Assembly (NCBI GenBank): GCA_030427245.1
Contig: JAUHXA010000002.1
Location: 184,328-248,327, forward strand
Source: Bacteroidia bacterium
GTDB taxonomy: Bacteria; Bacteroidota; Bacteroidia; Chitinophagales; UBA2359
Direction: 5' to 3'
Length of the DNA: 64,000 bases
A model generated the notes under the pieces. That model was not told where the DNA came from. It saw only the letters and a list, made by a program, of their open reading frames with translations, and searched no databases. The stretch's first letter is position 1. Every line of letters starts with the position of its first letter. This document shows positions 1-64,000 of the stretch, piece by piece. The position numbers and the translations under genes were made by a program.

Positions 1-1643
1 TTGTAGTAGCGATTGAAGCGAGACTGGAAACCTGGATTGGATTTGATAAAGTCCTCCATTTCATCAGGATAACCTGCCACAATAACCACCAAACGTTTGC
101 GGTAATCCTCCATACGTTTCAACAAAGCTTCAACAGCTTCCGAGCCAAAATCACGTTTGTCTCCTCCACCTCTTGCCAGTGCATAAGCTTCGTCAATAAA
201 CAAAACTCCATCCAAAGCAGCCTTGACCACTTCATCAACCTTCAATGCGGTCTGTCCAATATATCCTGCCACCAAACCTGCTCTATCGGTTTCGACCAAA
301 TGCCCTCGCTCCAAAATTTCCAGATGTTTGAAGATGCGAGAAATCAATCGTGCAATCGTGGTTTTACCTGTACCTGGAGGGCCCATAAAGACCATGTGTA
401 AACCTCGGCTTGAACTTGCCAATCCTTTTTCTTCTCTGAGTTTTTGGATTTTGAGGAAGTTAATCAGCGTTTTGATTTCTTCCTTGATGTTTCGCAAACC
501 AATCAATTCGTTCAATTCAGCAATCACATCATCCAAAGATTCGTCTTCGTCCACCTCTACTTGTTTGACATTGGGAATCGCTTTTTTGGGCTCCTGCGAC
601 ATTTTCACAATCTTCTGCAATATCTTTTCCTCTTCTTTGCTGACCTTGCCATCCGCCTTCACAATGATGGACGCAAATCGGTACAAATGACTTGATACTT
701 CTTCAAAGAGTTCATGCCCCAATTTGGACAATATTACAGGAAGTAACATTTCATTCGGAAACTGACCTTTGACATTGAAGATTTTGAAGTCTTGAAGGAG
801 TTGGATTTTTTCGCCAAAGTTGGGATTTTGAAGCATATCATTGATACGGCTTAACTTAATCGCCTCGCCCATATCTCCTTTTCCCAACAATCTCTCATAC
901 ATATACACCAATGCAAACTGTACTCTGCGAGAATTGACCGATTCAACTGCCGTGCAAAGGTTGTAAATTCGGATGATGTCTTGCACAAACAACTCTTTTG
1001 TATCAGGGTCATTGACAATGATATCGGAGTCGTTTGCCATTTTGCGAATCGTTTCCTTAAATACCTTGTCCTTGTCCAATCGCTTGCAGATATCGAGATA
1101 GATTTCGCCTTCGTGCCGCAACATCTGCAAATAAGAATCATCTACAATGTCTTGCTCTATTGCTTGTTCGGGCGAGACTTTATCTTTTGGAGCCGCACCT
1201 CCGCTTTCTTTGTATTCTTTTACCTTCTCGCTTTTGCCAAATATCACGATATTTAAATTGCTTTCTTCGTCATAGGCTGCAATTGCCAAAAACAGCTTTT
1301 GCAGCTTTTCTTTCATATCGTCCTTCAAATCCAAAAGCGGCAATTTCAAACTACCCGATTCGTCAAACAATTTGTGAATATCGTCAATAGATAGGTAGCC
1401 CTTATTGAAGTGTATATTGCTATCGGTCAGTATAAAACCACCATTTGTCGTTCCCAAATTGTTGTCGTAAAACAAAAATATTTCTTCTCTTGCCAAGTTC
1501 AATCCTGGGAACTGCTGCGACATTCGTATAATAGCGAGTGGAGGAACTTTTCCTACTGTATAAAAGCGATTGACCTGCAATTCATCTTTATTGAAGTGGT
1601 CAGCTATCAGTTTTTCGATTTGATTCGAAGGTATTTTTGCCAT
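1..1643 (-). CDS. SpoVK/CbbX-type AAA+ ATPase with TerB-like segment (3' end missing)
   Basis: The gene starts at an ATG at 1643 and runs off the left edge, so about 547 residues are visible and the C-terminus is missing. The AAA+ core has a Walker A motif GPPGTGKT at about residues 421-428, a Walker B motif LFIDEA near residue 482, and the downstream segment LVVIVAGYPDEM typical of SpoVK/CbbX-like ATPases. Before the AAA+ core lies a helical segment with ADGKVSKEEEKIL, which resembles the acidic metal-binding loop of TerB-like domains. The N-terminal 250 residues are not recognised. CbbX/SpoVK ATPases remodel protein complexes; the substrate cannot be inferred here. It appears monocistronic with its promoter in the AT-rich region 1644-1928. 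The AAA+ class is secure, the biological role unknown. Confidence 0.9.
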   Translation of the reverse strand, partial: MAKIPSNQIEKLIADHFNKDELQVNRFYTVGKVPPLAIIRMSQQFPGLNLAREEIFLFYDNNLGTTNGGFILTDSNIHFNKGYLSIDDIHKLFDESGSLKLPLLDLKDDMKEKLQKLFLAIAAYDEESNLNIVIFGKSEKVKEYKESGGAAPKDKVSPEQAIEQDIVDDSYLQMLRHEGEIYLDICKRLDKDKVFKETIRKMANDSDIIVNDPDTKELFVQDIIRIYNLCTAVESVNSRRVQFALVYMYERLLGKGDMGEAIKLSRINDMLQNPNFGEKIQLLQDFKIFNVKGQFPNEMLLPVILSKLGHELFEEVSSHLYRFASIIVKADGKVSKEEEKILQKIVKMSQEPKKAIPNVKQVEVDEDESLDDVIAELNELIGLRNIKEEIKTLINFLKIQKLREEKGLASSSRGLHMVFMGPPGTGKTTIARLISRIFKHLEILERGHLVETDRAGLVAGYIGQTALKVDEVVKAALDGVLFIDEAYALARGGGDKRDFGSEAVEALLKRMEDYRKRLVVIVAGYPDEMEDFIKSNPGFQSRFNRYY

Positions 1644-1928
1644 AGTTGGTATTTTTTTTCTACCTACAAATCTACTAAGGAATGGTAAATGATGTAGGGT
1701 AATTGCTTATTTTTTTGTGGAATAAGTAGTAAATCAAAATAAAAATAAGAACGAAAACGAAAGCACTATTAATATTCAGTTAATTACAAAATTTCTTTAC
1801 TGCAATAAATAAGACTCCCTATTCAATATTTTTTTTGATGTCATTCATGAAGTCTTTGAAAGTTTTTGCGTTCAAATAGGTAGTGATGAATAAAATGTGT
1901 AAATTTGAATTACACTAAATCAAAAATC

Positions 1929-2777
1929 ATGTTTGATTTTTTTCAAAAACTCCTCGATCAACTTACCTCAAATAAGGGTAAAGATAAAGCAAAATCTGAC
2001 CCAAAAGAGCTTTTGGACAATCTTCAACCCCAAATTGAAGCCGTTTCTGCAAACTGTATTCGCATCAAAACCCACATCTCTACAACACTCAAATTAGAAA
2101 ACAGCAAATTTGGTGGATTGCCTTTTTTTCCTATTAGCCAGCCTTTTCCTACAAGTACGGATGGAAAGCCTATGCGTTTATTGGCACAGTTGAATTTCGG
2201 GGAAATTCCTTATTTGTCGCCTTATCCATCAGAGGGGTTACTACAGTTTTACATTGCAGAAGAAGACGACCTACATGGTTTGGACTTTGACCACCCTACA
2301 AAGCAAGAAAATTGGCGAGTCTTGTTTTTTGATACGCTTGATTTTGAAGCTCGTAAGGACTTAGCAGACCTGTATCCGAATGATTGGAAATACGCTCCTT
2401 TGCAGAAAACTCCTTTGGGTTTGGAGTTTGAAGTGTTGAAAGACTACCCTAGTTTTCCTGCGCTGGAATACGAGCGTGGTGTTCAACCCATTTTTGAGCA
2501 AATTACAGATGAGGATGCCAAAGATTTGGTGGAGGATTTATACATTGGTAGTGAACGAGGTATGGGACATAAAATAGGTGGTTTTCCGTACTACACTCAA
2601 GCCGAAGTACGAAGCTATCATGAAGATTTACACGATTACCAACTTCTCTTACAGATAGATTCTGAAGGTGAAAAAATCATGTGGGGCGATGTTGGAGTGG
2701 CGAACTTTTTTATGCGATATGAAGATTTGGTGAAGCGAGATTTTAGCAAGGTGCTGTATAATTGGGATTGTCATTGA
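1929..2777 (+). CDS. DUF1963 / YwqG-family protein
   Basis: A soluble protein of 282 residues if it starts at the ATG at 1929. The frame is open from a TTG at 1905, but a TAAATTTG box (Bacteroidota -7 type) spans 1900-1907, so the later ATG is preferred. The YwqG/DUF1963 family is recognised from the order of conserved blocks: GGLPFFP with a run of prolines near the N-terminus, LLAQLNFGEIP, EGLLQFYI, the GHKIGGFPYYTQ block near residue 210, and the ending LLLQIDSEG...MWGDVGVANFFM. The biochemical function of this family is not established. It is convergent with the sulfotransferase gene at 2790, leaving only 12 bases between the stops. No signal peptide is visible. Confidence 0.85.
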   Translation: MFDFFQKLLDQLTSNKGKDKAKSDPKELLDNLQPQIEAVSANCIRIKTHISTTLKLENSKFGGLPFFPISQPFPTSTDGKPMRLLAQLNFGEIPYLSPYPSEGLLQFYIAEEDDLHGLDFDHPTKQENWRVLFFDTLDFEARKDLADLYPNDWKYAPLQKTPLGLEFEVLKDYPSFPALEYERGVQPIFEQITDEDAKDLVEDLYIGSERGMGHKIGGFPYYTQAEVRSYHEDLHDYQLLLQIDSEGEKIMWGDVGVANFFMRYEDLVKRDFSKVLYNWDCH

Positions 2778-2789
2778 CAAGAATATTTA

Positions 2790-3653
2790 TCAAACATCCC
2801 CAAACTTCTCCAAGTTCAATCCAAATTCTCGTTGCAGTTCCCGATTTCCTTCTCCACATCTCTCTTCAATTTGAACTGCAATCCTTTTGGGGACAAATGG
2901 TTTGTTTTTAAACAATTTGGAAAAAATCACTGGGTCAATTTTGCTTTGAAGCACATTACGAAATTTCCAAGTAGTGATTTTGTTGGACAACAGGTTCGAC
3001 GGGCGATAGTGATTGAAGGTGAAATGATTAATGATTCTCAACAGTTTGATAGAGGTAGAAGAAAGAGAACGGTTGGTTGTTAATGTCGGTACTTCTTTTA
3101 TTTGTTCAACTTCCAAAAAGTCGCAAAGTTGCTTGATAACCACAGTTTGATTGGTTTTCAATTCTTCTTGAAGGAAAACGAGTACATTTTCTTTTCCGAA
3201 AAGCTTGACATATTGAGCGATTAAGGAATGATAATCAAGATAAGACCAACGAAACAAACTATACTTTTCTTCAAAAAAATCGTTCGGTTTCAGTACGCCT
3301 CCTTGTTGAATGTATTGCCGATAAATCGACTCCAACATTTGCCCTTGATTCTTGATAGAGACGACAATTTTTTTGAAGCCTATGTCTGCCAACCTTTGAG
3401 CAATTTCGACATTGTAAGTGCCTATGCCCATTTTCCCAACCAATGCTTCGTAAGAATAAAGTGCCTTTTCGCTATTGTCTAATTGTTCGATAAAAGGTTT
3501 GGCATCAAACTCTAAAGTCGTTTGAGAGACAAGAGGCTTGAAGTATTTGGCACAAGTCTCATAATTGTAGTACTTCAAGCCTCTTATTTTTGGGAAAACA
3601 TTTTTTTGAAGAAACGTTGTTCCTGTTTTGTGGTATCCGATGTGTACTATCAT
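2790..3653 (-). CDS. Sulfotransferase-family protein
   Basis: A 287-residue protein opening with the P-loop-like 5'-phosphosulfate-binding motif HKTGTT at residues 8-13, as in PAPS-dependent sulfotransferases that modify carbohydrates or proteins. The usual 3'-phosphate-binding block (R-D-P...S) appears as VVSIKNQGQMLESIY, so the canonical Arg is replaced by Lys and Asp-Pro by Asn-Gln; it may be a divergent member. The ATG lies 3 bases after the stop of the T9SS beta-propeller gene, so the two are almost certainly co-transcribed, probably from the promoter at 6147-6176. The acceptor is unknown; a surface glycan or a secreted protein is a reasonable inference. It is only distantly similar to the second sulfotransferase at 16730. 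Confidence 0.8.
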   Translation of the reverse strand: MIVHIGYHKTGTTFLQKNVFPKIRGLKYYNYETCAKYFKPLVSQTTLEFDAKPFIEQLDNSEKALYSYEALVGKMGIGTYNVEIAQRLADIGFKKIVVSIKNQGQMLESIYRQYIQQGGVLKPNDFFEEKYSLFRWSYLDYHSLIAQYVKLFGKENVLVFLQEELKTNQTVVIKQLCDFLEVEQIKEVPTLTTNRSLSSTSIKLLRIINHFTFNHYRPSNLLSNKITTWKFRNVLQSKIDPVIFSKLFKNKPFVPKRIAVQIEERCGEGNRELQREFGLNLEKFGDV

Positions 3654-3656
3654 TTG

Positions 3657-6101
3657 TTATTCTACGATAAATTCGCTCACTACTACTTCTTCACCCGACT
3701 GCAATTTCAGAACATAAACCCCGCTTTTCCATTCACTTACATCAATTGTCCACTCATTGAAGCCATCGTTTTGAGGGGTTCTTTTTTCTCGGTAAACCAA
3801 TTGACCATTTGTATTCACGATTTCCAATTGAAGTAAATCAGTATTGGTGGCCACAAATTGAAGCGTCACGTTTCGTTTGGAGGGAACAGGATAAACTTTT
3901 TGGATGCGAAGTCCGTCTTGCATATTTCTTTGCAAACTGATGCTTGCCAATGTTTCGACTAAGCCATTGAGGTCAGTTTCTTGGAGCTGGTAGTAGGTCA
4001 ATCCGTTTGTGGGCGCAGTATCTAAGTAAGTATAAGTTTGCAGGTCTTGACTGTCTCCGATGCTATTGACTTCACCTATTTTTTCGTAATTTTTCCCGTC
4101 TTGTGAGCGAGAAAGGGTGAAGTATTTGCTGTTGGATTCGCTGGCAGTCATCCATTGAAGGAGGTTTCCATTGGCTTGTATTTCACCTTGAAACTCCAAT
4201 AAAGTGACCGCATTTTTGGTACAATCAAATGGTTCGCCTTGTATCAATGCCTCACCACAATCATCTGCAATATTGAATGTAAAACCATCATTATTGCTGC
4301 CGCCGGCAAATACAACAGTGAAAACTTCATTGAAGCCAATTGCCGCTTCAAAATCGCCTGATACTTCATAACTCAAAGTGTTGTCATAAGCAGGGTAGCC
4401 GCCTGTCAACTGCACACTCACCAAATAATCGCCCGTATTGACATCACAAATTTCGTCAAGGGCAAAAGTGATTGGAGCTAAAAATACAATTGGAGTTCCT
4501 GCTGCAAGCCTTATACAATCGTCTTCTACATTTGGTAAACCTGTCGTATCGTTTTCTATGCCTACAATGGGCGAAAGGTAGTAAATCGTGTTGGGGCTGA
4601 TATTTTCGTTGTCAGTAAGCGAAAAATTACCGTTAAAATTCATTGCCAAGATTGTACCCAATACATCGTCAGAGTTGGTGTGCAAAACAAAAGCTCCTAC
4701 ATCTTCGTCGTTCAGTGTAAAGCCTGTGTGATTAATATTGTCGGCAGTACTGGCATCATCGCCACAAATGATTTGAAGTTCATTATCTACTTCGCCCATA
4801 AGAGAAGTTGATGGACAACAAATGTCTTCGGTCGCAAAGGAAAGAGCTACTGCACTTATATCCATTGAAGTGGTGGAAGGAGTAATAGTTGAAACCAACA
4901 GGTTCGTCAATTCATTGTCAACAGGGCAATTGGAGGGAGTCGAATTGGTTGATTCCATTGTACAGTTTTGGGGTGAAAATATATTGTCAATAATGAGTTG
5001 AGCGTCTTCTTCACCTGCGCCATAAGAACTCGTTTGCACTGCAAAAACCACTTCTTGTTCGTTCACCAATTGAAGTCCATTAGAGGGCGCAAAGGGGGCT
5101 GCATCATCTCCTTCTCCGCCATAGATGGTACTGGTCAAAACTGCGCCATTGGCATCTATTCGAGTCAAACGATTGTTCCGTCTATTGCCATTTGATGCGT
5201 CTCTAAAATAATCCATCAACAAATAACCACCTTGTGGCAACTCCAAAGTATTGACTGCAAAACCGTCTTCATACACATTCGACCATTCTGTTTCCCCTTG
5301 TCCATTTAGTTTGACCGCAATACTTCGATAGGTACTATTGCTGCAAGAAAGCGTATGCCCCAACACCAAATAACCGCCATCGGAAGTATTGATGACCGAA
5401 CGTCCATGCGTTTCGGCATTGTCTCCAATGGACCGAATCCAAAAAGGCTCTCCTTCTGCATCTATTTTCATCAGCAAAATGTCCACATCTCCTGATGTGC
5501 TGTCCAATACACCCGAAACGATATAGCCGTTGTCTGTACTGTGTTGTATATCGAAAGCACTGTCATTTGCAAAACCACCATAAACTTTTGACCACATCAA
5601 ATCCCCATTTTCGGAGAGTTTGGTGATGAAAATGTCGAAATGCCCTTCTCCATAACTCATTGTAGAACCTGCTACGATATAGCTATTGTCTCCGTTTTGC
5701 AATATGCTGAAACCTCTATCGTTTTGGTTTCCACCAAAAGCCTTTGACCACTCTAAGTTTCCGTTCTCATCGGTTTTTATCACCAATATATCTTCGTCTA
5801 CCTCACCCACTGCAATAAATCCACCATCATTTGTCGAAATAACTGAGCGCAAAAAATCTTCACCGACTTCTCCATAACTATTCGCCCATATTGTGTTTCC
5901 TTGAATGTCAGTTTTCAAAAGTAAGGCATCTTTGTTTCCTTTATTGGTTGTAAAACCCGCCATCAAATAGCCATCATCTACTACAATAACTGTATTCGCA
6001 CCATCACTTTCCGAATTACCGTAGGTTTTTTGGAAAGACTGTGCGATTATGGATTGAGGAAATAGAGAAACAAAAAAGAAGAGAATGAATAGTTGTCTCA
6101 T
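3657..6101 (-). CDS. Secreted beta-propeller-like protein with T9SS type A sorting domain
   Basis: The ATG at 6101 gives a clean signal peptide (MRQLFILFFFVSLFPQSIIAQ); the frame is open upstream to 6149, but a TTTG-N18-TATATTTG promoter at 6147-6176 covers that region, so the shorter start is preferred. The N-terminal half carries about six repeats of the kind YGG...D.....T.DGGYIVAG.T.......D..L.K.D..G...W, a delta-60/WD-like beta-propeller pattern. The middle holds less conserved Ig-like sequence. The last 80 residues match a T9SS type A sorting domain (VYPVPSKRNVTLQF ... LQLEIVNTNGQLV ... WKSGVYVLKLQSGEEV). It is therefore probably exported across the outer membrane and surface-anchored or released. 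It heads a two-gene operon with the sulfotransferase 3 bases downstream. The ligand is unknown. Confidence 0.88.
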   Translation of the reverse strand: MRQLFILFFFVSLFPQSIIAQSFQKTYGNSESDGANTVIVVDDGYLMAGFTTNKGNKDALLLKTDIQGNTIWANSYGEVGEDFLRSVISTNDGGFIAVGEVDEDILVIKTDENGNLEWSKAFGGNQNDRGFSILQNGDNSYIVAGSTMSYGEGHFDIFITKLSENGDLMWSKVYGGFANDSAFDIQHSTDNGYIVSGVLDSTSGDVDILLMKIDAEGEPFWIRSIGDNAETHGRSVINTSDGGYLVLGHTLSCSNSTYRSIAVKLNGQGETEWSNVYEDGFAVNTLELPQGGYLLMDYFRDASNGNRRNNRLTRIDANGAVLTSTIYGGEGDDAAPFAPSNGLQLVNEQEVVFAVQTSSYGAGEEDAQLIIDNIFSPQNCTMESTNSTPSNCPVDNELTNLLVSTITPSTTSMDISAVALSFATEDICCPSTSLMGEVDNELQIICGDDASTADNINHTGFTLNDEDVGAFVLHTNSDDVLGTILAMNFNGNFSLTDNENISPNTIYYLSPIVGIENDTTGLPNVEDDCIRLAAGTPIVFLAPITFALDEICDVNTGDYLVSVQLTGGYPAYDNTLSYEVSGDFEAAIGFNEVFTVVFAGGSNNDGFTFNIADDCGEALIQGEPFDCTKNAVTLLEFQGEIQANGNLLQWMTASESNSKYFTLSRSQDGKNYEKIGEVNSIGDSQDLQTYTYLDTAPTNGLTYYQLQETDLNGLVETLASISLQRNMQDGLRIQKVYPVPSKRNVTLQFVATNTDLLQLEIVNTNGQLVYREKRTPQNDGFNEWTIDVSEWKSGVYVLKLQSGEEVVVSEFIVE

Positions 6102-6146
6102 AAATACAATGAATTGAAGCGTTTTTAGAAAAATATAATTTTTAAA

Positions 6147-6176
6147 CAAATATACAAAATCTATTCAAAACACAAA
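6147..6176 (-). promoter_or_regulatory. Bacteroidota sigma-ABfr-type promoter
   Basis: Read on the minus strand this is TTTG, 18 bases, then TATATTTG, matching the TTTG / TAnnTTTG consensus. The -7 box ends 45 bases before the ATG at 6101 and should drive the T9SS propeller gene and the sulfotransferase behind it. Confidence 0.6.
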
Positions 6177-6182
6177 CAATAA

Positions 6183-7121
6183 CTATACACTAAAAACAAT
6201 ATCATTTTTCTTCTTATACTCTTGATAGTCTGTCTGTAAATGAGTCGCCAAAATAGAATTTTCCTTCAATAAACAAGGAATCTTGTCCAAAATGGGGTAA
6301 GCCAAAAAGCTGTCTTTAGAATACAGCAAACAGTCGGTGTGTGGAGTCAAATCGGTATGTGACATCGGGCAGACGAGTTTTGAAGTATTTGTGGAAGCTG
6401 CGTCCTTTTTGATAATCATCAATCCTGTGGGATTCAATGGGTTGGAGCAATAATCAAACAGTCGATGTTCTACAATATTGAAGCCCAAATTCTTAGCGAC
6501 TTCATGGAGTCGGGTCACATATCCATGTTTTTTCATTCTGGCTTTTCCCTCACTACTTGCAAATTCAAAAGAAGGTTCGAGTAGTATCAAGTATTTTTTG
6601 GTGATTCGATACAATTCCTTCAAAGCTTCTTCTTCTTTGCCGCCATTGGGTTCGATGGAATGAGAAGTATAAACTACGTCAATAGAACTGTCCAAAAGGG
6701 GCGTTTCAAAAAGGTTGGCGGTGAACAAACGCACACCTTCAATGCCAAGGTCTTGAAGGAGTTCTTTGGCAAACTTCAATCTCGACCAAGAAATGTCAAA
6801 ACCCAATATTTCGGCAGGCTTTTGCTTCAAATTTCGTACGACAGTATTCAAAGTCGTTGCCTCACCAACGCCGACTTCCATCAAAGATTCTACCCCTTCA
6901 ATGCGGTCAATCAACTGAGCCAAAGCACCGCAGTAATTGCGATTGTAGGTTTGGTTTTTGGCAAAGCCTTTGACATAAGACCCCGCCTGAAAATCGTAGC
7001 TAATCAATATGTCTTCAATCGTATTCTTATCATTATCGCCAATGCTTTTGAGGTATTGAATGATGTTTCCGCCCTGGGCATAGATGTCTTTTATCTTTTG
7101 TAACTGCTCAAATTTTTTCAT
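6183..7121 (-). CDS. SAM-dependent methyltransferase with C-terminal Trm112-like tail
   Basis: A 312-residue protein. The Rossmann-type methyltransferase domain has motif I as MEVGVGEATTLNTVV near residues 80-94, then DISWSRLKFAKELL (motif II acidic residue), and a post-motif region VVYTSHSIEPNGGKEEEALKELYRITKKYLILLEP typical of class I methyltransferases. After residue 240 follows LVCPMSHTDLTPHTDCLLYSKDSFLAYPILDKIPCLL, which looks like the small Trm112/UPF0434 domain (CP...L......L.......YPI.DGIP.LL) but keeps only one of the usual paired cysteines. Such fusions occur in glycan-associated methyltransferases, fitting the neighbouring sugar genes. The substrate is unknown. The stop lies a few bases upstream of the promoter of the propeller gene. 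Confidence 0.8.
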   Translation of the reverse strand: MKKFEQLQKIKDIYAQGGNIIQYLKSIGDNDKNTIEDILISYDFQAGSYVKGFAKNQTYNRNYCGALAQLIDRIEGVESLMEVGVGEATTLNTVVRNLKQKPAEILGFDISWSRLKFAKELLQDLGIEGVRLFTANLFETPLLDSSIDVVYTSHSIEPNGGKEEEALKELYRITKKYLILLEPSFEFASSEGKARMKKHGYVTRLHEVAKNLGFNIVEHRLFDYCSNPLNPTGLMIIKKDAASTNTSKLVCPMSHTDLTPHTDCLLYSKDSFLAYPILDKIPCLLKENSILATHLQTDYQEYKKKNDIVFSV

Positions 7122-7174
7122 GCTTACTTTAATTTACTTTCGCCCTTTCATGGCTAATATTGTCTTTTTTCTTC

Positions 7175-7270
7175 GTAGGACGATGCCCCAGCTATTGCTG
7201 ATGCCCTTTCAGGGCAATTACTCTTAGATTGACGATTGTAGGCGATGCCCAACACTATTGCTTTTGCTCT
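7175..7270. repeat. Imperfect direct repeat with a GCCCT/AGGGC hairpin
   Basis: Two imperfect 33-base copies (7175-7207 and 7238-7270) share the core CGATGCCC...CTATTGCT. The first runs into a small palindrome TGCCCT-TTC-AGGGCA at 7202-7216, and a partial third copy (GCCCTTTCATGGC) lies around 7142-7154. No gene is visible in the 7122-7305 gap. The arrangement resembles dispersed palindromic intergenic repeats; family membership cannot be judged from one locus. Confidence 0.5.
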
Positions 7271-7305
7271 TCTGTAATATTCTACACATTCCCTAAGACC
7301 AAAAA

Positions 7306-7692
7306 TTATCCAAAAAACAATTCATACAAATACCTACCTGGCACAAAAGTAAAGCCACCTGCAATGATAATTGCTCCAAAATACAACAAAACCATTGCTC
7401 GTTTATGCGACTTTACGTCTCCTCTTTTTATAGCAAAATAAGCGGCGGGGATAGTATAAAGGGTCAAAAAGCTAAAGCTATGAATCCAACCAAAATGATT
7501 CAAGATTTTTGGTCCAACTTGTGCGGACATGAATAAAGTGACGGTAGCGGTAAAGAGCATCAATACCATATAAACACGCCCCATATTTTTGTGAATCGCA
7601 GTTCCTTTTTTAATCAATAGCAAGACCGTTCCAATGGCAAAACAAGGAACAACCGTAGCTAAGTGTAAGTACATTAATTGGATATAATCCAT
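7306..7692 (-). CDS. DUF2306-family small integral membrane protein
   Basis: A 128-residue membrane protein with four hydrophobic segments: residues 8-28 (LHLATVVPCFAIGTVLLLI), 38-58, 67-87 and 100-120. The spacing of HLATVVPCFAIG...HK..GR.Y...M...A and HKRAM places it in the DUF2306 family, whose function is unknown. The conserved His residues in the loops (H34-K35 and the H in SHKRAM) are kept. It lies 16 bases downstream of pseB and is probably co-transcribed, although the shared process is not obvious. Confidence 0.7.
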   Translation of the reverse strand: MDYIQLMYLHLATVVPCFAIGTVLLLIKKGTAIHKNMGRVYMVLMLFTATVTLFMSAQVGPKILNHFGWIHSFSFLTLYTIPAAYFAIKRGDVKSHKRAMVLLYFGAIIIAGGFTFVPGRYLYELFFG

Positions 7693-7708
7693 GCTTTTAT
7701 TTTATTTT

Positions 7709-8728
7709 TTACATCACTTCAAAGCTACTATCCACATGGTTTTTAATCTGCTCTCGCAATTCTTCTACCGATAGCCATTCATCATTCGTTCCCGAATTGT
7801 AGCGAAAGCCAAAAGGCAGAATTTCCCCATTTTTGGCTTTGGCATATTCTTCTTTGCTCCACCGAGAAGTAGCAGGGCAAATCACATAATACTCCTTCAA
7901 TTCTACGGTGTTGAGCGAATCCGTTTCGGTAATCAAGTCTTCGTGTAGCTTTTCACCAGGGCGAATACCGACCACTTTTTGTTCACAATTGGGCGCAATC
8001 GCAGTCGCTACATCCGTAATGCGGTAAGAAGGAATTTTGGGTACAAAAAGCTCTCCACCCCAAGCATGTTCCAATGCAAACAACACCAACTCAACACCTT
8101 CGGTCAGCGTGATATTGAAGCGGGTCATGTCGGGATGGGTGATAGGAAGTATCCCCTCTTTGCGTTTTTTCATAAAGAAAGGAATCACCGAACCCCTCGA
8201 ACCAATCACATTGCCATAGCGAACCACCGAAAAAGCAATGTCTCTTGAGCCTTTCATATTGTTGGCTGCAATGAACAATTTATCCGAACACAATTTGGTC
8301 GCACCATACAAATTGATGGGCGCAGCCGCTTTGTCGGTAGAAAGAGCTACGACCTTTTTGATGCCCGCATCCAATGCCGCTTCGATGATGTTTTCTGCTC
8401 CCAAAACATTGGTTTTGATGCACTCCATCGGATTGTATTCCGCCGCAGGTACTTGCTTCATTGCAGCCGCATGAACGATGATGTCAATACCTTCACAAGC
8501 CCTTTTGAAGCGTGCCAAATCTCGCACATCTCCGATAAAGTAGCGCATAGCATTGTACTTGTGTTTTGGAAAAATCTGCGCCATTTCAAATTGTTTCAAT
8601 TCATCTCTAGAATAGACAACCAAACGTTTTACATCTGGATAACGCTCCAAAACGATTTCTACGAATTTTTTTCCAAAAGAACCCGTTCCACCCGTTATTA
8701 ATATAGATTTTCCGTTTAATGTGAACAT
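7709..8728 (-). CDS. pseB: UDP-GlcNAc 4,6-dehydratase (inverting), PseB-like
   Basis: A 339-residue short-chain dehydrogenase that would dehydrate and epimerise UDP-N-acetylglucosamine at C5, the first step towards pseudaminic acid or related amino sugars. The NAD(P)-binding motif TGGTGSFG is at residues 12-19, and D132, K133, Y141 and K145 (STDKAAAPINLYGATK) fall at the catalytic positions known for PseB/FlaA1. The length and the ending (FGFRYNSGTNDEWLSVEELR) are normal for the family. No other pseudaminate genes (pseC, pseH, pseF) are in the window, so the final sugar may be a different one, or the pathway may be scattered. The next gene upstream (YfhO) is divergent across 270 bases. Confidence 0.93.
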   Translation of the reverse strand: MFTLNGKSILITGGTGSFGKKFVEIVLERYPDVKRLVVYSRDELKQFEMAQIFPKHKYNAMRYFIGDVRDLARFKRACEGIDIIVHAAAMKQVPAAEYNPMECIKTNVLGAENIIEAALDAGIKKVVALSTDKAAAPINLYGATKLCSDKLFIAANNMKGSRDIAFSVVRYGNVIGSRGSVIPFFMKKRKEGILPITHPDMTRFNITLTEGVELVLFALEHAWGGELFVPKIPSYRITDVATAIAPNCEQKVVGIRPGEKLHEDLITETDSLNTVELKEYYVICPATSRWSKEEYAKAKNGEILPFGFRYNSGTNDEWLSVEELREQIKNHVDSSFEVM

Positions 8729-8998
8729 AATTTATTTATAGTTGTACAATTTCATAAAAAATAAAGTACTCCAAACCTTGTTGGAGGTTCAAATTTGCAG
8801 CTGCAATGGTTCTAATTGGTCTCAATCATAGAAGCGGATGGCAGCCTTTGTCAATTGAAGCCCAAAATTGCGAAATATCAAGCACTTTTTTTGAGGTTTT
8901 TGTTTTCATTTTAATTTTGATTGTTTCACATTACCTGTTTTTCTTTGTTGGCAATATTCGGTAAATTGCACCTTCAATTGAATTAATACATTTTTATA

Positions 8999-11416
8999 AT
9001 GAATAAAAACCAGCTTCTCAAATCAGCGATTCCTCATTTAGCCGCCTTTGGTGTGCTTCTCATTGTTGCGATTGTGTACTTTAGCCCTTTATTGAGTGGC
9101 AAAATATTGGTACAATCGGATATTGTCCAATGGAAAGGCTCTGCAAAGGAAGTGGATGATTTTCGAGACAAAACGGGTGAAGAAGCCCTTTGGACCAACT
9201 CCATGTTTGGTGGAATGCCTGCCTACCAAATCAGCATGAGACCCAAAGGAAATGTGGTCAACAAGATTCGGAACATCATGTTGAAAATCATACCCAAACC
9301 CGCCAATATCATTCTTTTTTGTATGGTGGCTTTTTACATTCTGATGATGGTTATGGGGGTACATCCCATATTGGGCGCAATCGGCGGAATGGCTTATGGC
9401 TTGATGACTTACAATATGTTGATTCTGGAAGCAGGACACATCATCAAAGCCCTGTCGATGTCCCATGCTCCGCTGGTCATAGCTGGGGTCTTATTGGCTT
9501 TTCGGGGTCGGTATTTGATTGGTGCAGCTTTGGGAGGCGTTGGATTTGCCTTTAGTATTGTAGCGGCACACTACCAGATTACCTATTACATGATGTTGAT
9601 TCTCTTGGTGTTTGGTATTGTGTATTTGATTGAAGCGGTTAAAAACAAGAAAGTAGCAGATTTTGCGAAAGCGTCAGTCATTATGGGTTTGGTGTTTGTG
9701 GTCGCTACTGCAACGGATTATGTGCGAATGGCGACGACCTACGAATTCAGTAAGGAAACCATGCGTGGAGGTTCGGAACTGACCAAAAAAGGGGCAGAAG
9801 ATGGACTGCAAGCCGACTATGCTTTTTCGTGGAGTTATGGCAAAATGGAAACCATGACCTTGTTGATTCCTCGTTTTATGGGTGGTGCTTCTGGTGAAAA
9901 AATATCCAAAGACTCACAGACTTACAAGGCTTTGCGAAAACTGGGCAGTCGTTCGGAAGTCGGGCCGATGTATTGGGGTGAGTCTCCTTTTACGGGCGGT
10001 CCATTTTATTTGGGAGCGATTATTTGCTTTTTGTTTGTGTTGGGTTGTGTGATTGTACCAGGTCCATTGAAGTGGTGGCTGGTGATAGCTACTGCGCTGT
10101 CGATTATCTTGGCATGGGGAAAACATTTTGAAGCCTTCAATATGCTGATTTTTGATTACTTCCCGATGTACAACAAGTTTCGAGTGGTTTCGATGTCATT
10201 GATAATGGTACAGTTAACCGTTCCGATGTTGGGCATTTTTGCTCTGCAAAAGGTGTTTACAGGTAAAATGCCGAAGGATGAATTGATGAAGGCATTGAAG
10301 ATAAGCTTGGGTGTTGTGGGAGGTATTTTGTTGTTTTTCATTTTGTTAGGCGGCTCGTTGTTTGATTTTTCGGCAGCAGGCGATAGCGGTTATCCCGAAA
10401 GTTTGGTGAGAGCATTGGAGGCAGATAGAGCGAGTATGTTGCGAATGGATGCGCTTCGTTCTTTGGGTTTCATACTTTTGGCGGTTGGAGCGATTTATTT
10501 GACCATGATTGAAAAAGTCAAATGGACCTATGCAGCGGCTGCAATTGGCGTGTTGGTGTTGGTGGATTTGTGGACAGTGGACAAGCGATATTTGGATACG
10601 GATGATTTTGTAAATGCAAAAAAAGAAGACAGTTATTTCACCGCAACACCAGCCGATAAACAAATTCTACAAGACCCTGACCCTCATTACCGAGTCTTCA
10701 ATATGACCCGTAGTCCCTTCAATGATGGAGTAACGTCTTATCACCACAAATCTATTGGTGGTTATCATGGCGCAAAATTGGCTCGTTACCAAGATTTGAT
10801 TGACGAGCATTTGACGCAGGGTAATCTCAATGTAATGAGTATGTTGAATACCAAATATGTCATCCGACAAGGAGAAGGTGGACAGCCTGTGGCTCAGCCA
10901 AATCCACAAGCTATGGGCAATTCTTGGTTTGTGAGTCAGGTAAAAATGGTGAACAATGCGGATGAAGAAAGTGCGGCTTTGACCGACTTCAATCCTGCCC
11001 AAACTGCGGTAGTTGATAAGCGTTTTGCGGACTATTTGGAGGGTTTCAATGCGGTGATGGACACAGGCGCAACGATTCAATTGACCGAATACAAACCGAA
11101 TCATTTGACCTATTCGAGCAATAGTAGCAGCCCTAATTTGGCGGTTTTTTCGGAAATTTACTACAATGACAACAAAGGCTGGAATGCCTACATTGATGGT
11201 GAAAAAACACCGCATATTCGGGCAGATTATATTTTGAGAGCCTTGAAAGTGCCTGCTGGACAGCACAAGATTGAGTTCAAGTTTGAGCCACAGAGTTTTT
11301 ATTCGGGTAGTATGATTTCTTTTGGGGCTTCGGCGATTATTATCTTATTGGTGATTGCAGCAGTGGTTCAGTGGTTTAGGGAGAATGTGGTGGCTGGTGA
11401 TGTGGTGGAATCGTGA
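8999..11416 (+). CDS. YfhO-family multi-spanning membrane protein
   Basis: An 805-residue integral membrane protein. It starts with a hydrophobic helix (HLAAFGVLLIVAIVYFSPLL), followed by the short segment GKILVQSDIVQWKGSAKEVDDFRDKTGEEALWTNSMFGGMPAYQ, the conserved first extracytoplasmic loop of YfhO proteins. About eleven more membrane helices follow, then a soluble domain (residues 520-780) and a final helix near the C-terminus (ISFGASAIIILLVIAAVVQWF). YfhO proteins are GT-C-like membrane glycosyltransferases; Gram-positive members glycosylate teichoic acids, while in Bacteroidota the acceptor is unknown. The GT2 gene follows on the same strand after 99 bases and may act in the same glycan pathway. 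Confidence 0.85.
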   Translation: MNKNQLLKSAIPHLAAFGVLLIVAIVYFSPLLSGKILVQSDIVQWKGSAKEVDDFRDKTGEEALWTNSMFGGMPAYQISMRPKGNVVNKIRNIMLKIIPKPANIILFCMVAFYILMMVMGVHPILGAIGGMAYGLMTYNMLILEAGHIIKALSMSHAPLVIAGVLLAFRGRYLIGAALGGVGFAFSIVAAHYQITYYMMLILLVFGIVYLIEAVKNKKVADFAKASVIMGLVFVVATATDYVRMATTYEFSKETMRGGSELTKKGAEDGLQADYAFSWSYGKMETMTLLIPRFMGGASGEKISKDSQTYKALRKLGSRSEVGPMYWGESPFTGGPFYLGAIICFLFVLGCVIVPGPLKWWLVIATALSIILAWGKHFEAFNMLIFDYFPMYNKFRVVSMSLIMVQLTVPMLGIFALQKVFTGKMPKDELMKALKISLGVVGGILLFFILLGGSLFDFSAAGDSGYPESLVRALEADRASMLRMDALRSLGFILLAVGAIYLTMIEKVKWTYAAAAIGVLVLVDLWTVDKRYLDTDDFVNAKKEDSYFTATPADKQILQDPDPHYRVFNMTRSPFNDGVTSYHHKSIGGYHGAKLARYQDLIDEHLTQGNLNVMSMLNTKYVIRQGEGGQPVAQPNPQAMGNSWFVSQVKMVNNADEESAALTDFNPAQTAVVDKRFADYLEGFNAVMDTGATIQLTEYKPNHLTYSSNSSSPNLAVFSEIYYNDNKGWNAYIDGEKTPHIRADYILRALKVPAGQHKIEFKFEPQSFYSGSMISFGASAIIILLVIAAVVQWFRENVVAGDVVES

Positions 11417-11515
11417 TTGGTGGACTGGTGACTGGACAAAGACGTACGATTTAATATTACATGATTTTTGAAGTAGGATTTTAGATGACCTTTTGAATTA
11501 AAATAATACCTTGTA

Positions 11516-12415
11516 TTGACACAAACTCCAAAAATATCAGCCATCATTTGCACCTACAATGGTGAAAAATACCTGCTAAAAACACTTCAATCTTTGGCGG
11601 AACAAACATTGAAGCCAGAAGACTATGAAATTGTGATTGTCGACAATAATTCAACGGATAGTGTTCCTGCCATTTCACAGGGGTTTATCAAATACAATAG
11701 TCACTTAAACATTCAGTATCAACTGGAAAAGCAAGCGGGATTGTCTTTTGCGAGGAATTGTGGTATTGAAGCGAGTAAGGCTCCGATAGTGGTGTTTATT
11801 GACGATGATGCGACTGCAAATGAGGTATTTTTGGAGCGGCATTTACAAATTTATCAAGACAAAAAAGACGCTGTTGCGGCAGGTGGAAAGGTATTGGGAG
11901 CTTACCCAACGGGTAAAGAACCCAACTGGTTGAGTCATTATATTGAAGGCGTTTTTTCGCTGATTGACAGGGGCGAAAAAGTGCATCTTTTTGAAAAGAA
12001 ATTCCCTGTGGGCTGCAATATGTCTTTTAAGAAGTCGGTATTGCAGGAGATGGGCAGTTTCAATACGAATGTGAAATATCGAAGTGATGAAAAGTTTGTG
12101 TTTTTGAATTTGAAGAAAAACAAACAGACCATTTATTACCTTCCGCAAGCGATTGCCTACCACAATATTGACGAAAAGAGGATGTCGAAAGCCAGTGTGG
12201 TAAAAGTGAGTCAGTTGGTTGGGGCTGGTGAACGGGAAAGACTTTCACCTAATTTGGGGACTTTGGCATTGAAGTTCTTAGAGTATGTCTTCAAGCTCGG
12301 AGCAAGTTTTGTTTTGGGTTTGTTTTTTTTACTAAAGGGACAAGCTGCAAAGGCTTATTACATAATATTGGTGCGCTGGTATGTTTTGTGGGGATTTTTC
12401 TTTTATCGAAACTAG
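11516..12415 (+). CDS. Glycosyltransferase family 2 with C-terminal membrane segment
   Basis: A 299-residue GT-A glycosyltransferase. The nucleotide-sugar fold begins at residue 6 (KISAIICTYN); VDNNSTD is at residues 42-48 and the metal-binding DDD at residues 96-98 (VVFIDDDATANEVF), followed by GCNMSFKKSVL and a conserved DEKF. The last 40 residues are strongly hydrophobic and suggest membrane association. Initiation is almost certainly at the TTG at 11516: an in-frame stop lies 10 bases upstream and there is no ATG before the conserved domain. It may add sugars to a surface polysaccharide together with the preceding YfhO protein. Donor and acceptor are unknown. Confidence 0.85.
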   Translation: MTQTPKISAIICTYNGEKYLLKTLQSLAEQTLKPEDYEIVIVDNNSTDSVPAISQGFIKYNSHLNIQYQLEKQAGLSFARNCGIEASKAPIVVFIDDDATANEVFLERHLQIYQDKKDAVAAGGKVLGAYPTGKEPNWLSHYIEGVFSLIDRGEKVHLFEKKFPVGCNMSFKKSVLQEMGSFNTNVKYRSDEKFVFLNLKKNKQTIYYLPQAIAYHNIDEKRMSKASVVKVSQLVGAGERERLSPNLGTLALKFLEYVFKLGASFVLGLFFLLKGQAAKAYYIILVRWYVLWGFFFYRN

Positions 12416-12466
12416 TTGTATCGTGACTGGTAAACAGTGATTGATGACTCGGTTGAAATATACTTA

Positions 12467-14626
12467 CTACACCAATTCCATCCTCTCTACAGCTACTCCA
12501 TTTTTTTCAGTTTGTTCGATTGGTAACGTAAAAAAGAAAGTACTTCCTTCTCCTACTGCCGATTCTACCCAGATTTGTCCCCCATGTTGTTCTACAATTT
12601 TTTTGCAGGTAGCCAAACCAATGCCTGTGCCTTCGTACTCCTCTTTGGTGTGGAGTCTTCGGAACATTTCAAATATTTTTTGTTGATAATCCAACTCGAT
12701 TCCAATACCATTGTCCTTAACAGAGAACACATAAGACTTATCTTTTTTCTGGCAATTGACCCACACTTCTGGAAATTCTGTTCTTTGGAATTTCAGTCCA
12801 TTGCTGATAAGATTTTGGAAGAGTTGTTGCATTTGTACTTGACTTGCCTTGATGGTAGGCAAAAATTGAACGTGTATTTTGGCGTTTTTTTGGTGAATAG
12901 CAGGTTGTAAGATTCCCACTACCGAATCTACAACTTCTTTGGTATTGATCCATTTTTTGGTCTGATCCTGTGAACCTACTCTGGAATACGCCAACAAATC
13001 GTCTAATAGTGCATACATCCGCTTCACTGCATCAGTAACAAAACCCATAAATTCTTGGGCATCTTGATCCAATTCTTTTTTGTAACGTCTGTCTAATAAG
13101 GATGTGTAAGAGCTAATGGTTCGGAGAGGTTCTTTGAGGTCATGAGAAGCAATGTAGGCAAATTGGCGAAGTTCGAGGTTGGAGTTTTCGAGCTGTTGGT
13201 TTTGTTCCTGTATCTGCTCATTTTTATTGGCAAGCAGCTTATTGAGTTCTATTTGTTGGTGATTACTGGATTCGAGTTCTTGGTTTTGTTGTTGAATTTG
13301 CTCGTTTTTGGTTTCCAATATCTCGTTGTATTGACGAAGTTTTCGGTAGTATAGGAATAGTGCTGTGGTGAAAATAGCAAAAAATGCGATGCCCATCAAA
13401 GAAGCATTTTGGTAAAATTTGATTTCCTGTTGTGTTTGGAGTAGTTCGTTTTCTTTCTTCAGGAATCTGATTTCACGTTCTTTTTTATACATTTCATAAT
13501 TGATCTTTGCTTGATTCATTTCCTGCAAAGTGTTCTCGTTCAGTAGAGAATCCTTTAGATTAAGGTAGGCAGATTGGTATTTGTAAGCGTTGGCGATGTC
13601 TCCATTTTTTCTATAGGCTTCTCCCATAGACTCATATACTTCTATGATTCGGGGACGAGACCCGATAGATTGAGCGATGTTTAAGGCTTCATTGAAATAT
13701 TGAAGTGCTTTTGAAAACTTATCTAAATCTACATGCAAATTTCCAATTGCCCTTAAACTTTCTACTTCTCCCCATTTGTCGCCCAATTCTTGCTTCAATT
13801 CCCAAGATTTGGTAAGATACTTCAATGCCAAATCACATTCTCCAATATTGAAGTAGTTTGAGCCAACATTGTGTGTCGCATAGGCTATTCCCAAAACATA
13901 GTCCATTTCTTCTGCCAACTCCAAGGCCCTCAAATTGTACTTTAAGGATTCTTCTATTCTATTTAGACGTTCATACGTACTTCCGATGGCGCCTAAACTT
14001 GCATAAGTTGCTGTCTGGTTCCCTATTTTTTCTGCAATTTTGAGGGTTCTGGTAAAATATTGAAGGGCACTCTCGAATCGAAATTGATAAAAATAAATAT
14101 TTCCAATTTCATATACAGAGCGTGCTACGCCCATTGAATCGGGAATCTCTTCGTAGATTTGCAGTGCTTGAAGACGGTAATTATAGGCCAACTTGAAGTT
14201 TCCCATTTCCTGATAAATCTTTGCCACGCTCCCCAAAGACTTTGCTTTTTTGTCTATGTCTAACTGCACTCCTTTGGTTTCCAAGAACAAAAAGTAATTG
14301 TCAAGAGCTCTATCAAACTCATTTAGTTTGTGATAAGTGCTTCCCAAATGAAAATACAACTGAATATCTTTATGACCAGATTTTTCAGTATATTTCAGAG
14401 CATCCTCATAATTTTTCTTTGCATAAGCATAATCCCGATTATCGAAATAAAAGTCTCCCATTTCCGAATAAGATTGTGAAACTTTTTGGTAATTCTGCTG
14501 TGTCTTTAAGATTTCTATTTGACTACACAAACTATCTACATTCATTGCAGAGATAGGCATGTAGGAAAAATACAACAAGGTAAAAATCCCTTTAATAATG
14601 ATATGGTTTAGTTGTTTGGTCTTCAT
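12467..14626 (-). CDS. TPR-containing sensor histidine kinase
   Basis: A 719-residue protein with a signal peptide/anchor (residues 1-28), a periplasmic region of about eight TPR repeats (residues 35-375, for example AYATHNVGSNYFNIGECDLALKYL), a membrane helix near residues 403-420, a glutamine/asparagine-rich coiled coil (about 430-485), a HisKA domain with phospho-acceptor H495 in ASHDLKEPLR, and a HATPase_c domain with the N box (FQNLISNGLKF), G1 (VKDNGIGI), F box (FEMFRRL) and G2 (GTGIGLA). It is complete as a kinase, but no response regulator is encoded nearby. The start lies 124 bases after the last peptide gene on the same strand, so it could be read from the peptide promoter. The periplasmic TPR array could bind a peptide; that link is inferred. 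Confidence 0.93.
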   Translation of the reverse strand: MKTKQLNHIIIKGIFTLLYFSYMPISAMNVDSLCSQIEILKTQQNYQKVSQSYSEMGDFYFDNRDYAYAKKNYEDALKYTEKSGHKDIQLYFHLGSTYHKLNEFDRALDNYFLFLETKGVQLDIDKKAKSLGSVAKIYQEMGNFKLAYNYRLQALQIYEEIPDSMGVARSVYEIGNIYFYQFRFESALQYFTRTLKIAEKIGNQTATYASLGAIGSTYERLNRIEESLKYNLRALELAEEMDYVLGIAYATHNVGSNYFNIGECDLALKYLTKSWELKQELGDKWGEVESLRAIGNLHVDLDKFSKALQYFNEALNIAQSIGSRPRIIEVYESMGEAYRKNGDIANAYKYQSAYLNLKDSLLNENTLQEMNQAKINYEMYKKEREIRFLKKENELLQTQQEIKFYQNASLMGIAFFAIFTTALFLYYRKLRQYNEILETKNEQIQQQNQELESSNHQQIELNKLLANKNEQIQEQNQQLENSNLELRQFAYIASHDLKEPLRTISSYTSLLDRRYKKELDQDAQEFMGFVTDAVKRMYALLDDLLAYSRVGSQDQTKKWINTKEVVDSVVGILQPAIHQKNAKIHVQFLPTIKASQVQMQQLFQNLISNGLKFQRTEFPEVWVNCQKKDKSYVFSVKDNGIGIELDYQQKIFEMFRRLHTKEEYEGTGIGLATCKKIVEQHGGQIWVESAVGEGSTFFFTLPIEQTEKNGVAVERMELV

Positions 14627-14680
14627 GGGTATAAAAAAATTTTACCTCAATAGAGTAAAAATTAAGTTGAAAGAACTAAT

Positions 14681-14713
14681 ACAGGCAACACATTAAATAA
14701 ATACATTGCCTGT
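14681..14713. repeat. Inverted repeat between last peptide gene and kinase
   Basis: ACAGGCAA at 14681-14688 pairs with TTGCCTGT at 14706-14713 across a 17-base AT-rich loop. Its T-run lies on the plus-strand side, so it is a poor terminator for the minus-strand peptide genes. It may be an attenuator or an mRNA-processing hairpin between peptides and kinase. Confidence 0.4.
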
Positions 14714-14749
14714 TTTTGATTCTATAATTGTTAAAATAATATATGCTGA

Positions 14750-14974
14750 CTATGGAGTATTACCATTACCATTGCCATGACCAGCACTATTGCCATTTCC
14801 AGCACTATTGCCATTTCCAGCACTATTGCCATTTCCAGCACCATTTTCTTCACCAAATGGAGGAGGATAACCATTGCCATTACCAGTGCCTCCACCGCCT
14901 TTCAAGGTATGTAACTTATTTAAATCAATGACTTTTACAGAATCTATATACTTGAATTTACTAAACTTGTTCAT
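14750..14974 (-). CDS. Double-glycine-leader peptide, type A copy 3 (Gly/Asn-rich tail)
   Basis: A 74-residue peptide. The leader, residues 1-27, ends in LKGG (K25-G26-G27) and is followed by G-G-T-G-N-G-N-G and the shared motif YPPPFGEE with Y36. The tail (residues 44-74) is a low-complexity Gly/Asn/Ser stretch encoded by an 18-base tandem repeat (GNGNSA three times), and the peptide ends GNGNTP. The leader resembles Bacteroidota GG-type natural-product precursors cleaved and exported by C39-peptidase ABC transporters. It is the last of six related genes and is most similar to the type A copies at 15280 and 15782. The core has no cysteine and a single tyrosine. Function is inferred: a secreted, possibly tyrosine-sulfated peptide. 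Confidence 0.8.
   Translation of the reverse strand: MNKFSKFKYIDSVKVIDLNKLHTLKGGGGTGNGNGYPPPFGEENGAGNGNSAGNGNSAGNGNSAGHGNGNGNTP
14783..14836. repeat. 18-base tandem repeat, three perfect copies, inside type A copy 3
   Basis: AGCACTATTGCCATTTCC occurs at 14783-14800, 14801-14818 and 14819-14836 with no mismatch, flanked by degenerate partial units. The unit is a multiple of three, so copy number can change without breaking the frame. Each unit encodes a rotation of GNGNSA. Confidence 0.95.
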
Positions 14975-15032
14975 GAGATAGAGTATTTAAATTAATAATT
15001 TTGTTTATACTAAAGTTAAAAATCAATGGGAT

Positions 15033-15176
15033 TTATTCCTCATCAAATGGGGGAGGATAACCATGACTTTTGCCTTTGTATAAAAGGTTTCCTCTACCCC
15101 CTTTTACAAAAGTGAATTCTTTTGAAGAAAGCAAATATTTGCTAAATTTTGCTTTCAGTTTTTTAAATGTAAACAT
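15033..15176 (-). CDS. Double-glycine-leader peptide, type B copy 3
   Basis: A 47-residue peptide starting at the ATG at 15176. The basic leader runs MFTFKKLKAKF...LLSSKEFTFVKGG, with G26-G27 as the predicted cleavage site. The core R-G-N-L-L-Y is followed by the type B motif KGKSHGYPPPFDE and a final E, with the key tyrosine at Y40. A second core tyrosine (Y33) precedes the motif. Nineteen bases upstream lies ATTCACTCTAA (minus strand), shared with type B copy 1. The final motif is identical in protein to copies 1 and 2 but differs from them at many third codon positions. It forms a pair with type A copy 3, 58 bases downstream. Confidence 0.78.
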   Translation of the reverse strand: MFTFKKLKAKFSKYLLSSKEFTFVKGGRGNLLYKGKSHGYPPPFDEE

Positions 15177-15194
15177 AATATTAAATTTATTAGA

Positions 15195-15205
15195 TTAGAG
15201 TGAAT
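15195..15205 (-). promoter_or_regulatory. Shared upstream box of type B peptide genes (copy 3)
   Basis: ATTCACTCTAA on the minus strand, 19 bases before the start codon. The identical 11-mer sits 20 bases before type B copy 1 (16206-16216). It is not a Shine-Dalgarno sequence. It may be part of a promoter or leader duplicated with the gene unit. Confidence 0.4.
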
Positions 15206-15279
15206 TTATAGAGAGCAAAGCGTCTACTTTTTATGAGAGCCCCTTACCCCCTATTAGATTGTTTTATTCCTTTTTAAAT

Positions 15280-15453
15280 CTATAAGATTGGAGGAACTGG
15301 GGCAAGTGGAGGTAAAGGAATTTCTCCTTCACCAAATGGCGGGGGATAACCATTTCCATTTCCAGTGCCGCCTCCGCCTTTGAAGGAATCTGCTTTGTCT
15401 GGAATAATGATTTTCACCGACTTAAGATGTTTGATTTTATTAAAACTTTTCAT
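15280..15453 (-). CDS. Double-glycine-leader peptide, type A copy 2 (proline-rich tail)
   Basis: A 57-residue peptide from the ATG at 15453. The leader MKSFNKIKHLKSVKIIIPDK...K ends in KGG (25-27) and is followed by G-G-T-G-N-G-N-G and Y36-P-P-P-F-G-E. The tail is short and proline/leucine-rich (GEIPLPPLAPVPPIL). The 16 bases around the start codon, read on the plus strand as TTTTCATGAGTCGAAA, are identical to those at type A copy 1. The leader and the motif up to GYPPPFGE are conserved among the three type A copies while the tails diverge completely. This suggests that the conserved part is the functional core and the tail is variable or removed. Confidence 0.8.
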   Translation of the reverse strand: MKSFNKIKHLKSVKIIIPDKADSFKGGGGTGNGNGYPPPFGEGEIPLPPLAPVPPIL

Positions 15454-15507
15454 GAGTCGAAACTTTTTTTATAATTAATGAGAATTTCAGTATGAATGTA
15501 ACCCGAT

Positions 15508-15648
15508 TTATACTTCATCGAATGGAGGTGGATATCCATGGCTTTTGCCTTTGTATAATCTCGCAAATCTGCCGCCTTTTACAAGGTTGGATTCCTTTTG
15601 GGTAAGCAAATAATTAGCTAATCGTTTTTTTAATTTAATTTTAAACAT
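15508..15648 (-). CDS. Double-glycine-leader peptide, type B copy 2
   Basis: A 46-residue peptide from the ATG at 15648. The leader MFKIKLKKRLANYLLTQKE...LVKGG (G25-G26) is followed by R-F-A-R-L-Y and the type B motif KGKSHGYPPPFDE, ending in V, with the key tyrosine Y39. It is strongly basic apart from the acidic end after the proline run. It pairs with type A copy 2, 54 bases downstream. The upstream sequence does not carry the ATTCACTCTAA box of the other two type B genes, so it may depend on read-through from the first unit. Confidence 0.78.
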   Translation of the reverse strand: MFKIKLKKRLANYLLTQKESNLVKGGRFARLYKGKSHGYPPPFDEV

Positions 15649-15781
15649 AATATATTGGATTTTTGCAATTTAATTGAAAATTAGACATAATCAGAAGGAA
15701 ACATAGCTTTTTACAGTGTGTACATCAAATGCCTATTTAACTTTACAAAGAGACGCACCTACTGTTTTTATGCTTAGCTTA

Positions 15782-15976
15782 TTAATCATTGTCATTTCCA
15801 AAAAGGCTATTCCAAATAGATTCCAATAATGAACCCAATGTTGCTCCTTCTTCACCAAATGGGGGTGGGTAGCCATTTCCGCATCCAATACCACCTCCAC
15901 CTTTGAGAGTACTTGCTTTGTCTGTGGTGATGATTTTCGTAGACTTAAGTTGTTTGATTTTATTAAAATTTTTCAT
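15782..15976 (-). CDS. Double-glycine-leader peptide, type A copy 1 (amphipathic tail)
   Basis: A 64-residue peptide from the ATG at 15976. The leader MKNFNKIKQLKSTKIITTDK ends in LKGG (25-27), then G-G-I-G-C-G-N-G and Y36-P-P-P-F-G-E-E. Its tail differs from the other type A copies: TLGSLLESIWNSLFGNDND is a plausible amphipathic helix, as seen in some bacteriocin-like peptides. C32 is the only cysteine in the three type A cores. The 16-base start region matches type A copy 2. The gap to the next gene (15649-15781) contains sequence loosely similar to the gap before type B copy 3, as expected if the two-gene unit was duplicated. Confidence 0.8.
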   Translation of the reverse strand: MKNFNKIKQLKSTKIITTDKASTLKGGGGIGCGNGYPPPFGEEGATLGSLLESIWNSLFGNDND

Positions 15977-16042
15977 GAGTCGAAATTTTCTTGAATAATT
16001 GAAAAAATAGAGAATAAAAACGTTAAATACATTTCACCAATC

Positions 16043-16186
16043 TTACTGTTCGTCGAATGGTGGAGGGTATCCGTGGCTTTTACCTTTTTCTCTTTCGAGC
16101 CACATGCCGCCTTTGATAAAGCTACATTCCTTTTTATTAAGGACATCTTTTGCTGTTAAGTTTTTCAGCTTTTTTAACATAACCAT
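16043..16186 (-). CDS. Double-glycine-leader peptide, type B copy 1 (first of the cluster)
   Basis: A 47-residue peptide if it starts at the ATG at 16186 (MVMLKKLK); an ATG at 16180 is also possible. The frame is open further upstream to 16231, but the extra residues do not match the other copies. The leader ends F-I-K-G-G (25-27), the core is M-W-L-E-R-E, and the motif KGKSHGYPPPFDE with Y40 is followed by a final Q. It heads the series of six, about 540 bases from the divergent sulfotransferase start. The 11-base box ATTCACTCTAA lies 20 bases upstream. Codons for the final motif differ synonymously from type B copies 2 and 3 at most positions. Confidence 0.78.
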   Translation of the reverse strand: MVMLKKLKNLTAKDVLNKKECSFIKGGMWLEREKGKSHGYPPPFDEQ

Positions 16187-16729
16187 AGTAAAATAATTTA
16201 AATTGTTAGAGTGAATCTTAGCAGCATGCACTCAAAAGATTTGATGAGGGAACAAAAAATACTTTTCATTGAAGTACAATATGCTAACTAATTACAATCA
16301 TTACTTTTCCAATATCATGCCATATTTGTCATAGTATTGTAATATAGAAAAACTTGATGCTATCCTTTACGAAAAATCACCCTAAACAACTCAAAACAAG
16401 CTAAATATACACATAAAGGATTCAATCAAATAAAATAAAATACTCTTAACATTTTATTATAGTTAACTCAATAGTCAATTCTTGTTTGTTGAGAGCACAA
16501 AAATTAGAATACATTATTTTCAATTTTCGTAGTTATCTCATAATTATCACTTTGCACTTTGCATAAAAACTTCTTCATTCAAAAAACGTTCCAGCGTTTA
16601 ATCAAGCTCGAAATAAAGGGTATCTTATAGCACGATTATTGCAATTATTCTGGCAGCCCTCTTTTTCCAACTTCCCCACGTTCTTATACAGCTAAAACAA
16701 TAATCTTACGCATTAAATTTTTGTCAAAC
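16187..16729. other. Divergent intergenic region between peptide cluster and sulfotransferase
   Basis: This 543-base AT-rich stretch separates the first peptide gene from the sulfotransferase on the opposite strand. No further peptide reading frame with a GG leader or a YPPP motif is visible on either strand. I see no clean TTTG/TAnnTTTG promoter. A short direct repeat CACTTTGCACTTTGCAT lies near 16550-16566 and TAAATTTTTG lies just before the sulfotransferase start. It presumably holds the promoters of both transcription units. Confidence 0.5.
16206..16216 (-). promoter_or_regulatory. Shared upstream box of type B peptide genes (copy 1)
   Basis: ATTCACTCTAA on the minus strand, 20 bases before the ATG at 16186 and identical to the box before type B copy 3. 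The equal distance from the start codon suggests a promoter or leader element rather than chance. Confidence 0.4.
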
Positions 16730-17545
16730 ATGGACCTAAATCATCTAAAACAATTTGTAAATCATTCGATAGTTGGCTACGGTGTTGAGGCATTGAGTTT
16801 TATCTCCTTTCCATTTATTGCAAAACAAACCCCTGACAAGAAATTTGTTTTGTTTAGTAGTGGTCGGGCTGGGAGTACACTTTTGGTAAAATTGTTGGAC
16901 AATCATTCACTGATTCAATGTGAAGGAGAAATATTGAGGCGAAAAATGTTAAACCCTTATGCTTATATTAAGAGAACTAGCCAAGTATCCAACAGTTCTG
17001 TTTTTGGCTTCAAACTCTTGTCCTATCAACTACAAGAACTTCAAACAAGCGTCAAAGACAAAAATAGATTTCTCCAAAATTTGGTAGAAGATGGTTTTCA
17101 AATCATTTATTTAGAACGAAAAAACATCCTTCGTCAAGCACTTTCTGTTATGTATGCTTATCACCGAGACCAATGGCATGTCAAAAAAGGACAAGACGTT
17201 GATGCCAGCAAAATGAAGATTGACCCTGTTGCTCTTCGAGATTGGATGGACGGTATTGAAAAATTGAAGGTTTTTGAGAAAAAAATGGTAGAAGTCCTAC
17301 CTCACCTTCACGTAGTGTATGAAGAGGATTTGAGTATCCCCGAACAACAGTCGGTAACGATTGAAATGGTAACAGATTTTTTAGAACTTCCCAATGAAGA
17401 GGTCAATAGCAACCTAAAAAGAGTGACTCCCAAAAACCTATCCAGTTTTATAGAAAATGTAGATGAAGTCATTCATTATTTAGGTGCCAGCAGATATCAC
17501 CAATACTTAGACAGTATCAGCAATTCCTTCAATACTTCTAGCTAG
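16730..17545 (+). CDS. Sulfotransferase, candidate peptide tyrosine sulfotransferase (RaxST-like role)
   Basis: A 271-residue protein from the ATG at 16730; a TTG nine bases earlier is in frame. The PAPS 5'-phosphosulfate loop is SSGRAGSTLL at residues 43-52, followed by LLDNHSLIQCEGEIL, the lid region seen in Stf0/Sulfotransfer_3-type enzymes. VFGFKLLSYQL (91-101) is a further family block. The 3'-phosphate site is YLERKNILRQALS with R130 and S139. Enzymes of this superfamily transfer sulfate from PAPS to sugars or tyrosines. Its place directly opposite six peptides with a conserved core tyrosine mirrors the raxX/raxST arrangement of Xanthomonas, so peptide tyrosine sulfation is proposed. 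A carbohydrate acceptor cannot be excluded. It is followed after 174 bases by the sigma/TonB-receptor gene. Confidence 0.85.
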   Translation: MDLNHLKQFVNHSIVGYGVEALSFISFPFIAKQTPDKKFVLFSSGRAGSTLLVKLLDNHSLIQCEGEILRRKMLNPYAYIKRTSQVSNSSVFGFKLLSYQLQELQTSVKDKNRFLQNLVEDGFQIIYLERKNILRQALSVMYAYHRDQWHVKKGQDVDASKMKIDPVALRDWMDGIEKLKVFEKKMVEVLPHLHVVYEEDLSIPEQQSVTIEMVTDFLELPNEEVNSNLKRVTPKNLSSFIENVDEVIHYLGASRYHQYLDSISNSFNTSS

Positions 17546-17708
17546 AAATTACCACCAAAACCTTTGATGCCTTCTATTTGCCTCTCTCCCATCACTTAAT
17601 TTTCAAAAACATCACAACAAAACGCTTGATATTTTCTATTTTAGCAATTCGCTGAATAATTTCAACAAATGATGTTCTAATACGTTTTTTGAAGAAAGGA
17701 AGCCGTAT

Positions 17709-17713
17709 AAGGA
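17709..17713 (+). promoter_or_regulatory. Shine-Dalgarno-like AAGGA that supports a TTG start
   Basis: AAGGA is followed by six bases and then the TTG at 17720. An in-frame TAA at 17708-17710 rules out an upstream start and the first in-frame ATG is 78 codons later, so TTG initiation is the best reading. Confidence 0.55.
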
Positions 17714-17719
17714 ATTGTT

Positions 17720-20700
17720 TTGAAATCCCAAACATTGAATCAAGTACCACAAACCATACAAGAATACCAACAAGCGTTTGAAGAATATTACCAACCCTTG
17801 TGTAATTTTGCTTACTCCTTTGTGAAAGACAGAGATGAGGCAGAAGATGTGGTACAAGCGGTATTTATCAATCTTTGGAAAAAACGAACATCAATCGAAA
17901 TCCAAAGCAAACTCTCCAGCTATTTGTTTTCAGCGACCAAAAACAACGCTTTGATGGTTCTTCGTCGTCAACAATATGAATCGAAGTATGTCGAACATAT
18001 TCAGCAACGTGCGCCTATAATCTATGAGGATGATACACAAGATGCAGAAGAACAACTGCTGCTAAAGGAGAAGATTTTTCAAGCAATTCAAACTTTGCCT
18101 CCTAAATGTCAGCAAATCTTCAAAATGAGTAAATTGAGTGGCTTAACTTACAAGGAAATTGCGAGCGACCTAAGCATTTCTGTTAAAACTGTAGAAAATC
18201 AAATGAGCAAAGCCCTGAAAATATTGCGAGAACAATTGAAATACATTTCTTACATACTGTTTTTCTTATTGCTGCTTACCGAAATTTTGTGGGCGCAAGA
18301 GGGCAGTTTATTGGATCAAAAAGTCAAAATATCTATAAAGCAAGGAAGTGTCCAACAAATTTTGGATTTAATTAGCAAAGAAGTCAATACCCCGATTGCC
18401 TACAGCTCCAATCAGATTTCGCTTCAAAAACAAATCCAATTAATCGGAACTGAAAACACTTTGGGCGAATACCTTCAAAGAATTGCCGATTTTGTGCCTA
18501 TCCGTATTGTAGAACGGAAACGCAAAATTTTGCTGGTTCCGCAACGAAAAAAAGAGAAAAGCCCCATCAATACTGAACATATAACAAAACCTCGCTCATC
18601 CTCTTCTACTCAAAAATATACTATAAGTGGTTATATCAAAGATTCAGAAAGCGGCGAAGTCTTGATTGGCGCAACGGTCTATGATTCGGAAAGCAAAAAA
18701 GGAACGAGTACCAATGTCTACGGATTTTACAGCCTTACACTCTCTAACCCAAATCCTGTTTTGATGGTGTCCTATGTTGGCTATGCTTCTAATAGTTTAC
18801 CTTTTGAATTGAATAAAAATAAGCAACAAGATATTTTTTTAAAAAGCAATACAGAACTGCAAGAAGTGGTCGTAAAAGCATCTGAAAGTGAACAAATTCA
18901 GGAATTGGAGCAAATGAGTAGCAATAAGTTGTACTCAAAAAAAATCAAACAACTACCCGTCTTGATGGGAGAAGCAGATGTTGTAAAATCTATCCAATTG
19001 TTGCCTGGCGTTCAGTCAGTCAATGAAAATACGAATGGATTGTATGTTCGAGGTGGTGGTCCCGATCAAAATCTAATGCTTTTGGATGGAGTAACGATTT
19101 ATGACAGTAATCACCTTTTTGGTTTCGTCTCTATTTTTGATGGAGATGCAATCAACAGTATCGAACTCATCAAAGGTGGATTTCCTGCCGAACATGGTGG
19201 CAGACTCTCCTCTATCTTAGATGTGAGGCTGAAGGAGGGCAATTATCAATCTTTTCATGCTGGCGCAACGATAGGACTTTTTTCTGCAAAGGCAACCATT
19301 GAAGGTCCTTTTTCTAAAGATAAGTCGTCTTTTCATTTTTCAGGGAGAAGCAGCTTGACTAACAATGACTTGGCTAAAACTCTCGTAGATGTGGGAGAAG
19401 ACAGTCATCTGGATTATGGTTTTTATGACCTCTACGGCAAAGTCAACTTTCGGATCTCGCCAAAATCTCGTCTTTTTCTGAGCGGTTACAGAGGTAAGGA
19501 TAGATTTTATACAGAGGCTACTCCTTATTTTCATGTCAGCGATAGTTATGGTAACTATCATGAAATTCAGCCATTTTGGAAAACCGATTTGGAGTGGAAC
19601 AATACTGTGGGTGCACTTAGATGGAATCAAATACTGAATGCCAAATTGTTTGCCAACTTTTCTATGTATTACAGCGATTATAAGTACAAATTTGGTAATC
19701 ATTATATCTCCAATACGCTTTCCTACAACAATCAAAACACCAATGACATTGTGCTGAAAGCCACATCTGATATCAGAGATGTGACCGTCAAAGCTGATTT
19801 CGACTTCTATCCTACTCACGGCCATCATTTGAAGTGGGGAATAGGATATACCAACCATGCCTTCACCCCCGGCATTGCCCGTTTTCGAGACAACAAAGAT
19901 GTCGAGATGGAATTTGAATTCACACAAGAGATTGGCTTAGAGAAAATTCCAGCAGATGACTATTATGTTTACTTTGAAGAAAATAGACAACTAAATAAAA
20001 AATGGAGCGTCAATTTCGGACTCCATTTGGCGGGTTTTGCTGCAGACCAAACCAATTACCTCTCTCTACAGCCTCGTCTTTCTACTCGTTATTTACTGAG
20101 TGAGTTTTCAGCACTGAAAGCTTCTTTTGCTCGAATGACCCAATTTGTACATCTGATCAATACACCTTGGTTGGGAATGCCTTCCGACTTATGGGTACCG
20201 AGTTCGAGTACACTTAAACCCAAAAATGCCAATCAATATGCAGTGGGTTATGTACATCGTTTTCCAGAACTTTTCGACCTGAACATTGAAGCTTATCACA
20301 AAAAATTTGAGAACTTGCTGACATTTAGCCACAATCCCAATCTTTGGATGCGCCAACGATTACCCAATTGGCAGCAAGAATTGGAGCGTGGAGGTGGCAA
20401 GGCATCTGGCATTGAAGTCTTGTTGGAGCGGAAAGTGGGACAAACTACAGGTTGGATTGCCTACACACTCGCAAAGACGGAACGACAATTTGAAAGCCTC
20501 AATAATGGCGAAAAATTTCCTTATGAATACGACCGACGACACGACATTAGCGTGGCATTGACCCAACAATTGTCTCCAAATGTAAGTATCGGAGGAGTTT
20601 GGGTATTTGCAACAGGCAATGTTACAACGCTCACAATTGACGAATCGAGCAGTCAATTGGTCATAGATGGAACAAACAAAACTACGCTATCCCATGAGGA

Positions 20701-20983
20701 CTTCAACAGTGATTTGGAGCGCAACAACTATCGTTTACCACCGTATCACCGACTGGATATTTCGATTAATTGGGAACACTCTATCCCGATACTAAACGAT
20801 TGGAAGGGAATACTAAAAGCGGGTTTCTACAACTTATACAATCGTGAAAATCCTGTCTATATCAATCAGTATGAAAGCAACAGTAATACAGATAGCTCCA
20901 CTGAAGAACCTAATATCTTAGGACTCTACGAAGTCAATTTATTACCTCGATTGCCTTTTGTTACTTATAAGTTAGAATTTTAA
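17720..20983 (+). CDS. In-frame fusion of ECF sigma factor and TonB-dependent receptor
   Basis: A 1087-residue reading frame joining two normally separate proteins. Residues 20-85 are ECF sigma region 2 (LCNFAYSFVKDRDEAEDVVQ) and 113-175 region 4 (LPPKCQQIF...SGLTYKEIASDLSISVKTVENQMSKAL). Residues 174-193 are hydrophobic and end in a signal-peptidase-like site (FFLLLLTEILWAQ). Then follow an STN/secretin-like signalling domain (200-275), a carboxypeptidase-regulatory-like domain (300-375: ISGYIKDSESGEVLIGATV), a TonB plug (LYVRGGGPDQNLMLLDGV, about 441-458) and an outer-membrane barrel to the end. The first half works in the cytoplasm, the second in the outer membrane, so one intact chain cannot do both unless cleaved. 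An internal ATG at 18203, just before the hydrophobic stretch, could start a separate receptor. FecR follows. Confidence 0.88.
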   Translation: MKSQTLNQVPQTIQEYQQAFEEYYQPLCNFAYSFVKDRDEAEDVVQAVFINLWKKRTSIEIQSKLSSYLFSATKNNALMVLRRQQYESKYVEHIQQRAPIIYEDDTQDAEEQLLLKEKIFQAIQTLPPKCQQIFKMSKLSGLTYKEIASDLSISVKTVENQMSKALKILREQLKYISYILFFLLLLTEILWAQEGSLLDQKVKISIKQGSVQQILDLISKEVNTPIAYSSNQISLQKQIQLIGTENTLGEYLQRIADFVPIRIVERKRKILLVPQRKKEKSPINTEHITKPRSSSSTQKYTISGYIKDSESGEVLIGATVYDSESKKGTSTNVYGFYSLTLSNPNPVLMVSYVGYASNSLPFELNKNKQQDIFLKSNTELQEVVVKASESEQIQELEQMSSNKLYSKKIKQLPVLMGEADVVKSIQLLPGVQSVNENTNGLYVRGGGPDQNLMLLDGVTIYDSNHLFGFVSIFDGDAINSIELIKGGFPAEHGGRLSSILDVRLKEGNYQSFHAGATIGLFSAKATIEGPFSKDKSSFHFSGRSSLTNNDLAKTLVDVGEDSHLDYGFYDLYGKVNFRISPKSRLFLSGYRGKDRFYTEATPYFHVSDSYGNYHEIQPFWKTDLEWNNTVGALRWNQILNAKLFANFSMYYSDYKYKFGNHYISNTLSYNNQNTNDIVLKATSDIRDVTVKADFDFYPTHGHHLKWGIGYTNHAFTPGIARFRDNKDVEMEFEFTQEIGLEKIPADDYYVYFEENRQLNKKWSVNFGLHLAGFAADQTNYLSLQPRLSTRYLLSEFSALKASFARMTQFVHLINTPWLGMPSDLWVPSSSTLKPKNANQYAVGYVHRFPELFDLNIEAYHKKFENLLTFSHNPNLWMRQRLPNWQQELERGGGKASGIEVLLERKVGQTTGWIAYTLAKTERQFESLNNGEKFPYEYDRRHDISVALTQQLSPNVSIGGVWVFATGNVTTLTIDESSSQLVIDGTNKTTLSHEDFNSDLERNNYRLPPYHRLDISINWEHSIPILNDWKGILKAGFYNLYNRENPVYINQYESNSNTDSSTEEPNILGLYEVNLLPRLPFVTYKLEF

Positions 20984-21124
20984 ATACTTCAAAGTGATTT
21001 CGACAGATCCATCTGCGATGTAAGATTTTTGAAGCTTGATAGGAGATTTTTGGTTCAAAAAATAGGGGTAAAGCTATTTTGGTGCATCTATTGAGTGGAT
21101 AAAATAGCAAGATTTCATTTGATT

Positions 21125-22159
21125 ATGGACGAATATACAATTTTAAAATACCTGAATAATACTGCTTCACAGAGCGAAATTAGGGCTGTGAAGAATTGGA
21201 TTGCCGAAAAAAAATCTCATCAGGAAGAGTTTGAACGGTTGAAAAAACTATGGGAAACAAGTGAACAACTTTCTGATTACCAATCTTATGACACGAACGC
21301 TGCTTGGAACAAAATTCAACCCATTATTTTGGTTCCAGAAGCCTCTTCAAACTCAAAGCCTACTGCCAAACGAATTCCATTACCCAATCAAAATTCTTCC
21401 AAATCAAACCGTTCTTTTGTTCTGCAAATAGCGGCTGGCTTTTTAGTTTTCTTAATGGTTGGATTCTTGTTTTACGCCCTTTTATCTAACGATAATTCAG
21501 GTAACACATTGACTTATAAAACGGTAGAGAGTAAAGATAGCTTACTAAAAATTCCGTTATCAGATGGTTCGGTTGTTTCTCTCAATCAATACAGTACACT
21601 GAAATATCCTACTACTTTTTCTTCCGAAAACCGAAAAGTAATCCTAACTGGTGAGGCTTTTTTTGAAGTTGCTGAAAATCGGGCAAAGCCTTTCATCATT
21701 GAAGCTGGAGCTACAAATATAAAAGTTTTGGGTACTTCCTTCAATGTAAATAGTGCCAATCAAGAACATATTGAAGTGACGGTGGCTAGCGGGAAAGTGC
21801 AGTTTTATAGTAAGGAAGATGATAAGGAAATGGTGGTTTTGGAGAAAGGTGAAAAAGGGCTTTTTGAAAACAATGTGGTTAGAAAGGATAAGAATACCGA
21901 TCCCAATTTCTTATCGTGGAAAACGGGAATATTGGAATTCAAAAATCAAACTTTATCAAGCATATTTGCGACAACGTACCATCATTATGGTATAAAAATA
22001 CTTATTGACCCATCCAGTGACATTTCACATTGCAAATATACAAGTGAGTTTGATAATCAAAGCATTGAAGCCATATTGAAGGAAATTGCAGATTATTTTG
22101 GCTTTACTTATATTCGAAATGGTGATGAGTATGTTTTGAAGGGAGATGGATGTGATTAA
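21125..22159 (+). CDS. FecR-type anti-sigma factor (DUF4974)
   Basis: A 344-residue protein from the ATG at 21125; a GTG at 21095 is in frame, but the ATG matches the family start (MDEYTILKYLNNTASQSEI). The N-terminal cytoplasmic anti-sigma domain binds an ECF factor, one membrane helix follows (about residues 98-120, LQIAAGFLVFLMVGFLFYALL), then the periplasmic FecR domain (YKTVESKDSLLKIPLSDGSVVSLNQYSTLKY...GEAFFEV) and the C-terminal DUF4974 (LEFKNQTLSSIFATTYHHYGIKI). In the Fec model the receptor STN domain contacts the periplasmic part. The usual Bacteroidota order is sigma, FecR, receptor; here FecR comes after a sigma-receptor fusion. A strong terminator follows. Confidence 0.93.
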   Translation: MDEYTILKYLNNTASQSEIRAVKNWIAEKKSHQEEFERLKKLWETSEQLSDYQSYDTNAAWNKIQPIILVPEASSNSKPTAKRIPLPNQNSSKSNRSFVLQIAAGFLVFLMVGFLFYALLSNDNSGNTLTYKTVESKDSLLKIPLSDGSVVSLNQYSTLKYPTTFSSENRKVILTGEAFFEVAENRAKPFIIEAGATNIKVLGTSFNVNSANQEHIEVTVASGKVQFYSKEDDKEMVVLEKGEKGLFENNVVRKDKNTDPNFLSWKTGILEFKNQTLSSIFATTYHHYGIKILIDPSSDISHCKYTSEFDNQSIEAILKEIADYFGFTYIRNGDEYVLKGDGCD

Positions 22160-22182
22160 ACCAATAAAAAACACTTTCTTAC

Positions 22183-22226
22183 AAATCAAAAAGGCAATCA
22201 GTGTACACTGATTGCCTTTTTGATTT
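22183..22226. terminator. Bidirectional terminator, 22-bp perfect stem
   Basis: The sequence is a perfect palindrome with 22-base arms meeting between 22204 and 22205 (core GGCAATCAGTGTACACTGAT). A-runs on the left and T-runs on the right give U-tracts in both directions. It sits between the stops of fecR (plus) and folE (minus). Confidence 0.9.
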
Positions 22227-22241
22227 ATCCTATGAATTTTC

Positions 22242-23012
22242 TTAAGCTTTCCGAATCAACTGCAAAAACTCCTTACGAGTATCGGATTCTTCAAACTTTC
22301 CGTAGTATTTCGATGTCACCGTACTGCTGCTCACATCTCCTACTCCTCTCGTAATCACACAAGCATGGTCGGCTTCCAATAATACAGCTACATCGTCGGT
22401 CTGCAATGCTTCTCGCAGTTCATTTGCTATCTGCATTGTCAATCGCTCTTGTACTTGTGGTCGTTTGGCAAAATACTGCACTATTCGGTTGATTTTGGAC
22501 AAACCAATTACCTTCTTTCCAGGGATATAGGCAACATGTGCTTTGCCAATGATGGGGACAAAATGATGCTCACAATTGGAGTGAAAAGTGATGTCACGTT
22601 CTACCAACATTTCATCATAATTGTATTTGTTTTCAAAGAGAGTATAAGCGGGCTTATTGGCAGGATTCAAGCCGCTAAATATCTCTTTTACATACATTTT
22701 TGCGACTCGTCGAGGAGTACCTTTGAGACTATCATCAGTCAAATCCAAGCCTAGCGTTTGCATAATCTCTTTGAAGTGTATCTCGATTTGTGCAATTTTT
22801 TCAGCATCACTCATTTCAAATGCGTCCACACGTAGAGGTGTATTTAGAGAGGTAAAAATATGATTATCTCCCATTAGTTCCAGCTCCGAATCCTCGCCTT
22901 CTTCAACAGTTGGGTGCTCACACTGACAACTGCCATTGATGTATTTTCCATATAAACTAAATCCGTTGGAGTGGACGTTTTTTCCATTTCCATTTACATT
23001 ACTTGACTTCAT
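22242..23012 (-). CDS. folE: GTP cyclohydrolase I with N-terminal extension
   Basis: A 256-residue protein converting GTP to 7,8-dihydroneopterin triphosphate, the first step of folate or tetrahydrobiopterin synthesis. Family blocks are DSLKGTPRRVAKMY, the zinc and active-site segment FHSNCEHHFVPIIGKAHVAYIPG, GLSKINRIVQYFAKRPQVQERL, and the second zinc cysteine in EADHACVITRGV, followed by SSTVTSKYYG. The N-terminal 60-70 residues before DAEKIAQIE are an extension containing SCQCEH, not part of the usual catalytic core; a role in metal binding is only a possibility. It stands alone, convergent with fecR. Confidence 0.96.
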   Translation of the reverse strand: MKSSNVNGNGKNVHSNGFSLYGKYINGSCQCEHPTVEEGEDSELELMGDNHIFTSLNTPLRVDAFEMSDAEKIAQIEIHFKEIMQTLGLDLTDDSLKGTPRRVAKMYVKEIFSGLNPANKPAYTLFENKYNYDEMLVERDITFHSNCEHHFVPIIGKAHVAYIPGKKVIGLSKINRIVQYFAKRPQVQERLTMQIANELREALQTDDVAVLLEADHACVITRGVGDVSSSTVTSKYYGKFEESDTRKEFLQLIRKA

Positions 23013-23275
23013 CTATTTATTTTTTTTAGAATGAAAAAAAATATAAAAAAGAAAATAATTTTTCAACTTGTTCTGATGTAGAAAAATAGACTCTTTTTCA
23101 GGTGTAGAGATTAAATGGCAACCTACAATTGCCTGATTGTTTGACGTTTTAAATGCCTGTACGTAACAAGCTGCCCTTAATAAAGTTTGTCATTAGACTA
23201 AAATAAAGTGTTAAAAAGCCTCAAAATATTTAGAGTAAACATTTTGGGGAATCACACAATAAATATTCTTGAATA

Positions 23276-23956
23276 TTATCCACAATAGGCTAAAAAATGC
23301 AAAGTCCTGTCGTCCATATTCAAAGCACACAAATGCCCCATTCCATGTCCTTCATAGACACATCCTGCATCAATGTCTAAAGGCAGCTCAAAATTTAAGT
23401 TTTCTTCAATCAATTCTTTGTGTATAGGCGTATGACCATGAACAATTGTCTTACCTTCCACGAGTTCAGGTACGATATCGTTATACCAATATCGAAGCCA
23501 TAACATTGCAAATTCATCTCTATATAGATCAGACAATTCTTGTGCATATCGAAAATTGAACCCTGCGTGTACCAATAAATAATCGTCCAACTCAAAATAG
23601 AGGTGAAGATTTTCCATAAAATCAAGGTACTTTTGAGGGATGTCTTTCCAATGTTTTACCCCAAAACTATCTAGGGTAGCATCACCTCCTGCCATTATCC
23701 AGCTATCGGCAGTCATTTCTGACTGAAACGCTCGTAGAAGCATATCTTCATGATTCCCCATCAAGCAATGTACTTGATAGCCTTCAGATTGTAAATTCAT
23801 TATGACATCAAACACTCCCTTGCTATCAGGTCCTCTATCTATGTAATCTCCCAATAAATACAGCGTATCTTCTTTTTGGAGTTGAATCACTTCGGTCAGC
23901 ATTTTTTCAAAAGTAGCCTTACATCCATGAATGTCGGAAATTGCAAATCTTCTCAT
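23276..23956 (-). CDS. PP1-like metallophosphoesterase (serine/threonine phosphatase family)
   Basis: A 226-residue enzyme from the ATG at 23956 (MRRFAISDIHG). The frame is open to 24028, but the extension overlaps a strong terminator hairpin, so it is not used. Metal-binding motifs are in the standard order: SDIHG (residues 7-11), GDYIDRG, GNHED, then HAGF and the late VHGHTP motif. The family includes ApaH-like and PrpA/PrpB phosphatases that act on phosphoproteins or dinucleoside polyphosphates. The short length (about 220 residues) fits bacterial PrpA/PP1-like enzymes. The region 23013-23275 upstream of folE shows no gene. Confidence 0.9.
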   Translation of the reverse strand: MRRFAISDIHGCKATFEKMLTEVIQLQKEDTLYLLGDYIDRGPDSKGVFDVIMNLQSEGYQVHCLMGNHEDMLLRAFQSEMTADSWIMAGGDATLDSFGVKHWKDIPQKYLDFMENLHLYFELDDYLLVHAGFNFRYAQELSDLYRDEFAMLWLRYWYNDIVPELVEGKTIVHGHTPIHKELIEENLNFELPLDIDAGCVYEGHGMGHLCALNMDDRTLHFLAYCG

Positions 23957-24019
23957 AAATTTCATCAATAGTTGGTGGTCAAAATATTCACTAAAAACCA
24001 AAACGCAAAGTAATAAAAA

Positions 24020-24051
24020 AAACCTCAAAATGTCTGGACATTTTGAGGTTT
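24020..24051 (-). terminator. Rho-independent terminator, 15-bp stem
   Basis: AAACCTCAAAATGTC (24020-24034) pairs perfectly with GACATTTTGAGGTTT (24037-24051). On the minus strand a T-rich run follows. It ends transcription of the secreted protein gene at 24109, 57 bases upstream, and separates it from the phosphatase. Confidence 0.75.
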
Positions 24052-24108
24052 CACTATGGCTGAGTTCTATATAATGTTACTGCCGTGAGCAATATTTGAA
24101 TTTAATTT

Positions 24109-24816
24109 TCAGTCCTTTGCGAAAGACCTTGTCGTAAGTTGCTCATAATTATCATTGAGCATTTTCACAAAATAAAGGCCTTCTGGCAAGGCAGAGGCAT
24201 TGATTCGGTATTTACCTACATTATAAGGTATGGAGTAATGTGCCATCTTGCGACCGATCAAATTATATACCTCTACATAACGTACGTGGGTATCAACGCC
24301 AACGTCAATAGTCAAATTATCCCTTACAGGATTTGGATAGACTTTGATTTGGCTAATTGGGTCATCTTCAATCCCAACAGTATAAGCATCAGCAGAATAA
24401 GTCATGGTAATGTTGACATTTGCACTATCAGCTACCGACCAAACATGAATGACAGACGTTCCTGTACCTTCAATTTCGGCTGGCTGAAAGTGTAAATCCA
24501 ATAACATCGAACCTCCTGCTGCAATCTCTAAAGGTTGAGGATTTGCGTTCACAAAAGGTGCCCAACAGCTTATAGGATCACACACTTGACTATTCCAGCC
24601 ATTTGGAATGGTGTTTTCTATTCTAGCCCATTTCACTTCAATTCTTTCAGAGGAATTGTTGTGTATAGTAGAATGAGCAATGATTTCAAATTCGGTCAAG
24701 TAGTCTCCCGCTTCGACGACTACATCTGGAGATCCTGTGAGAACTTGAGCGGCAATTGGTAGCGAACCAATTGTTAAAAAAATAGCAAATAAAATAGTAA
24801 GTATTTTTTTGTTCAT
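24109..24816 (-). CDS. Small secreted protein with T9SS type A sorting domain
   Basis: A 235-residue protein. A signal peptide occupies residues 1-24 (KKILTILFAIFLTIGSLPIAAQ), followed by a single Ig-like or cupredoxin-like beta domain (about residues 28-145) without recognised motifs. The T9SS type A sorting domain fills the last 80 residues (ISQIKVYPNPVRDNLTIDV ... YVEVYNLIGRKM ... LPEGLYFVKML). It should be exported through the outer membrane by the type IX system. Ligand or activity is unknown. It is followed by its own terminator and appears monocistronic. Confidence 0.85.
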   Translation of the reverse strand: MNKKILTILFAIFLTIGSLPIAAQVLTGSPDVVVEAGDYLTEFEIIAHSTIHNNSSERIEVKWARIENTIPNGWNSQVCDPISCWAPFVNANPQPLEIAAGGSMLLDLHFQPAEIEGTGTSVIHVWSVADSANVNITMTYSADAYTVGIEDDPISQIKVYPNPVRDNLTIDVGVDTHVRYVEVYNLIGRKMAHYSIPYNVGKYRINASALPEGLYFVKMLNDNYEQLTTRSFAKD

Positions 24817-25152
24817 CAGCTATAGTATTTATTGTGTTATAAAATAATATTTTTTTTGGTGAAAAGTTGAGGGAATATAATGAAATGCATCCTCTTTATC
24901 ACAATTTTTTTTCCAAAAAGTTCATTTTTTTTCAAAAAAACCAAAACATGACAGAAATAAAACATTTTTGCACATCGTTGTCAGGGAAGTGCAAAAATGT
25001 TTTATGGATTACTCCCTTATATTTAGACTTCTTTTTACAAAGAAAGTTTCATCTGTTTATTTTCGTTTTTTGAAATTCAGATGGAACTTACAATGAATGA
25101 AATAATCATTTCCTTTTGTGTTTTAATGATGATTTAATCATGAACGTTTCAC
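24817..25152. other. Gene-free AT-rich spacer
   Basis: A 336-base stretch between two minus-strand secreted-protein genes. It contains the long inverted repeat at 24959-25003 and poly-T/poly-A tracts. An apparent plus-strand reading frame here crosses the hairpin and has no recognisable features. Confidence 0.6.
24959..25003. terminator. Long inverted repeat, probable terminator
   Basis: AAAACATTTTTGCAC (24959-24973) is perfectly repeated in inverse as GTGCAAAAATGTTTT (24989-25003) with a 15-base loop. A/T runs at the ends allow termination in both directions. It lies about 150 bases beyond the stop of the Omp28-like gene (25153), which it probably ends. Confidence 0.6.
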
Positions 25153-27183
25153 TTAATGGGCTACCACCAATTTTTTAGTTGCCAATACTGCATCATCAGC
25201 TTTGAGTTGGTAAACGTAAATACCGCTTTGAAGGTAGGCTGTGTTTAGTTCGATTTGAGTACTTCCAGCCAAAACTGTTTGTTCCATGACTTTTCTGCCT
25301 GCTGCATCCATCAGTGTAAAAACTGCATTGTGACTAATATTTGCCAAATCGATTCGGGTCAATTGGTCACTAGGGTTGGGGTGATTTTGTGCCATACCAA
25401 TGTTTGCCATTGCATTGTCAAACTCTATGTCGGTAGTCATGTCATGAAACCAATCGTAGGTAGCTTTCATAAATAAATTACGGCTGTCTTCGGTCCCCAT
25501 CATTTCCAATCCAATTCCAACATATACAAGTTTGTATTGACCTGTATTGGCTTTGATTCCTGCAATTCGAGAAGAATTGTTGTAATTCAAAATAGGAGTT
25601 GCATATTCGCTGCTTGGATCAGGAATGATTTGGTCGGGAAAGAAACTACCTCCGTAATAATCAATGATTGAAGTATTGATAAGATGCCCAAAATCATCAT
25701 CTGTTGAAACAGCCGTCAGAATAGAGTTAGAAGCATTTCCATCAGCTACGTATTCAGCGTGCATATAGTTTCGATAGAAAGAGCGAGAAAGCGGTGTGCT
25801 ATAAGTTGAGTTGTCTCCTTCTACTTCCCATCCAATGTCTTGTCCCATAATCAATAAATTTACACCCGCATCCATTTTATTCATCATTCTAAACAAAAAC
25901 TGGTCGTCTAAAGAAGGGAAAGTCCATCCTACATTGTAATACACATTCTCCACTCCGTTCAAGACCTGAAAATCCACTCCATCAACGAAAGCCTTTTTGC
26001 TGATTCGACCATATCCTTCGCTTCCTGCAAAAGCCAAACCATCTGTGAACTGATGTCCCCAATCTGGATTCGTAGCATTATCCACTATTACATCTTTGAC
26101 TCCATTGTTCACAAAATAAGTGAGCTTCATGGGATAAACGAGTGGAGCATCTGCCAATGTCACTGTCAACTCGTATCGAGCGAGAGCTTTTGATTCGCCA
26201 GGAACAACATTGATTCCTAAATTTGCCAATTCTCCACCTCCAAAAGGCAGTTGTGCATAATCAATAGGTAGGTCAAATTCGCCAATTACCATTGAAGCAC
26301 TCCAATCTTCAGGCGCATCTGTGGTTAGACTGAATAGAAGCGTTTGAGATGATTTGAAAAGCGTTTCCATAGAACCTGCAAAAGAAGCGGTTTCGCCTGC
26401 ATTAACTTGTTTGATATTCGCCCATTCAAAAGAAGTGTGCTGAACAGGAATGTCTATACTCGATCCAGAGTTCAAGACTTCCTTCGTACTTTCGTTTTGC
26501 ACAAATGCCAGTACATACAACTGTTCTGGATTCCAACCCTCTTGAATTGGGAAAGTATAAGAAAAATCGGTTGATTCACCCATTGCAGCAGCCGTAAAGC
26601 TTTCGCCGCCCATACTTGTCAGCATCTTACGAAAAACATTGGGAAATTCTTTCTCACCATTAGAACCAGGTGCAGAAGCATAGACAATATCTTTTTCTAT
26701 CACTGCAACGCGAATAACCCAATTGCCACTTGGAACGATTCCATGTGTTGTTACCGAAATATTAACAGTTCCTTCGGTATCCGTTGTTCGTTCTTCCTCA
26801 ACAGATATGCTTATAGGACTTGTCTCCGATACAATTGCGTCAATGTCTGCTTGTGTTACATTTGCAGGACTTTTGCTATCTCCTCCATTGGTCAACATAT
26901 CTGGCACACCACTCACACTGTAATAACCTACTCGACTTGTAGATTCACTTGGATTCTCTTCATACATTGGATCATATCCTGGCCAAGATGTATGATAAGC
27001 AATGTGATGTACTTGTGATTCATTTTGCAAGTATAACCGCTGAAAAGCTGGATTTTGGGTGGCACAGGGACCACAGGAAGCTTGCGTGAAATGCTCAAAA
27101 AGAACATATTTATGCGCCCCTTGTGCATTTACTATAAGGGTTGCAGAAAATAATAAAAAAATAATGGGTAATACGTTTTTCAT
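25153..27183 (-). CDS. Omp28-like secreted protein with thioredoxin-type CGPC and T9SS tail
   Basis: A 676-residue protein from the ATG at 27183 (the frame is open three codons earlier). A signal peptide (residues 1-20) is followed at once by YVLFEHFTQASCGPCATQNP with a CGPC redox motif at residues 37-40, then AYHTSWPGYDPMYEENP and GVP, a thioredoxin fold as in Omp28-related proteins. The central part (about 270-600) is not recognised but includes a ThuA/glutamine-amidotransferase-like flow (FLFRMMNKMDAGVNLLIMGQDIGWEV). The C-terminus is a T9SS type A sorting domain (GMAQNHPNPSDQLTRIDL ... LQSGIYVYQLKADD). It is divergently paired with a paralogue at 27356. A cell-surface thiol/disulfide role is plausible. 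Confidence 0.85.
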   Translation of the reverse strand: MKNVLPIIFLLFSATLIVNAQGAHKYVLFEHFTQASCGPCATQNPAFQRLYLQNESQVHHIAYHTSWPGYDPMYEENPSESTSRVGYYSVSGVPDMLTNGGDSKSPANVTQADIDAIVSETSPISISVEEERTTDTEGTVNISVTTHGIVPSGNWVIRVAVIEKDIVYASAPGSNGEKEFPNVFRKMLTSMGGESFTAAAMGESTDFSYTFPIQEGWNPEQLYVLAFVQNESTKEVLNSGSSIDIPVQHTSFEWANIKQVNAGETASFAGSMETLFKSSQTLLFSLTTDAPEDWSASMVIGEFDLPIDYAQLPFGGGELANLGINVVPGESKALARYELTVTLADAPLVYPMKLTYFVNNGVKDVIVDNATNPDWGHQFTDGLAFAGSEGYGRISKKAFVDGVDFQVLNGVENVYYNVGWTFPSLDDQFLFRMMNKMDAGVNLLIMGQDIGWEVEGDNSTYSTPLSRSFYRNYMHAEYVADGNASNSILTAVSTDDDFGHLINTSIIDYYGGSFFPDQIIPDPSSEYATPILNYNNSSRIAGIKANTGQYKLVYVGIGLEMMGTEDSRNLFMKATYDWFHDMTTDIEFDNAMANIGMAQNHPNPSDQLTRIDLANISHNAVFTLMDAAGRKVMEQTVLAGSTQIELNTAYLQSGIYVYQLKADDAVLATKKLVVAH

Positions 27184-27251
27184 ATAAAACAAGGATTTTT
27201 GAAATGATATGAGAATAAGGATTAATTTCGTTTAGTTAGTCAATACAACGA

Positions 27252-27259
27252 CAAAATTA
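27252..27259 (-). promoter_or_regulatory. Possible -7 box for the Omp28-like gene
   Basis: TAATTTTG on the minus strand fits TAnnTTTG and lies about 70 bases before the ATG at 27183. No TTTG -33 element is found at the right distance, so the assignment is weak. Confidence 0.35.
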
Positions 27260-27277
27260 ATAGAGATACAACTAGCA

Positions 27278-27311
27278 TTTGTTCATTGTCTAATCTTTTT
27301 TGGTATTTTTG
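27278..27311 (+). promoter_or_regulatory. Bacteroidota promoter of the second Omp28-like gene
   Basis: TTTG at 27278-27281, a 22-base spacer and TATTTTTG at 27304-27311 match the TTTG / TAnnTTTG consensus. The ATG follows 44 bases after the -7 box. Confidence 0.6.
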
Positions 27312-27355
27312 GCGACACAGGGGAACAAAACATTTTTATATAGCAAATTTTAAAC

Positions 27356-30334
27356 ATGAAACGAATGAAGAAATTATTACAGTTATTTGTCCTTTTCTTA
27401 TTTTTGGGTTTAGGAACTTCCCTTCAGGTATCTGCTCAATGCAGTGATCTTGAAACAGAGGTAATTTTGATTTTAGACACCGATAGCTACGGTTTTGAAG
27501 TTTACTGGGAAGTAGAACTTCAAGGTTTCGTTATTGCTTCAGGGGGTTGTGAAGACATCAAACCTGGTGGTGAACGTATTCAAAATGGCTTAGCTGACTG
27601 TGAAGGGCTATATGCAACGGGTACTTATGTAGAGTCTATTTGCATACCTTCAGGATTGGAAGTCACTTTTAACATTTACGATGACTATGGTGACGGTATC
27701 TGCTGCGCTTTTGGTGAAGGTTCTTACGAAATCTTAGGTGCAGATCCTCCAGTAATAGGAGGTTCATTTGGTAACTCTATGTCACATACTTTCAAGCCTG
27801 TTGGCATTGATTCAAGAACAGATGTAGCCATGCGTTCTATCACTACAGGAAATGCTGATTATTTGGTAGAAGGTCCTACCAAAATTACAGGTAAATTTCA
27901 AAACGTAGGTACAACTACCGTTAATTCTGTTGTGGTAAACTGGCAAATGGATGGAGGTAATGTGTACAAACAAACAATGGATGGATTGAATATTGAGCCC
28001 TTCACTTTTGAAGAAATTGATTTTGAACATCTTACTAAGTGGTCTGCTCTTATTGGCGCACACGATTTGAATGTTTGGATATCTAAAGTAAATGGTTTTG
28101 CGGATGCAGATCCAAATAACAACATGGTCAGCAAAGTTCTGAATGTTGAACAGCAAATTACAGAAAACGATGTGATAGTAGAACACTTTACACAGGCATC
28201 TTGCGGTCCTTGTGCTACAAGAAACCCTGCCTTTGATGGAATGTTGGCATCCAATCGTGCAAGAGTTGCTCCGATTAAATACCATACTTCATGGCCTGGA
28301 TTTGACCCTATGTACAATGAGAATCCTTCAGAACCTAGTGACCGTGTGGGTTACTATGGTGTTTCTGGTGTTCCTAGTGCTTTTTTGAATGGAGCGACTG
28401 AGGCTGCCATTACTCCTGATGATGAAAGTGAAGTTTTGGCATTGAGTCAGGAAGCTACGCAATTTGTCATTGAACTGGATGAAAGTATGAACCTGACTCA
28501 AACTGGTGCAAACATCAATGTGAAGATTACTTCTAAAGGAGATATTTCAAGCGACAATTTGGTGGCCCATGTGGTCGTAGTAGAGGAAATGGTAGAATAC
28601 GATTCTCCTCCAGGCAGTAATGGTGAACAAGATTTTCCACAAGTAATGCGTAAAATGCTCCCAGGTTCTGCGGGAACTCCCCTTCCTCCTCAAACAGAAG
28701 GCTTGGTCAACGAATTAAGTTTTTCTTATGAATACCCAGAATTTGTGCATCCTTCTCAATTAAGAACAGTTGTATTTGTACAAAACAATGCTACAAAGCA
28801 AGTATTACAAGGCTTCAACTCTACTAATCAGACAGGTACTAATGTTGAAAGCAACTTAAGAGGTGGTATTGGCTTGGGTGTTACGGTTGCGGTAGAAGAT
28901 GAAATTTGTCCAGGAAGTGAAGATGGTTCTATCACAGTAGACGCCATTCAAACAGAGGGGGTTTTTGCGGTTGTCTGGGAGGATATTTCCAGCACAGACA
29001 ATACTATTAATGATTTGGCTCCAGGTATCTATACTTTCACGGTTATTGATGCTGTCGGAACTCAAGAACAATATTCTGTTGAAGTAGGTATAGGCGAAGG
29101 ACCTGATGTACGTTTTGAGGCTCCTGAACAGTTTTGTATCGAAGATGGTAAATTGGCGTTTGATATTATAGGCCTCGAAGGAGGTACATTTGCAGTAGAT
29201 GGCGAAGCCATTGAAGGAAATGAATGGAATCCTGAAAAAGCAGGTATTTACACGGTTTCTTATTCTATTGATGCAGGGGACTGCGTCAATACTCTTGAGA
29301 GACAAGTAGAAGTATTGGACCCAATTGATGCAGAATGGGAGACCGCTACGGGTACATTGGAATTTTGCCAAAGTGATTTACCACTTCAATTGATGGTCAA
29401 CAATGATAATGGCACTTGGACAAGCACTGGCAATAGTGATGTGGAAGTGACAGAAGAAGGCATTTTATTCTCTGCAAGTGTGGGAAGTGTTCCTAATGGT
29501 GTATATGTTGTTACTCACGAAGGTTGTGGGGCATCTGTTACCAAAAACATCACCGTTTACAAAGAACCTGCTGCAACTATTGTTACGACACCGAGCATTT
29601 CTATCTGTGCAAGTGATGAAGATACAGGTATCGAATTGAAGGGTATTCCTGCTTTCTGTAGCTGTGTGTTGACTTTCAATGTATATGACGAAGACAACAA
29701 CTTGGTATATGAAGGTACAAACGAGAATGTAGATATGTTCTACCCTGCTAAATACATTGACAATGGTTCGGAAGGTGAACATAAGTTTTATGCAACTTCG
29801 GTAAATGGTTTGTGTGAAGGTCCTCTAAGAGAATTGGTCGTGACAACTACTGCTGGACCTACTGTGAACTTTGGAGAGATTGTTTCTATTGTAGAAGGCG
29901 AAAGCACCGTTTTGGATGCGACTAATGAGGGTGCTACTTACCTTTGGTCGACAGGTGCTACTACTCCAACAATTGAAGTAAGCGAGATTGGTGACTACTC
30001 TGTTGAGATTACCGGCGCAAATGGATGTGTAGCTAATGTAGATGTAACGGTTGATTTTGTGACAAGTATTGAAGACCTTGACCAACCTACTTTATCGAGA
30101 GCTTATCCAAATCCTGCGGATCAATACATGGTTATCGAATTGGTAAACATCACCGAAGATTTACAACTGCAGGTAAGAGATTTGGCGGGTCGTCTAATCA
30201 TGACTCGTAGTATCGAAAGTGGTACAACTCAAATTGACGTAAAAACCAACGGATTAACAGAAGGTACTTATCTTTACCAATTGAGCAAAGGAAATACAGT
30301 GCTTTCTACTCAAAAAATTGTTGTGATTCATTAA
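27356..30334 (+). CDS. Large secreted Omp28-like CGPC protein with Ig-like repeats and T9SS tail
   Basis: A 992-residue protein. A signal peptide (residues 1-27) precedes a domain with the YDDYGDGICCAFGEGSYEI signature common near the N-terminus of Bacteroidota surface proteins (about 107-127). A CARDB-like beta domain follows, then the Omp28/thioredoxin region with C283-G-P-C286 (EHFTQASCGPCATRNP, KYHTSWPGFDPMYNENP), about 70% identical over this part to the divergent gene at 25153. Residues 500-900 form several Ig/PKD-like modules, for example YLWSTGATTPTIEVSEIGDYSVEI. The last 75 residues are a T9SS type A sorting domain (RAYPNPADQYMVIEL ... LTEGTYLYQL). The redox module is central instead of N-terminal. 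A terminator lies about 100 bases downstream. Confidence 0.87.
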   Translation: MKRMKKLLQLFVLFLFLGLGTSLQVSAQCSDLETEVILILDTDSYGFEVYWEVELQGFVIASGGCEDIKPGGERIQNGLADCEGLYATGTYVESICIPSGLEVTFNIYDDYGDGICCAFGEGSYEILGADPPVIGGSFGNSMSHTFKPVGIDSRTDVAMRSITTGNADYLVEGPTKITGKFQNVGTTTVNSVVVNWQMDGGNVYKQTMDGLNIEPFTFEEIDFEHLTKWSALIGAHDLNVWISKVNGFADADPNNNMVSKVLNVEQQITENDVIVEHFTQASCGPCATRNPAFDGMLASNRARVAPIKYHTSWPGFDPMYNENPSEPSDRVGYYGVSGVPSAFLNGATEAAITPDDESEVLALSQEATQFVIELDESMNLTQTGANINVKITSKGDISSDNLVAHVVVVEEMVEYDSPPGSNGEQDFPQVMRKMLPGSAGTPLPPQTEGLVNELSFSYEYPEFVHPSQLRTVVFVQNNATKQVLQGFNSTNQTGTNVESNLRGGIGLGVTVAVEDEICPGSEDGSITVDAIQTEGVFAVVWEDISSTDNTINDLAPGIYTFTVIDAVGTQEQYSVEVGIGEGPDVRFEAPEQFCIEDGKLAFDIIGLEGGTFAVDGEAIEGNEWNPEKAGIYTVSYSIDAGDCVNTLERQVEVLDPIDAEWETATGTLEFCQSDLPLQLMVNNDNGTWTSTGNSDVEVTEEGILFSASVGSVPNGVYVVTHEGCGASVTKNITVYKEPAATIVTTPSISICASDEDTGIELKGIPAFCSCVLTFNVYDEDNNLVYEGTNENVDMFYPAKYIDNGSEGEHKFYATSVNGLCEGPLRELVVTTTAGPTVNFGEIVSIVEGESTVLDATNEGATYLWSTGATTPTIEVSEIGDYSVEITGANGCVANVDVTVDFVTSIEDLDQPTLSRAYPNPADQYMVIELVNITEDLQLQVRDLAGRLIMTRSIESGTTQIDVKTNGLTEGTYLYQLSKGNTVLSTQKIVVIH

Positions 30335-30431
30335 TAGCAAATTGGTTTATTTGTTGGTAAGTGCGGCAGAGAATTGGCTCATTGCATAATCCTCTACATC
30401 ACAAATCAACAATTCTTCAAACTAATATACG

Positions 30432-30469
30432 AAAACACCCTTAATGCTTGATTGCTTTAAGGGTGTTTT
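30432..30469 (+). terminator. Rho-independent terminator
   Basis: AAAACACCCTTAA (30432-30444) pairs with TTAAGGGTGTTTT (30457-30469), followed by a T-rich run. It ends the secreted-protein transcript and overlaps the -33 box of the truB promoter. Confidence 0.8.
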
Positions 30470-30496
30470 GTTTTTTCAGGCAAAGAATTACCTTTG
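30467..30496 (+). promoter_or_regulatory. Promoter of truB, overlapping the preceding terminator
   Basis: TTTG at 30467-30470, an 18-base spacer and TACCTTTG at 30489-30496, then 30 bases to the ATG of truB. The -33 box shares its first bases with the right arm of the upstream terminator. Confidence 0.6.
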
Positions 30497-30526
30497 CGCT
30501 CTTTTTTATAAACTATTGAAACCGAA

Positions 30527-31234
30527 ATGCCAACTTTATCAAAACCGTTTGACTTTTGGGGAGGAGAAACTTTATTGATTGACAAGCCATTACACTGGAC
30601 TTCTTTTGATGTGGTCAACAAACTTCGTATTGCAATTTCTAAAACTCAACAACCTAAGAAGAAAATCAAAGTAGGTCATGCAGGAACTTTGGATCCTTTG
30701 GCCACAGGGTTGTTGATTCTTTGTACAGGCAAAAACACCAAGAAAATTAGTGAAGTTCAAGCTTTGACCAAAGAATATACAGGTACGATTACCTTAGGTG
30801 CTACCCGTCCTTCTTATGATATGGAAACCGAAATTGACCAAACTTTTGACATCAGCAAACTAACAGAGCAAGATGTTTTGAAGGCAACGGAATCTTTTAT
30901 TGGAGTCATTGAACAGTTTCCCCCCATTTTTTCGGCAATAAAAGTGGATGGCAAACGACTATATGAGTCTGCAAGAAAAGGAAAGCACATTGAAGTAAAA
31001 CCCCGAACGGTAGAGATAAACGAATTTGAAATCACTCACATACAATTACCTGATGTTCATTTTAGAATCAAATGCGGCAAAGGCACTTATATCAGAAGCA
31101 TTGCCCATGACTTTGGAAAAGCCCTCAATAATGGAGGATATTTGTCTGCCCTTTGCCGAACACATATTGGAGAATATAATGTAAAAAATGCTTGGAAACT
31201 AAAAGAGTTAATTGAAGAAGTGAAAAAAAAGTAA
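30527..31234 (+). CDS. truB: tRNA pseudouridine(55) synthase
   Basis: A 235-residue enzyme converting U55 of the T-psi-C loop of tRNA to pseudouridine. The active-site block VGHAGTLDPLATGLL carries the catalytic D56. LLIDKPLHWTSFDVVNKLR at the N-terminus, YDMETEID, FPPIFSAIKVDGKRLYESARKG and the RNA-contacting CGKGTYIRSIAHDFGK are all present. It ends shortly after the catalytic domain with no C-terminal PUA domain, as is usual for short Bacteroidota TruB. It has its own promoter; the DUF6340 gene follows after 104 bases. Confidence 0.96.
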   Translation: MPTLSKPFDFWGGETLLIDKPLHWTSFDVVNKLRIAISKTQQPKKKIKVGHAGTLDPLATGLLILCTGKNTKKISEVQALTKEYTGTITLGATRPSYDMETEIDQTFDISKLTEQDVLKATESFIGVIEQFPPIFSAIKVDGKRLYESARKGKHIEVKPRTVEINEFEITHIQLPDVHFRIKCGKGTYIRSIAHDFGKALNNGGYLSALCRTHIGEYNVKNAWKLKELIEEVKKK

Positions 31235-31338
31235 ATATTTTCTTCGATATGGTTTTTTTTTATTATATTTGTTACAATTTCTTTCCCTGAGTCATTAATA
31301 ACCGAACTGTACACTTTTTTTACACAAAACTCAGTACC

Positions 31339-32409
31339 ATGAATACATACAATCAACGGTACCTCAACCGCACCTATCTTTGGGCTTACTTTTTGGCAGT
31401 CCTGTTGCTGCTCCTTGCCACAAGCTGCAATCCCACTACTCAAATACAAGTCCTTCAACCTGCTGCATTTACTATTCCAGATCACATCGAAACGGTTGTC
31501 ACAATCAATCGAAGTATTCCTCCAAAAAAATTTTGGAACACCGTAGAAGGAGCTATTACAGGCGAAAACATTGGACAAGACAAAGAAGGAGCGAGAAATG
31601 CTTTGAACGCATTGACACATGCGCTGACCCAAACACCCAGATTTGATGTCAAGCAATCTGGAATTGAAATGGAAGGAAGCGGCAATAGGAGCTTACCCAT
31701 TCCCTTAGACTGGAATGAGGTAGATAGAATTTGCAAACAATACAAAGCAGATGCTTTGGTGGCGTTGGAGGCGTATGATACGGATGTGCTTCAAAACTGC
31801 AATCCAAGAGAGATCAAAAGCAAGGATAAGGAAGGCAATACCGTCATCGAAACCCGCTACGATGCCCACCTTAGTACGGACGTGAAACTCGCTTGGCGCA
31901 TGTATGATCCCCAAAATCAGCAAATTATTGACGAATTTTCCGTTGCAGAAGGCTTGGATTGGGAGGAAAGTGCCGACACACATGATGGCGCAATTGACCT
32001 TTTGCCTCACCGTCAATTTACGGTCAATGAGACGAGTAGTGTAGCAGGAACTTCTTATGGAATGAGGATTGCACCTGTTTGGATCAATGTGGAACGAACT
32101 TACTTCAAAGACCACAAAAATTCACCTCAAATGGAAAAGGCCAATCGTTTTGTGAAAGCGGGAAAATGGAAAACGGCTGCGGCTCAGTGGCAAGTGTTGA
32201 TCAATTCTCCTGATCACAAATTGGCGGGTAAGGCAGCTTACAATATGGCTGTGGCAAATGAGGTCGAGGGAAAATTAAGTTCTGCCCTTGATTGGGCGGA
32301 GAAGTCCTATACTGAATTTGGGAACGGCAAAGCCAAAGAGTACATCAATATACTGAATCGAAGAATCATGGAGCAGGAACGGGTGAATCAACAGATGAAT
32401 GTGAGATAA
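31339..32409 (+). CDS. DUF6340 lipoprotein
   Basis: A 356-residue lipoprotein. A membrane-spanning signal ends in a lipobox (LLATSC, Cys about residue 31). The mature part contains LQPAAFTIPDHIETVVTINRS and a repeated pattern KADALVALEAYDTDV, features of the DUF6340 family found in Bacteroidota. A helical segment with a TPR-like look ends the protein (residues 268-345: AGKWKTAAAQWQVLINSPDHKLAGKAAYNMAVANEVEGK). The function is unknown; an outer-membrane or periplasmic role is likely. Its 3' end overlaps the 3' end of the convergent CYTH gene by 44 bases. Confidence 0.8.
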   Translation: MNTYNQRYLNRTYLWAYFLAVLLLLLATSCNPTTQIQVLQPAAFTIPDHIETVVTINRSIPPKKFWNTVEGAITGENIGQDKEGARNALNALTHALTQTPRFDVKQSGIEMEGSGNRSLPIPLDWNEVDRICKQYKADALVALEAYDTDVLQNCNPREIKSKDKEGNTVIETRYDAHLSTDVKLAWRMYDPQNQQIIDEFSVAEGLDWEESADTHDGAIDLLPHRQFTVNETSSVAGTSYGMRIAPVWINVERTYFKDHKNSPQMEKANRFVKAGKWKTAAAQWQVLINSPDHKLAGKAAYNMAVANEVEGKLSSALDWAEKSYTEFGNGKAKEYINILNRRIMEQERVNQQMNVR

Positions 32410-32923
32410 GATCACTATAACTCACCCTTACCAAATCTCCTTCTTCAATCTCAAACAAGTCCATATAAAAAGCACACTGCTCCTTCAATTTGGCTTCCCC
32501 AATCGAGCCGTCCACATCAATCGCTTCAATCTCCACAAAACTCCCCAAACCCTTCACTTCATCAAGGTGAAACTTCACATTTTCAATAAAATAAATTCCA
32601 CGCTGTTTATCAACTACAATTTTGACTCCCAAAGCATTTGTCAATACCGCTTTGATATTGGAGTTCTGGGCGATTTTCTCCAAAGTCACGATAGAAGCCT
32701 TTGGTTGTTTGCCATCAGGACGATTGTAGTGAATTAGGGAGTTTTCTATATTTCCCTCTCTCAGTTTGAGTCGTCCAGTTGTGCAATTGAAGTAGGTGTC
32801 GATTTGGTGGTCGATTCCTTTGAAATCAGCTTGATGCTGTTGAAGGATAGATTTGATTTTCTTAGGATTGGAACATCGAGCCTTGATTTCGATGTTGAGG
32901 TGGGTTTTCTGATTATTATTCAT
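32366..32923 (-). CDS. CYTH-domain protein (class IV adenylate cyclase-like)
   Basis: A 185-residue protein from the ATG at 32923. The CYTH fold begins with LNIEIKARC (an ExK signature near residues 10-14), then QIDTYFNCTTGRLKLREG, LIHYNRPDG, and later VKFHLDEVKGLGSFVEIEA, matching the YxxxxxRLRLR, YxRP and GLGxFxEIE blocks of class IV adenylyl cyclases and thiamine-triphosphatase-like enzymes. These act on polyphosphate-containing nucleotides in a tunnel fold. Which substrate applies cannot be decided. It is convergent with the DUF6340 gene, overlapping by 44 bases. Confidence 0.85.
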   Translation of the reverse strand: MNNNQKTHLNIEIKARCSNPKKIKSILQQHQADFKGIDHQIDTYFNCTTGRLKLREGNIENSLIHYNRPDGKQPKASIVTLEKIAQNSNIKAVLTNALGVKIVVDKQRGIYFIENVKFHLDEVKGLGSFVEIEAIDVDGSIGEAKLKEQCAFYMDLFEIEEGDLVRVSYSDLISHSSVDSPVPAP

Positions 32924-33202
32924 TTTGTAAAACACATTGATTTAAACGATTGATTATGTCACAAGAATGTAAATTTACATTCTCACAAAGCTACTGTCAC
33001 TCTCCCTACATCGCCTGTAATTTTTTGTGGCAAGATTTTTGGATAAATCACTATCGAAGAACTATGCAAGTTTTATCAACGAACAAAAATTGGCATAGCC
33101 TTTCCCACGAACCACTTCTCCAGTTGAAAACAAGGCCTTGAATAATCATCCAATTCCAATGAATTTGCCGCTATTGCAGCGACCATCAAAATACCACCAA
33201 AC

Positions 33203-36200
33203 ATGAAAGCAAAATACCCATTATGGTATGCAACCAAAAACTTTACGACATTTTTTTTACTCTTTTTATACAGCATTGGTTTTACCTTAGTAGGGACATT
33301 GACTGCTCCTGTATTCGCACAATCGCCTCCGATTGTCGAACAAATTTCTACTTGCACTCAACCCCTTACACCTGTCATTATCTGCATGGAAAGCAATGAC
33401 CCTGATGGCGACTCCGTTTCGATTGATGAGGAAGAAACCCATACCTTGTTCAATTGCAGTTTGACTTTCTTAAACGATTCTTGTTTCCAGTACATTCCTC
33501 TACCAGGTATGACAGGAACAGATACCGTCTATGTTATACAGTGCGACGATGAAATACCGCCACTTTGCAGCACATCAGAAGTCTATGTGACAATTGGCTG
33601 CGAAGCTCCAATTCCCGAAAACGACCAAGTACAAATAACAGCTACTTCTCTCACAATCAACGGTGTGACAACCGAAACCAATACAGCTCTACAAGGTGCA
33701 ATGATTGGCGTAACTGCCAATGACAGCGACCCCTGCAACGACGATTTGCTGGTGACAGAAATCAGCAGCCCGCCCAGTAATGGAACGGCAAACGTGGTTT
33801 TAGGGCAAGTGACCTACCAACCAAACGAAGGATTCAGCGGGCAAGATGTACTCGAATATACGGTCTGCAACGACTGCCCTAAATGCGAAACAGCAACCGT
33901 TACGATAGATGTTACCGCCTCCACTTCCTGCAATGAAGATTTCTCGACTTGTTTGGCGATGTCAGATACAGTAGAATTGTGTCCCGAATATTGTGAAATC
34001 CCATTGGCAGAAGTTGTCACGATTGATGCGAGTGTACCTGAAGGAACTTTGAGTCAAAACGGCAACTGCTTCACTTATACCCCTGCTGCAACACCTACTT
34101 CCGAAACGATTGCCACTTTCATCGCCTGCAATGCTGGGGGTTTGTGTGACACCACTTTCGTAAACATCAGCATAGAACCAGATTGTGGCACAAAACCTCC
34201 TACTGCAATGGACGATTTTGTGACTACCTCAACGGGGGAAACGGTGACCATAAGTGTATTGGACAACGACAGCGAACCCGATGGACAAACCCTGACATTG
34301 ACCAATATTCTCACGCCTCCCAATTGTGGTACAGCTACGATTGAAGGAAACAACATTGTTTATATAGTTGGTAATAACTGCAATGCCAATCAATCCATTG
34401 TGTATGAAGTTTGCGACCCCACGGGTTTCTGTGCTACGGCTACGGTATTTGTAACCGTTGAGACAATGGACGATTGCAGTTTCCAAGATGAATATTGTTT
34501 AGAACCTTTGCAGAAAATCGAAATCTGTATTCAATTTTGTGATTTAGAAGGAGCGGCCGTACAAGATGTGCATCCTCTTTTTGAATGTAGTATCGAAATA
34601 TTGAATGACACTTGTTTTACCTACATTCCGCTTCCTGGTTATTTTGGAACGGATGTGTTGGACATTGTAGGGTGCAACTCTGAAGGCGTTTGTGATACGA
34701 TTGTTGTGTTGGCACACAGCGGCTGTATTGAACCGATTGCAGAAGACGATGTGGGCGAAGTACTAAGTGGCGAAATGGTCAATATTGGTATTTTGGACAA
34801 TGACCACGACCCTTGTGGAGGGGAATTAAATCCTGCAATCATTACCCAATCTTCCAATGGAACTTCTACTATCAACGAAGATGGGATATTGACTTATAGC
34901 TCCAATGCAGGTTTTGAAGGAACCGATATGGTGACGTATATCGCTTGTAATGATTGTGATGATGGTCCGATGTGTGATACGGCAAATGTGGCGATTACAG
35001 TCACTTCAAATGGAAATGAAAATTTGCCGCCCATTGCAGCAGACGACCAAGTGACTACCAATGAAGGACAAGCTGTTTTGGTATTTGTCTTAGACAATGA
35101 TAGCGATGCCGACCACGACATCACCGAATTGATACTCACGCTGATGAGCAACCCCTCCAACGGTACGGTGACTCCAACAGGGGAAAATGCCTTTACCTAC
35201 ACACCCAATGAAGGTTTTACAGGAACAGATACTTTCATTTATCAAATCTGCGACCCTGATGGACTATGTGACGAAGCAACTGTCACCGTTATAGTCAATG
35301 AAAACAATCCCACAAATGACTTCGTTGATGCCGAACCCGATTTGGCTTACACAATCGTCAATGAATCAGTCGTCATTCCTGTATTGGCAAACGACCTAGG
35401 CGACAACATCGAAATCACTCAAATCATCTCCTCTCCTACTTCGGGTATCATCGTCAATATAGATCCTGCAAATGGTACTATTACCTATTTGCCGAACACC
35501 GATTTTGTAGGCACAGATTATTTTATTTATCAAATCTGCAACAATGTAGGTGTATGCGATACCACTTTGGTAACGATTGAGGTGCAAGGAAATGGTGATA
35601 ATTTGCCGCCTAACGCCAACAACGATGTGGCTGCAACAGAGGTCAATGCGCCTGTGAATATTGACGCTGTGAGTAATGATACTGACCCCAATAACGATTC
35701 TTTGCGGATAACCGATATAATTCAATCACCTAACAACGGGAGTGTTTTTATTGAAGTTGATGGTACTATTACTTACACGCCCAATGACGATTTTGTAGGT
35801 TGTGATGCATTCGCTTACAATGTATGTGACGAGGGAGGTTTGTGTGATATTGGGATTGTATCCATTACTGTTGGAACAGATGCTTGTGTGCATCCTCCTG
35901 TTGCAGTAGACGACGAAGCCATAACTTTTCAGAGTACGCCCATAGAAATTGCGGTATTGGACAATGATACAGACCCTGAAAACGAAGATGCAGATCCCAA
36001 CAACAATCAAATTTTAACGGCCAGTTTGTTGTCAAATCCAGCCAACGGAATCGTTGTACCGATTGGTTCTACAGGCTTTACCTACATTCCCAACAATGGC
36101 TTTGTAGGCTTGGACTACTTCATGTATGTAGTCTGTGACGATGGCATACCAGTACTTTGCGATACGGCTTATGCCACGATTACCGTTTTACCTTCGGGCT

Positions 36201-38257
36201 TGAATGCCGAACCCGACATCGTTTTCACTTCTATCAATACCCCGATTGACATTGCCGTATTGGAAAACGATAAAGGAACAGAAATCCATGTCACCGACAT
36301 TGTGAGTAATCCTTCAAATGGTACGATAACGGTCACACCTGGCACCGATATCATTACTTACACGCCTGCAAATGGATTTGTGGGAACAGATTATTTTGAA
36401 TATCAAATTTGTGACGACAAGGGCGATTGTGACATAACGATTGTCACCATTATTGTACTGGAAGCGGGTGTTACCAATTTGCCTCCCAATGCAGTGAATG
36501 ACATTGCAGCTACTACTTTGAATACGCCTGTGGTGATTGATGTATTGGGGAACGATAACGACCCTTTTGGGGGCGATATTATTTCTTTGACAAGTACCCA
36601 TTCTTTTACAGAAGGAATGTTGGAAGCTGACTTCGGAAATGGTACGGTAACTTATACACCGAATGACACCAATGAAGCGTATGTAGATAGTTTTATTTAT
36701 GTGATTTGTGACAATGGTACGCCAGTGATGTGCGATACGGGGTTGGTGGTCGTTACGGTGAGTGATGTTTCTGTGACAGTCAGTAATCAAGCCCCTATTG
36801 CAGTAGATGATGAAGCGACAACAGATTTAGGCAAGCCAATTAATGTGCCTGTTTTGGACAATGATTTTGACCCTGATGGCGATAACAGCGATTTGATTAT
36901 CGTTTTGATTACCCAACCCACAGGTGGTACTGCAAAGGATGAAAACAGTGATGGCATTGTGACTTATACGCCTGATCCTGGTTTTACAGGCACCGACTTT
37001 TTTACCTACATCATCTGCGATCAAGGAGAACCTCCTCTTTGTGATACAGCTTATGTCACTATTGCAGTGACAGGGAATGTCGCAACGATTGACACCTTAA
37101 CCGAAGAAGAAACACCTGTGGAGATTTGTCTGGAAGACTATATTGATGCCTTTGAAATTGGCTCAGTAGTAATCGTCACTCAACCCGATAACGGAACAGC
37201 AGGCAGTTCTGAAAACGCCAATTGTGTTATTTATGACCCCGATTTGGATTTTACAGGAGAGGATACTTTTACCGTTGATGTTTGTAATGCTCAAAGTAGT
37301 TGTATTCCTGTCAATATCAATATTGAAGTCACGCCTGTTCCCGATCCGCCCATTGCAGTAGATGATATAGTGAGTACGCTGGTTAATACACCGATTGTCA
37401 TTGAAGTATTGGAGAACGACAGTGATCCTGATGGCGATGCCATTACAGGTGTGGTGATTATTGACGGACCTTTTGTAGAAGGGGCGACTGCAACGGTTGA
37501 TTTTGGCTTGTTGAATGTAAACTATGTTCCTGCAACGGATTTTATTGGCACAGATTCCTTTCAGTATTTGATTACCGATCCTACTGGACGTACTGATACG
37601 GCTTGGGTATTCATCACAATTGATACAACGATTGTCAACCCACCGATTGAAGGTGAAGTTGCTGCAATAGACGATTCCGCAACTACTACAGAGAGTATTG
37701 AAGTAGTGATTCCCGTTTTGGAAAACGATTTTATCCCTGCCGATTCTTTGGTGACGAGCATAGATATTCGTATTGTATCGCCCGCATTGTCAGGAACGGC
37801 AATGGCGGGAGACACGAGTGTACTTTATGTTCCTGACCTTGATTTTGTGGGTATTGACAGTTTCCGCTACGAGTTGTGTGTCACCTTTATCAATGATTCG
37901 GTGGCTTGTGATACGGCTTTGGTGGTCATTGATGTGCAAAATAGCAATTGTATTCCAAAGTTTGCCACTGCTTTTTCACCCAATAATGATGGGGTAAACG
38001 ACCTTTTTGAAATTGAAGGTTCAGCAGCTTGCTTTAATGAAGAGTTTCCTTCAAGCTTGCTCATTTTCAATCGTTGGGGAGATGCAGTTTATCAAGTAGA
38101 AGGTTATGATAATACGATGGCATGGAATGGTACTTGGCAGGAAAATGGTGAGGATGTGCCTGATGGTACTTATTTTTACATTTTTACTTATCAATTAATT
38201 GATACAGAAATTGTTGTGCCTCGTCAAAAAACAGGCTTTGTGGAGATTTGTAGGTAG
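33203..38257 (+). CDS. Giant repeat adhesin-like protein with T9SS type B (gliding-associated) C-terminus
   Basis: A 1684-residue secreted protein. A long signal region ends near VFAQ (about residue 40). The body consists of about fifteen Ig/cadherin-like modules of 85-100 residues with the recurring pattern VLDNDSDPDGD...I..P.NGT......I.YTPN.GF.GTD.F.Y..CD..GLCDTA.V.I.V. The Asp-rich N-D-x-D-P turns suggest calcium binding. Unusually many cysteines (often Cys-Asp in each module) could form intramodule disulfides. The last 90 residues are a type B gliding-motility-associated C-terminal domain (FSPNNDGVNDLFEI ... LLIFNRWGDAVYQ ... WNGTWQENGEDVPDGTYFY). It is likely a surface filament or adhesin. 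A terminator follows 53 bases after the stop. Confidence 0.92.
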   Translation: MKAKYPLWYATKNFTTFFLLFLYSIGFTLVGTLTAPVFAQSPPIVEQISTCTQPLTPVIICMESNDPDGDSVSIDEEETHTLFNCSLTFLNDSCFQYIPLPGMTGTDTVYVIQCDDEIPPLCSTSEVYVTIGCEAPIPENDQVQITATSLTINGVTTETNTALQGAMIGVTANDSDPCNDDLLVTEISSPPSNGTANVVLGQVTYQPNEGFSGQDVLEYTVCNDCPKCETATVTIDVTASTSCNEDFSTCLAMSDTVELCPEYCEIPLAEVVTIDASVPEGTLSQNGNCFTYTPAATPTSETIATFIACNAGGLCDTTFVNISIEPDCGTKPPTAMDDFVTTSTGETVTISVLDNDSEPDGQTLTLTNILTPPNCGTATIEGNNIVYIVGNNCNANQSIVYEVCDPTGFCATATVFVTVETMDDCSFQDEYCLEPLQKIEICIQFCDLEGAAVQDVHPLFECSIEILNDTCFTYIPLPGYFGTDVLDIVGCNSEGVCDTIVVLAHSGCIEPIAEDDVGEVLSGEMVNIGILDNDHDPCGGELNPAIITQSSNGTSTINEDGILTYSSNAGFEGTDMVTYIACNDCDDGPMCDTANVAITVTSNGNENLPPIAADDQVTTNEGQAVLVFVLDNDSDADHDITELILTLMSNPSNGTVTPTGENAFTYTPNEGFTGTDTFIYQICDPDGLCDEATVTVIVNENNPTNDFVDAEPDLAYTIVNESVVIPVLANDLGDNIEITQIISSPTSGIIVNIDPANGTITYLPNTDFVGTDYFIYQICNNVGVCDTTLVTIEVQGNGDNLPPNANNDVAATEVNAPVNIDAVSNDTDPNNDSLRITDIIQSPNNGSVFIEVDGTITYTPNDDFVGCDAFAYNVCDEGGLCDIGIVSITVGTDACVHPPVAVDDEAITFQSTPIEIAVLDNDTDPENEDADPNNNQILTASLLSNPANGIVVPIGSTGFTYIPNNGFVGLDYFMYVVCDDGIPVLCDTAYATITVLPSGLNAEPDIVFTSINTPIDIAVLENDKGTEIHVTDIVSNPSNGTITVTPGTDIITYTPANGFVGTDYFEYQICDDKGDCDITIVTIIVLEAGVTNLPPNAVNDIAATTLNTPVVIDVLGNDNDPFGGDIISLTSTHSFTEGMLEADFGNGTVTYTPNDTNEAYVDSFIYVICDNGTPVMCDTGLVVVTVSDVSVTVSNQAPIAVDDEATTDLGKPINVPVLDNDFDPDGDNSDLIIVLITQPTGGTAKDENSDGIVTYTPDPGFTGTDFFTYIICDQGEPPLCDTAYVTIAVTGNVATIDTLTEEETPVEICLEDYIDAFEIGSVVIVTQPDNGTAGSSENANCVIYDPDLDFTGEDTFTVDVCNAQSSCIPVNINIEVTPVPDPPIAVDDIVSTLVNTPIVIEVLENDSDPDGDAITGVVIIDGPFVEGATATVDFGLLNVNYVPATDFIGTDSFQYLITDPTGRTDTAWVFITIDTTIVNPPIEGEVAAIDDSATTTESIEVVIPVLENDFIPADSLVTSIDIRIVSPALSGTAMAGDTSVLYVPDLDFVGIDSFRYELCVTFINDSVACDTALVVIDVQNSNCIPKFATAFSPNNDGVNDLFEIEGSAACFNEEFPSSLLIFNRWGDAVYQVEGYDNTMAWNGTWQENGEDVPDGTYFYIFTYQLIDTEIVVPRQKTGFVEICR

Positions 38258-38310
38258 TATAGTGAGTGGTTGATGGGGTTTTAAAATAAATGTAATCGCA
38301 ACACAAAAAC

Positions 38311-38341
38311 AAAAACGCAGTAGATTTTCTACTGCGTTTTT
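38311..38341. terminator. Bidirectional terminator
   Basis: AAAAACGCAGTAGA (38311-38324) pairs perfectly with TCTACTGCGTTTTT (38328-38341) around a 3-base loop, with A and T tracts on both sides. It lies between the convergent giant adhesin gene and the gene at 38402. Confidence 0.85.
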
Positions 38342-38401
38342 TTATGCTTGTAAAATGGGGCAACTCCAAGCTTTAACATTCTTATTTCACTGTTTCAACA
38401 A

Positions 38402-39277
38402 CTAATTAACAGAATACCCCAATTCATTCAAGGTTGCTGCCATATAGTTCAAACCTTTCAAATAGCGAAGCCCTTTGATGTCGTTCAGTACATCGGTACT
38501 GGCCATCGCACATCCGCCTACGACTACATACGCTTTGTTGAAAGCTTCTACTTGTTTGTCTGATACCTTACCTGCACGGTAATCGGTGTAAAAATTGAAG
38601 GTTTGTTCTCTGATTTTATCAGCAAAAACCAACAAAGTTTTGAACATTTCTTCGTAAGAAGGTTGACGGCTTTTGAATTGGACATAGTCTTTTCTCAACT
38701 TTGCTTCTTTCATCACCTGTTTGTTCATTAGAAACTGATTGTTTCGTTTGTCATATAACCTTTCGCCTCCATAAATCATTTTGAAGTGAGAGTCACTACC
38801 TGGCTTGAAAGCAGCATTTAAGGCAATCAAACGAGTATAGCCATCTTCTCCGATAGTATTTGCAACATCTTTATCCCATCTTGCCACGTTTTTGGGATCA
38901 GAAATCCAGCCTCTCATACCTAGGCCTTTTTCTGGTCCTCCGCCTTCAATGGATTCGCTCATATACTGTTTGTATTTTTTGTCTCTTGTTTTATCAAAAT
39001 AATCGACATGACTTTTGATCCAACCGTTGCTGAAAGCGATTTTCTCATCAAAACTACTTTTCTTTATTTTTGCATAGTAATCGAGTGCTTCAATACCAAT
39101 CGGTTGCTCTCCTCTTAATGCCATTTTTTTCAATTTTTTAGGAGAGGTTTCCAAATCTATTTTGACAATATCTGCCTTTATTTTATCAATATTGTTGTTA
39201 GACAACTTAAAAGACTGAAGACCAATTACTATCGTTGTGCTTACCAGCACTAACAAAAGCTTTGTTAAAGATTTCAT
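38402..39277 (-). CDS. Secreted or periplasmic protein of unknown family
   Basis: A 291-residue protein with a signal peptide or anchor (residues 1-23, LTKLLLVLVSTTIVIGLQSF). The mature part is mostly helical and rich in lysine. Conspicuous segments are GGGPEKGLGMRGWISDPKNVARWDKDVANTIGEDGYTRLIALNAAFKPGSD in the middle and VVGGCAMASTDVLNDIKGLRYLKGLNYMAATLNELGYS at the end. The latter looks like a packed helical hairpin with one cysteine. I do not recognise the family. It is monocistronic, sharing the terminator at 38311 with the convergent gene. The secreted, helical nature is clear; nothing further can be supported. Confidence 0.7.
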   Translation of the reverse strand: MKSLTKLLLVLVSTTIVIGLQSFKLSNNNIDKIKADIVKIDLETSPKKLKKMALRGEQPIGIEALDYYAKIKKSSFDEKIAFSNGWIKSHVDYFDKTRDKKYKQYMSESIEGGGPEKGLGMRGWISDPKNVARWDKDVANTIGEDGYTRLIALNAAFKPGSDSHFKMIYGGERLYDKRNNQFLMNKQVMKEAKLRKDYVQFKSRQPSYEEMFKTLLVFADKIREQTFNFYTDYRAGKVSDKQVEAFNKAYVVVGGCAMASTDVLNDIKGLRYLKGLNYMAATLNELGYSVN

Positions 39278-39445
39278 AGAACAGAATTTTAAAGGTTAAA
39301 ATAAAAATAGAGTAAGGGGTTAAATTGAAAATAAATTAGATAAATGACTATTTATTGCTTATTTTTAGTTTGCATCTTTTTTTACAAAATAACTAAAATT
39401 AAGGAGAATTGCAACTATATTTTAACCCTTCAACCTTCCTGAATA

Positions 39446-40189
39446 ATGAAAAAATGTCTGATTGTTTTGATGTTTTTGACTGTGATTCCTTTACAAGCAC
39501 AGAACTTTTCTACTACCAACCTACAATTATTTTACGGTTTTGATTTCGATGATCCGCTCTTTGGCTACAATACCAAAGATGGTGATATGTTCAATTTCCA
39601 ATTGGAGCATTATGGCACTTGGAAATATGGAGACCACTATTTTTTTGTACAATTTTTCAAAGGAGAATTTTTGGATTTTGCTGGAAACCCGACCAATGAA
39701 CGTTATCGAATGTATGGTGAATACACTGCCCGATTCAGTATTTGTAGGATTCTGAACAATAAAACTTCAGAAGGGGTGATAAAAGATGTATTGCTGGCAG
39801 CACAGTTCAATCAAGGAAGCAGTAATTTTCATGCAACGCTATTGGGTTTGGGTTTTACTTTCAATATTAAGGGGTTTAACGTACTTGATGTCAATACTTT
39901 CTATAAAAATGACAATTTTGGAACTGAAACGCTGCAAATGACGACTATCTGGCAAATTCCTATTCCGATTGGCAAAGCACGTTTTTCTTTTGATGGGTAT
40001 TTTGATTTATCGGGAAATGATTTTTATGGCACCGACTTTATCACCGAACCCAAACTGCTGTGGGATATAGGTAATTGCTTCTCAAAAGAATCCGTAGGAA
40101 AAGTGCAAGTTGGTTGTGATTGGTACATTCATAAAAACGATTTGGTCAAAACAAGTGCGCCACAACTGGTGTTTAAATGGTCATGGTAA
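39446..40189 (+). CDS. DUF5020 outer-membrane beta-barrel protein
   Basis: A 247-residue protein with a signal peptide (residues 1-18, KKCLIVLMFLTVIPLQAQ) followed by alternating aromatic beta-strands typical of a small outer-membrane barrel: NLQLFYGFDFDDPLFGY, MFNFQLEHYGTWKYGDHYFFVQFFKGEF, DVLLAAQFNQG, and a C-terminal strand ending in tryptophan (APQLVFKWSW). The pattern matches DUF5020, a Bacteroidota family resembling nucleoside channel (Tsx-like) barrels. The transported substrate is unknown. It lies 58 bases before the CBS gene, possibly in one transcript. Confidence 0.75.
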   Translation: MKKCLIVLMFLTVIPLQAQNFSTTNLQLFYGFDFDDPLFGYNTKDGDMFNFQLEHYGTWKYGDHYFFVQFFKGEFLDFAGNPTNERYRMYGEYTARFSICRILNNKTSEGVIKDVLLAAQFNQGSSNFHATLLGLGFTFNIKGFNVLDVNTFYKNDNFGTETLQMTTIWQIPIPIGKARFSFDGYFDLSGNDFYGTDFITEPKLLWDIGNCFSKESVGKVQVGCDWYIHKNDLVKTSAPQLVFKWSW

Positions 40190-40247
40190 TTTTTTTTTGC
40201 AGTATTCGCAAAAAAAGCCTAATTTCATTACTAAATTCTAAAAATAT

Positions 40248-40739
40248 ATGAACCCTTACGAGTCGATTAAAACCTACATGGCAACCAATTTGATTACATT
40301 TACTCCTGATACCGATATTCGGGAAGCCATGGGGATTTTATTTAAAAGTGGTGTTTCTGGTGCACCTGTATTGAATAATGAAGGAAAATTAATCGGAATT
40401 ATTTCGGAAAAAGACTGCATGAAAGTCATTGTCAATAGAACCTATTACAATGAGCCTGCCGCTACTTCAAAAGTAGGCGATTACATGTCACATGAGGTCA
40501 AAACGATTGATGCCAATCTTTCGGTAACAGAAGCTGCCTATGAGTTTTTACACTGTAACTACCGCCGTTTTCCTGTAGTGGATAATGGAAGATTGGTAGG
40601 CCAGGTAAGTCGTCGGGATATTTTGAAAGGCATAATGACCATCGAAGATCGAAATGTTGAAGTTGTTCCTTCGAGTTGGGAAGCCCGAAAACCTGTTGAG
40701 ATTGTGAGTAAAACGAACCGCTACAATAAGAAGAAATAA
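40248..40739 (+). CDS. Tandem CBS-domain protein
   Basis: A 163-residue protein consisting of two CBS domains that together form a Bateman module for adenine-nucleotide sensing. The first CBS (about residues 8-62) has FTPDTDIREAMGILFKSGVSGAPVLNNEGKLIGIISEKD; the second (76-130) has TIDANLSVTEAAYEFLHCNYRRFPVVDNGRLVGQVSRRDI. There is no fused enzyme domain. Free-standing CBS proteins regulate partner enzymes by AMP/ATP/SAM binding; the partner cannot be named. It follows the DUF5020 gene on the same strand. Confidence 0.92.
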   Translation: MNPYESIKTYMATNLITFTPDTDIREAMGILFKSGVSGAPVLNNEGKLIGIISEKDCMKVIVNRTYYNEPAATSKVGDYMSHEVKTIDANLSVTEAAYEFLHCNYRRFPVVDNGRLVGQVSRRDILKGIMTIEDRNVEVVPSSWEARKPVEIVSKTNRYNKKK

Positions 40740-40895
40740 TTTAGTTTTTTTTAGTATCCAATATCAAACTTCAAAAATCTAACATGGAATCTTCGTTTAT
40801 AGAATACCAGATTTAGCAGTAATGAAGTTTGATATTGGATTTATCAAGAGGATAAAAAAATGTTACCCCTATCTGGAAGATAATTTCTTTTGTTA

Positions 40896-42365
40896 TTACT
40901 TCATTTTCTTCAACTCCTTCCAAACCTCATTCATCACCCCATTCCAATCTCCTACTTTCAACTGCCTAAAAATCCTCATTGAAGGATACCAAACCGTTTC
41001 GTTCCCCCGAGATTTTGGGGCAGGCTCTTCAATTCCCCAACGCCAATCGGGAGCATAATCCAATAATAACCAAACCTTTTTGTTCATCGAACCTGCCAAA
41101 TGTGCTATGGCTGTATCTACGCTTATCACCAAATCCAAGGCGTCAATATGTGCTGCTGTATCTGCAAAATCTTCAATAAAAGTTGACAAATCTGTCAATT
41201 GAGGTTGCTGCAAATCTTTGGAAGCTCTTCCGATTTGAAGTGAATACCATTCAAAGTTTTTGAGTTTCAAAAGACGGGTAAAAAAACGGGCGGGAATTGA
41301 ACGTTTTTGATCATCAGGGTGATTGGGATTGCCAGACCATACAAGCCCTACTTTGGGTAACTTGGTTTGGATTTTTGAAGTTTGATTTTTGAAGTTTGAT
41401 TCTATTGAAGGAACAACTTTGATAATGGATTTTTGAAGTGTGATAGGATATTCACCAAAAAATTGGGGTAGGCTCATAATCGGGATTTGGAAATCTGTTG
41501 AAGGCAATTCTTCTTTTGGAGTAAAAACTCTTTCGATTTCTGCAAAATTTATTTCTATCAATCGCTTCAATGCAGGCTGTATTCTCAAAAACACCTTCGC
41601 CCCTTTTTGCTGCAATAAGGGTACATAGCGAACAAATTGAAGGCTATCCCCAAAGCCCTGTTCGTTCCACACCAAAATACTTTTCCCCTCCAAATCTTCT
41701 CCTTTCCAAAAGGGTGCATCTGTTTTAGGATTCAAGGATTGATTCCTAAAAGCCAAACGACTGTCAAATAATTTCCACCCTTTTTCCCATTCTCCTATCT
41801 GCAAAAGCACTTGCGACAGATTGTATTGAAAGGGCGCAAAATCAGGCTCTAAGGCAATGGCTTGGCGGTAATATTCTATTGCATCTTCGGTATAACCCGC
41901 CGAAGCCGAAGCCCCTGCAATGGCGTTCAAAAGGTCGGTATCTTCGGGAGCTATGTCCAAGCCTTTTTCCAATACGTCAATCGCTGCTTCATATTTTTGA
42001 GCATCATCAAGCGTGATGCCCAAATTGTAAATCGCATCAATGGTTTGCGGTTGGAGTTTTAAGGATTGCCGAAAAGCCTCAATAGCTTTGGTGTATTCCT
42101 TCAATCTTCGATGGGCAATACCTAACAATAAAAAGGTTTGTGCATCTTTTTTGTCTTTTCGAGTCGATTGCTGCAATGCCTTGACCGCCTTGTGAATTTC
42201 TCCAAACTCCAATGCCAAATAACCATATACTTGCAGGTCATTGGGAGTCTGCAATTTGCTGGATTCAACTTCCTTGTAGAGTTCTTCGCCTCTTTCATCG
42301 TGGTGATTTTCTTGAAGGAGGTGATAGGCTTGGTGGAGTTTTTCGGTGTGGGTTGTATTGGTCAT
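40896..42365 (-). CDS. TPR protein with C-terminal glycosyltransferase-like domain
   Basis: A 489-residue protein. Residues 1-205 hold five to six TPR repeats (AQTFLLLGIAHRRLKEYTKAIEAFRQSLKLQPQ and similar). The C-terminal half resembles heptosyltransferase/OGT-like glycosyltransferases (GT9/GT41 fold): LVWNEQGFGDSLQFVRYVPLL, VGLVWSGNPNHPDDQKRSIPARFF, and ISVDTAIAHLAGSMNKKVWLLL, which forms the nucleotide-binding region. This TPR-GT architecture is widespread and often uncharacterised; the closest known functions are protein or LPS glycosylation. Around 41365-41430 the linker is a degenerate lysine/asparagine-rich repeat (SNFKNQTSKIQTKLP). The acceptor is unknown. Confidence 0.85.
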   Translation of the reverse strand: MTNTTHTEKLHQAYHLLQENHHDERGEELYKEVESSKLQTPNDLQVYGYLALEFGEIHKAVKALQQSTRKDKKDAQTFLLLGIAHRRLKEYTKAIEAFRQSLKLQPQTIDAIYNLGITLDDAQKYEAAIDVLEKGLDIAPEDTDLLNAIAGASASAGYTEDAIEYYRQAIALEPDFAPFQYNLSQVLLQIGEWEKGWKLFDSRLAFRNQSLNPKTDAPFWKGEDLEGKSILVWNEQGFGDSLQFVRYVPLLQQKGAKVFLRIQPALKRLIEINFAEIERVFTPKEELPSTDFQIPIMSLPQFFGEYPITLQKSIIKVVPSIESNFKNQTSKIQTKLPKVGLVWSGNPNHPDDQKRSIPARFFTRLLKLKNFEWYSLQIGRASKDLQQPQLTDLSTFIEDFADTAAHIDALDLVISVDTAIAHLAGSMNKKVWLLLDYAPDWRWGIEEPAPKSRGNETVWYPSMRIFRQLKVGDWNGVMNEVWKELKKMK

Positions 42366-42405
42366 AGATTTAGCTGAAACTATTTGGAAAACTTTGGGGT
42401 AATGC

Positions 42406-43755
42406 TTAATTAATTTTCACAAAATCCATCACCCAATCAATCTTTATGATTCCTCCTCGTCCCTTTCTGTCAAAACGCATATAACGGTGTTTGATTTTGT
42501 AGCCCCATTTGTTCACCAACTTAAACCCTTCACTTTCTGCAATTTCTATCAAAATTTTAGCTGTATCAATAAAAACATTGCTAACAGAACTGTTTCCTAC
42601 AACCATCACATAATGACTTTGCTGCTTCAAAATCGTATGCATTTGTTGAAAATGTTGCCGCATTTCCAAAAAATAACGGTAGGTTAGATAGGCGTGTTTG
42701 TGTCCATTTTTGGGGTCAGAAGAATAAATTTTTTGAAGATTTTTATTCAGTTGCTCGTTTTTTGTCAATATTTCAAAAGGAGAATAAGCTGCATATTCGG
42801 GCTTATGAATGTGCTTGGTTCCAATATAGCGTTTTTTCTTCTGATTTTGTTGGCTTTGTGTTTGCATATCGAACAAATCACCAATCCAAAAAAGCTCTGC
42901 CATTTGATTGTAAATATAATCAATAGCTTTTATGTAAGGGGGAGACGTAACCGCTAAGTCTATACTATTTGGGGCAATGTAATTGGTAAGGGGTTTAGAA
43001 CTATTGGTGTGAATAATAGTACTTTTTTGTGATTTATTAATTTTGCTCGAAAAAGCTACAATTCTCTCTTGAAACAATCGTATTTTCCTCAAAAACAAAG
43101 CATTGGGTTCTTCTGGCGTTTTTATCTTGGTATGTGAAACATACGTTTTTTGCGATTGATTGTCAGCATTGGAGGCTTTTCTGATAATAGAAGAAAAACA
43201 AATCAACATCAAATCTTGAATATCTTTAACTTCTTTGTTTAGCCCAAACTTTGCAGGGAGTTCGTCAATAATGGTTCTGATAATGGATAATTTATGAATC
43301 GCTTCTTTGGTAAACCAATGTTCAATCTTTTCACAATCAGGCTTAAATGTGCCTTCTTTTCGATTCTGAATTTCGGTTAGTATCCACTCAACAATTATAT
43401 CAAGTAGTTTTGAGTCAATTTTTGTTGTTTTCGCTTTGGAAATCAAAACTGAAAGCGGGTCAATATCAATTCCTATGCTGTTTTGACCATGCAGCAAGCT
43501 TTCTACCAAAGTAGTTCCTGAACCACAAAAAGGATCTAAAATCAATTGAGAAAAATCACTATCATTTGCATATTTTTCTATCGCCCAACGAGGAATTTGT
43601 GGAATGTATTTAGCAGGATATTTGTGAAAACCATGCGTTAAGGTCGTCACTTTTTTGGTGTTGATGTTAAAAATGGTATTTTCTTCTATCTCTAAAGGAA
43701 TTTTTTCCTTAATCGTCACATACTCTGCTACTTCCTTATTGCTGATTGCCGTCAT
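42406..43755 (-). CDS. Site-specific DNA amino-methyltransferase 2 (TSPPY type) of an R-M operon
   Basis: A 449-residue DNA methyltransferase. SAM motif I is DPFCGSGTTLVE beginning at D74, followed by GIDIDPLSV (motif II); the catalytic motif IV is TSPPYIKAIDY near residue 268. SPPY favours N4-cytosine methylation, though N6-adenine cannot be excluded. Motif I precedes motif IV, the reverse of classical beta-class enzymes. The N-terminal HGFHKYPAKYIPQIP is a recurrent element of this subfamily. Its ATG overlaps the stop of the previous methyltransferase by 4 bases, indicating translational coupling. Two methyltransferases with one nuclease suggest an asymmetric recognition site, each enzyme modifying one strand. 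Confidence 0.9.
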   Translation of the reverse strand: MTAISNKEVAEYVTIKEKIPLEIEENTIFNINTKKVTTLTHGFHKYPAKYIPQIPRWAIEKYANDSDFSQLILDPFCGSGTTLVESLLHGQNSIGIDIDPLSVLISKAKTTKIDSKLLDIIVEWILTEIQNRKEGTFKPDCEKIEHWFTKEAIHKLSIIRTIIDELPAKFGLNKEVKDIQDLMLICFSSIIRKASNADNQSQKTYVSHTKIKTPEEPNALFLRKIRLFQERIVAFSSKINKSQKSTIIHTNSSKPLTNYIAPNSIDLAVTSPPYIKAIDYIYNQMAELFWIGDLFDMQTQSQQNQKKKRYIGTKHIHKPEYAAYSPFEILTKNEQLNKNLQKIYSSDPKNGHKHAYLTYRYFLEMRQHFQQMHTILKQQSHYVMVVGNSSVSNVFIDTAKILIEIAESEGFKLVNKWGYKIKHRYMRFDRKGRGGIIKIDWVMDFVKIN

Positions 43756-45194
43756 TTTTTTAGAATAATTATGCTTTCTCTCAAATAAGATTTCAATGTT
43801 TCCAGTTTTCTTTTCTGTTGCGAACTGGTTGTTAAATGTCTTGTTACCAATATATCTTTTACTTCAAAACCTATTTGCCGAGCAGTATCTGCAATAAGAA
43901 TGTCAGTTGGAATAATAACCCCTGTATAAGCAGAATTCCCAACTACAATTCCCACATATCCTCCTTTTGCAGTTTGTTGGTATAGTTTCTTCAACAGTGT
44001 GTACATATCGTCAAAATAGCCCATCACAACTCTCGGTATTTTTTTGTGCCACAGCTTTTGGTGGTCAAACAATTGCAGCAATTTTTCTAAGGTTGGATGT
44101 TGGTATTCAATAGGTTGTTGAATACCTGCATTGGTATTGGAGCGAAACCCCGTTTTTCGCAGTTTTTTTAGTTCCTCTCTATTTTGTATCAATTCACTCA
44201 ACCACAATTCTACTTTGTGAATTTCAAAATAATCAAAGCAATTGCAGTAAGGGGGCGAGAAAAAAGTAAAATGAATTTCATCAGAAAAGTAGGTATCAAA
44301 CTGCAAGCAATCACCTTGAAAAATAGTAGGCGTTTTTTGAATATTCCCATAATGATGGGTCAAATCGTGCCATATAATTTGAAGTTTTTCTACAAAGGTT
44401 TGAATAACAAATCGAAATTTGTCTTTTGGGAAATTCGCATTCTCCCAAATCGATTGTTCAATATTTATATAGCCTGTTTTTGTTCGTTTTCGATTTTTGT
44501 ATTTGATGCCATTGCCTTCTTTTTTCACATTGGAAACCGCTTCAACAATAGACAACCATGAAATCGTCAAAACTTTTTGAATGGCATAATTATCAATGCT
44601 TTCAACATACTCCTTCAATTGCAACAAGGCGTGGAGAATCGTTGTGTTGAATACTTTATCAGAAAGGGTGAAATTGGTTTGGTAGGTCTTATTGGAAATT
44701 TGAAGTTTGGGCAAATCATCAATGATTTTTTGCAAAAAATCAAGGTCTTTTTGTGTATAAAAGCTGTTTTCAACTTCTGCGACCAATACTGAAATAGGGT
44801 TTACATCTACTCCAAAAGATGCCACATTGTTCCACCTTGAAGCCAATAGTGTTGTTCCACTTCCACAAAAAGGGTCAAAAACATTACCTTTAATTTTCCA
44901 CTCTTTCAAAAATGCCTCTACTAATTTTGTAGAATAACCTTCACGATAGGGAAACCAACGTTGAATGGGCGTTTTAGGTGCATTTTGAAAATGAACTTGA
45001 TTGCCAAAACTGCTCCCGTTTTTTAAGGTAAATTGAGCTTCTAACTGCTTGATTAGTAGCTTTTGTTCTTCAATTAAGTTATTTCCTTCTGTAACTTCTA
45101 CTTCATACAAACCAGGTATCACTAGTTGTTCCTTGACATAGCTCGTTATTTCAAAGTCTGCAATGTATTGGTTTGTATTTGAAGTTATGCTCAT
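43752..45194 (-). CDS. Site-specific DNA amino-methyltransferase 1 (FSPPY type) of an R-M operon
   Basis: A 480-residue enzyme with the same layout as its downstream neighbour: RWFPYREGYSTKLVEAFL (the counterpart of the HKYPAKYIP element), motif I VFDPFCGSGTTLLASRW at about D107, GVDVNPISVLV, and motif IV FFSPPYCNCFDYFEIHKVELW near residue 312. The late block GYVGIVVGNSAYTGVIIPTD is shared in form with YVMVVGNSSVSNVFIDTA in the other enzyme. The two are clearly paralogues but far diverged, consistent with distinct half-site specificities. It starts 18 bases after the nuclease stop and ends overlapping the second methyltransferase. m4C is the more likely product. Confidence 0.9.
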   Translation of the reverse strand: MSITSNTNQYIADFEITSYVKEQLVIPGLYEVEVTEGNNLIEEQKLLIKQLEAQFTLKNGSSFGNQVHFQNAPKTPIQRWFPYREGYSTKLVEAFLKEWKIKGNVFDPFCGSGTTLLASRWNNVASFGVDVNPISVLVAEVENSFYTQKDLDFLQKIIDDLPKLQISNKTYQTNFTLSDKVFNTTILHALLQLKEYVESIDNYAIQKVLTISWLSIVEAVSNVKKEGNGIKYKNRKRTKTGYINIEQSIWENANFPKDKFRFVIQTFVEKLQIIWHDLTHHYGNIQKTPTIFQGDCLQFDTYFSDEIHFTFFSPPYCNCFDYFEIHKVELWLSELIQNREELKKLRKTGFRSNTNAGIQQPIEYQHPTLEKLLQLFDHQKLWHKKIPRVVMGYFDDMYTLLKKLYQQTAKGGYVGIVVGNSAYTGVIIPTDILIADTARQIGFEVKDILVTRHLTTSSQQKRKLETLKSYLRESIIILKK

Positions 45195-45212
45195 GTAAAA
45201 ATTGTTTTTTGA

Positions 45213-46493
45213 TTAGTGCTTAAATTTATGGTGCCTATGATATTCTACAAAAGGTATCAAAGGAAGTCTATTGTCTTTTCGATTTTTAATCGTTCTATTT
45301 TCGCTCGCCAAAATCACTTTTTTGAGGTGTTGTAGAACAACATTCTGTTTAAATTCTTCTGCTACAATAATTTTATGATTGTTCGTCAAACTAAAATACC
45401 CTTTATCAAAAGCTACATGGCAATGCCGACACAAACACAATCCATTCAATATATGTGCTCGATGTGGTATTTCCCCTTCCTTTATTTTATCGGGTTTGAT
45501 GTGAGCCGCTTCGATAAAAATCTTTCCTTCTACATCACATTTAGGAACAGCGCATTTATAGGCGTATTGCTTTTTGATTCTAAGGCTCCAAGTTGCATTT
45601 CTAACTCTTCTTTTGGTTTGCACAAATTTTGTTCCTGTACTCAAAACATCCATTTCAGGAATCAAGTTTTCTTCTTCTGCTGCAATTGTTGTAATAATCG
45701 GTTCTACCAAATACTCCTCCAATAAATCACCAACTTCATCTTTTTGTTCTGAAATATCAAGAAATGCTTCTTTCATCAACTCTTGAAAAGGAGCATTTGA
45801 CAAAAGGGGATTTTCTCTAATGTCCTTCCAATCTGCATCACTTAAATTCGGATTAGGCTGAAAATTTTTGATGGCTTCAAACAAAGCTAAATAACGACGA
45901 TTGTAAAACAAATGTGTTTTTTGATAGCTGTTAAACAGACCTGTATTGATAAGGTCTGTTGCCCAATAAGAGAAGTTTCTTGCACTTCCAGTTTTCTTTC
46001 CATCCACCATTTTTTTGAAAGCAGTCAATGAAATAGTATTGTTCTTATCCAATACATTGAAGAGCGTTTTCAAGGGCAGTTCTCCTGTTGTTGGATTACA
46101 GCTATACTGAGGATTCGTTTTTCTGAAAGTATAAATTGCCAATGAATGGAGCAATACCAATTGGTATATTTGTTTCGCAGCAGATTCATTACCAACACTA
46201 TACAACTCATTCCATAAATCTCCCATTGTAGTCCAGTGCAGTGGACATGCTGTTCCATCTTTGAGAAATCCGTAGCGAATCATTGCACGAATCTTTGTTT
46301 GCATTTGAGAAGGAGTAATATCAGCACTATTCGCAAATTCATACATTTTGGAATTATTCTCTCTACCACCAGACCATCTAAAACCAATGTATTTTGATTT
46401 TCTACTCTCTAAAACCAATTTTCTAACAGTAATCAGTTCACTCAAATGTGAACTTACTCTTGAATGGAACCAGTCTCCATTTACAGATGCCAT
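45213..46493 (-). CDS. HNH-family restriction endonuclease
   Basis: A 426-residue protein leading the operon. The C-terminal third holds an HNH nuclease: YKCAVPKCDVEGKIFIEAAHIKP, then RAHILNGLCLCRHCHVAFDKGYFSL (about residues 313-375), giving a zinc knuckle (C...C, C..C) and an HNH core with the AAHI histidine. The N-terminal 200 residues, with YIGFRWSGGRENNSKMYEFANSADITPSQMQTKIRAMIRYGFL, look like a winged-helix recognition part. With two methyltransferases directly downstream this is best read as the cognate type II restriction enzyme. The recognition sequence cannot be read from the protein. A palindrome in the short promoter region upstream may serve as operator. Confidence 0.88.
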   Translation of the reverse strand: MASVNGDWFHSRVSSHLSELITVRKLVLESRKSKYIGFRWSGGRENNSKMYEFANSADITPSQMQTKIRAMIRYGFLKDGTACPLHWTTMGDLWNELYSVGNESAAKQIYQLVLLHSLAIYTFRKTNPQYSCNPTTGELPLKTLFNVLDKNNTISLTAFKKMVDGKKTGSARNFSYWATDLINTGLFNSYQKTHLFYNRRYLALFEAIKNFQPNPNLSDADWKDIRENPLLSNAPFQELMKEAFLDISEQKDEVGDLLEEYLVEPIITTIAAEEENLIPEMDVLSTGTKFVQTKRRVRNATWSLRIKKQYAYKCAVPKCDVEGKIFIEAAHIKPDKIKEGEIPHRAHILNGLCLCRHCHVAFDKGYFSLTNNHKIIVAEEFKQNVVLQHLKKVILASENRTIKNRKDNRLPLIPFVEYHRHHKFKH

Positions 46494-46513
46494 TTCTTCA
46501 CCTTTTAGTTAAC

Positions 46514-46521
46514 CAAAAATA
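46514..46521 (-). promoter_or_regulatory. Putative -7 box of the R-M operon
   Basis: TATTTTTG on the minus strand matches TAnnTTTG and ends 20 bases before the nuclease ATG. No TTTG is found at the expected -33 position. Confidence 0.4.
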
Positions 46522-46536
46522 CAAGAATTTTCTTGT
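46521..46536. promoter_or_regulatory. Palindrome overlapping the R-M promoter (possible operator)
   Basis: ACAAGAA-TT-TTCTTGT is a perfect inverted repeat with 7-base arms directly upstream of the -7 box, in the 108-base gap before the nuclease gene. A repressor or one of the methyltransferases could bind here, but no controller gene is present. Confidence 0.4.
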
Positions 46537-46601
46537 AAAAGATACTTTTATTAGCAAAATCAACTAATATCATGAATAAAGATGTTTTTTTTAGTAAAAA
46601 A

Positions 46602-47957
46602 CTATCCCTTCAACTTCCCAAACTCCCGCCAAATCATCCACCCAACCACAACTACCACAACTGCATTGACAGGAATCCCTGCATAATATACCCCATTTAC
46701 TCCAAACCACAAAGGCAGCAACAGAGTAGCGGGAATATACAACAATACTTCTCTTGCTATCAATACAAAACCTGCATCTCTCGCATTGCCGATGGACTGA
46801 AAAAAGGTAGTAGCTATTAGGAATATTGGAATGGTAGGAATCGGAAGCAGCATCAATCGAAAATTCAACAAGTCGTTGGCGGTCAACGTTGCATCGGGCA
46901 ACATCCACCCCAATATCGTTGTAGGGAAAATCATGGTCAGTAGCCAGATAAAGAGCATAAACACCGTTCCGCTTGAAGCAAAAATGGTGAAAGTTCTTTT
47001 CACTCGGTCATAGTCTTTAGCACCATAGTTGATACCTACAATCGGCTGCATGGCCTGTGCAAAACCCATCGTAGGGAGTATAACCAGTAAAAATACCCGA
47101 TAACAACTGCCCATAAATGCCAAATCCCAATCTGTTCCATAATGGGCTAAGGTTTTGAAGACTACCGTTTGTTGTACAAAAAACATGATTTGTAGCATCA
47201 TTGCAGAGACTCCAATGCTTAAAATGGGTCGTAATAATTTGGATTCCAAGCTAAAAGTGGTCAAAGCTACAGGATAAGAGGCGTGTCCTCTTGCAAAATA
47301 CCAAACGCCTAAAATTGTGAAAACCCCCATTGCAGCAACTGTTGCCCAAGCTGCACCTGCGACTCCCCAACCAAATACGATGATGAACAGGGGATTCAAA
47401 ACCAAATTCAACAAAGTACTCAATATACTCAAGCCCATCGCCTCCTTGATTTTGCCTTCTGCCCGAATCACCATATTGATAGCCACCGCATACACTCTGA
47501 AAAATGCGCCTATCATCGTAATTCGGTAATAGAGCGTTCCCATTTCCAGAATTTCGCCTTTACCACCCAAAAAACCTATCAAATCTCTTGCAAAATAGAT
47601 TCCCAACAAGGTCAGTACTGCTGATACGATGGTGGATAAGGCCGTCAGAGTTCCAAAAATCTTTTTTTGTGCATCCGTATCGTTTGAGCCAATTGCCATG
47701 CTCAAGACGGAGGAAGCTCCTACACCTATCATTGCCGAAAAACCGTTGGTGATCATCGTCAAAGGAAAGGCAAGCGAGATGGCTGCAACAGCGTTTTGTC
47801 CCACAAATTGCCCCACAAAAAGCGCATCTACAAAGGCATTGATGCCATTGATAGACATTCCTACAATGGCAGGTGCGGACAACCGAAACATTAATTTCCA
47901 GATGTTTTGACTCAGAATCTCTTGGGTAAGATTGTTTTGGGTAGCGATTACTGCCAT
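46602..47957 (-). CDS. MATE-family multidrug efflux transporter
   Basis: A 451-residue inner-membrane protein with twelve hydrophobic helices. The N-terminal half begins IWKLMFRLSAPAIVGMSINGINAFVDALFVGQFVGQNAVAAISLAFPL, the MatE signature; GVGASSVLSMAIG and NMVIRAEGKIKEAMGLSILSTLLNLVLNPLFI are further family blocks. The second half repeats the pattern (MGFAQAMQPIVGINYGAKDY). It expels cationic drugs or dyes in exchange for Na+ or H+. It ends 108 bases before the R-M operon on the same strand but is probably a separate unit. The next gene upstream, SCP2-like, is divergent. Confidence 0.95.
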   Translation of the reverse strand: MAVIATQNNLTQEILSQNIWKLMFRLSAPAIVGMSINGINAFVDALFVGQFVGQNAVAAISLAFPLTMITNGFSAMIGVGASSVLSMAIGSNDTDAQKKIFGTLTALSTIVSAVLTLLGIYFARDLIGFLGGKGEILEMGTLYYRITMIGAFFRVYAVAINMVIRAEGKIKEAMGLSILSTLLNLVLNPLFIIVFGWGVAGAAWATVAAMGVFTILGVWYFARGHASYPVALTTFSLESKLLRPILSIGVSAMMLQIMFFVQQTVVFKTLAHYGTDWDLAFMGSCYRVFLLVILPTMGFAQAMQPIVGINYGAKDYDRVKRTFTIFASSGTVFMLFIWLLTMIFPTTILGWMLPDATLTANDLLNFRLMLLPIPTIPIFLIATTFFQSIGNARDAGFVLIAREVLLYIPATLLLPLWFGVNGVYYAGIPVNAVVVVVVGWMIWREFGKLKG

Positions 47958-48047
47958 ATATTGTATTTTGCTGCAAAAGTCTGCAAATAATCGGAACTAT
48001 TCTAACCTCATTTGGAAGGATTGAAGGTTGTATTGAAGTAATAACTG

Positions 48048-48055
48048 TATCTTTG
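48048..48055 (+). promoter_or_regulatory. -7 box of the SCP2-like gene
   Basis: TATCTTTG fits TAnnTTTG; a GTTG at 48027-48030 lies 17 bases upstream as a weak -33. The resulting leader to the ATG at 48135 is about 75 bases. Confidence 0.45.
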
Positions 48056-48134
48056 CGGCCATTTTATTGAGTTCTGACATTGAAGAACAAACCCTGTTGG
48101 AGCTATTTACTTTATTTAATAAACTTTTATAATA

Positions 48135-48428
48135 ATGAGCTTAGAAGCTATCACAAGTGAATTTCAGAAACGAGCAGCAAGTACTGCTCCTTTAGGTGCA
48201 AGTCTGAAGATGATTTTGGACGATAATATTGTTTTTATTGACGGAAAAGGGGATGTAAATGTGGTTTCTAATCAAGATTTAGAAGCGGATTGTACTATTA
48301 CCACAAGTTTGGCTACGTTTATGGCCTTGCAGAGTGGTGACTTGAACCCCATGGCGGCTGTTATGAATGGCGATGTGACCATTGAGGGCGATATGATGGT
48401 GGCTATGCAATTGCAGAATCTGATTTAG
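48135..48428 (+). CDS. SCP2 sterol-binding-domain protein
   Basis: A 97-residue single-domain protein. The fold runs from LGASLKMILDDNIVFIDGKGDVNVVSNQD through CTITTSLATFMALQSGDLNPMAAVMNGDVTIEGDMMVAMQLQNLI; the last part is the SCP2 signature (G.L....A...G...I.GD......L). Such small soluble proteins bind hydrophobic ligands (lipids, acyl-CoA). The ligand in bacteria is usually unknown. It stands alone, divergent from the MATE gene with a plausible promoter at 48048. Confidence 0.9.
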   Translation: MSLEAITSEFQKRAASTAPLGASLKMILDDNIVFIDGKGDVNVVSNQDLEADCTITTSLATFMALQSGDLNPMAAVMNGDVTIEGDMMVAMQLQNLI

Positions 48429-48511
48429 ATATTGGATGTGAGAAGAGGGATGCGAGAAGTGGAATATTATTGTTAAAGAACCTTTCTCTCCTCCCTCTTC
48501 TCCCAAATCTC

Positions 48512-49702
48512 CTATTTCAATCGTCTCCTCCTATCTAACTCTTCTACTATCAAGCTTAATTCTCTCCCCATCTGTCCCGAAACAGCCGTATTTTCGTCTG
48601 CTCGGCGAATCAAATAAGGAATCACCTCTTTGACAGGGCCATAAGGCAAATACTTGAAGATATTGTAGTCCCTATTTGCCAAATTGAATGAAATATTGTC
48701 GCTCATTCCATACAGTTGTGAAAAGTAAATGTTGGGGTGATTGTGTGCCAATCCTTTTTCTTCAATCAATTGACACAAATAAGCATTGCTTTTCTCATTG
48801 TGAGAAGCACAGCAGAAGGTAATGCTGTCCAAATTTTCGATACAATACGCCAATGCCAAATTGTAATCTCGGTCGGTAGCTTCCTTATCTGGTTGAATAG
48901 GTGAAACATAATCCAGTTTTTTAGCTCGTTCACGTTCCTTTTCCATATACGCACCTCGTACCAATTTTGCAGCCAATCTATACCCTTTTTCTTTTGCAGT
49001 AGCGTGATTGGATTTTAAAAACTCTAAACGGTCGTGCCGATAAAGTTGGTAAGTATTGAAAATAATGGACTGATTCACATTGTATTCTTCCATCAGCTCT
49101 AAAACAAAAGCATCAATGGCAGATTGAATCCACGATTCTTCTGCATCAAAGTAAATCGCTACTTGATATTTGTTCGCAGCTCGACATATTTTCTTCAACC
49201 TCTTTTTGACCAATTCCAATTCATCCAACTCTTTTTTCTTCAATGGTCTCCCTGAACTCAATTTTTCCAGCAGTCCAAAACGTGCCAAACCCGAAATCTT
49301 GCTGCTGACTGCATGAACTTGGTCGTCTTCTCGAGCATGTTTGATGGCTTTGGCGATTTGTCGAGCGGCCTCATCAAAATCATAATCCGTTTCTTTGGCT
49401 TCCACACCATAGTCCAACAATACTTTCAATCCATATTTACCCAAAGTATCAATCACTTTTTGGGTTTCCTCTAGGGATTCCCCACCACAAAACTGTTCGT
49501 AAATCGTTGATTTAAAAATATTTTTTACGATGGGAAAGCGATATCGAAGCGCCATCTCTACAAATCTCGTTCCCCAATCCACCAATTTTTCGTGATTGAT
49601 AGTTTTAAACAGAAATCTTGCTTTTCGTAGTTGATTCGTTGATTTATACGCAAAAGCTACTTCTGTATTGCCAAAGAGAATAGAGGGGTGTGGTTCGGTC
49701 AT
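48512..49702 (-). CDS. Proline dehydrogenase
   Basis: A 396-residue FAD-dependent enzyme oxidising L-proline to pyrroline-5-carboxylate. The (beta-alpha)8 barrel is marked by QSIIFNTYQLYRHDRLEFL, LAAKLVRGAYMEKERERA, the FAD-binding CCASHNEKSNAYL, and FSQLYGMSDNISF. The family C-terminus GPVKEVIPYLIRRADENTAVSGQ binds proline. It is monofunctional, with no P5C dehydrogenase domain, as is common in Bacteroidota. rmuC lies 30 bases upstream on the same strand and the two may be co-transcribed without an obvious functional link. Confidence 0.94.
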   Translation of the reverse strand: MTEPHPSILFGNTEVAFAYKSTNQLRKARFLFKTINHEKLVDWGTRFVEMALRYRFPIVKNIFKSTIYEQFCGGESLEETQKVIDTLGKYGLKVLLDYGVEAKETDYDFDEAARQIAKAIKHAREDDQVHAVSSKISGLARFGLLEKLSSGRPLKKKELDELELVKKRLKKICRAANKYQVAIYFDAEESWIQSAIDAFVLELMEEYNVNQSIIFNTYQLYRHDRLEFLKSNHATAKEKGYRLAAKLVRGAYMEKERERAKKLDYVSPIQPDKEATDRDYNLALAYCIENLDSITFCCASHNEKSNAYLCQLIEEKGLAHNHPNIYFSQLYGMSDNISFNLANRDYNIFKYLPYGPVKEVIPYLIRRADENTAVSGQMGRELSLIVEELDRRRRLK

Positions 49703-49732
49703 ATTATTTTTTTTAAAAGGATTAAAATCGTA

Positions 49733-50815
49733 TTATTTTGGTCTATCAAACAAAGTCGGCTGATAACTTCCGCCTTCTTCTTGTTCAGTAATTTGGTAAA
49801 TGTTTTTATCTATTTTCTGAAATTCGGCAGCAGCTTGATTATACATATTCACAGCTGTTCCTAAGTGTTTGCCGACTTTTTCTAAATAACTTTCATAGCT
49901 CGAAAGATGTTTACCCAATTCGCTCACTTTTTTGATGACCTCCTTCACTGAATCTTCAATCTCCAAGCCCTTCAATCCCAACAAAATGGTTTCGAGATAG
50001 GCATAAAACGAAGTAGGTGAAACGATTACTACTCGCTTTCTGAATGCATATTCGACCATATCTCGACTGTCAGCCGCATTGTAGGACAGCAAATATTGAT
50101 AAACTCCTTCTGCTGGAATAAACATAAAGGCAAAAGCTGTTGTATCCTCTCCTACCCTGACATATTTTGAGGTTTCGTCAATTCGTTGTTTCACATCGTT
50201 TCGAAAAAGCCGTTCCAATTTGGCTTTTTGTGCCTTGTCGTCTGTTTGTATCATACGATTGTAGCGAGCCAACGAAAACTTAGCATCAATTGGAATAATG
50301 GTATCTCGAAAAAAAATAGCTGCATCTACAATTTCACCATTGTTGAAGCGGTATTGAATTTTGTATTGTTGAGGTGAAAGCGTATTTGCCAAAAGGGTTT
50401 CTAAAAAATATTCTCCCAAAATCCCTCTTTGTTTTGGGTGTTGCAAGATGCGTTCCAAGCTCTTGATTTGCTCTGCAAAATTCAACACTTGCTTATTGGT
50501 TCCTTCCAATTCTGCAATTTTGCCTGTAATGTCTTGTATGAGTTTTGCAGAAGTAGAATGTTGTCTTTGAAGGTGTTGGGTATTGCTTTGTTGGTGATTG
50601 CTAATTTGCTGAATCATTTTATCCAGCCTTCCTTGCATTTCTTGTCGACCTTGTATCCCCGTTTCATTCATTTCTTTTTTGAGGTCTTGTAGTAGGCTCA
50701 ACATCAACTGCATAGAAGCACTGTCACGGGGCTGCCGATTGGTGATTTGAAAATAAATCAACCATATCAAAGCGACCAATATAAGTGTTCCAAAAATTGC
50801 AATGTATTGTTCCAT
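49733..50815 (-). CDS. rmuC: DNA recombination protein RmuC
   Basis: A 360-residue protein with an N-terminal membrane anchor (residues 4-24, YIAIFGTLILVALIWLIYFQI), a coiled coil (about 40-120) and the RmuC nuclease-like domain (LEEILQHPKQRGILGEYFLETLL-type start near 128; VDAAIFFRDTIIPIDAKFSLARYNRM; RVGEDTTAFAFMFIPAEGVYQYLL; VVIVSPTSFYAYLETILLGLKG). RmuC limits inversions at short inverted repeats and its fold resembles restriction-type nucleases. It is shorter than the E. coli protein at the N-terminus but the conserved domain is complete. Confidence 0.95.
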   Translation of the reverse strand: MEQYIAIFGTLILVALIWLIYFQITNRQPRDSASMQLMLSLLQDLKKEMNETGIQGRQEMQGRLDKMIQQISNHQQSNTQHLQRQHSTSAKLIQDITGKIAELEGTNKQVLNFAEQIKSLERILQHPKQRGILGEYFLETLLANTLSPQQYKIQYRFNNGEIVDAAIFFRDTIIPIDAKFSLARYNRMIQTDDKAQKAKLERLFRNDVKQRIDETSKYVRVGEDTTAFAFMFIPAEGVYQYLLSYNAADSRDMVEYAFRKRVVIVSPTSFYAYLETILLGLKGLEIEDSVKEVIKKVSELGKHLSSYESYLEKVGKHLGTAVNMYNQAAAEFQKIDKNIYQITEQEEGGSYQPTLFDRPK

Positions 50816-50884
50816 GTGTTATTTCTTTGGAAGCAGAAGGAAGGAAGAATTTGATATTCATTCTTGCTTCCCGCATCTTTCTTT

Positions 50885-52306
50885 CTACTTCAATTCTTCT
50901 ATTTTCTCCAAAAGCCATTCTCGATTGGTAATATACTGCAACTCTTCGAGTTCCTTCTGTATGTCTTGCACGTTTGCATCGGGGTCAAAACGGGCTTTTG
51001 CGAGCTTGTTCAAAATGCGAATAAAGTTGTGAAAAGTCTTTTGAAAATGCTCTGCAATGTTGGTATCTCGATGCAAGTAAATACGAAAAGCATGAGTCAA
51101 TGCAAACAAAGGTTCGTCCTCCTCCAACTCATAATAGGTCTTGGCAAGCAAGGTTTTATGTTCTGCATAATTGTAGGCATCTTCAAACTCAAAACTAAGT
51201 AGGTAACTGAGCGTATCTTTGTAATTTTTTTTGTGAAAATTCAATTCCGCTAGACTGTAATTAATCCAATTCTCCCGATTTAGAGGAATCAACAACGGAC
51301 TGTATTTCTTAATAAACATTTCAGCCCATTCCAACTCACCCAGTCGAAGCCCTGCAATCAAGGCATTTCTAAAGTTAATGTGATTATTGATAAACCCATT
51401 GTCAATCAATATATTTCGTTCAAACATCAATTTATACAACTCATAAATATCCTTTAGATACTTACTCTGGCCGCTTTTGAGTTTTTTGTTGAGGTAATTA
51501 AATACAGCAATATATATCTGCCTAATTTCCATTGAAGGTAGTGCTTCTCTGTGTTTCCCTAACAATTCCTTTAGTTCTTCATAGTATTGATCTTCTTCTT
51601 CTTTCAGGAGCAACAAAAGGCGATAATAAAGGTGGATGGTAGGAATCTCTTCAAATGAATTGATAGACAAATAATCCAATATTTGATCAAACATCCGCAT
51701 ATTGTGCTCTCCTGTAATAACACTTTGACTGTTGAGCATCGCACAACAATATCGCAACTTTAGGGCTAAGTAAAAATAGTCTAAATTATTGACGGCATCC
51801 TCCATATTGGTCTCCACCAATCTGTTATTTCGTCTGATGCTGTGGTCAAAGGCTACATCTTCAATACGATGGATATTGTAATAATAACTTGCTGCTTTCT
51901 CCTTGGTTTTTATTTCTTGCTTTTTTAACTCTTGGTATTTCTGAGCAAAATACTTATCAATATACCGTCTATCAAATGCAACCAATAACAACTCATCATA
52001 ATTAATATCAGATGTTTCTCTGTCAATTTGAACCAAATAAGACTCCAAAAGTTTCGCCAATTGCGACATAAGGTTTCGCAATTTTTGAACACTGTATTTT
52101 TGTTTACTGCCAAAGACGGCTTTGTAGGCATTTTCTTTGGTAAAGCGATTGTTTTCAAAATCAGGATAATATTTTCGTACAAATTTCAACAGGGCAATCA
52201 CCTTATCATTCTTATTGAAGAAAGGAGAATTCACATAATCGTCAAAGCGTTTCACTTCTTTGTCGTCCAAAGCCTGAATGATTTCTACGAGTTTTGTTTT
52301 CTGCAT
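50885..52306 (-). CDS. Bacteroidota hypothetical, all-helical (TPR-like) cytoplasmic protein
   Basis: A 473-residue protein without signal peptide or membrane segments. It opens with a conserved-looking block (KLVEIIQALDDKEVKRFDDYVNSPFFNKNDKVIALLKFVRKYYPDF) and continues as repeated amphipathic helices; the C-terminal half has a TPR-like rhythm (LAELNFHKKNYKDTLSYLLSFEFEDAYNYAEHKTLLAKTYYELEED). I recognise the overall type as a Bacteroidota-restricted hypothetical but can give no function. A scaffold or interaction role is a guess from the solenoid look. It precedes rmuC by 69 bases on the same strand. Confidence 0.7.
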   Translation of the reverse strand: MQKTKLVEIIQALDDKEVKRFDDYVNSPFFNKNDKVIALLKFVRKYYPDFENNRFTKENAYKAVFGSKQKYSVQKLRNLMSQLAKLLESYLVQIDRETSDINYDELLLVAFDRRYIDKYFAQKYQELKKQEIKTKEKAASYYYNIHRIEDVAFDHSIRRNNRLVETNMEDAVNNLDYFYLALKLRYCCAMLNSQSVITGEHNMRMFDQILDYLSINSFEEIPTIHLYYRLLLLLKEEEDQYYEELKELLGKHREALPSMEIRQIYIAVFNYLNKKLKSGQSKYLKDIYELYKLMFERNILIDNGFINNHINFRNALIAGLRLGELEWAEMFIKKYSPLLIPLNRENWINYSLAELNFHKKNYKDTLSYLLSFEFEDAYNYAEHKTLLAKTYYELEEDEPLFALTHAFRIYLHRDTNIAEHFQKTFHNFIRILNKLAKARFDPDANVQDIQKELEELQYITNREWLLEKIEELK

Positions 52307-52966
52307 ATAAAGTAGGATGAATGATAAAATATGCCAATTAGTATAAATGAATTAAAGCAACAAAAGGTTGCCATTTTTAGAAATTTACGCAAAGCTATGC
52401 TTTTTCAATCTTTTTTCAGCTTATTTTTTTGGTATAAAAACTGTATGTTTTCGGTATCAACAACCACACCCTAATCAATTATCTATCAGATATTTATCCT
52501 CTACAAAGCTTCAGTTTTCTTCTGTTTTTTTACCCAAAAAATCATTACGTTTGCCGTTTCTTGTACTTTCAAGACCTATCATCTCGATGTATATTTGTGT
52601 TGTAATTAAACGGAAAGTAATTGTAGCAATATTGCAAAAACAAAATAGGTGTCTATGTAAAAAAATCCTTGTAAAATTGTAGAAAACCATTCGAGGGAGC
52701 AAAAAGGTGAAAAAAGTAATAGATGTGGAGTCAAATAACTTAATAAATTAACCTTTCTGCTCCCTTTATTTTTACATAATTTGAAGTTGATTTTACTAAA
52801 TTGTCCGATTGTCGAAAGATGGCGGATTTTTTGCATTACTTCAAATACATTTTAATTTTAGCCCCAAAAAATATAAGAATGTAACCAAAACTTATTAACT
52901 TTATCTCCCGAATACAAAGTATAAGGGTTAGTTTATTCACCCTAAATGCCGTAAAAAAACATCATT
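52307..52966. other. Gene-free AT-rich region before the C25 protease
   Basis: 660 bases between divergent genes. Short frames exist but lack ribosome sites, family motifs or signal peptides. The one notable structure is the inverted repeat at 52694-52765. No tRNA and no exact TTTG/TAnnTTTG promoter was found. Confidence 0.6.
52694..52765. repeat. Long-range inverted repeat, 15-base arms
   Basis: AGGGAGCAAAAAGGT at 52694-52708 is inversely repeated with one mismatch as ACCTTTCTGCTCCCT at 52751-52765, enclosing 42 AT-rich bases. It could be a structured RNA, a terminator or the end of an old mobile element; nothing in the loop is recognisable. Confidence 0.55.
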
Positions 52967-55900
52967 ATGCACTTTTCAAAACTACCATATATACGTTTTT
53001 TTCTTATATTCTTATTACCCCTCACTATTACAGCTCAAACTTCCAACGGTTATTATGCAAACGAATGGATAAATTATAATCAATCCTACTTCAAAATCAA
53101 AGTAGAAGATGATGCCTTGTATCGCATTTCTTTCGATGCATTGCAAAAAACGGACCTTCCGCTAATTGCTAAAGGTTTCCAATTGTTTCGTGATGGACAA
53201 CAAGTTCCTATTTATATTAGTACGCAAGGAAGCTTGACAGAAGGAGACTATATCGAGTTTTATGGAGAAAAAAACGATGGAAGTTTTGATAGTCGCCTGT
53301 ACCAAGAAGACAATGGCCAACTGAATCCCCACAAAAGTTTGTTCAACAATACTTCAACTTATTTCCTCACTTGGAACAATAATTCTGAAAATCTAAGGAT
53401 TCAAGATATATTCAATGATGTATCAGCATTTGGCATTGCAGAGAAAGAACAATATTTCATGCACGAAGTATTGTTGATGCCCGACCAGAAAAATCAATCG
53501 GTGAGCCGTTTTAGTAGAGGCAAACCAACAATGTTGGCATACCGCAACAACCGCACACTATCAGAACAACAGGAAATATTATCAGCCTATAATTTTGCAG
53601 ATTTTGAAAGAGGAGAAGGCTTGGTGGATTCCATCATAGACAACAGCTTCCGCAAATATGGAATGGCAACTCCTGCCCTTTTTAATGGTATAGATGCTCC
53701 TATGGCAGAGCTGGAGGTCAAAATAGTGGGTAGAAACGATGATGAGGAAGTGAATCCTGATCACCATATTCGGGTGAATGTAAACAATACCCCATATTTG
53801 GATGCTGCTTTTGACGGATACGAAACACCTGACTACATATTTCCCATACCTCATCACGAAATTGACTCAAAAATCACTCAAATTGTGGTAGAATCGGTAG
53901 GAGATTTATTGAAGTCTCCTGAAGATGATTGGCAATCCGTTGCTTACTTGAAATTGCGTTACCCACGTACTTTTGACTTCAAACCATATTTGGACAACGA
54001 TTTTATCAACTCCAATCAGTTTGAATTTGAACTAAACCACAATAATACCGCCTATATCGAAATTGAAGGTTTCAGTGGAGGTGGTTTTCCAGTTGTATAT
54101 GACTTAACCAATGGTTTTCGATTGATTCCCAATATCAAAAACGGCAAGTACCGTATTGCTTTGCCCGGGGGATCTGATATTACTACCAACCGAAAATTAG
54201 TTATCAGCGCCACCGAAACCGTTTTTAATGATTTGAACGGAGGCGACATAGTCATTGAAGTAAAGGAAACCATTGAAAAGGTAACCTTTACCAACTTTCA
54301 GGAAGCGACCAATCAAGGAAATTACATTTTGGTTTATCACCCTCAATTGGTATTCCCTGCTTTGGACCCAATTGGCGGTTATGCCCAATATAGAAGCTCT
54401 GAAGAAGGAGGATCTCATACGGTTGTCTCTGTTTCTATTGAAGAACTTTACGACCAATTTGCTTATGGCATTCAAACACATCCTCTGAGTATACGCAACT
54501 TTGTAAACTATGCAATTGACCATTGGAATATCTCTCCCGAGTACATGCTTTTGGTGGGAAAATCTATTGATTATCGAGACATTGCCTTGGATCCCCTCAA
54601 CAATGCTCACGAATGTTTGATTCCTTCCTATGGGTCTCCATCTTCTGATAATATGCTGACTGCCAGAGATGCGAGCAGTTATTTACCACAATTGAAGATA
54701 GGTCGGATTCCTGCTCGAACGGCAGGAGAAACCTACAACTACATGAACAAGGTGATTGTCCATGAAGCACAACAAAGAACTCCAGCTTGTACAAAGGAGG
54801 AAAGATTGTGGATGAAAAGAGTCTTGCACCCTTTTCAAGTTTCCAATGACGATGAACGAATTTATGTAGTGAACAATATTATCAATCCTCTCAAGCAAAA
54901 AATCGAAAATAGTACCTACGGCGCACAATCTAAGCGTTTTGCACAAATTGGCCTTGATAGTCAAAACAATGTAACAACCGAATTCAACCATCAGGTAGAA
55001 AAAGGGGCTGCTTTGGTTACTTATTGGGGACATTTGGATGCCAACAACTGGTGGCAGTTCAATATATGGAAACCCTCGGAATACGACAGCACTGGAAGGT
55101 TTCCGTTTTTTGCGCCTATCTGTGATCATTCAGGTCAGATTCATAAACGAATGACTGGCGCTAGCACGCAATCACAAGCCGAAGAATATGTATTAGAGAG
55201 AAGCGCAGGAGCGATTGGCTATTTGGGCGGAGTATCTTTTTATGAAGACTTTGACCAAACCAAAGATTTTCATATTCGCTTTTACGATTTACTTTCCAAC
55301 GAAAACTATGGGAAGTCGGTAGGGCTTTCTCTACATCAATTGTTTGAAGAAAATTACACTACTGCTTCAATAGAGGATGAACCATACCTGAAACTTATCG
55401 GACAGCACCTAACCTATGTGGGAGATCCTTCAATATGCTTATTTGCAGGAGACAAATCAGATTATGTAGTAGAAGAAGACGATATTCAGATTATCAATCC
55501 CAACACAGGTGAAATACTCGATAAAGTAACGCCATTCATGTCAGAGTTTGTGGTAGAAATTTTGGTTTCCAATTTGGGCAAAGCTTCTCACGATTCCATA
55601 GAAATGAATGTGGTCAGAACCTTATCGAATGGTGAACAAATTACTTTGTCAAGCAAAAAAATAATTGGTCCTTCTTACCAAAAAGTCTATTACATCAATG
55701 TTCAAAACGATGTTTTTGAGGGAGATGGTATCAATGAAATCAGTGTAGTCTTAGATCAAAAAGACAAAGTAAGCGAAAACTGCGAGGACAACAACTATAG
55801 CAAAAAAACGCTTCAAATTGAAGGAAACTGTGATATGGCAGAAACAGTAGCAACGATTGATGAAGTAGTTATTCTGGACGACAATAATACCGCACAGTTG

Positions 55901-57133
55901 AACTTGACAGACTTGGACGAAAACTACATCTTTGAATGGTCAGATGGTAGTGATGGAAATACGCTTGACATTACAGAACAAGGTATTTACACTGTCAATA
56001 TCATAGACGATTTGGGCTGCAATGTCGAAAAGACCTTCAAGGTCTATCCTAATGATTTGGTCTATCCTGGTGATGCGAACTACGATGGAACTGCTAATAT
56101 GTATGATTTGCTTTCGATTGGTTTGGCTTATAATTACGAGGGAACTGTTCGAGAAGAATCCGACATTTACAATTGGGATGGTCAGCCTTCGTTTGATTGG
56201 GATGCGGAAATCGCCGAAGATGGGAATGGTGGAACTTCAGGAAACACTTTGAATGTCAAACACTCCGACTGTAATGGGGATGGCGTGGTAAACAGTGACG
56301 ACCTCACCGCTATCAAAGCCAATTACCACCAAATAGCTGCCAAAAAAGCAGCTTTTGCGGAGAGCGAAATGGCACTCTATGTGGAAGCAACTGATACGAT
56401 TATTCCAGGTTACGAACATGTTTTTTCGGTTAATTTGGGAACAGAAAACCAACCCGCCGAAGACATTTATGGCATTGCCTTTACTGCGGAATTTACCCTA
56501 GCAAAAGTGGGCGAAAACGATACTATTCAGTTAAACGCTCCTATGGCTGGTTTTGGTAATTCTTGGTTGGGTGAACATGGTGTAGATATGATTGCAATGG
56601 ATACAGTGATGATCAATACCTTGAAATGGGATGTAGCTCTTTCAAGAAACAATCACGTTGATAAAACAAGTTATGGTGTACTCTGCAATTTGGGTTGTGT
56701 GATGGTCATTGGTAGCCTCAAATCTGCGGGAGCAAGAGAAATCCCCATCAACTTGACTCTGAAAAATGTAGTCATGACACGAGCAGATGGAAGCAAACTA
56801 CAATTGAAGAGTAGTAAACGCACCTTCATCATTGCCGAACAATTGGCAACAGGCATTGATGATGTGGACGATACTTTCATGCATTTGAATATGTCTCCAA
56901 ACCCTGCTAACAGGCTTGTTTACTTAGACTTCAAAGACTATCAACCACAGACAAGCATTACCGAAATCAACTTATACAACCTCACAGGTCAGTTGGTACT
57001 CAGCCAACAAAAAGCGATTCGCAATGATGAAAGAGTGACTCTGGACTTGATGGATTTGCCACAAGGAATGTATTGGGTGCAAGTCGTGAATGGAGAGAGT
57101 CAAGTGACAAAAAAATTGGTGGTGGCGAAGTAA
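52967..57133 (+). CDS. C25 (gingipain/PorU-like) cysteine protease with dockerin-like insert and T9SS tail
   Basis: A 1388-residue secreted protein. A signal peptide (residues 1-23) is followed by an N-terminal region typical of PorU/C25 proteins (YYANEWINYNQSYFKIKVEDDALYRISFDAL) and the caspase-like C25 domain (about 480-830): YILVYHPQLVFPALDPIGGYAQYRSSEEG, YMLLVGKSIDYRD, LPQLKIGRIPARTAGE, catalytic H689 in YWGHLD, C719 in PICDHSG. The usual Gly-His-Gly is Gly-His-Leu here. A CARDB-like domain follows, then a dockerin-like part (about 1035-1125) with two calcium-loop motifs (YPGDANYDGTANMYDLLSI; DCNGDGVVNSDDLTAIKANY). The C-terminus is a T9SS type A sorting domain (MSPNPANRLVYLDF ... LPQGMYWVQVV). 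It is likely a cell-surface protease instead of the housekeeping sortase. Confidence 0.85.
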   Translation: MHFSKLPYIRFFLIFLLPLTITAQTSNGYYANEWINYNQSYFKIKVEDDALYRISFDALQKTDLPLIAKGFQLFRDGQQVPIYISTQGSLTEGDYIEFYGEKNDGSFDSRLYQEDNGQLNPHKSLFNNTSTYFLTWNNNSENLRIQDIFNDVSAFGIAEKEQYFMHEVLLMPDQKNQSVSRFSRGKPTMLAYRNNRTLSEQQEILSAYNFADFERGEGLVDSIIDNSFRKYGMATPALFNGIDAPMAELEVKIVGRNDDEEVNPDHHIRVNVNNTPYLDAAFDGYETPDYIFPIPHHEIDSKITQIVVESVGDLLKSPEDDWQSVAYLKLRYPRTFDFKPYLDNDFINSNQFEFELNHNNTAYIEIEGFSGGGFPVVYDLTNGFRLIPNIKNGKYRIALPGGSDITTNRKLVISATETVFNDLNGGDIVIEVKETIEKVTFTNFQEATNQGNYILVYHPQLVFPALDPIGGYAQYRSSEEGGSHTVVSVSIEELYDQFAYGIQTHPLSIRNFVNYAIDHWNISPEYMLLVGKSIDYRDIALDPLNNAHECLIPSYGSPSSDNMLTARDASSYLPQLKIGRIPARTAGETYNYMNKVIVHEAQQRTPACTKEERLWMKRVLHPFQVSNDDERIYVVNNIINPLKQKIENSTYGAQSKRFAQIGLDSQNNVTTEFNHQVEKGAALVTYWGHLDANNWWQFNIWKPSEYDSTGRFPFFAPICDHSGQIHKRMTGASTQSQAEEYVLERSAGAIGYLGGVSFYEDFDQTKDFHIRFYDLLSNENYGKSVGLSLHQLFEENYTTASIEDEPYLKLIGQHLTYVGDPSICLFAGDKSDYVVEEDDIQIINPNTGEILDKVTPFMSEFVVEILVSNLGKASHDSIEMNVVRTLSNGEQITLSSKKIIGPSYQKVYYINVQNDVFEGDGINEISVVLDQKDKVSENCEDNNYSKKTLQIEGNCDMAETVATIDEVVILDDNNTAQLNLTDLDENYIFEWSDGSDGNTLDITEQGIYTVNIIDDLGCNVEKTFKVYPNDLVYPGDANYDGTANMYDLLSIGLAYNYEGTVREESDIYNWDGQPSFDWDAEIAEDGNGGTSGNTLNVKHSDCNGDGVVNSDDLTAIKANYHQIAAKKAAFAESEMALYVEATDTIIPGYEHVFSVNLGTENQPAEDIYGIAFTAEFTLAKVGENDTIQLNAPMAGFGNSWLGEHGVDMIAMDTVMINTLKWDVALSRNNHVDKTSYGVLCNLGCVMVIGSLKSAGAREIPINLTLKNVVMTRADGSKLQLKSSKRTFIIAEQLATGIDDVDDTFMHLNMSPNPANRLVYLDFKDYQPQTSITEINLYNLTGQLVLSQQKAIRNDERVTLDLMDLPQGMYWVQVVNGESQVTKKLVVAK

Positions 57134-57255
57134 TTAGACAAATTCAAAATTCAAACAAATGCTTGTGAACAAATTGTTTGGGTTTTCTGAATTTCTGTTT
57201 TGCATTTCCTCCATACAAACAAGTATCTTTCCTATAAAGGTTTTCAGGGTTCTCC

Positions 57256-57300
57256 GCTTCAAACGTCGCTGAACCTTGCAGGTGTCAACAACGTTTTTCG
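57256..57300. repeat. Degenerate direct repeat, copy 1
   Basis: CTTCAAACGTCGCTGAACC followed by a GGTGTC block and CAACGTTTTT. It is about 70% identical to copy 2 at 57656-57700 (CTTCAAACGTTTGCGAACC, GGTGTC, CAAGTTTTTG). Together they bracket the ATPase remnant. Confidence 0.6.
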
Positions 57301-57481
57301 CTAGACAGACAAGGGTTCACTCAACGTCCGAAGGAATACCGAGTATTCAGGGCAAACTTTAGTAACACCAACCGAACTATAAACATCAATCAGCCAAAAC
57401 CAATACAAAAAACACATTTCTGGCTGCAAGAACAGAACTTACCAGCCAAAACTGTTGTTTTAATACTAAAATTGGCTGATA

Positions 57482-57652
57482 ATGGACAACTCAATTATAG
57501 GTAGAAAAAAAGAGATAGAAAAGTTAGACAGGATTCTTCAAAGTAAAAAATCTGAATTTCTGACCATGATTACCACTTATGGCGTGGAGAAAAATAAATA
57601 TGCTAATTTGTTGGTAAGGAATGAGGTGAGGATGGATGATTTGTTTGATTAA
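57482..57652 (+). pseudogene. Internally deleted AAA ATPase (DUF234-type) remnant
   Basis: A 56-residue frame whose first 27 residues (MDNSIIGRKKEIEKLD...SKKSEFL) are the start of an archaeal-type AAA ATPase, the part just before the Walker A loop, while the rest (TMITTYGVEKNKYANLL...EVRMDDLFD) is the extreme C-terminus of the same family. Several hundred residues, including Walker A, Walker B and the DUF234 nuclease-like domain, are missing, yet the frame is kept. Full-length relatives have F-L at both break points (EFL before the Walker A strand, LFL before TMITTYG), which suits recombination at a short homology. Assignment of both ends is from memory of the family. It is probably non-functional. 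Confidence 0.65.
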
Positions 57653-57655
57653 GCG

Positions 57656-57700
57656 CGCTTCAAACGTTTGCGAACCCGTTGGGTGTCGCCAAGTTTTTGC
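57656..57700. repeat. Degenerate direct repeat, copy 2
   Basis: Second copy of the repeat at 57256-57300, beginning four bases after the stop of the ATPase remnant. Confidence 0.6.
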
Positions 57701-57827
57701 TACCTTTATTCCACACCCCTATAAGTAAGTTCCTTTCCATCTAAAAGTTTTCCGAGTTCTCGGAACAAACTATGTTCAAAAACCAGCCCAAGAAGAAGGT
57801 TCGCTCAAAAGTAGGACGGATGAACCG

Positions 57828-60800
57828 CTATAAACTATAGGCAACACGGAAGCCAGTGCTTTTACCGCGGTGGAGTGGGTGGATTTTTCCCCGATAAGCA
57901 ACGCAACAGTCTTCCCATGGGCTATACCAACCGCCGCCTCGAAACACACGATGTGAGCCACTTTTATTAACAAAGTAATTTATCAGCATTATATCTGATG
58001 GGTATTCTTTAGACCAATCAAAGCACCATTCCCAAACATTGCCACTCATATCATATAAACCCAATTCATTGGGTTTCAAAGTAGCAACAGAATGTGTTCT
58101 CGGTTGATTTGTATTCCTCTTATAAACAGCTACTTTTTTAGGGTCATCACTACCCGAATACATTGTATTTTTTCCCCTTCTTCCACCTTTTGCTGCATAT
58201 TCCCATTCTGCTTCTGTTGGTAGGCGATAAGCATTTTTTATAGCTATATCTACTTCTACCGTCCATTTTGCATTATCATTTTCACTCTTATTATCGGGGT
58301 CTTTATTGATTTTATCAATCACATAAGCTGTTTTTCTCCCTTTTTGATTGCTCAACCAATTACTATATTCCACTGCTTGATACCAACTCACATTGATAAT
58401 AGGATTCAAACCAATACCCTCCTTACTCCAAGAAGCCTCTAAAAAATCATCAATAGCCAGTTTAGTCACAGCACAATACAAAGCAAACTGAAACACCGTA
58501 GTTTCTGTTTGAGCGATTTTAAAATCGCTCAACTTCACTTTAAAATTTTCTCCTACTCCCATTTCTACAATTCCACCTTCCACTTCCATCATTTTCGGAT
58601 AGTAGCGTTCTTGCAGTTCTTTATACTTGTTCTCACCTAATGTTTTTAAAGCCTCTTGAAGATTTGTTCTTGCACTCCCTACTTGTATCGTTTTTTGTAG
58701 CCAATTTTGAGCCTCTGCATTGGGTTGATGCTCCAAAGCAGTTTGCAGTATTTCCTCTGCTTTGGCATATTGATGCGTTTCTGCATACCAAAACGCAAGT
58801 TCCATATACGCTTTCACTACTTCCATTCTCATACTTCCTACCTCCAATTTCGCTCCAGCCTCTATTTTCTGCAATGCCGTTTTATAGTCCAATGCCAATA
58901 TCGCCTGTTCTGCCTTCTTCAATTGAATTACTGCGATTTCCTTGTTTTTTTCCTGTACTTTTTGAAGGTTGTCTTCGGCTATTTGCTTTTGTTGTTCTGC
59001 TTCTGCTCTCGCTGCTACTGCCTCATCTCTTGCTGCTACTGCCTTTTCCTTCTCCGCTTCCGTAGCCTTTTTTTGTTTTTCCACATCCGCCAATGCAACA
59101 ATTGCTTTCTGTTCATTGGTTTTTGCCAACTCCAAATTTTCCTGAGCTTGTTGATTCGCTTTCTCTGCTTCCTCTTTTGCTTCTAAAGCTTTTTCTTTTT
59201 CGATTTCCGTAGCCTGTTTTTGCTTTTCCACATCCGCCAATGCAGCAATTGCCTTTTTTTCAGCAGTTACCGCCAATGCCTCGCTTTGCACCGCCAGGTA
59301 TTGCTGATACTCTGCACTTATTTTTTGAAAATGACCTTCTTCTGCTTCATCTTCTGTTTCCCAAGCCTTTTGTTCTGCCAAAATCAAGGCATTGACAGCT
59401 CGTTCTTTCTCCAGCAAAGTTTCCTTTTGTGCCTGATCCGCCTCCCAATATTGCCACCCTGCAAAACCCAATGCCAATACAGCCGCTACCAACAATCCCC
59501 CCAATCTTCTGCTTTGATTTCGTGCTGCTTGCAGTTCACGTTCCTGCTTTTCCTTCAAAAACACCTCACTCTCTCGTATTTTCCCCTCCAAAGCAGTTGG
59601 ATAGGCTTTGTAGGCATGATAGGGGCGTATAAAATCCAAGTCCTCTTGACTGAAATAGCCTTGTCGCTCCGCATAGACCGCATACACCTCCCCCGCTTTT
59701 TGGCGCATCTGCATTTCTTCGGTCAGATTCTGCCCAACAGCCAAAGCCAATAGGTCGTGACTGATTTCGTATTGGGTTTGTTCACCCGCTTTTTGGGAGC
59801 GAATCAAGCGGCGTTTTTCCAAGTCTTGCAGCAGTTGCGGTAAGCTTGTAGGAATCTTGACTTTTTTGCTTTCCAAATCTTTTCGGATGGCATTTTGGCT
59901 GATTTGCAGCTTGGTATGGCGTTCGGAAATCATTGACGCCAAAATCTCCAATGCCGTATTTTCGCCATAAGCAGAAGCATTGAGTTCTTGCAGTTGTTTC
60001 TTCAAAAAACTGTTCAGCACGCCCTCCAAATCATCCTCTTTCGTCACCAAACTGGGCTGCAATAGAGGAAGTTCCTCAGCATTAATTTGTTGTTTGGCTC
60101 TGTCCCATAGCTCACTCAAAAACACCTGAACGTGGGTCAGTTCTATCTCCTTTTTTTGGTCGGGCAGTTTGGCGAGTATGGCATTGGCTAAGGCAGTACT
60201 GTCTCGAACTTCATAAAAATCTTCGTATTCCTCCGCCTCCAACATCTCGTTGATAACGCCTCGCACCTTTTCCTTTCGCATTTTTTCCAAGCGGAAGCGA
60301 TGCTTGAAAATACTCGGACAAAGGGCTTCAAATTCCGACAAATGCCCAATGAATTCCTCTCGCATGATGAGTAGAATGCGACAAGGCACTTTGTAGCGTA
60401 TCAGTTGATTGAGGCGGGTGAAAAATTCCTTTTTTTCGGCATCGTTGCCCAAAATGAGGAGTTCCTCGAATTGGTCAAAGAGGAGGTAAACGGGTTGAAA
60501 TCGCTCTTCAAACAACTGCTCTATCAATTCGCCAAAGCTGATGTCTGCTGCTTCGGGCAGTTGGGTTTCGGCATTCAAAGCGATTTTTTCCTCCAATGCT
60601 TCGTTGATGCGGGCAAATACCGAAGCATTGATGTTCTCGCCCCGTCGAATACTCAGCGCAAACCAATCGGCATCGGAAAACTGATTCCGCAAGCCACATT
60701 CTATCAAACTCGTTTTGCCCGCCCCAGAAGGTCCATACACCAACAGGTGTTTGACCCCACTCAGCGCATCGTTCAAATCGTTGGTTTCTTGCTCTCGCCC

Positions 60801-60866
60801 GAAAAACACGTCTTTGTCGGCTTGTTGGTAGGCATCTAAGAATTTGAAGGGGCTTTGTTGTTTCAT
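57828..60866 (-). CDS. STAND-type NTPase fused to a formylglycine-generating-enzyme-like (FGE) domain
   Basis: A 1012-residue protein. Residues 5-350 are a STAND-like P-loop NTPase (nSTAND1 type): FFGREQETNDL (21-31), Walker A GPSGAGKT at 45-52, Walker B LLFDQFEEL at 128-136, LIMREEF sensor. A winged-helix-like segment (ISHDLLALAVGQ) and a membrane helix (GLLVAAVLALGFAGWQYW, about residues 455-472) follow, then a long Ala/Glu/Lys/Gln coiled coil (475-655), a short TPR stretch, and a C-terminal FGE-sulfatase domain (about 765-1012: NPIINVSWYQAVEYSNWLS, YRLPTEAEWEYAAKGG, GLYDMSGNVWEWCFDW, HRVFRGGGWYSPWEDCCVAYRG...GFRVAY). STAND proteins sense invaders or stress; FGE-like folds bind ligands. It forms a unit with the gene at 61045. 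Confidence 0.88.
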   Translation of the reverse strand: MKQQSPFKFLDAYQQADKDVFFGREQETNDLNDALSGVKHLLVYGPSGAGKTSLIECGLRNQFSDADWFALSIRRGENINASVFARINEALEEKIALNAETQLPEAADISFGELIEQLFEERFQPVYLLFDQFEELLILGNDAEKKEFFTRLNQLIRYKVPCRILLIMREEFIGHLSEFEALCPSIFKHRFRLEKMRKEKVRGVINEMLEAEEYEDFYEVRDSTALANAILAKLPDQKKEIELTHVQVFLSELWDRAKQQINAEELPLLQPSLVTKEDDLEGVLNSFLKKQLQELNASAYGENTALEILASMISERHTKLQISQNAIRKDLESKKVKIPTSLPQLLQDLEKRRLIRSQKAGEQTQYEISHDLLALAVGQNLTEEMQMRQKAGEVYAVYAERQGYFSQEDLDFIRPYHAYKAYPTALEGKIRESEVFLKEKQERELQAARNQSRRLGGLLVAAVLALGFAGWQYWEADQAQKETLLEKERAVNALILAEQKAWETEDEAEEGHFQKISAEYQQYLAVQSEALAVTAEKKAIAALADVEKQKQATEIEKEKALEAKEEAEKANQQAQENLELAKTNEQKAIVALADVEKQKKATEAEKEKAVAARDEAVAARAEAEQQKQIAEDNLQKVQEKNKEIAVIQLKKAEQAILALDYKTALQKIEAGAKLEVGSMRMEVVKAYMELAFWYAETHQYAKAEEILQTALEHQPNAEAQNWLQKTIQVGSARTNLQEALKTLGENKYKELQERYYPKMMEVEGGIVEMGVGENFKVKLSDFKIAQTETTVFQFALYCAVTKLAIDDFLEASWSKEGIGLNPIINVSWYQAVEYSNWLSNQKGRKTAYVIDKINKDPDNKSENDNAKWTVEVDIAIKNAYRLPTEAEWEYAAKGGRRGKNTMYSGSDDPKKVAVYKRNTNQPRTHSVATLKPNELGLYDMSGNVWEWCFDWSKEYPSDIMLINYFVNKSGSHRVFRGGGWYSPWEDCCVAYRGKIHPLHRGKSTGFRVAYSL

Positions 60867-60901
60867 TTCTGAATTTATTGTAAGCTTTGAACATGAATCT
60901 A

Positions 60902-60963
60902 CTATTGAAAGGAATTTTCCTCACTGGATAAGCCTTGAATAGGAACCTTCTATTGAAAGGAAT
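60902..60963. repeat. Direct repeat CTATTGAAAGGAAT
   Basis: Two exact 14-base copies at 60902-60915 and 60950-60963, part of a 48-base imperfect duplication. It lies in the 178-base gap between the STAND gene and its upstream neighbour, where no coding feature is visible. Confidence 0.6.
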
Positions 60964-61044
60964 ATCCCGCACTTGATGTACTTTACGCTGCGTTGTACGA
61001 GATTCTTTTTCGTAGCAGATTCCTGTTCAAGGCTGCTGTACCAG

Positions 61045-62451
61045 TTACATTGAAGAACAAAAAGGTGCAACTACCTGCTCCATCTGCTCAAACAACTCGT
61101 CCAACTTAGGTTGATTGTTGTTTTGCATTTTCACTTTGAGGGTTTTATTGGAACTGCTTTCTTTTGCGTTTCCATAGACCAATTCGTTTTTGTATTGGGC
61201 AAAATAATAGCGGCGTTTGTCCTTGCCGATGTAGTAGTATATTTCGGGCGTTTGGGTTTCCTTTTCGGCAAAAACGCTTTGGTCAATAATCAAGGGAGAC
61301 AGGGACAAGTAGCTGTTGTGGTCGTTGATGTTGTTGAGGCAGTTCTCGATGTCTCTGCCCTTGAATAGCAAGACGCTTTTGTTGAAGGTGAAAAAGTCTT
61401 GGATGGAATGGGTCATAAAATCGCCCTGTTCGCCATATACTTCGCTGTACATGCCGTGCAATTCACCGTATAGATGCACAAAGTTTTTGGTAGAACCCAA
61501 GCGGTAGTTGAGGTTGATGTCTTTGATGGAGACCAAACGGTATTTTGCCAAAAAAGCGATGTTTCGCAGCCAAAACACCAAAGCGGTCAGGTATTCATTC
61601 AGCAGTTGGTCTAAATCCTCATCTTCCAAAATATCGCCTTTTAGAAGTTTGCTGCGGTTCTTTTCGAGAAACAAAGCTGCCCCATACAAATCGCTTTCAT
61701 TGTCGGTTAGCTCTGCTACAAAATCGGAGATTTCCGCCATAAAACTCCCATTTTTTGTCAATAAGCTGTTGGTACTAATCAAGAAATTCAGCCAATCGAA
61801 ATGCGCCAATTCTGTTTCGCTCATTTTGAAGAAGGCAGCAATGGCAGGTGCGGTGGTTTGTTGTTGATTTATCAGCACTTGCGCCAATTGTATGTAGCAC
61901 AGATAGCGCACACTGCTCTGAAAGGCTTCTGCCATAAAGGACAAGCGGCGAAGGCTGCGTTTTTTGCCAACGGGTGTATTCATCTTTTGCAGAAAGGTTT
62001 CTATCAGCCAACCATAGTGTTGAAAGATAGCTGAAGGTCTGTCCTTCACCGAAACGCCATGCCGCAAAAATTCCCGCTTCAAACTTTTTACCCAAATCGT
62101 ATCGTCCGTAATCAAGTCTTCGGCTAATTCCTCAGGCAGTTGTTTGTCGTGGGTAATTTGGTCGAGCAAAAAATTGAAGTTGGCTTCTCCAATGCTGCCG
62201 ATGTTGTAGGTTTTGTCGGCAGTTTGGAAGGATTGGCTTTGTTGTTTGTTCATCAATTCGACCAAAACATCTAAGCGTTTTGCCAATTCTTGTATTTGTC
62301 CATCGACATTGATGGTAATTGTGCTGTCGCTGACATCTTGAATGACGATGTTGGCATTGCCTTTTACATTGCTGGTGTTCATGGGTGTGGTAAGATTTTG
62401 TTCAAACATTGCTGAATCCTTTGGATGTTCCGATTTATTGGAATGTTCCAT
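61045..62451 (-). CDS. Unknown protein adjacent to the STAND-FGE gene, conflict-system-like N-terminus
   Basis: A 468-residue protein from the ATG at 62451 (a GTG five codons earlier is in frame). Residues 30-70 (GNANIVIQDVSDSTITINVDGQIQELAKRLDVLVELM) form a short beta/helix segment of the kind found near the N-termini of Bacteroidota STAND, CHAT and EAD-containing conflict proteins, followed by a linker (QTADKTYNIGSIGEANFNFL). The remaining 380 residues are helical, with no nuclease, protease or membrane motifs recognised. The position directly before the STAND gene on the same strand suggests a partner, perhaps an adaptor or effector. The domain resemblance is from memory and not from a search. 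Confidence 0.65.
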   Translation of the reverse strand: MEHSNKSEHPKDSAMFEQNLTTPMNTSNVKGNANIVIQDVSDSTITINVDGQIQELAKRLDVLVELMNKQQSQSFQTADKTYNIGSIGEANFNFLLDQITHDKQLPEELAEDLITDDTIWVKSLKREFLRHGVSVKDRPSAIFQHYGWLIETFLQKMNTPVGKKRSLRRLSFMAEAFQSSVRYLCYIQLAQVLINQQQTTAPAIAAFFKMSETELAHFDWLNFLISTNSLLTKNGSFMAEISDFVAELTDNESDLYGAALFLEKNRSKLLKGDILEDEDLDQLLNEYLTALVFWLRNIAFLAKYRLVSIKDINLNYRLGSTKNFVHLYGELHGMYSEVYGEQGDFMTHSIQDFFTFNKSVLLFKGRDIENCLNNINDHNSYLSLSPLIIDQSVFAEKETQTPEIYYYIGKDKRRYYFAQYKNELVYGNAKESSSNKTLKVKMQNNNQPKLDELFEQMEQVVAPFCSSM

Positions 62452-62625
62452 CAAGCAAATTCTCACTTTATTGCGTTTCGGCTACTAAAATAGTACTTTA
62501 TTTGGGATAGTGCAACAATGTGATTGTCAATTCTATACTTAGTCCATGAATTATTGACATTTAGAAGATAATTTAGAGGTTGACCATCGGGATGGAGTTC
62601 TGCTCAACCCAAACAGATGTTTTAA

Positions 62626-63207
62626 TCAAACCCTCAAACATCCCCGAAATCCTCTTGCAGCATAATAAGAAGATGCGCCGTTGTGATACACAAAGACTTT
62701 GCCGTAGCGGAAATCGGCAAAGATTGCACCACCCAGCTTTCTAATATCAGAAGGTGTTTTTATCCAGCTCGATGTTTTGGTGTCGAACTCTCCCAATTCC
62801 TGCAAGGCTCGATATTGTTCTTCGGAAAGAAGCTCAATGCCCATTGCAGCCACCATATCCATAGCGTTGTTTTTGGGTTTATGGGTTTTCCTGGACTCCA
62901 AGGCTTCACGGTCGTAGCAAATACTTCTGCGACCTTTTGGGCTTTCTGCCGAACAATCGTAAAAGATGTACGCACCTGTTTTTTCATCCTGCCCCACTAC
63001 ATCGGGCTCGCCGCCTGTTTTTTCCATTTCACTGAGTGACCACAGTTTTTCGGTATTGCCTTCGAGCCTTGTTTGTACTTGCGTCCATTCAATACCTACA
63101 TGACGAGTGCTGTTTTTCTCAAAACGGTCTTTTAGTACTTTGAGTAGTTCTTCTCGTTGTTCGGTTGTCAATTCTTTTTTGTCTGTTTTTTTCACAATGT
63201 CTGTCAA
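62626..63207 (-). CDS. DUF4256 family protein
   Basis: A 193-residue protein matching DUF4256 along its length: LLKVLKDRFEKNSTRHVGIEW, WSLSEMEKTGGEPDVVG, YIFYDCSAESPKGRRSICYDREALESRK, MAAMGIELLSEEQYRALQELGEFDTKTSSWIKTP, IRKLGGAIFADFRYGKVFVYHNGASSYYAARGFRG. The function is not known. The start is a TTG at 63207 six bases after the stop of the upstream gene, in the same frame; a GTG at codon 5 is the only alternative and there is no ATG. Translational coupling is likely. Cys and Asp in DCSAES could be catalytic, but this is speculation. Confidence 0.85.
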   Translation of the reverse strand: MTDIVKKTDKKELTTEQREELLKVLKDRFEKNSTRHVGIEWTQVQTRLEGNTEKLWSLSEMEKTGGEPDVVGQDEKTGAYIFYDCSAESPKGRRSICYDREALESRKTHKPKNNAMDMVAAMGIELLSEEQYRALQELGEFDTKTSSWIKTPSDIRKLGGAIFADFRYGKVFVYHNGASSYYAARGFRGCLRV

Positions 63208-63213
63208 TTTTTT

Positions 63214-63468
63214 TTATTCAATTTCAGCTTCAAAAAGTTGAGCTAAATAGTCTATTGATTTGACGCTTTCATATTTAAAAGCACCAGTAGTCAAAACATA
63301 TAGGAACACTATCATTCCCAAGGGGATTAGCATTGTAGGATCAAATCTTCCACTTTGGATTGAGGAATTTAATTTTGGAGGTTCAATATTTTCTCTAATT
63401 CTATTTAAGATTTCTTCAGAATCTACTTTCGTCTTAAAGGTGATGTTTTCAAATGGCAAAAATTTCAT
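63214..63468 (-). CDS. Small membrane protein, probably internally deleted
   Basis: An 84-residue protein with an N-terminal block MKFLPFENITFKTKVDSEEIL and a C-terminal block FDPTMLIPLGMIVFLYVLTTGAFKYESVKSIDYLAQLFEAE containing one membrane helix (about residues 46-62). Longer Bacteroidota proteins of about 170-180 residues have both ends separated by roughly 90 residues including another helix; here the two are joined through IEPPKLNSSIQSGR. Either it is a compact variant or a deletion product that kept its frame. Family function is unknown. It is co-directional with DUF4256, six bases downstream. Confidence 0.6.
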   Translation of the reverse strand: MKFLPFENITFKTKVDSEEILNRIRENIEPPKLNSSIQSGRFDPTMLIPLGMIVFLYVLTTGAFKYESVKSIDYLAQLFEAEIE

Positions 63469-63548
63469 CTGTTTATTTTCTTTTTGAAGGTCAGATGGAG
63501 CTTACTATTTTTTGTTTCGTCAAACCTGTTTTCTATATATGAAATTGC

Positions 63549-63932
63549 TTATAAAACATATCGCTTGAAGATGGCTTCAAGAACTTTTTCTGGATCCTTA
63601 CACAAGCCAATATGCGTTTTGGAACTTTGAATAATAGTGCTTCTTGTAGCTGTTAACCACCGATACCTTGAAGATAGTTCCAGCTTTCCAATACTTCCTC
63701 CATGAGGCGCGCCTTGACAAATTAACTCCCAAGCTTCAATATATTTGCTAATTGAAGGGATATCCACTTCCTGCGAAAAAGATTTGATTCGATTTTCATC
63801 AATCTTGTATTTGATTCCAAGATATTTTTTTCGTTTGGAGTAAAGTATGACACCAATATTCAAAAATTCTTCTCGTTCTACTTTGGGAACCAATCTAATA
63901 ACGGCATATTCGTAGGTTACTCTATCTTGCAT
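63549..63932 (-). CDS. DUF3037 family protein
   Basis: A 127-residue protein recognisable as DUF3037 from VTYEYAVIRLVPKVEREEFLNIGVILYSKRKKYLG at the N-terminus and LSSRYRWLTATRSTIIQSSKTHIGLCKDPEKVLEAIFKRYV at the end. DUF3037 genes commonly stand next to a HipA-like kinase gene; here the ATG overlaps the stop of such a gene by 11 bases. The function is unknown; coupling suggests a complex or shared regulation. Confidence 0.85.
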   Translation of the reverse strand: MQDRVTYEYAVIRLVPKVEREEFLNIGVILYSKRKKYLGIKYKIDENRIKSFSQEVDIPSISKYIEAWELICQGAPHGGSIGKLELSSRYRWLTATRSTIIQSSKTHIGLCKDPEKVLEAIFKRYVL

Positions 63933-64000
63933 CTGACGCTTCTTTAGCTAATAAATCAATTTGGCTTAGTTTGACACTCAAAAACTCAATGTACGCAGCT
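63922..64000 (-). CDS. 3' end of an upstream gene, probably HipA-like kinase (partial)
   Basis: The last 26 codons or so of a frame entering from the right edge: AAYIEFLSVKLSQIDLLAKEASDAR then TAG at 63922-63924. The overlap with the DUF3037 start and the known HipA-like/DUF3037 pairing are the only reasons for the name; the visible part is too short for a domain match. Confidence 0.45.
   Translation of the reverse strand, partial: AAYIEFLSVKLSQIDLLAKEASDAR

What the first reader, a model, noticed from the sequence alone, without database searches (positions are those of the whole stretch)
14750..17545. RaxX/RaxST-like system in Bacteroidota: six GG-leader YPPP peptides facing a sulfotransferase
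Seen: six short minus-strand genes each encode a basic leader ending in KGG, then a core with GYPPPF(D/G)E; a PAPS-type sulfotransferase is the next gene, divergently transcribed. Known: in Xanthomonas, RaxX has a Gly-Gly leader followed closely by D-Y-P-P-P-G, its tyrosine is sulfated by RaxST, and raxX lies divergent to raxST; RaxB/RaxA mature and export it. Inferred: the conserved Tyr (Y36 in type A, Y39/Y40 in type B) is the sulfation target. Acidic residues follow the motif, as often near sulfated tyrosines. Differences from RaxX are the multiple copies, two peptide types, Phe after the proline run and no transporter in the window. I know of no described Bacteroidota counterpart.
Basis: partly seen in the sequence, partly recalled or inferred. 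Interest (0 to 1): 0.94.

Follow-up and report, generated by a model that had tools for sequence, protein, structure and literature searches.

The report
Sulfated peptide signals with sensor kinase
Six small peptide genes with export-type leaders and a shared Gly-Tyr-Pro-Pro-Pro-Phe core lie between a sulfotransferase gene, predicted to sulfate that tyrosine, and a sensor-kinase gene that likely detects the peptides; similar peptide-plus-kinase gene pairs recur in other genomes of the same order and would be a form of bacterial peptide signalling that our paper searches did not find described.

Summary
Six minus-strand genes (three tandem B-A pairs) encode KGG-leader peptides with GYPPPF(G/D)E, divergent from a PAPS-type sulfotransferase. 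The RaxX label is only an analogy: no transporter is encoded here, and the peptides fit another family. KGG-type genes precede 6 of 6 kinases of its close group in this genome (itself included; two found kinase-first), 0 of 25 TPR-less kinases and 2 of 177 other genes. In other genomes 17 of 50 homologous kinase loci have one; all 17 cores contain Pro-Pro. Not every peptide has such a kinase nearby, nor every kinase a peptide. Before PPP, Cys is commonest elsewhere; Tyr is seen only at the sulfotransferase locus. Best reading: proline-core peptide signals with dedicated TPR kinases, one of which became a six-peptide, tyrosine-bearing version with its own sulfotransferase. Export, sensing and sulfation are untested.

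The parts
14750..14974 (-). Peptide precursor A1 (KGG leader, GYPPPFGEE, Gly/Asn-rich tail)
15033..15176 (-). Peptide precursor B1 (KGG leader, ends GYPPPFDEE)
15280..15453 (-). Peptide precursor A2 (GYPPPFGE, proline-rich tail)
   Evidence: homologues P0066, P0067
15508..15648 (-). Peptide precursor B2 (ends GYPPPFDEV)
15782..15976 (-). Peptide precursor A3 (GYPPPFGEE, amphipathic-looking tail)
16043..16186 (-). Peptide precursor B3 (ends GYPPPFDEQ)
16730..17545 (+). PAPS-type sulfotransferase, predicted to act on the core Tyr; divergent from the peptide array
12467..14626 (-). TPR histidine kinase: N-terminal hydrophobic stretch (by eye), TPR region, one TM segment (aa 408-426), HisKA with SHDLKEP H-box, HATPase_c; predicted receptor
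14681..14713 (-). 14-pair hairpin between A1 and the kinase gene, possible terminator
   Evidence: -16.5 kcal/mol for 14660-14752, z -2.19, 5 of 200 shuffles as stable; the terminator scan itself found no more sites (2) than shuffles (mean 1.9)

Best explanation
The locus is likely a peptide-signalling module: three tandem pairs of genes for small peptides with double-glycine-type leaders and a shared GYPPPF(G/D)E core lie upstream, on the same strand, of a TPR histidine-kinase gene predicted to sense the mature peptides, and opposite a PAPS-type sulfotransferase gene predicted to sulfate their tyrosine. Predicted course: the enzyme sulfates the core Tyr of the precursor in the cytoplasm, a C39-peptidase ABC exporter encoded elsewhere in the genome removes the leader after GG and exports the peptide, and the kinase's TPR region, probably placed outside the inner membrane by an N-terminal hydrophobic stretch and one TM helix, binds it and changes kinase output. 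Shown here: the genes, their order, the invariant core, conservation of the sulfotransferase link, and the recurrence of KGG proline-core peptide genes upstream of homologous TPR kinases. Inferred: export, cleavage site, sulfation and ligand-receptor binding. My estimates per step: exported GG peptides 0.85, sulfated on this Tyr 0.65, sensed by the adjacent kinase 0.55.
For: Peptides real and selected. Tyr, PPP and F invariant in 13 of 13 type A/B sequences while type A tails vary. Type A homologues P0066 and P0069 carry locus tags R3E32_08955 and _08945 and the 72% identical sulfotransferase P0006 is R3E32_08965; P0067, P0070, P0071 and the 80% identical P0004 all list a 17,078-base contig. 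Kinase link in the own genome: KGG-type gene upstream of 6 of 6 close TPR kinases (window kinase included), 1 of 10 distant ones, 0 of 25 without TPR, 2 of 177 other genes (Fisher 2.7e-10 for 6/6 against 2/202; the two close kinases found kinase-first, 2 of 2 against 2 of 202, p 2.9e-4). Other genomes: 8 of 31 kinase loci under the criterion; with more loci and a criterion widened after seeing, 17 of 50 upstream (in 14 genomes), 1 of 50 downstream (itself a KGG-CPPP gene), 3 of 50 on the opposite strand. 17 of 17 cores contain PP, 11 PPP, though PP was no criterion. Peptide-first, a locus outside the search profile, G655, gave two KGG peptides (CPPPWED, CPPPWEEEN) upstream of a TPR kinase. Residue before PPP: Tyr 6 of 6 at the sulfotransferase locus; in 18 other distinct kinase-linked cores Cys 12, Ile 3, Lys 2, Asp 1 (one opposite-strand artefact removed by hand). 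C39 ABC and HlyD proteins on three other contigs, APS kinase.
Against: 33 of 50 homologous kinase loci in other genomes have no such peptide within 310 bp; 11 of these 33 are from one genome, G029. Conversely, KGG peptides with PP or PPP cores occur without a kinase of this type in the fetched stretch (L227, L230, L231, L234, L235, L237), so the core is not tied to this kinase alone. A hairpin separates the array from the kinase gene. A Tyr-PP peptide in G477 (GYPPYQP) has no sulfotransferase P-loop motif among nearby ORFs, so Tyr does not require the enzyme. The closest fold match is Stf0, a trehalose sulfotransferase, ahead of TPST. The contig of type A homologue P0072 (143,801 bases) matches no listed sulfotransferase contig. 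Whether the kinase accompanies the peptides in the two other sulfotransferase assemblies could not be seen. The window kinase's N-terminal hydrophobic stretch did not reach the threshold, and L132's kinase showed no TM peak there. Three of the 17 positives (L129, L130, L132) come from one genus, two (L163, L164) from another; one (L173) had first been met through its peptide. No output regulator was identified.
Confidence: 0.47

Rival explanations
1. A true RaxX-like system: a tyrosine-sulfated peptide secreted to act on a eukaryotic host receptor, with the neighbouring kinase irrelevant.
For: GG leader, YPPP core, divergent sulfotransferase; C39 exporters in the genome.
Against: No transporter in the cluster; the flanks of YPPP differ from the motif quoted in the finding (Gly at -1 and Phe at +4 in 13 of 13); related KGG-PPP peptides occur upstream of TPR kinases in other genomes, and no sulfotransferase P-loop motif was flagged in the six such loci examined more widely.
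Confidence: 0.1
2. The six peptides are antimicrobial (a multi-peptide bacteriocin cluster), the sulfotransferase decorates them, and the kinase only regulates production.
For: GG leaders, multiple copies, two types in strict alternation, one A tail looks amphipathic; one related peptide passes the NCBIfam bacteriocin leader cut-off (TIGR01847, 16.0 over 15.7).
Against: No immunity gene recognised by eye; cores are short, hydrophilic and proline-rich; two relatives carry four tandem copies of one heptamer, GNPPDWD, which suits a signal more than a membrane toxin (inference).
Confidence: 0.16
3. The sulfotransferase modifies a glycan or lipid and its place beside the peptides is coincidental; the peptides are unsulfated signals for the TPR kinase.
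For: Best fold match Stf0; genes that look like sugar-nucleotide and glycosyltransferase genes at 7.7-12.4 kb (by eye); no YPPP core among the GG-bearing small ORFs listed near 20 distant sulfotransferases.
Against: The adjacency is kept in two further assemblies at 72-80% enzyme identity, and Tyr before PPP is seen only in the sulfotransferase-linked peptides's lists (6 of 6; 0 of 18 kinase-linked and 0 of 6 unlinked others).
Confidence: 0.22

Closest known systems
RaxX/RaxST/RaxAB of Xanthomonas (PMC6637879, passages read)
   Same: Small double-glycine-leader precursor, YPPP core (as quoted in the finding), tyrosylprotein-type sulfotransferase, C39-type export predicted.
   Different: Six peptides in two types, no transporter in the cluster, different residues around YPPP, array upstream of a TPR kinase. 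That paper reports raxST homologues in diverse bacteria but none associated with raxX.
ComC/ComD-type double-glycine pheromone plus histidine kinase of Gram-positive bacteria (recalled; ComC Pfam leader match to one related peptide 17.1 bits, below the 20.4 cut-off)
   Same: GG-leader peptide gene beside a histidine-kinase gene.
   Different: TPR sensor between an N-terminal hydrophobic stretch and one TM helix rather than a polytopic sensor (recalled); proline-core ligands; exporter elsewhere; sulfotransferase added.
GG-motif RiPP clusters of Bacteroidales with nearby TPR or histidine-kinase genes (PMC10352776, passages read)
   Same: GG-motif precursors near TPR or HK/RR genes; the authors suggest possible signalling.
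   Different: The passages read describe no proline-core family and no precursor-next-to-TPR-kinase rule; the word sulfotransferase does not occur in the main text.
RRNPP/Rgg cytoplasmic TPR receptors (search listings only)
   Same: TPR domains that bind small signal peptides.
   Different: Those receptors are cytoplasmic; here the TPR region is the predicted extracytoplasmic part of a kinase.

Membership tests
RaxX/RaxST/RaxAB | Small precursor with double-glycine leader | tested here: met
   KGG in 6 of 6, leader 26-27 aa; no family model over cut-off for the window peptides
RaxX/RaxST/RaxAB | Sulfotransferase gene divergent from the precursor | tested here: met
RaxX/RaxST/RaxAB | C39 ABC transporter and adaptor in the same cluster | tested here: not met
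   The three C39 matches lie on contigs C83, C160, C180; the window is on C173
RaxX/RaxST/RaxAB | RaxX/PSY-like core around the Tyr | tested here: inconclusive
   Against the D-Y-P-P-P-G motif quoted in the finding, -1 is Gly and +4 is Phe in 13 of 13; RaxX itself was not fetched
RaxX/RaxST/RaxAB | Enzyme orthologous to RaxST | not tested
   No RaxST sequence was fetched
RaxX/RaxST/RaxAB | Tyr is sulfated | not testable with these tools
   needs mass spectrometry
PAPS sulfotransferase superfamily | 5'-PSB loop, catalytic base, 3'-PB Arg/Ser, sulfotransferase fold | tested here: met
ComCD-type GG pheromone and kinase pair | GG-leader peptide gene next to a histidine-kinase gene | tested here: met
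   window and 5 further close kinases of the genome, 6 of 6
ComCD-type GG pheromone and kinase pair | Polytopic membrane sensor domain | tested here: not met
   One TM segment over threshold, aa 408-426, TPR region before it
ComCD-type GG pheromone and kinase pair | Peptide binds the adjacent kinase | not testable with these tools
   binding assay needed
TIGR04149 rSAM-modified GG RiPPs | Leader model over cut-off | tested here: not met
   B1 12.4 bits; best related peptide 23.8; cut-off 25

The most novel reading that the evidence does not exclude
An undescribed peptide-hormone system of Bacteroidota: KGG-leader precursors with a C/Y/I-PPP-aromatic/acidic core, next to dedicated extracytoplasmic TPR receptor kinases, with parallel multi-peptide arrays, tandem-repeat precursors, and, in this lineage, a private dialect in which Cys became Tyr, a sulfotransferase was recruited, and six ligands feed one receptor.
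Probability: 0.32. Interest if true: 0.95.

Novelty: new variant of a known kind. Interest (0 to 1): 0.84.

Why it matters
If true, it gives these Bacteroidota a genetically readable peptide language with ligand and receptor genes side by side, extends predicted bacterial tyrosine sulfation of secreted peptides beyond Xanthomonas (PMC6637879 found raxX homologues only there), and makes the question of what bacterial sulfotyrosine peptides do testable in a system whose likely receptor is bacterial.

Tried and rejected
Type B protein search found only itself (1 of 1 candidates). Viral contigs: the enzyme gave no confirmed locus; the peptide profile gave one (L051), on reading a chance match on the strand opposite a gene of a phage-like region, rejected. 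Plasmids: two distant sulfotransferases, 40% and 31%. G643's peptide match lies inside a protease-like ORF, rejected. Pfam TrAA12 and DUF5982 matches of the peptides are below cut-off. Distant sulfotransferases (27 stretches, 20 loci): none of the GG-bearing small ORFs listed within 5 kb has a YPPP core; some loci are truncated. A search for Bacteroidota-type promoters found nothing convincing. An earlier comparison, PP in 1 of 14 GG peptides with no such kinase within 1.5 kb, is dropped as evidence: I had left two of the listed peptides (L225, L226, no PP) out by hand, the profile behind it contained PPP, and 6 of 7 further no-kinase stretches with a KGG peptide (L227, L230, L231, L234, L235, L237 with, L233 without) do have PP. 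One search's residue count missed L189 (Asp) and counted one duplicate core; one search replaces it.

Rows left out of counts: six duplicate loci were skipped and L153 dropped (no closed kinase ORF), leaving 50; the kinase start of L129 was set by hand. L159 has a KGG-GCPPP peptide 827 bp upstream, L131 and L133 have GG ORFs at about 500-560 bp: all three count as misses. Genes with under 450 bp of upstream sequence were dropped. Criteria were set after searches had been seen. One search's six include four kinases (window, C8 twice, C12) reached through the window or peptide similarity. In one search one opposite-strand reading at L187 was removed by hand.

Papers: 10 searches; no listed title or abstract describes this module; only open-licence full texts are held, and only passages of PMC6637879 and PMC10352776 were read.
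Full report
What is there. On the minus strand between 16186 and 14750 six small genes run in the order B3-A3-B2-A2-B1-A1, i.e. three tandem B-A pairs. All encode a 26-27-residue basic leader ending in KGG. Type A then has GGTGNGNGYPPPFGEE (with small changes) and a variable tail; type B has about 11 residues and ends with GYPPPFDE plus E, V or Q. A PAPS-type sulfotransferase (16730-17545, +) is divergent. After A1, 123 nt on and on the same strand, lies a 719-aa protein with TPR repeats, a TM segment (aa 408-426), HisKA and HATPase_c, and by eye an N-terminal hydrophobic stretch. A 14-pair hairpin sits in the gap, so array and kinase gene may be separate transcripts; the terminator scan itself found no more sites than shuffles (2 against 1.9).

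Is it more than chance. The codon pattern for GYPPPF(D/G)E is found 6 times in this genome, always here, and in none of the other 98 relatives or 294 class members scanned, 7 of which are in both sets. The copies differ by 2-6 synonymous changes over eight codons, while only the G/D position changes residue.

Relatives of the exact system. A protein search with A2 gave 8 proteins at E up to 1 among 9 candidates, one of them itself; the enzyme gave 64 at E up to 0.001 among 432 candidates. P0066 and P0069 (tags R3E32_08955 and _08945, a MAG named Chitinophagales) and the enzyme P0006 (R3E32_08965, 72%) share a 3,604,961-base contig. P0067, P0070 and P0071 and the enzyme P0004 (80%) all list a contig of 17,078 bases. 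I infer the same contig from equal lengths. If tags run in steps of five, R3E32 would have one gene between each of these three, as expected for B genes; that is inference. P0068's contig (1,118 bases) is too short to tell. P0072's contig (143,801 bases) matches no listed enzyme contig. Of the six full-length enzyme relatives at 63% identity or more besides the query, two (P0002, P0005) list contigs under 1.5 kb and two (P0003 5,859; P0007 14,925) contigs at which no peptide is listed; only the longest contig of a cluster is shown, so peptides there could be hidden. Type A tails fall into three kinds by eye (Gly/Asn-rich, Pro-rich, amphipathic) that recur between assemblies. More distant enzymes (20 loci, 29-43%) show no YPPP core among the GG-bearing small ORFs nearby.

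Export. The window has no C39 transporter. The genome has three C39-ABC proteins, each with an HlyD-type adaptor next to it or one gene away, on other contigs. One (C180) is divergent from a KGG-leader gene whose leader matches the window's profile weakly (E 0.016).

The decisive turn. The same profile search of the own genome found three more KGG-leader genes beside TPR kinases, on C8 (two) and C12; each precedes a TPR-HisKA-HATPase kinase on the same strand. I then went kinase-first. In stretches fetched around kinases and other genes of the genome (and the window), a KGG-type small gene lies within 260 bp upstream of 6 of 6 kinases of the window kinase's close group (itself included), 1 of 10 more distant TPR kinases, 0 of 25 kinases without TPR and 2 of 177 other genes, the last two apparently spurious. 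C31 and C120 were found kinase-first (2 of 2). In other genomes 8 of 31 kinase loci pass the same criterion; with the loci added and a criterion widened after seeing the data, 17 of 50 loci (14 genomes) have such a gene upstream within 310 bp, against 1 of 50 downstream and 3 of 50 on the opposite strand; the downstream one is itself a KGG-CPPP gene. Neither criterion used proline, yet 17 of 17 cores contain PP and 11 PPP. Examples: GCPPPIKDD, GCPPPHASVM, GNGNGNNGCPPPWMT, TGNGGGIPPPTG, CPPPDPED, GFIPPPSW (own C120), and two precursors with four copies of GNPPDWD. One contig of G477 carries two such kinases and five KGG peptides, three ending CPPPDPED, a parallel to the six-peptide array. Peptide-first in 396 genomes of the order (51 with a match at E up to 0.05, including the profile's own sources), G655 gave two new KGG peptides (CPPPWED, CPPPWEEEN) upstream of a TPR kinase. 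But other KGG peptides with PP or PPP cores (L227, L230, L231, L234, L235, L237) have no such kinase in the stretch fetched; one, GNGHGCPPPF of G647, is close to the window's GNGNGYPPPF.

Reading. The window's peptides belong to this often kinase-linked family. Before PPP the 18 other distinct kinase-linked cores have Cys in 12, Ile in 3, Lys in 2 and Asp in 1; the six window peptides have Tyr and are the ones with a sulfotransferase. A Tyr in place of Cys together with a recruited sulfotransferase is a simple account of why both are here. I therefore read the locus as a peptide-signal/receptor-kinase module whose ligands are predicted to be tyrosine-sulfated. Limits: 33 of 50 kinase loci lack a peptide (11 of them from one genome), some peptides lack a kinase, G477 has a Tyr-PP peptide without a sulfotransferase nearby, and nothing here measures export, sulfation or binding. 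On checking I withdrew one supporting comparison and lowered confidence by 0.01.

Against the literature. Ten searches of the open-licence library listed no description of this module. PMC6637879 (passages) reports raxX only in Xanthomonas and raxST homologues without raxX elsewhere. PMC10352776 (passages) notes GG-motif precursors near TPR or kinase genes in Bacteroidales and suggests signalling, so the general idea is anticipated; the family and its rule are not in the passages read.

Noticed in passing
window 17720-20983 (+): One 1087-aa ORF joins a complete ECF sigma factor (TIGR02985, aa 15-173) in frame to a TonB-dependent receptor with its own signal-peptide-like stretch and a possible internal TTG start; what looks by eye like a FecR-type anti-sigma gene follows (21095-22159). 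Odd, as one part is cytoplasmic and the other outer-membrane.
   Followed up: no
L191 (G477:C97) 8090-12864: Five KGG-leader peptide genes between and beside two TPR kinases, three ending CPPPDPED.
   Followed up: partly
L163 (G405), L164 (G485): KGG-leader precursors with four tandem copies of GNPPDWD just upstream of a TPR kinase, reminiscent of multi-copy pheromone precursors. Both genomes are of one genus.
   Followed up: partly
L237 (G474:C23): Seven tandem GG-leader small genes sharing a C-terminal DCCGT motif, no TPR kinase match in the stretch.
   Followed up: no
L205, L206, L208, L211, L214: Another KGG-leader group ending in Pro-Gln (ILPQ, FAPQ, KVPQ, FIPQ); four of the five have a weak match to the kinase's TPR region beside them.
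   Followed up: no
L047 (G000:C26): A second, 27% identical sulfotransferase lies among ORFs that look like glycosyltransferases, probably a glycan cluster.
   Followed up: no
L056 4542-6281 (G000:C8): An ORF that looks like a SulP-type anion transporter is divergent from the C8 peptide/kinase pairs (by eye).
   Followed up: no
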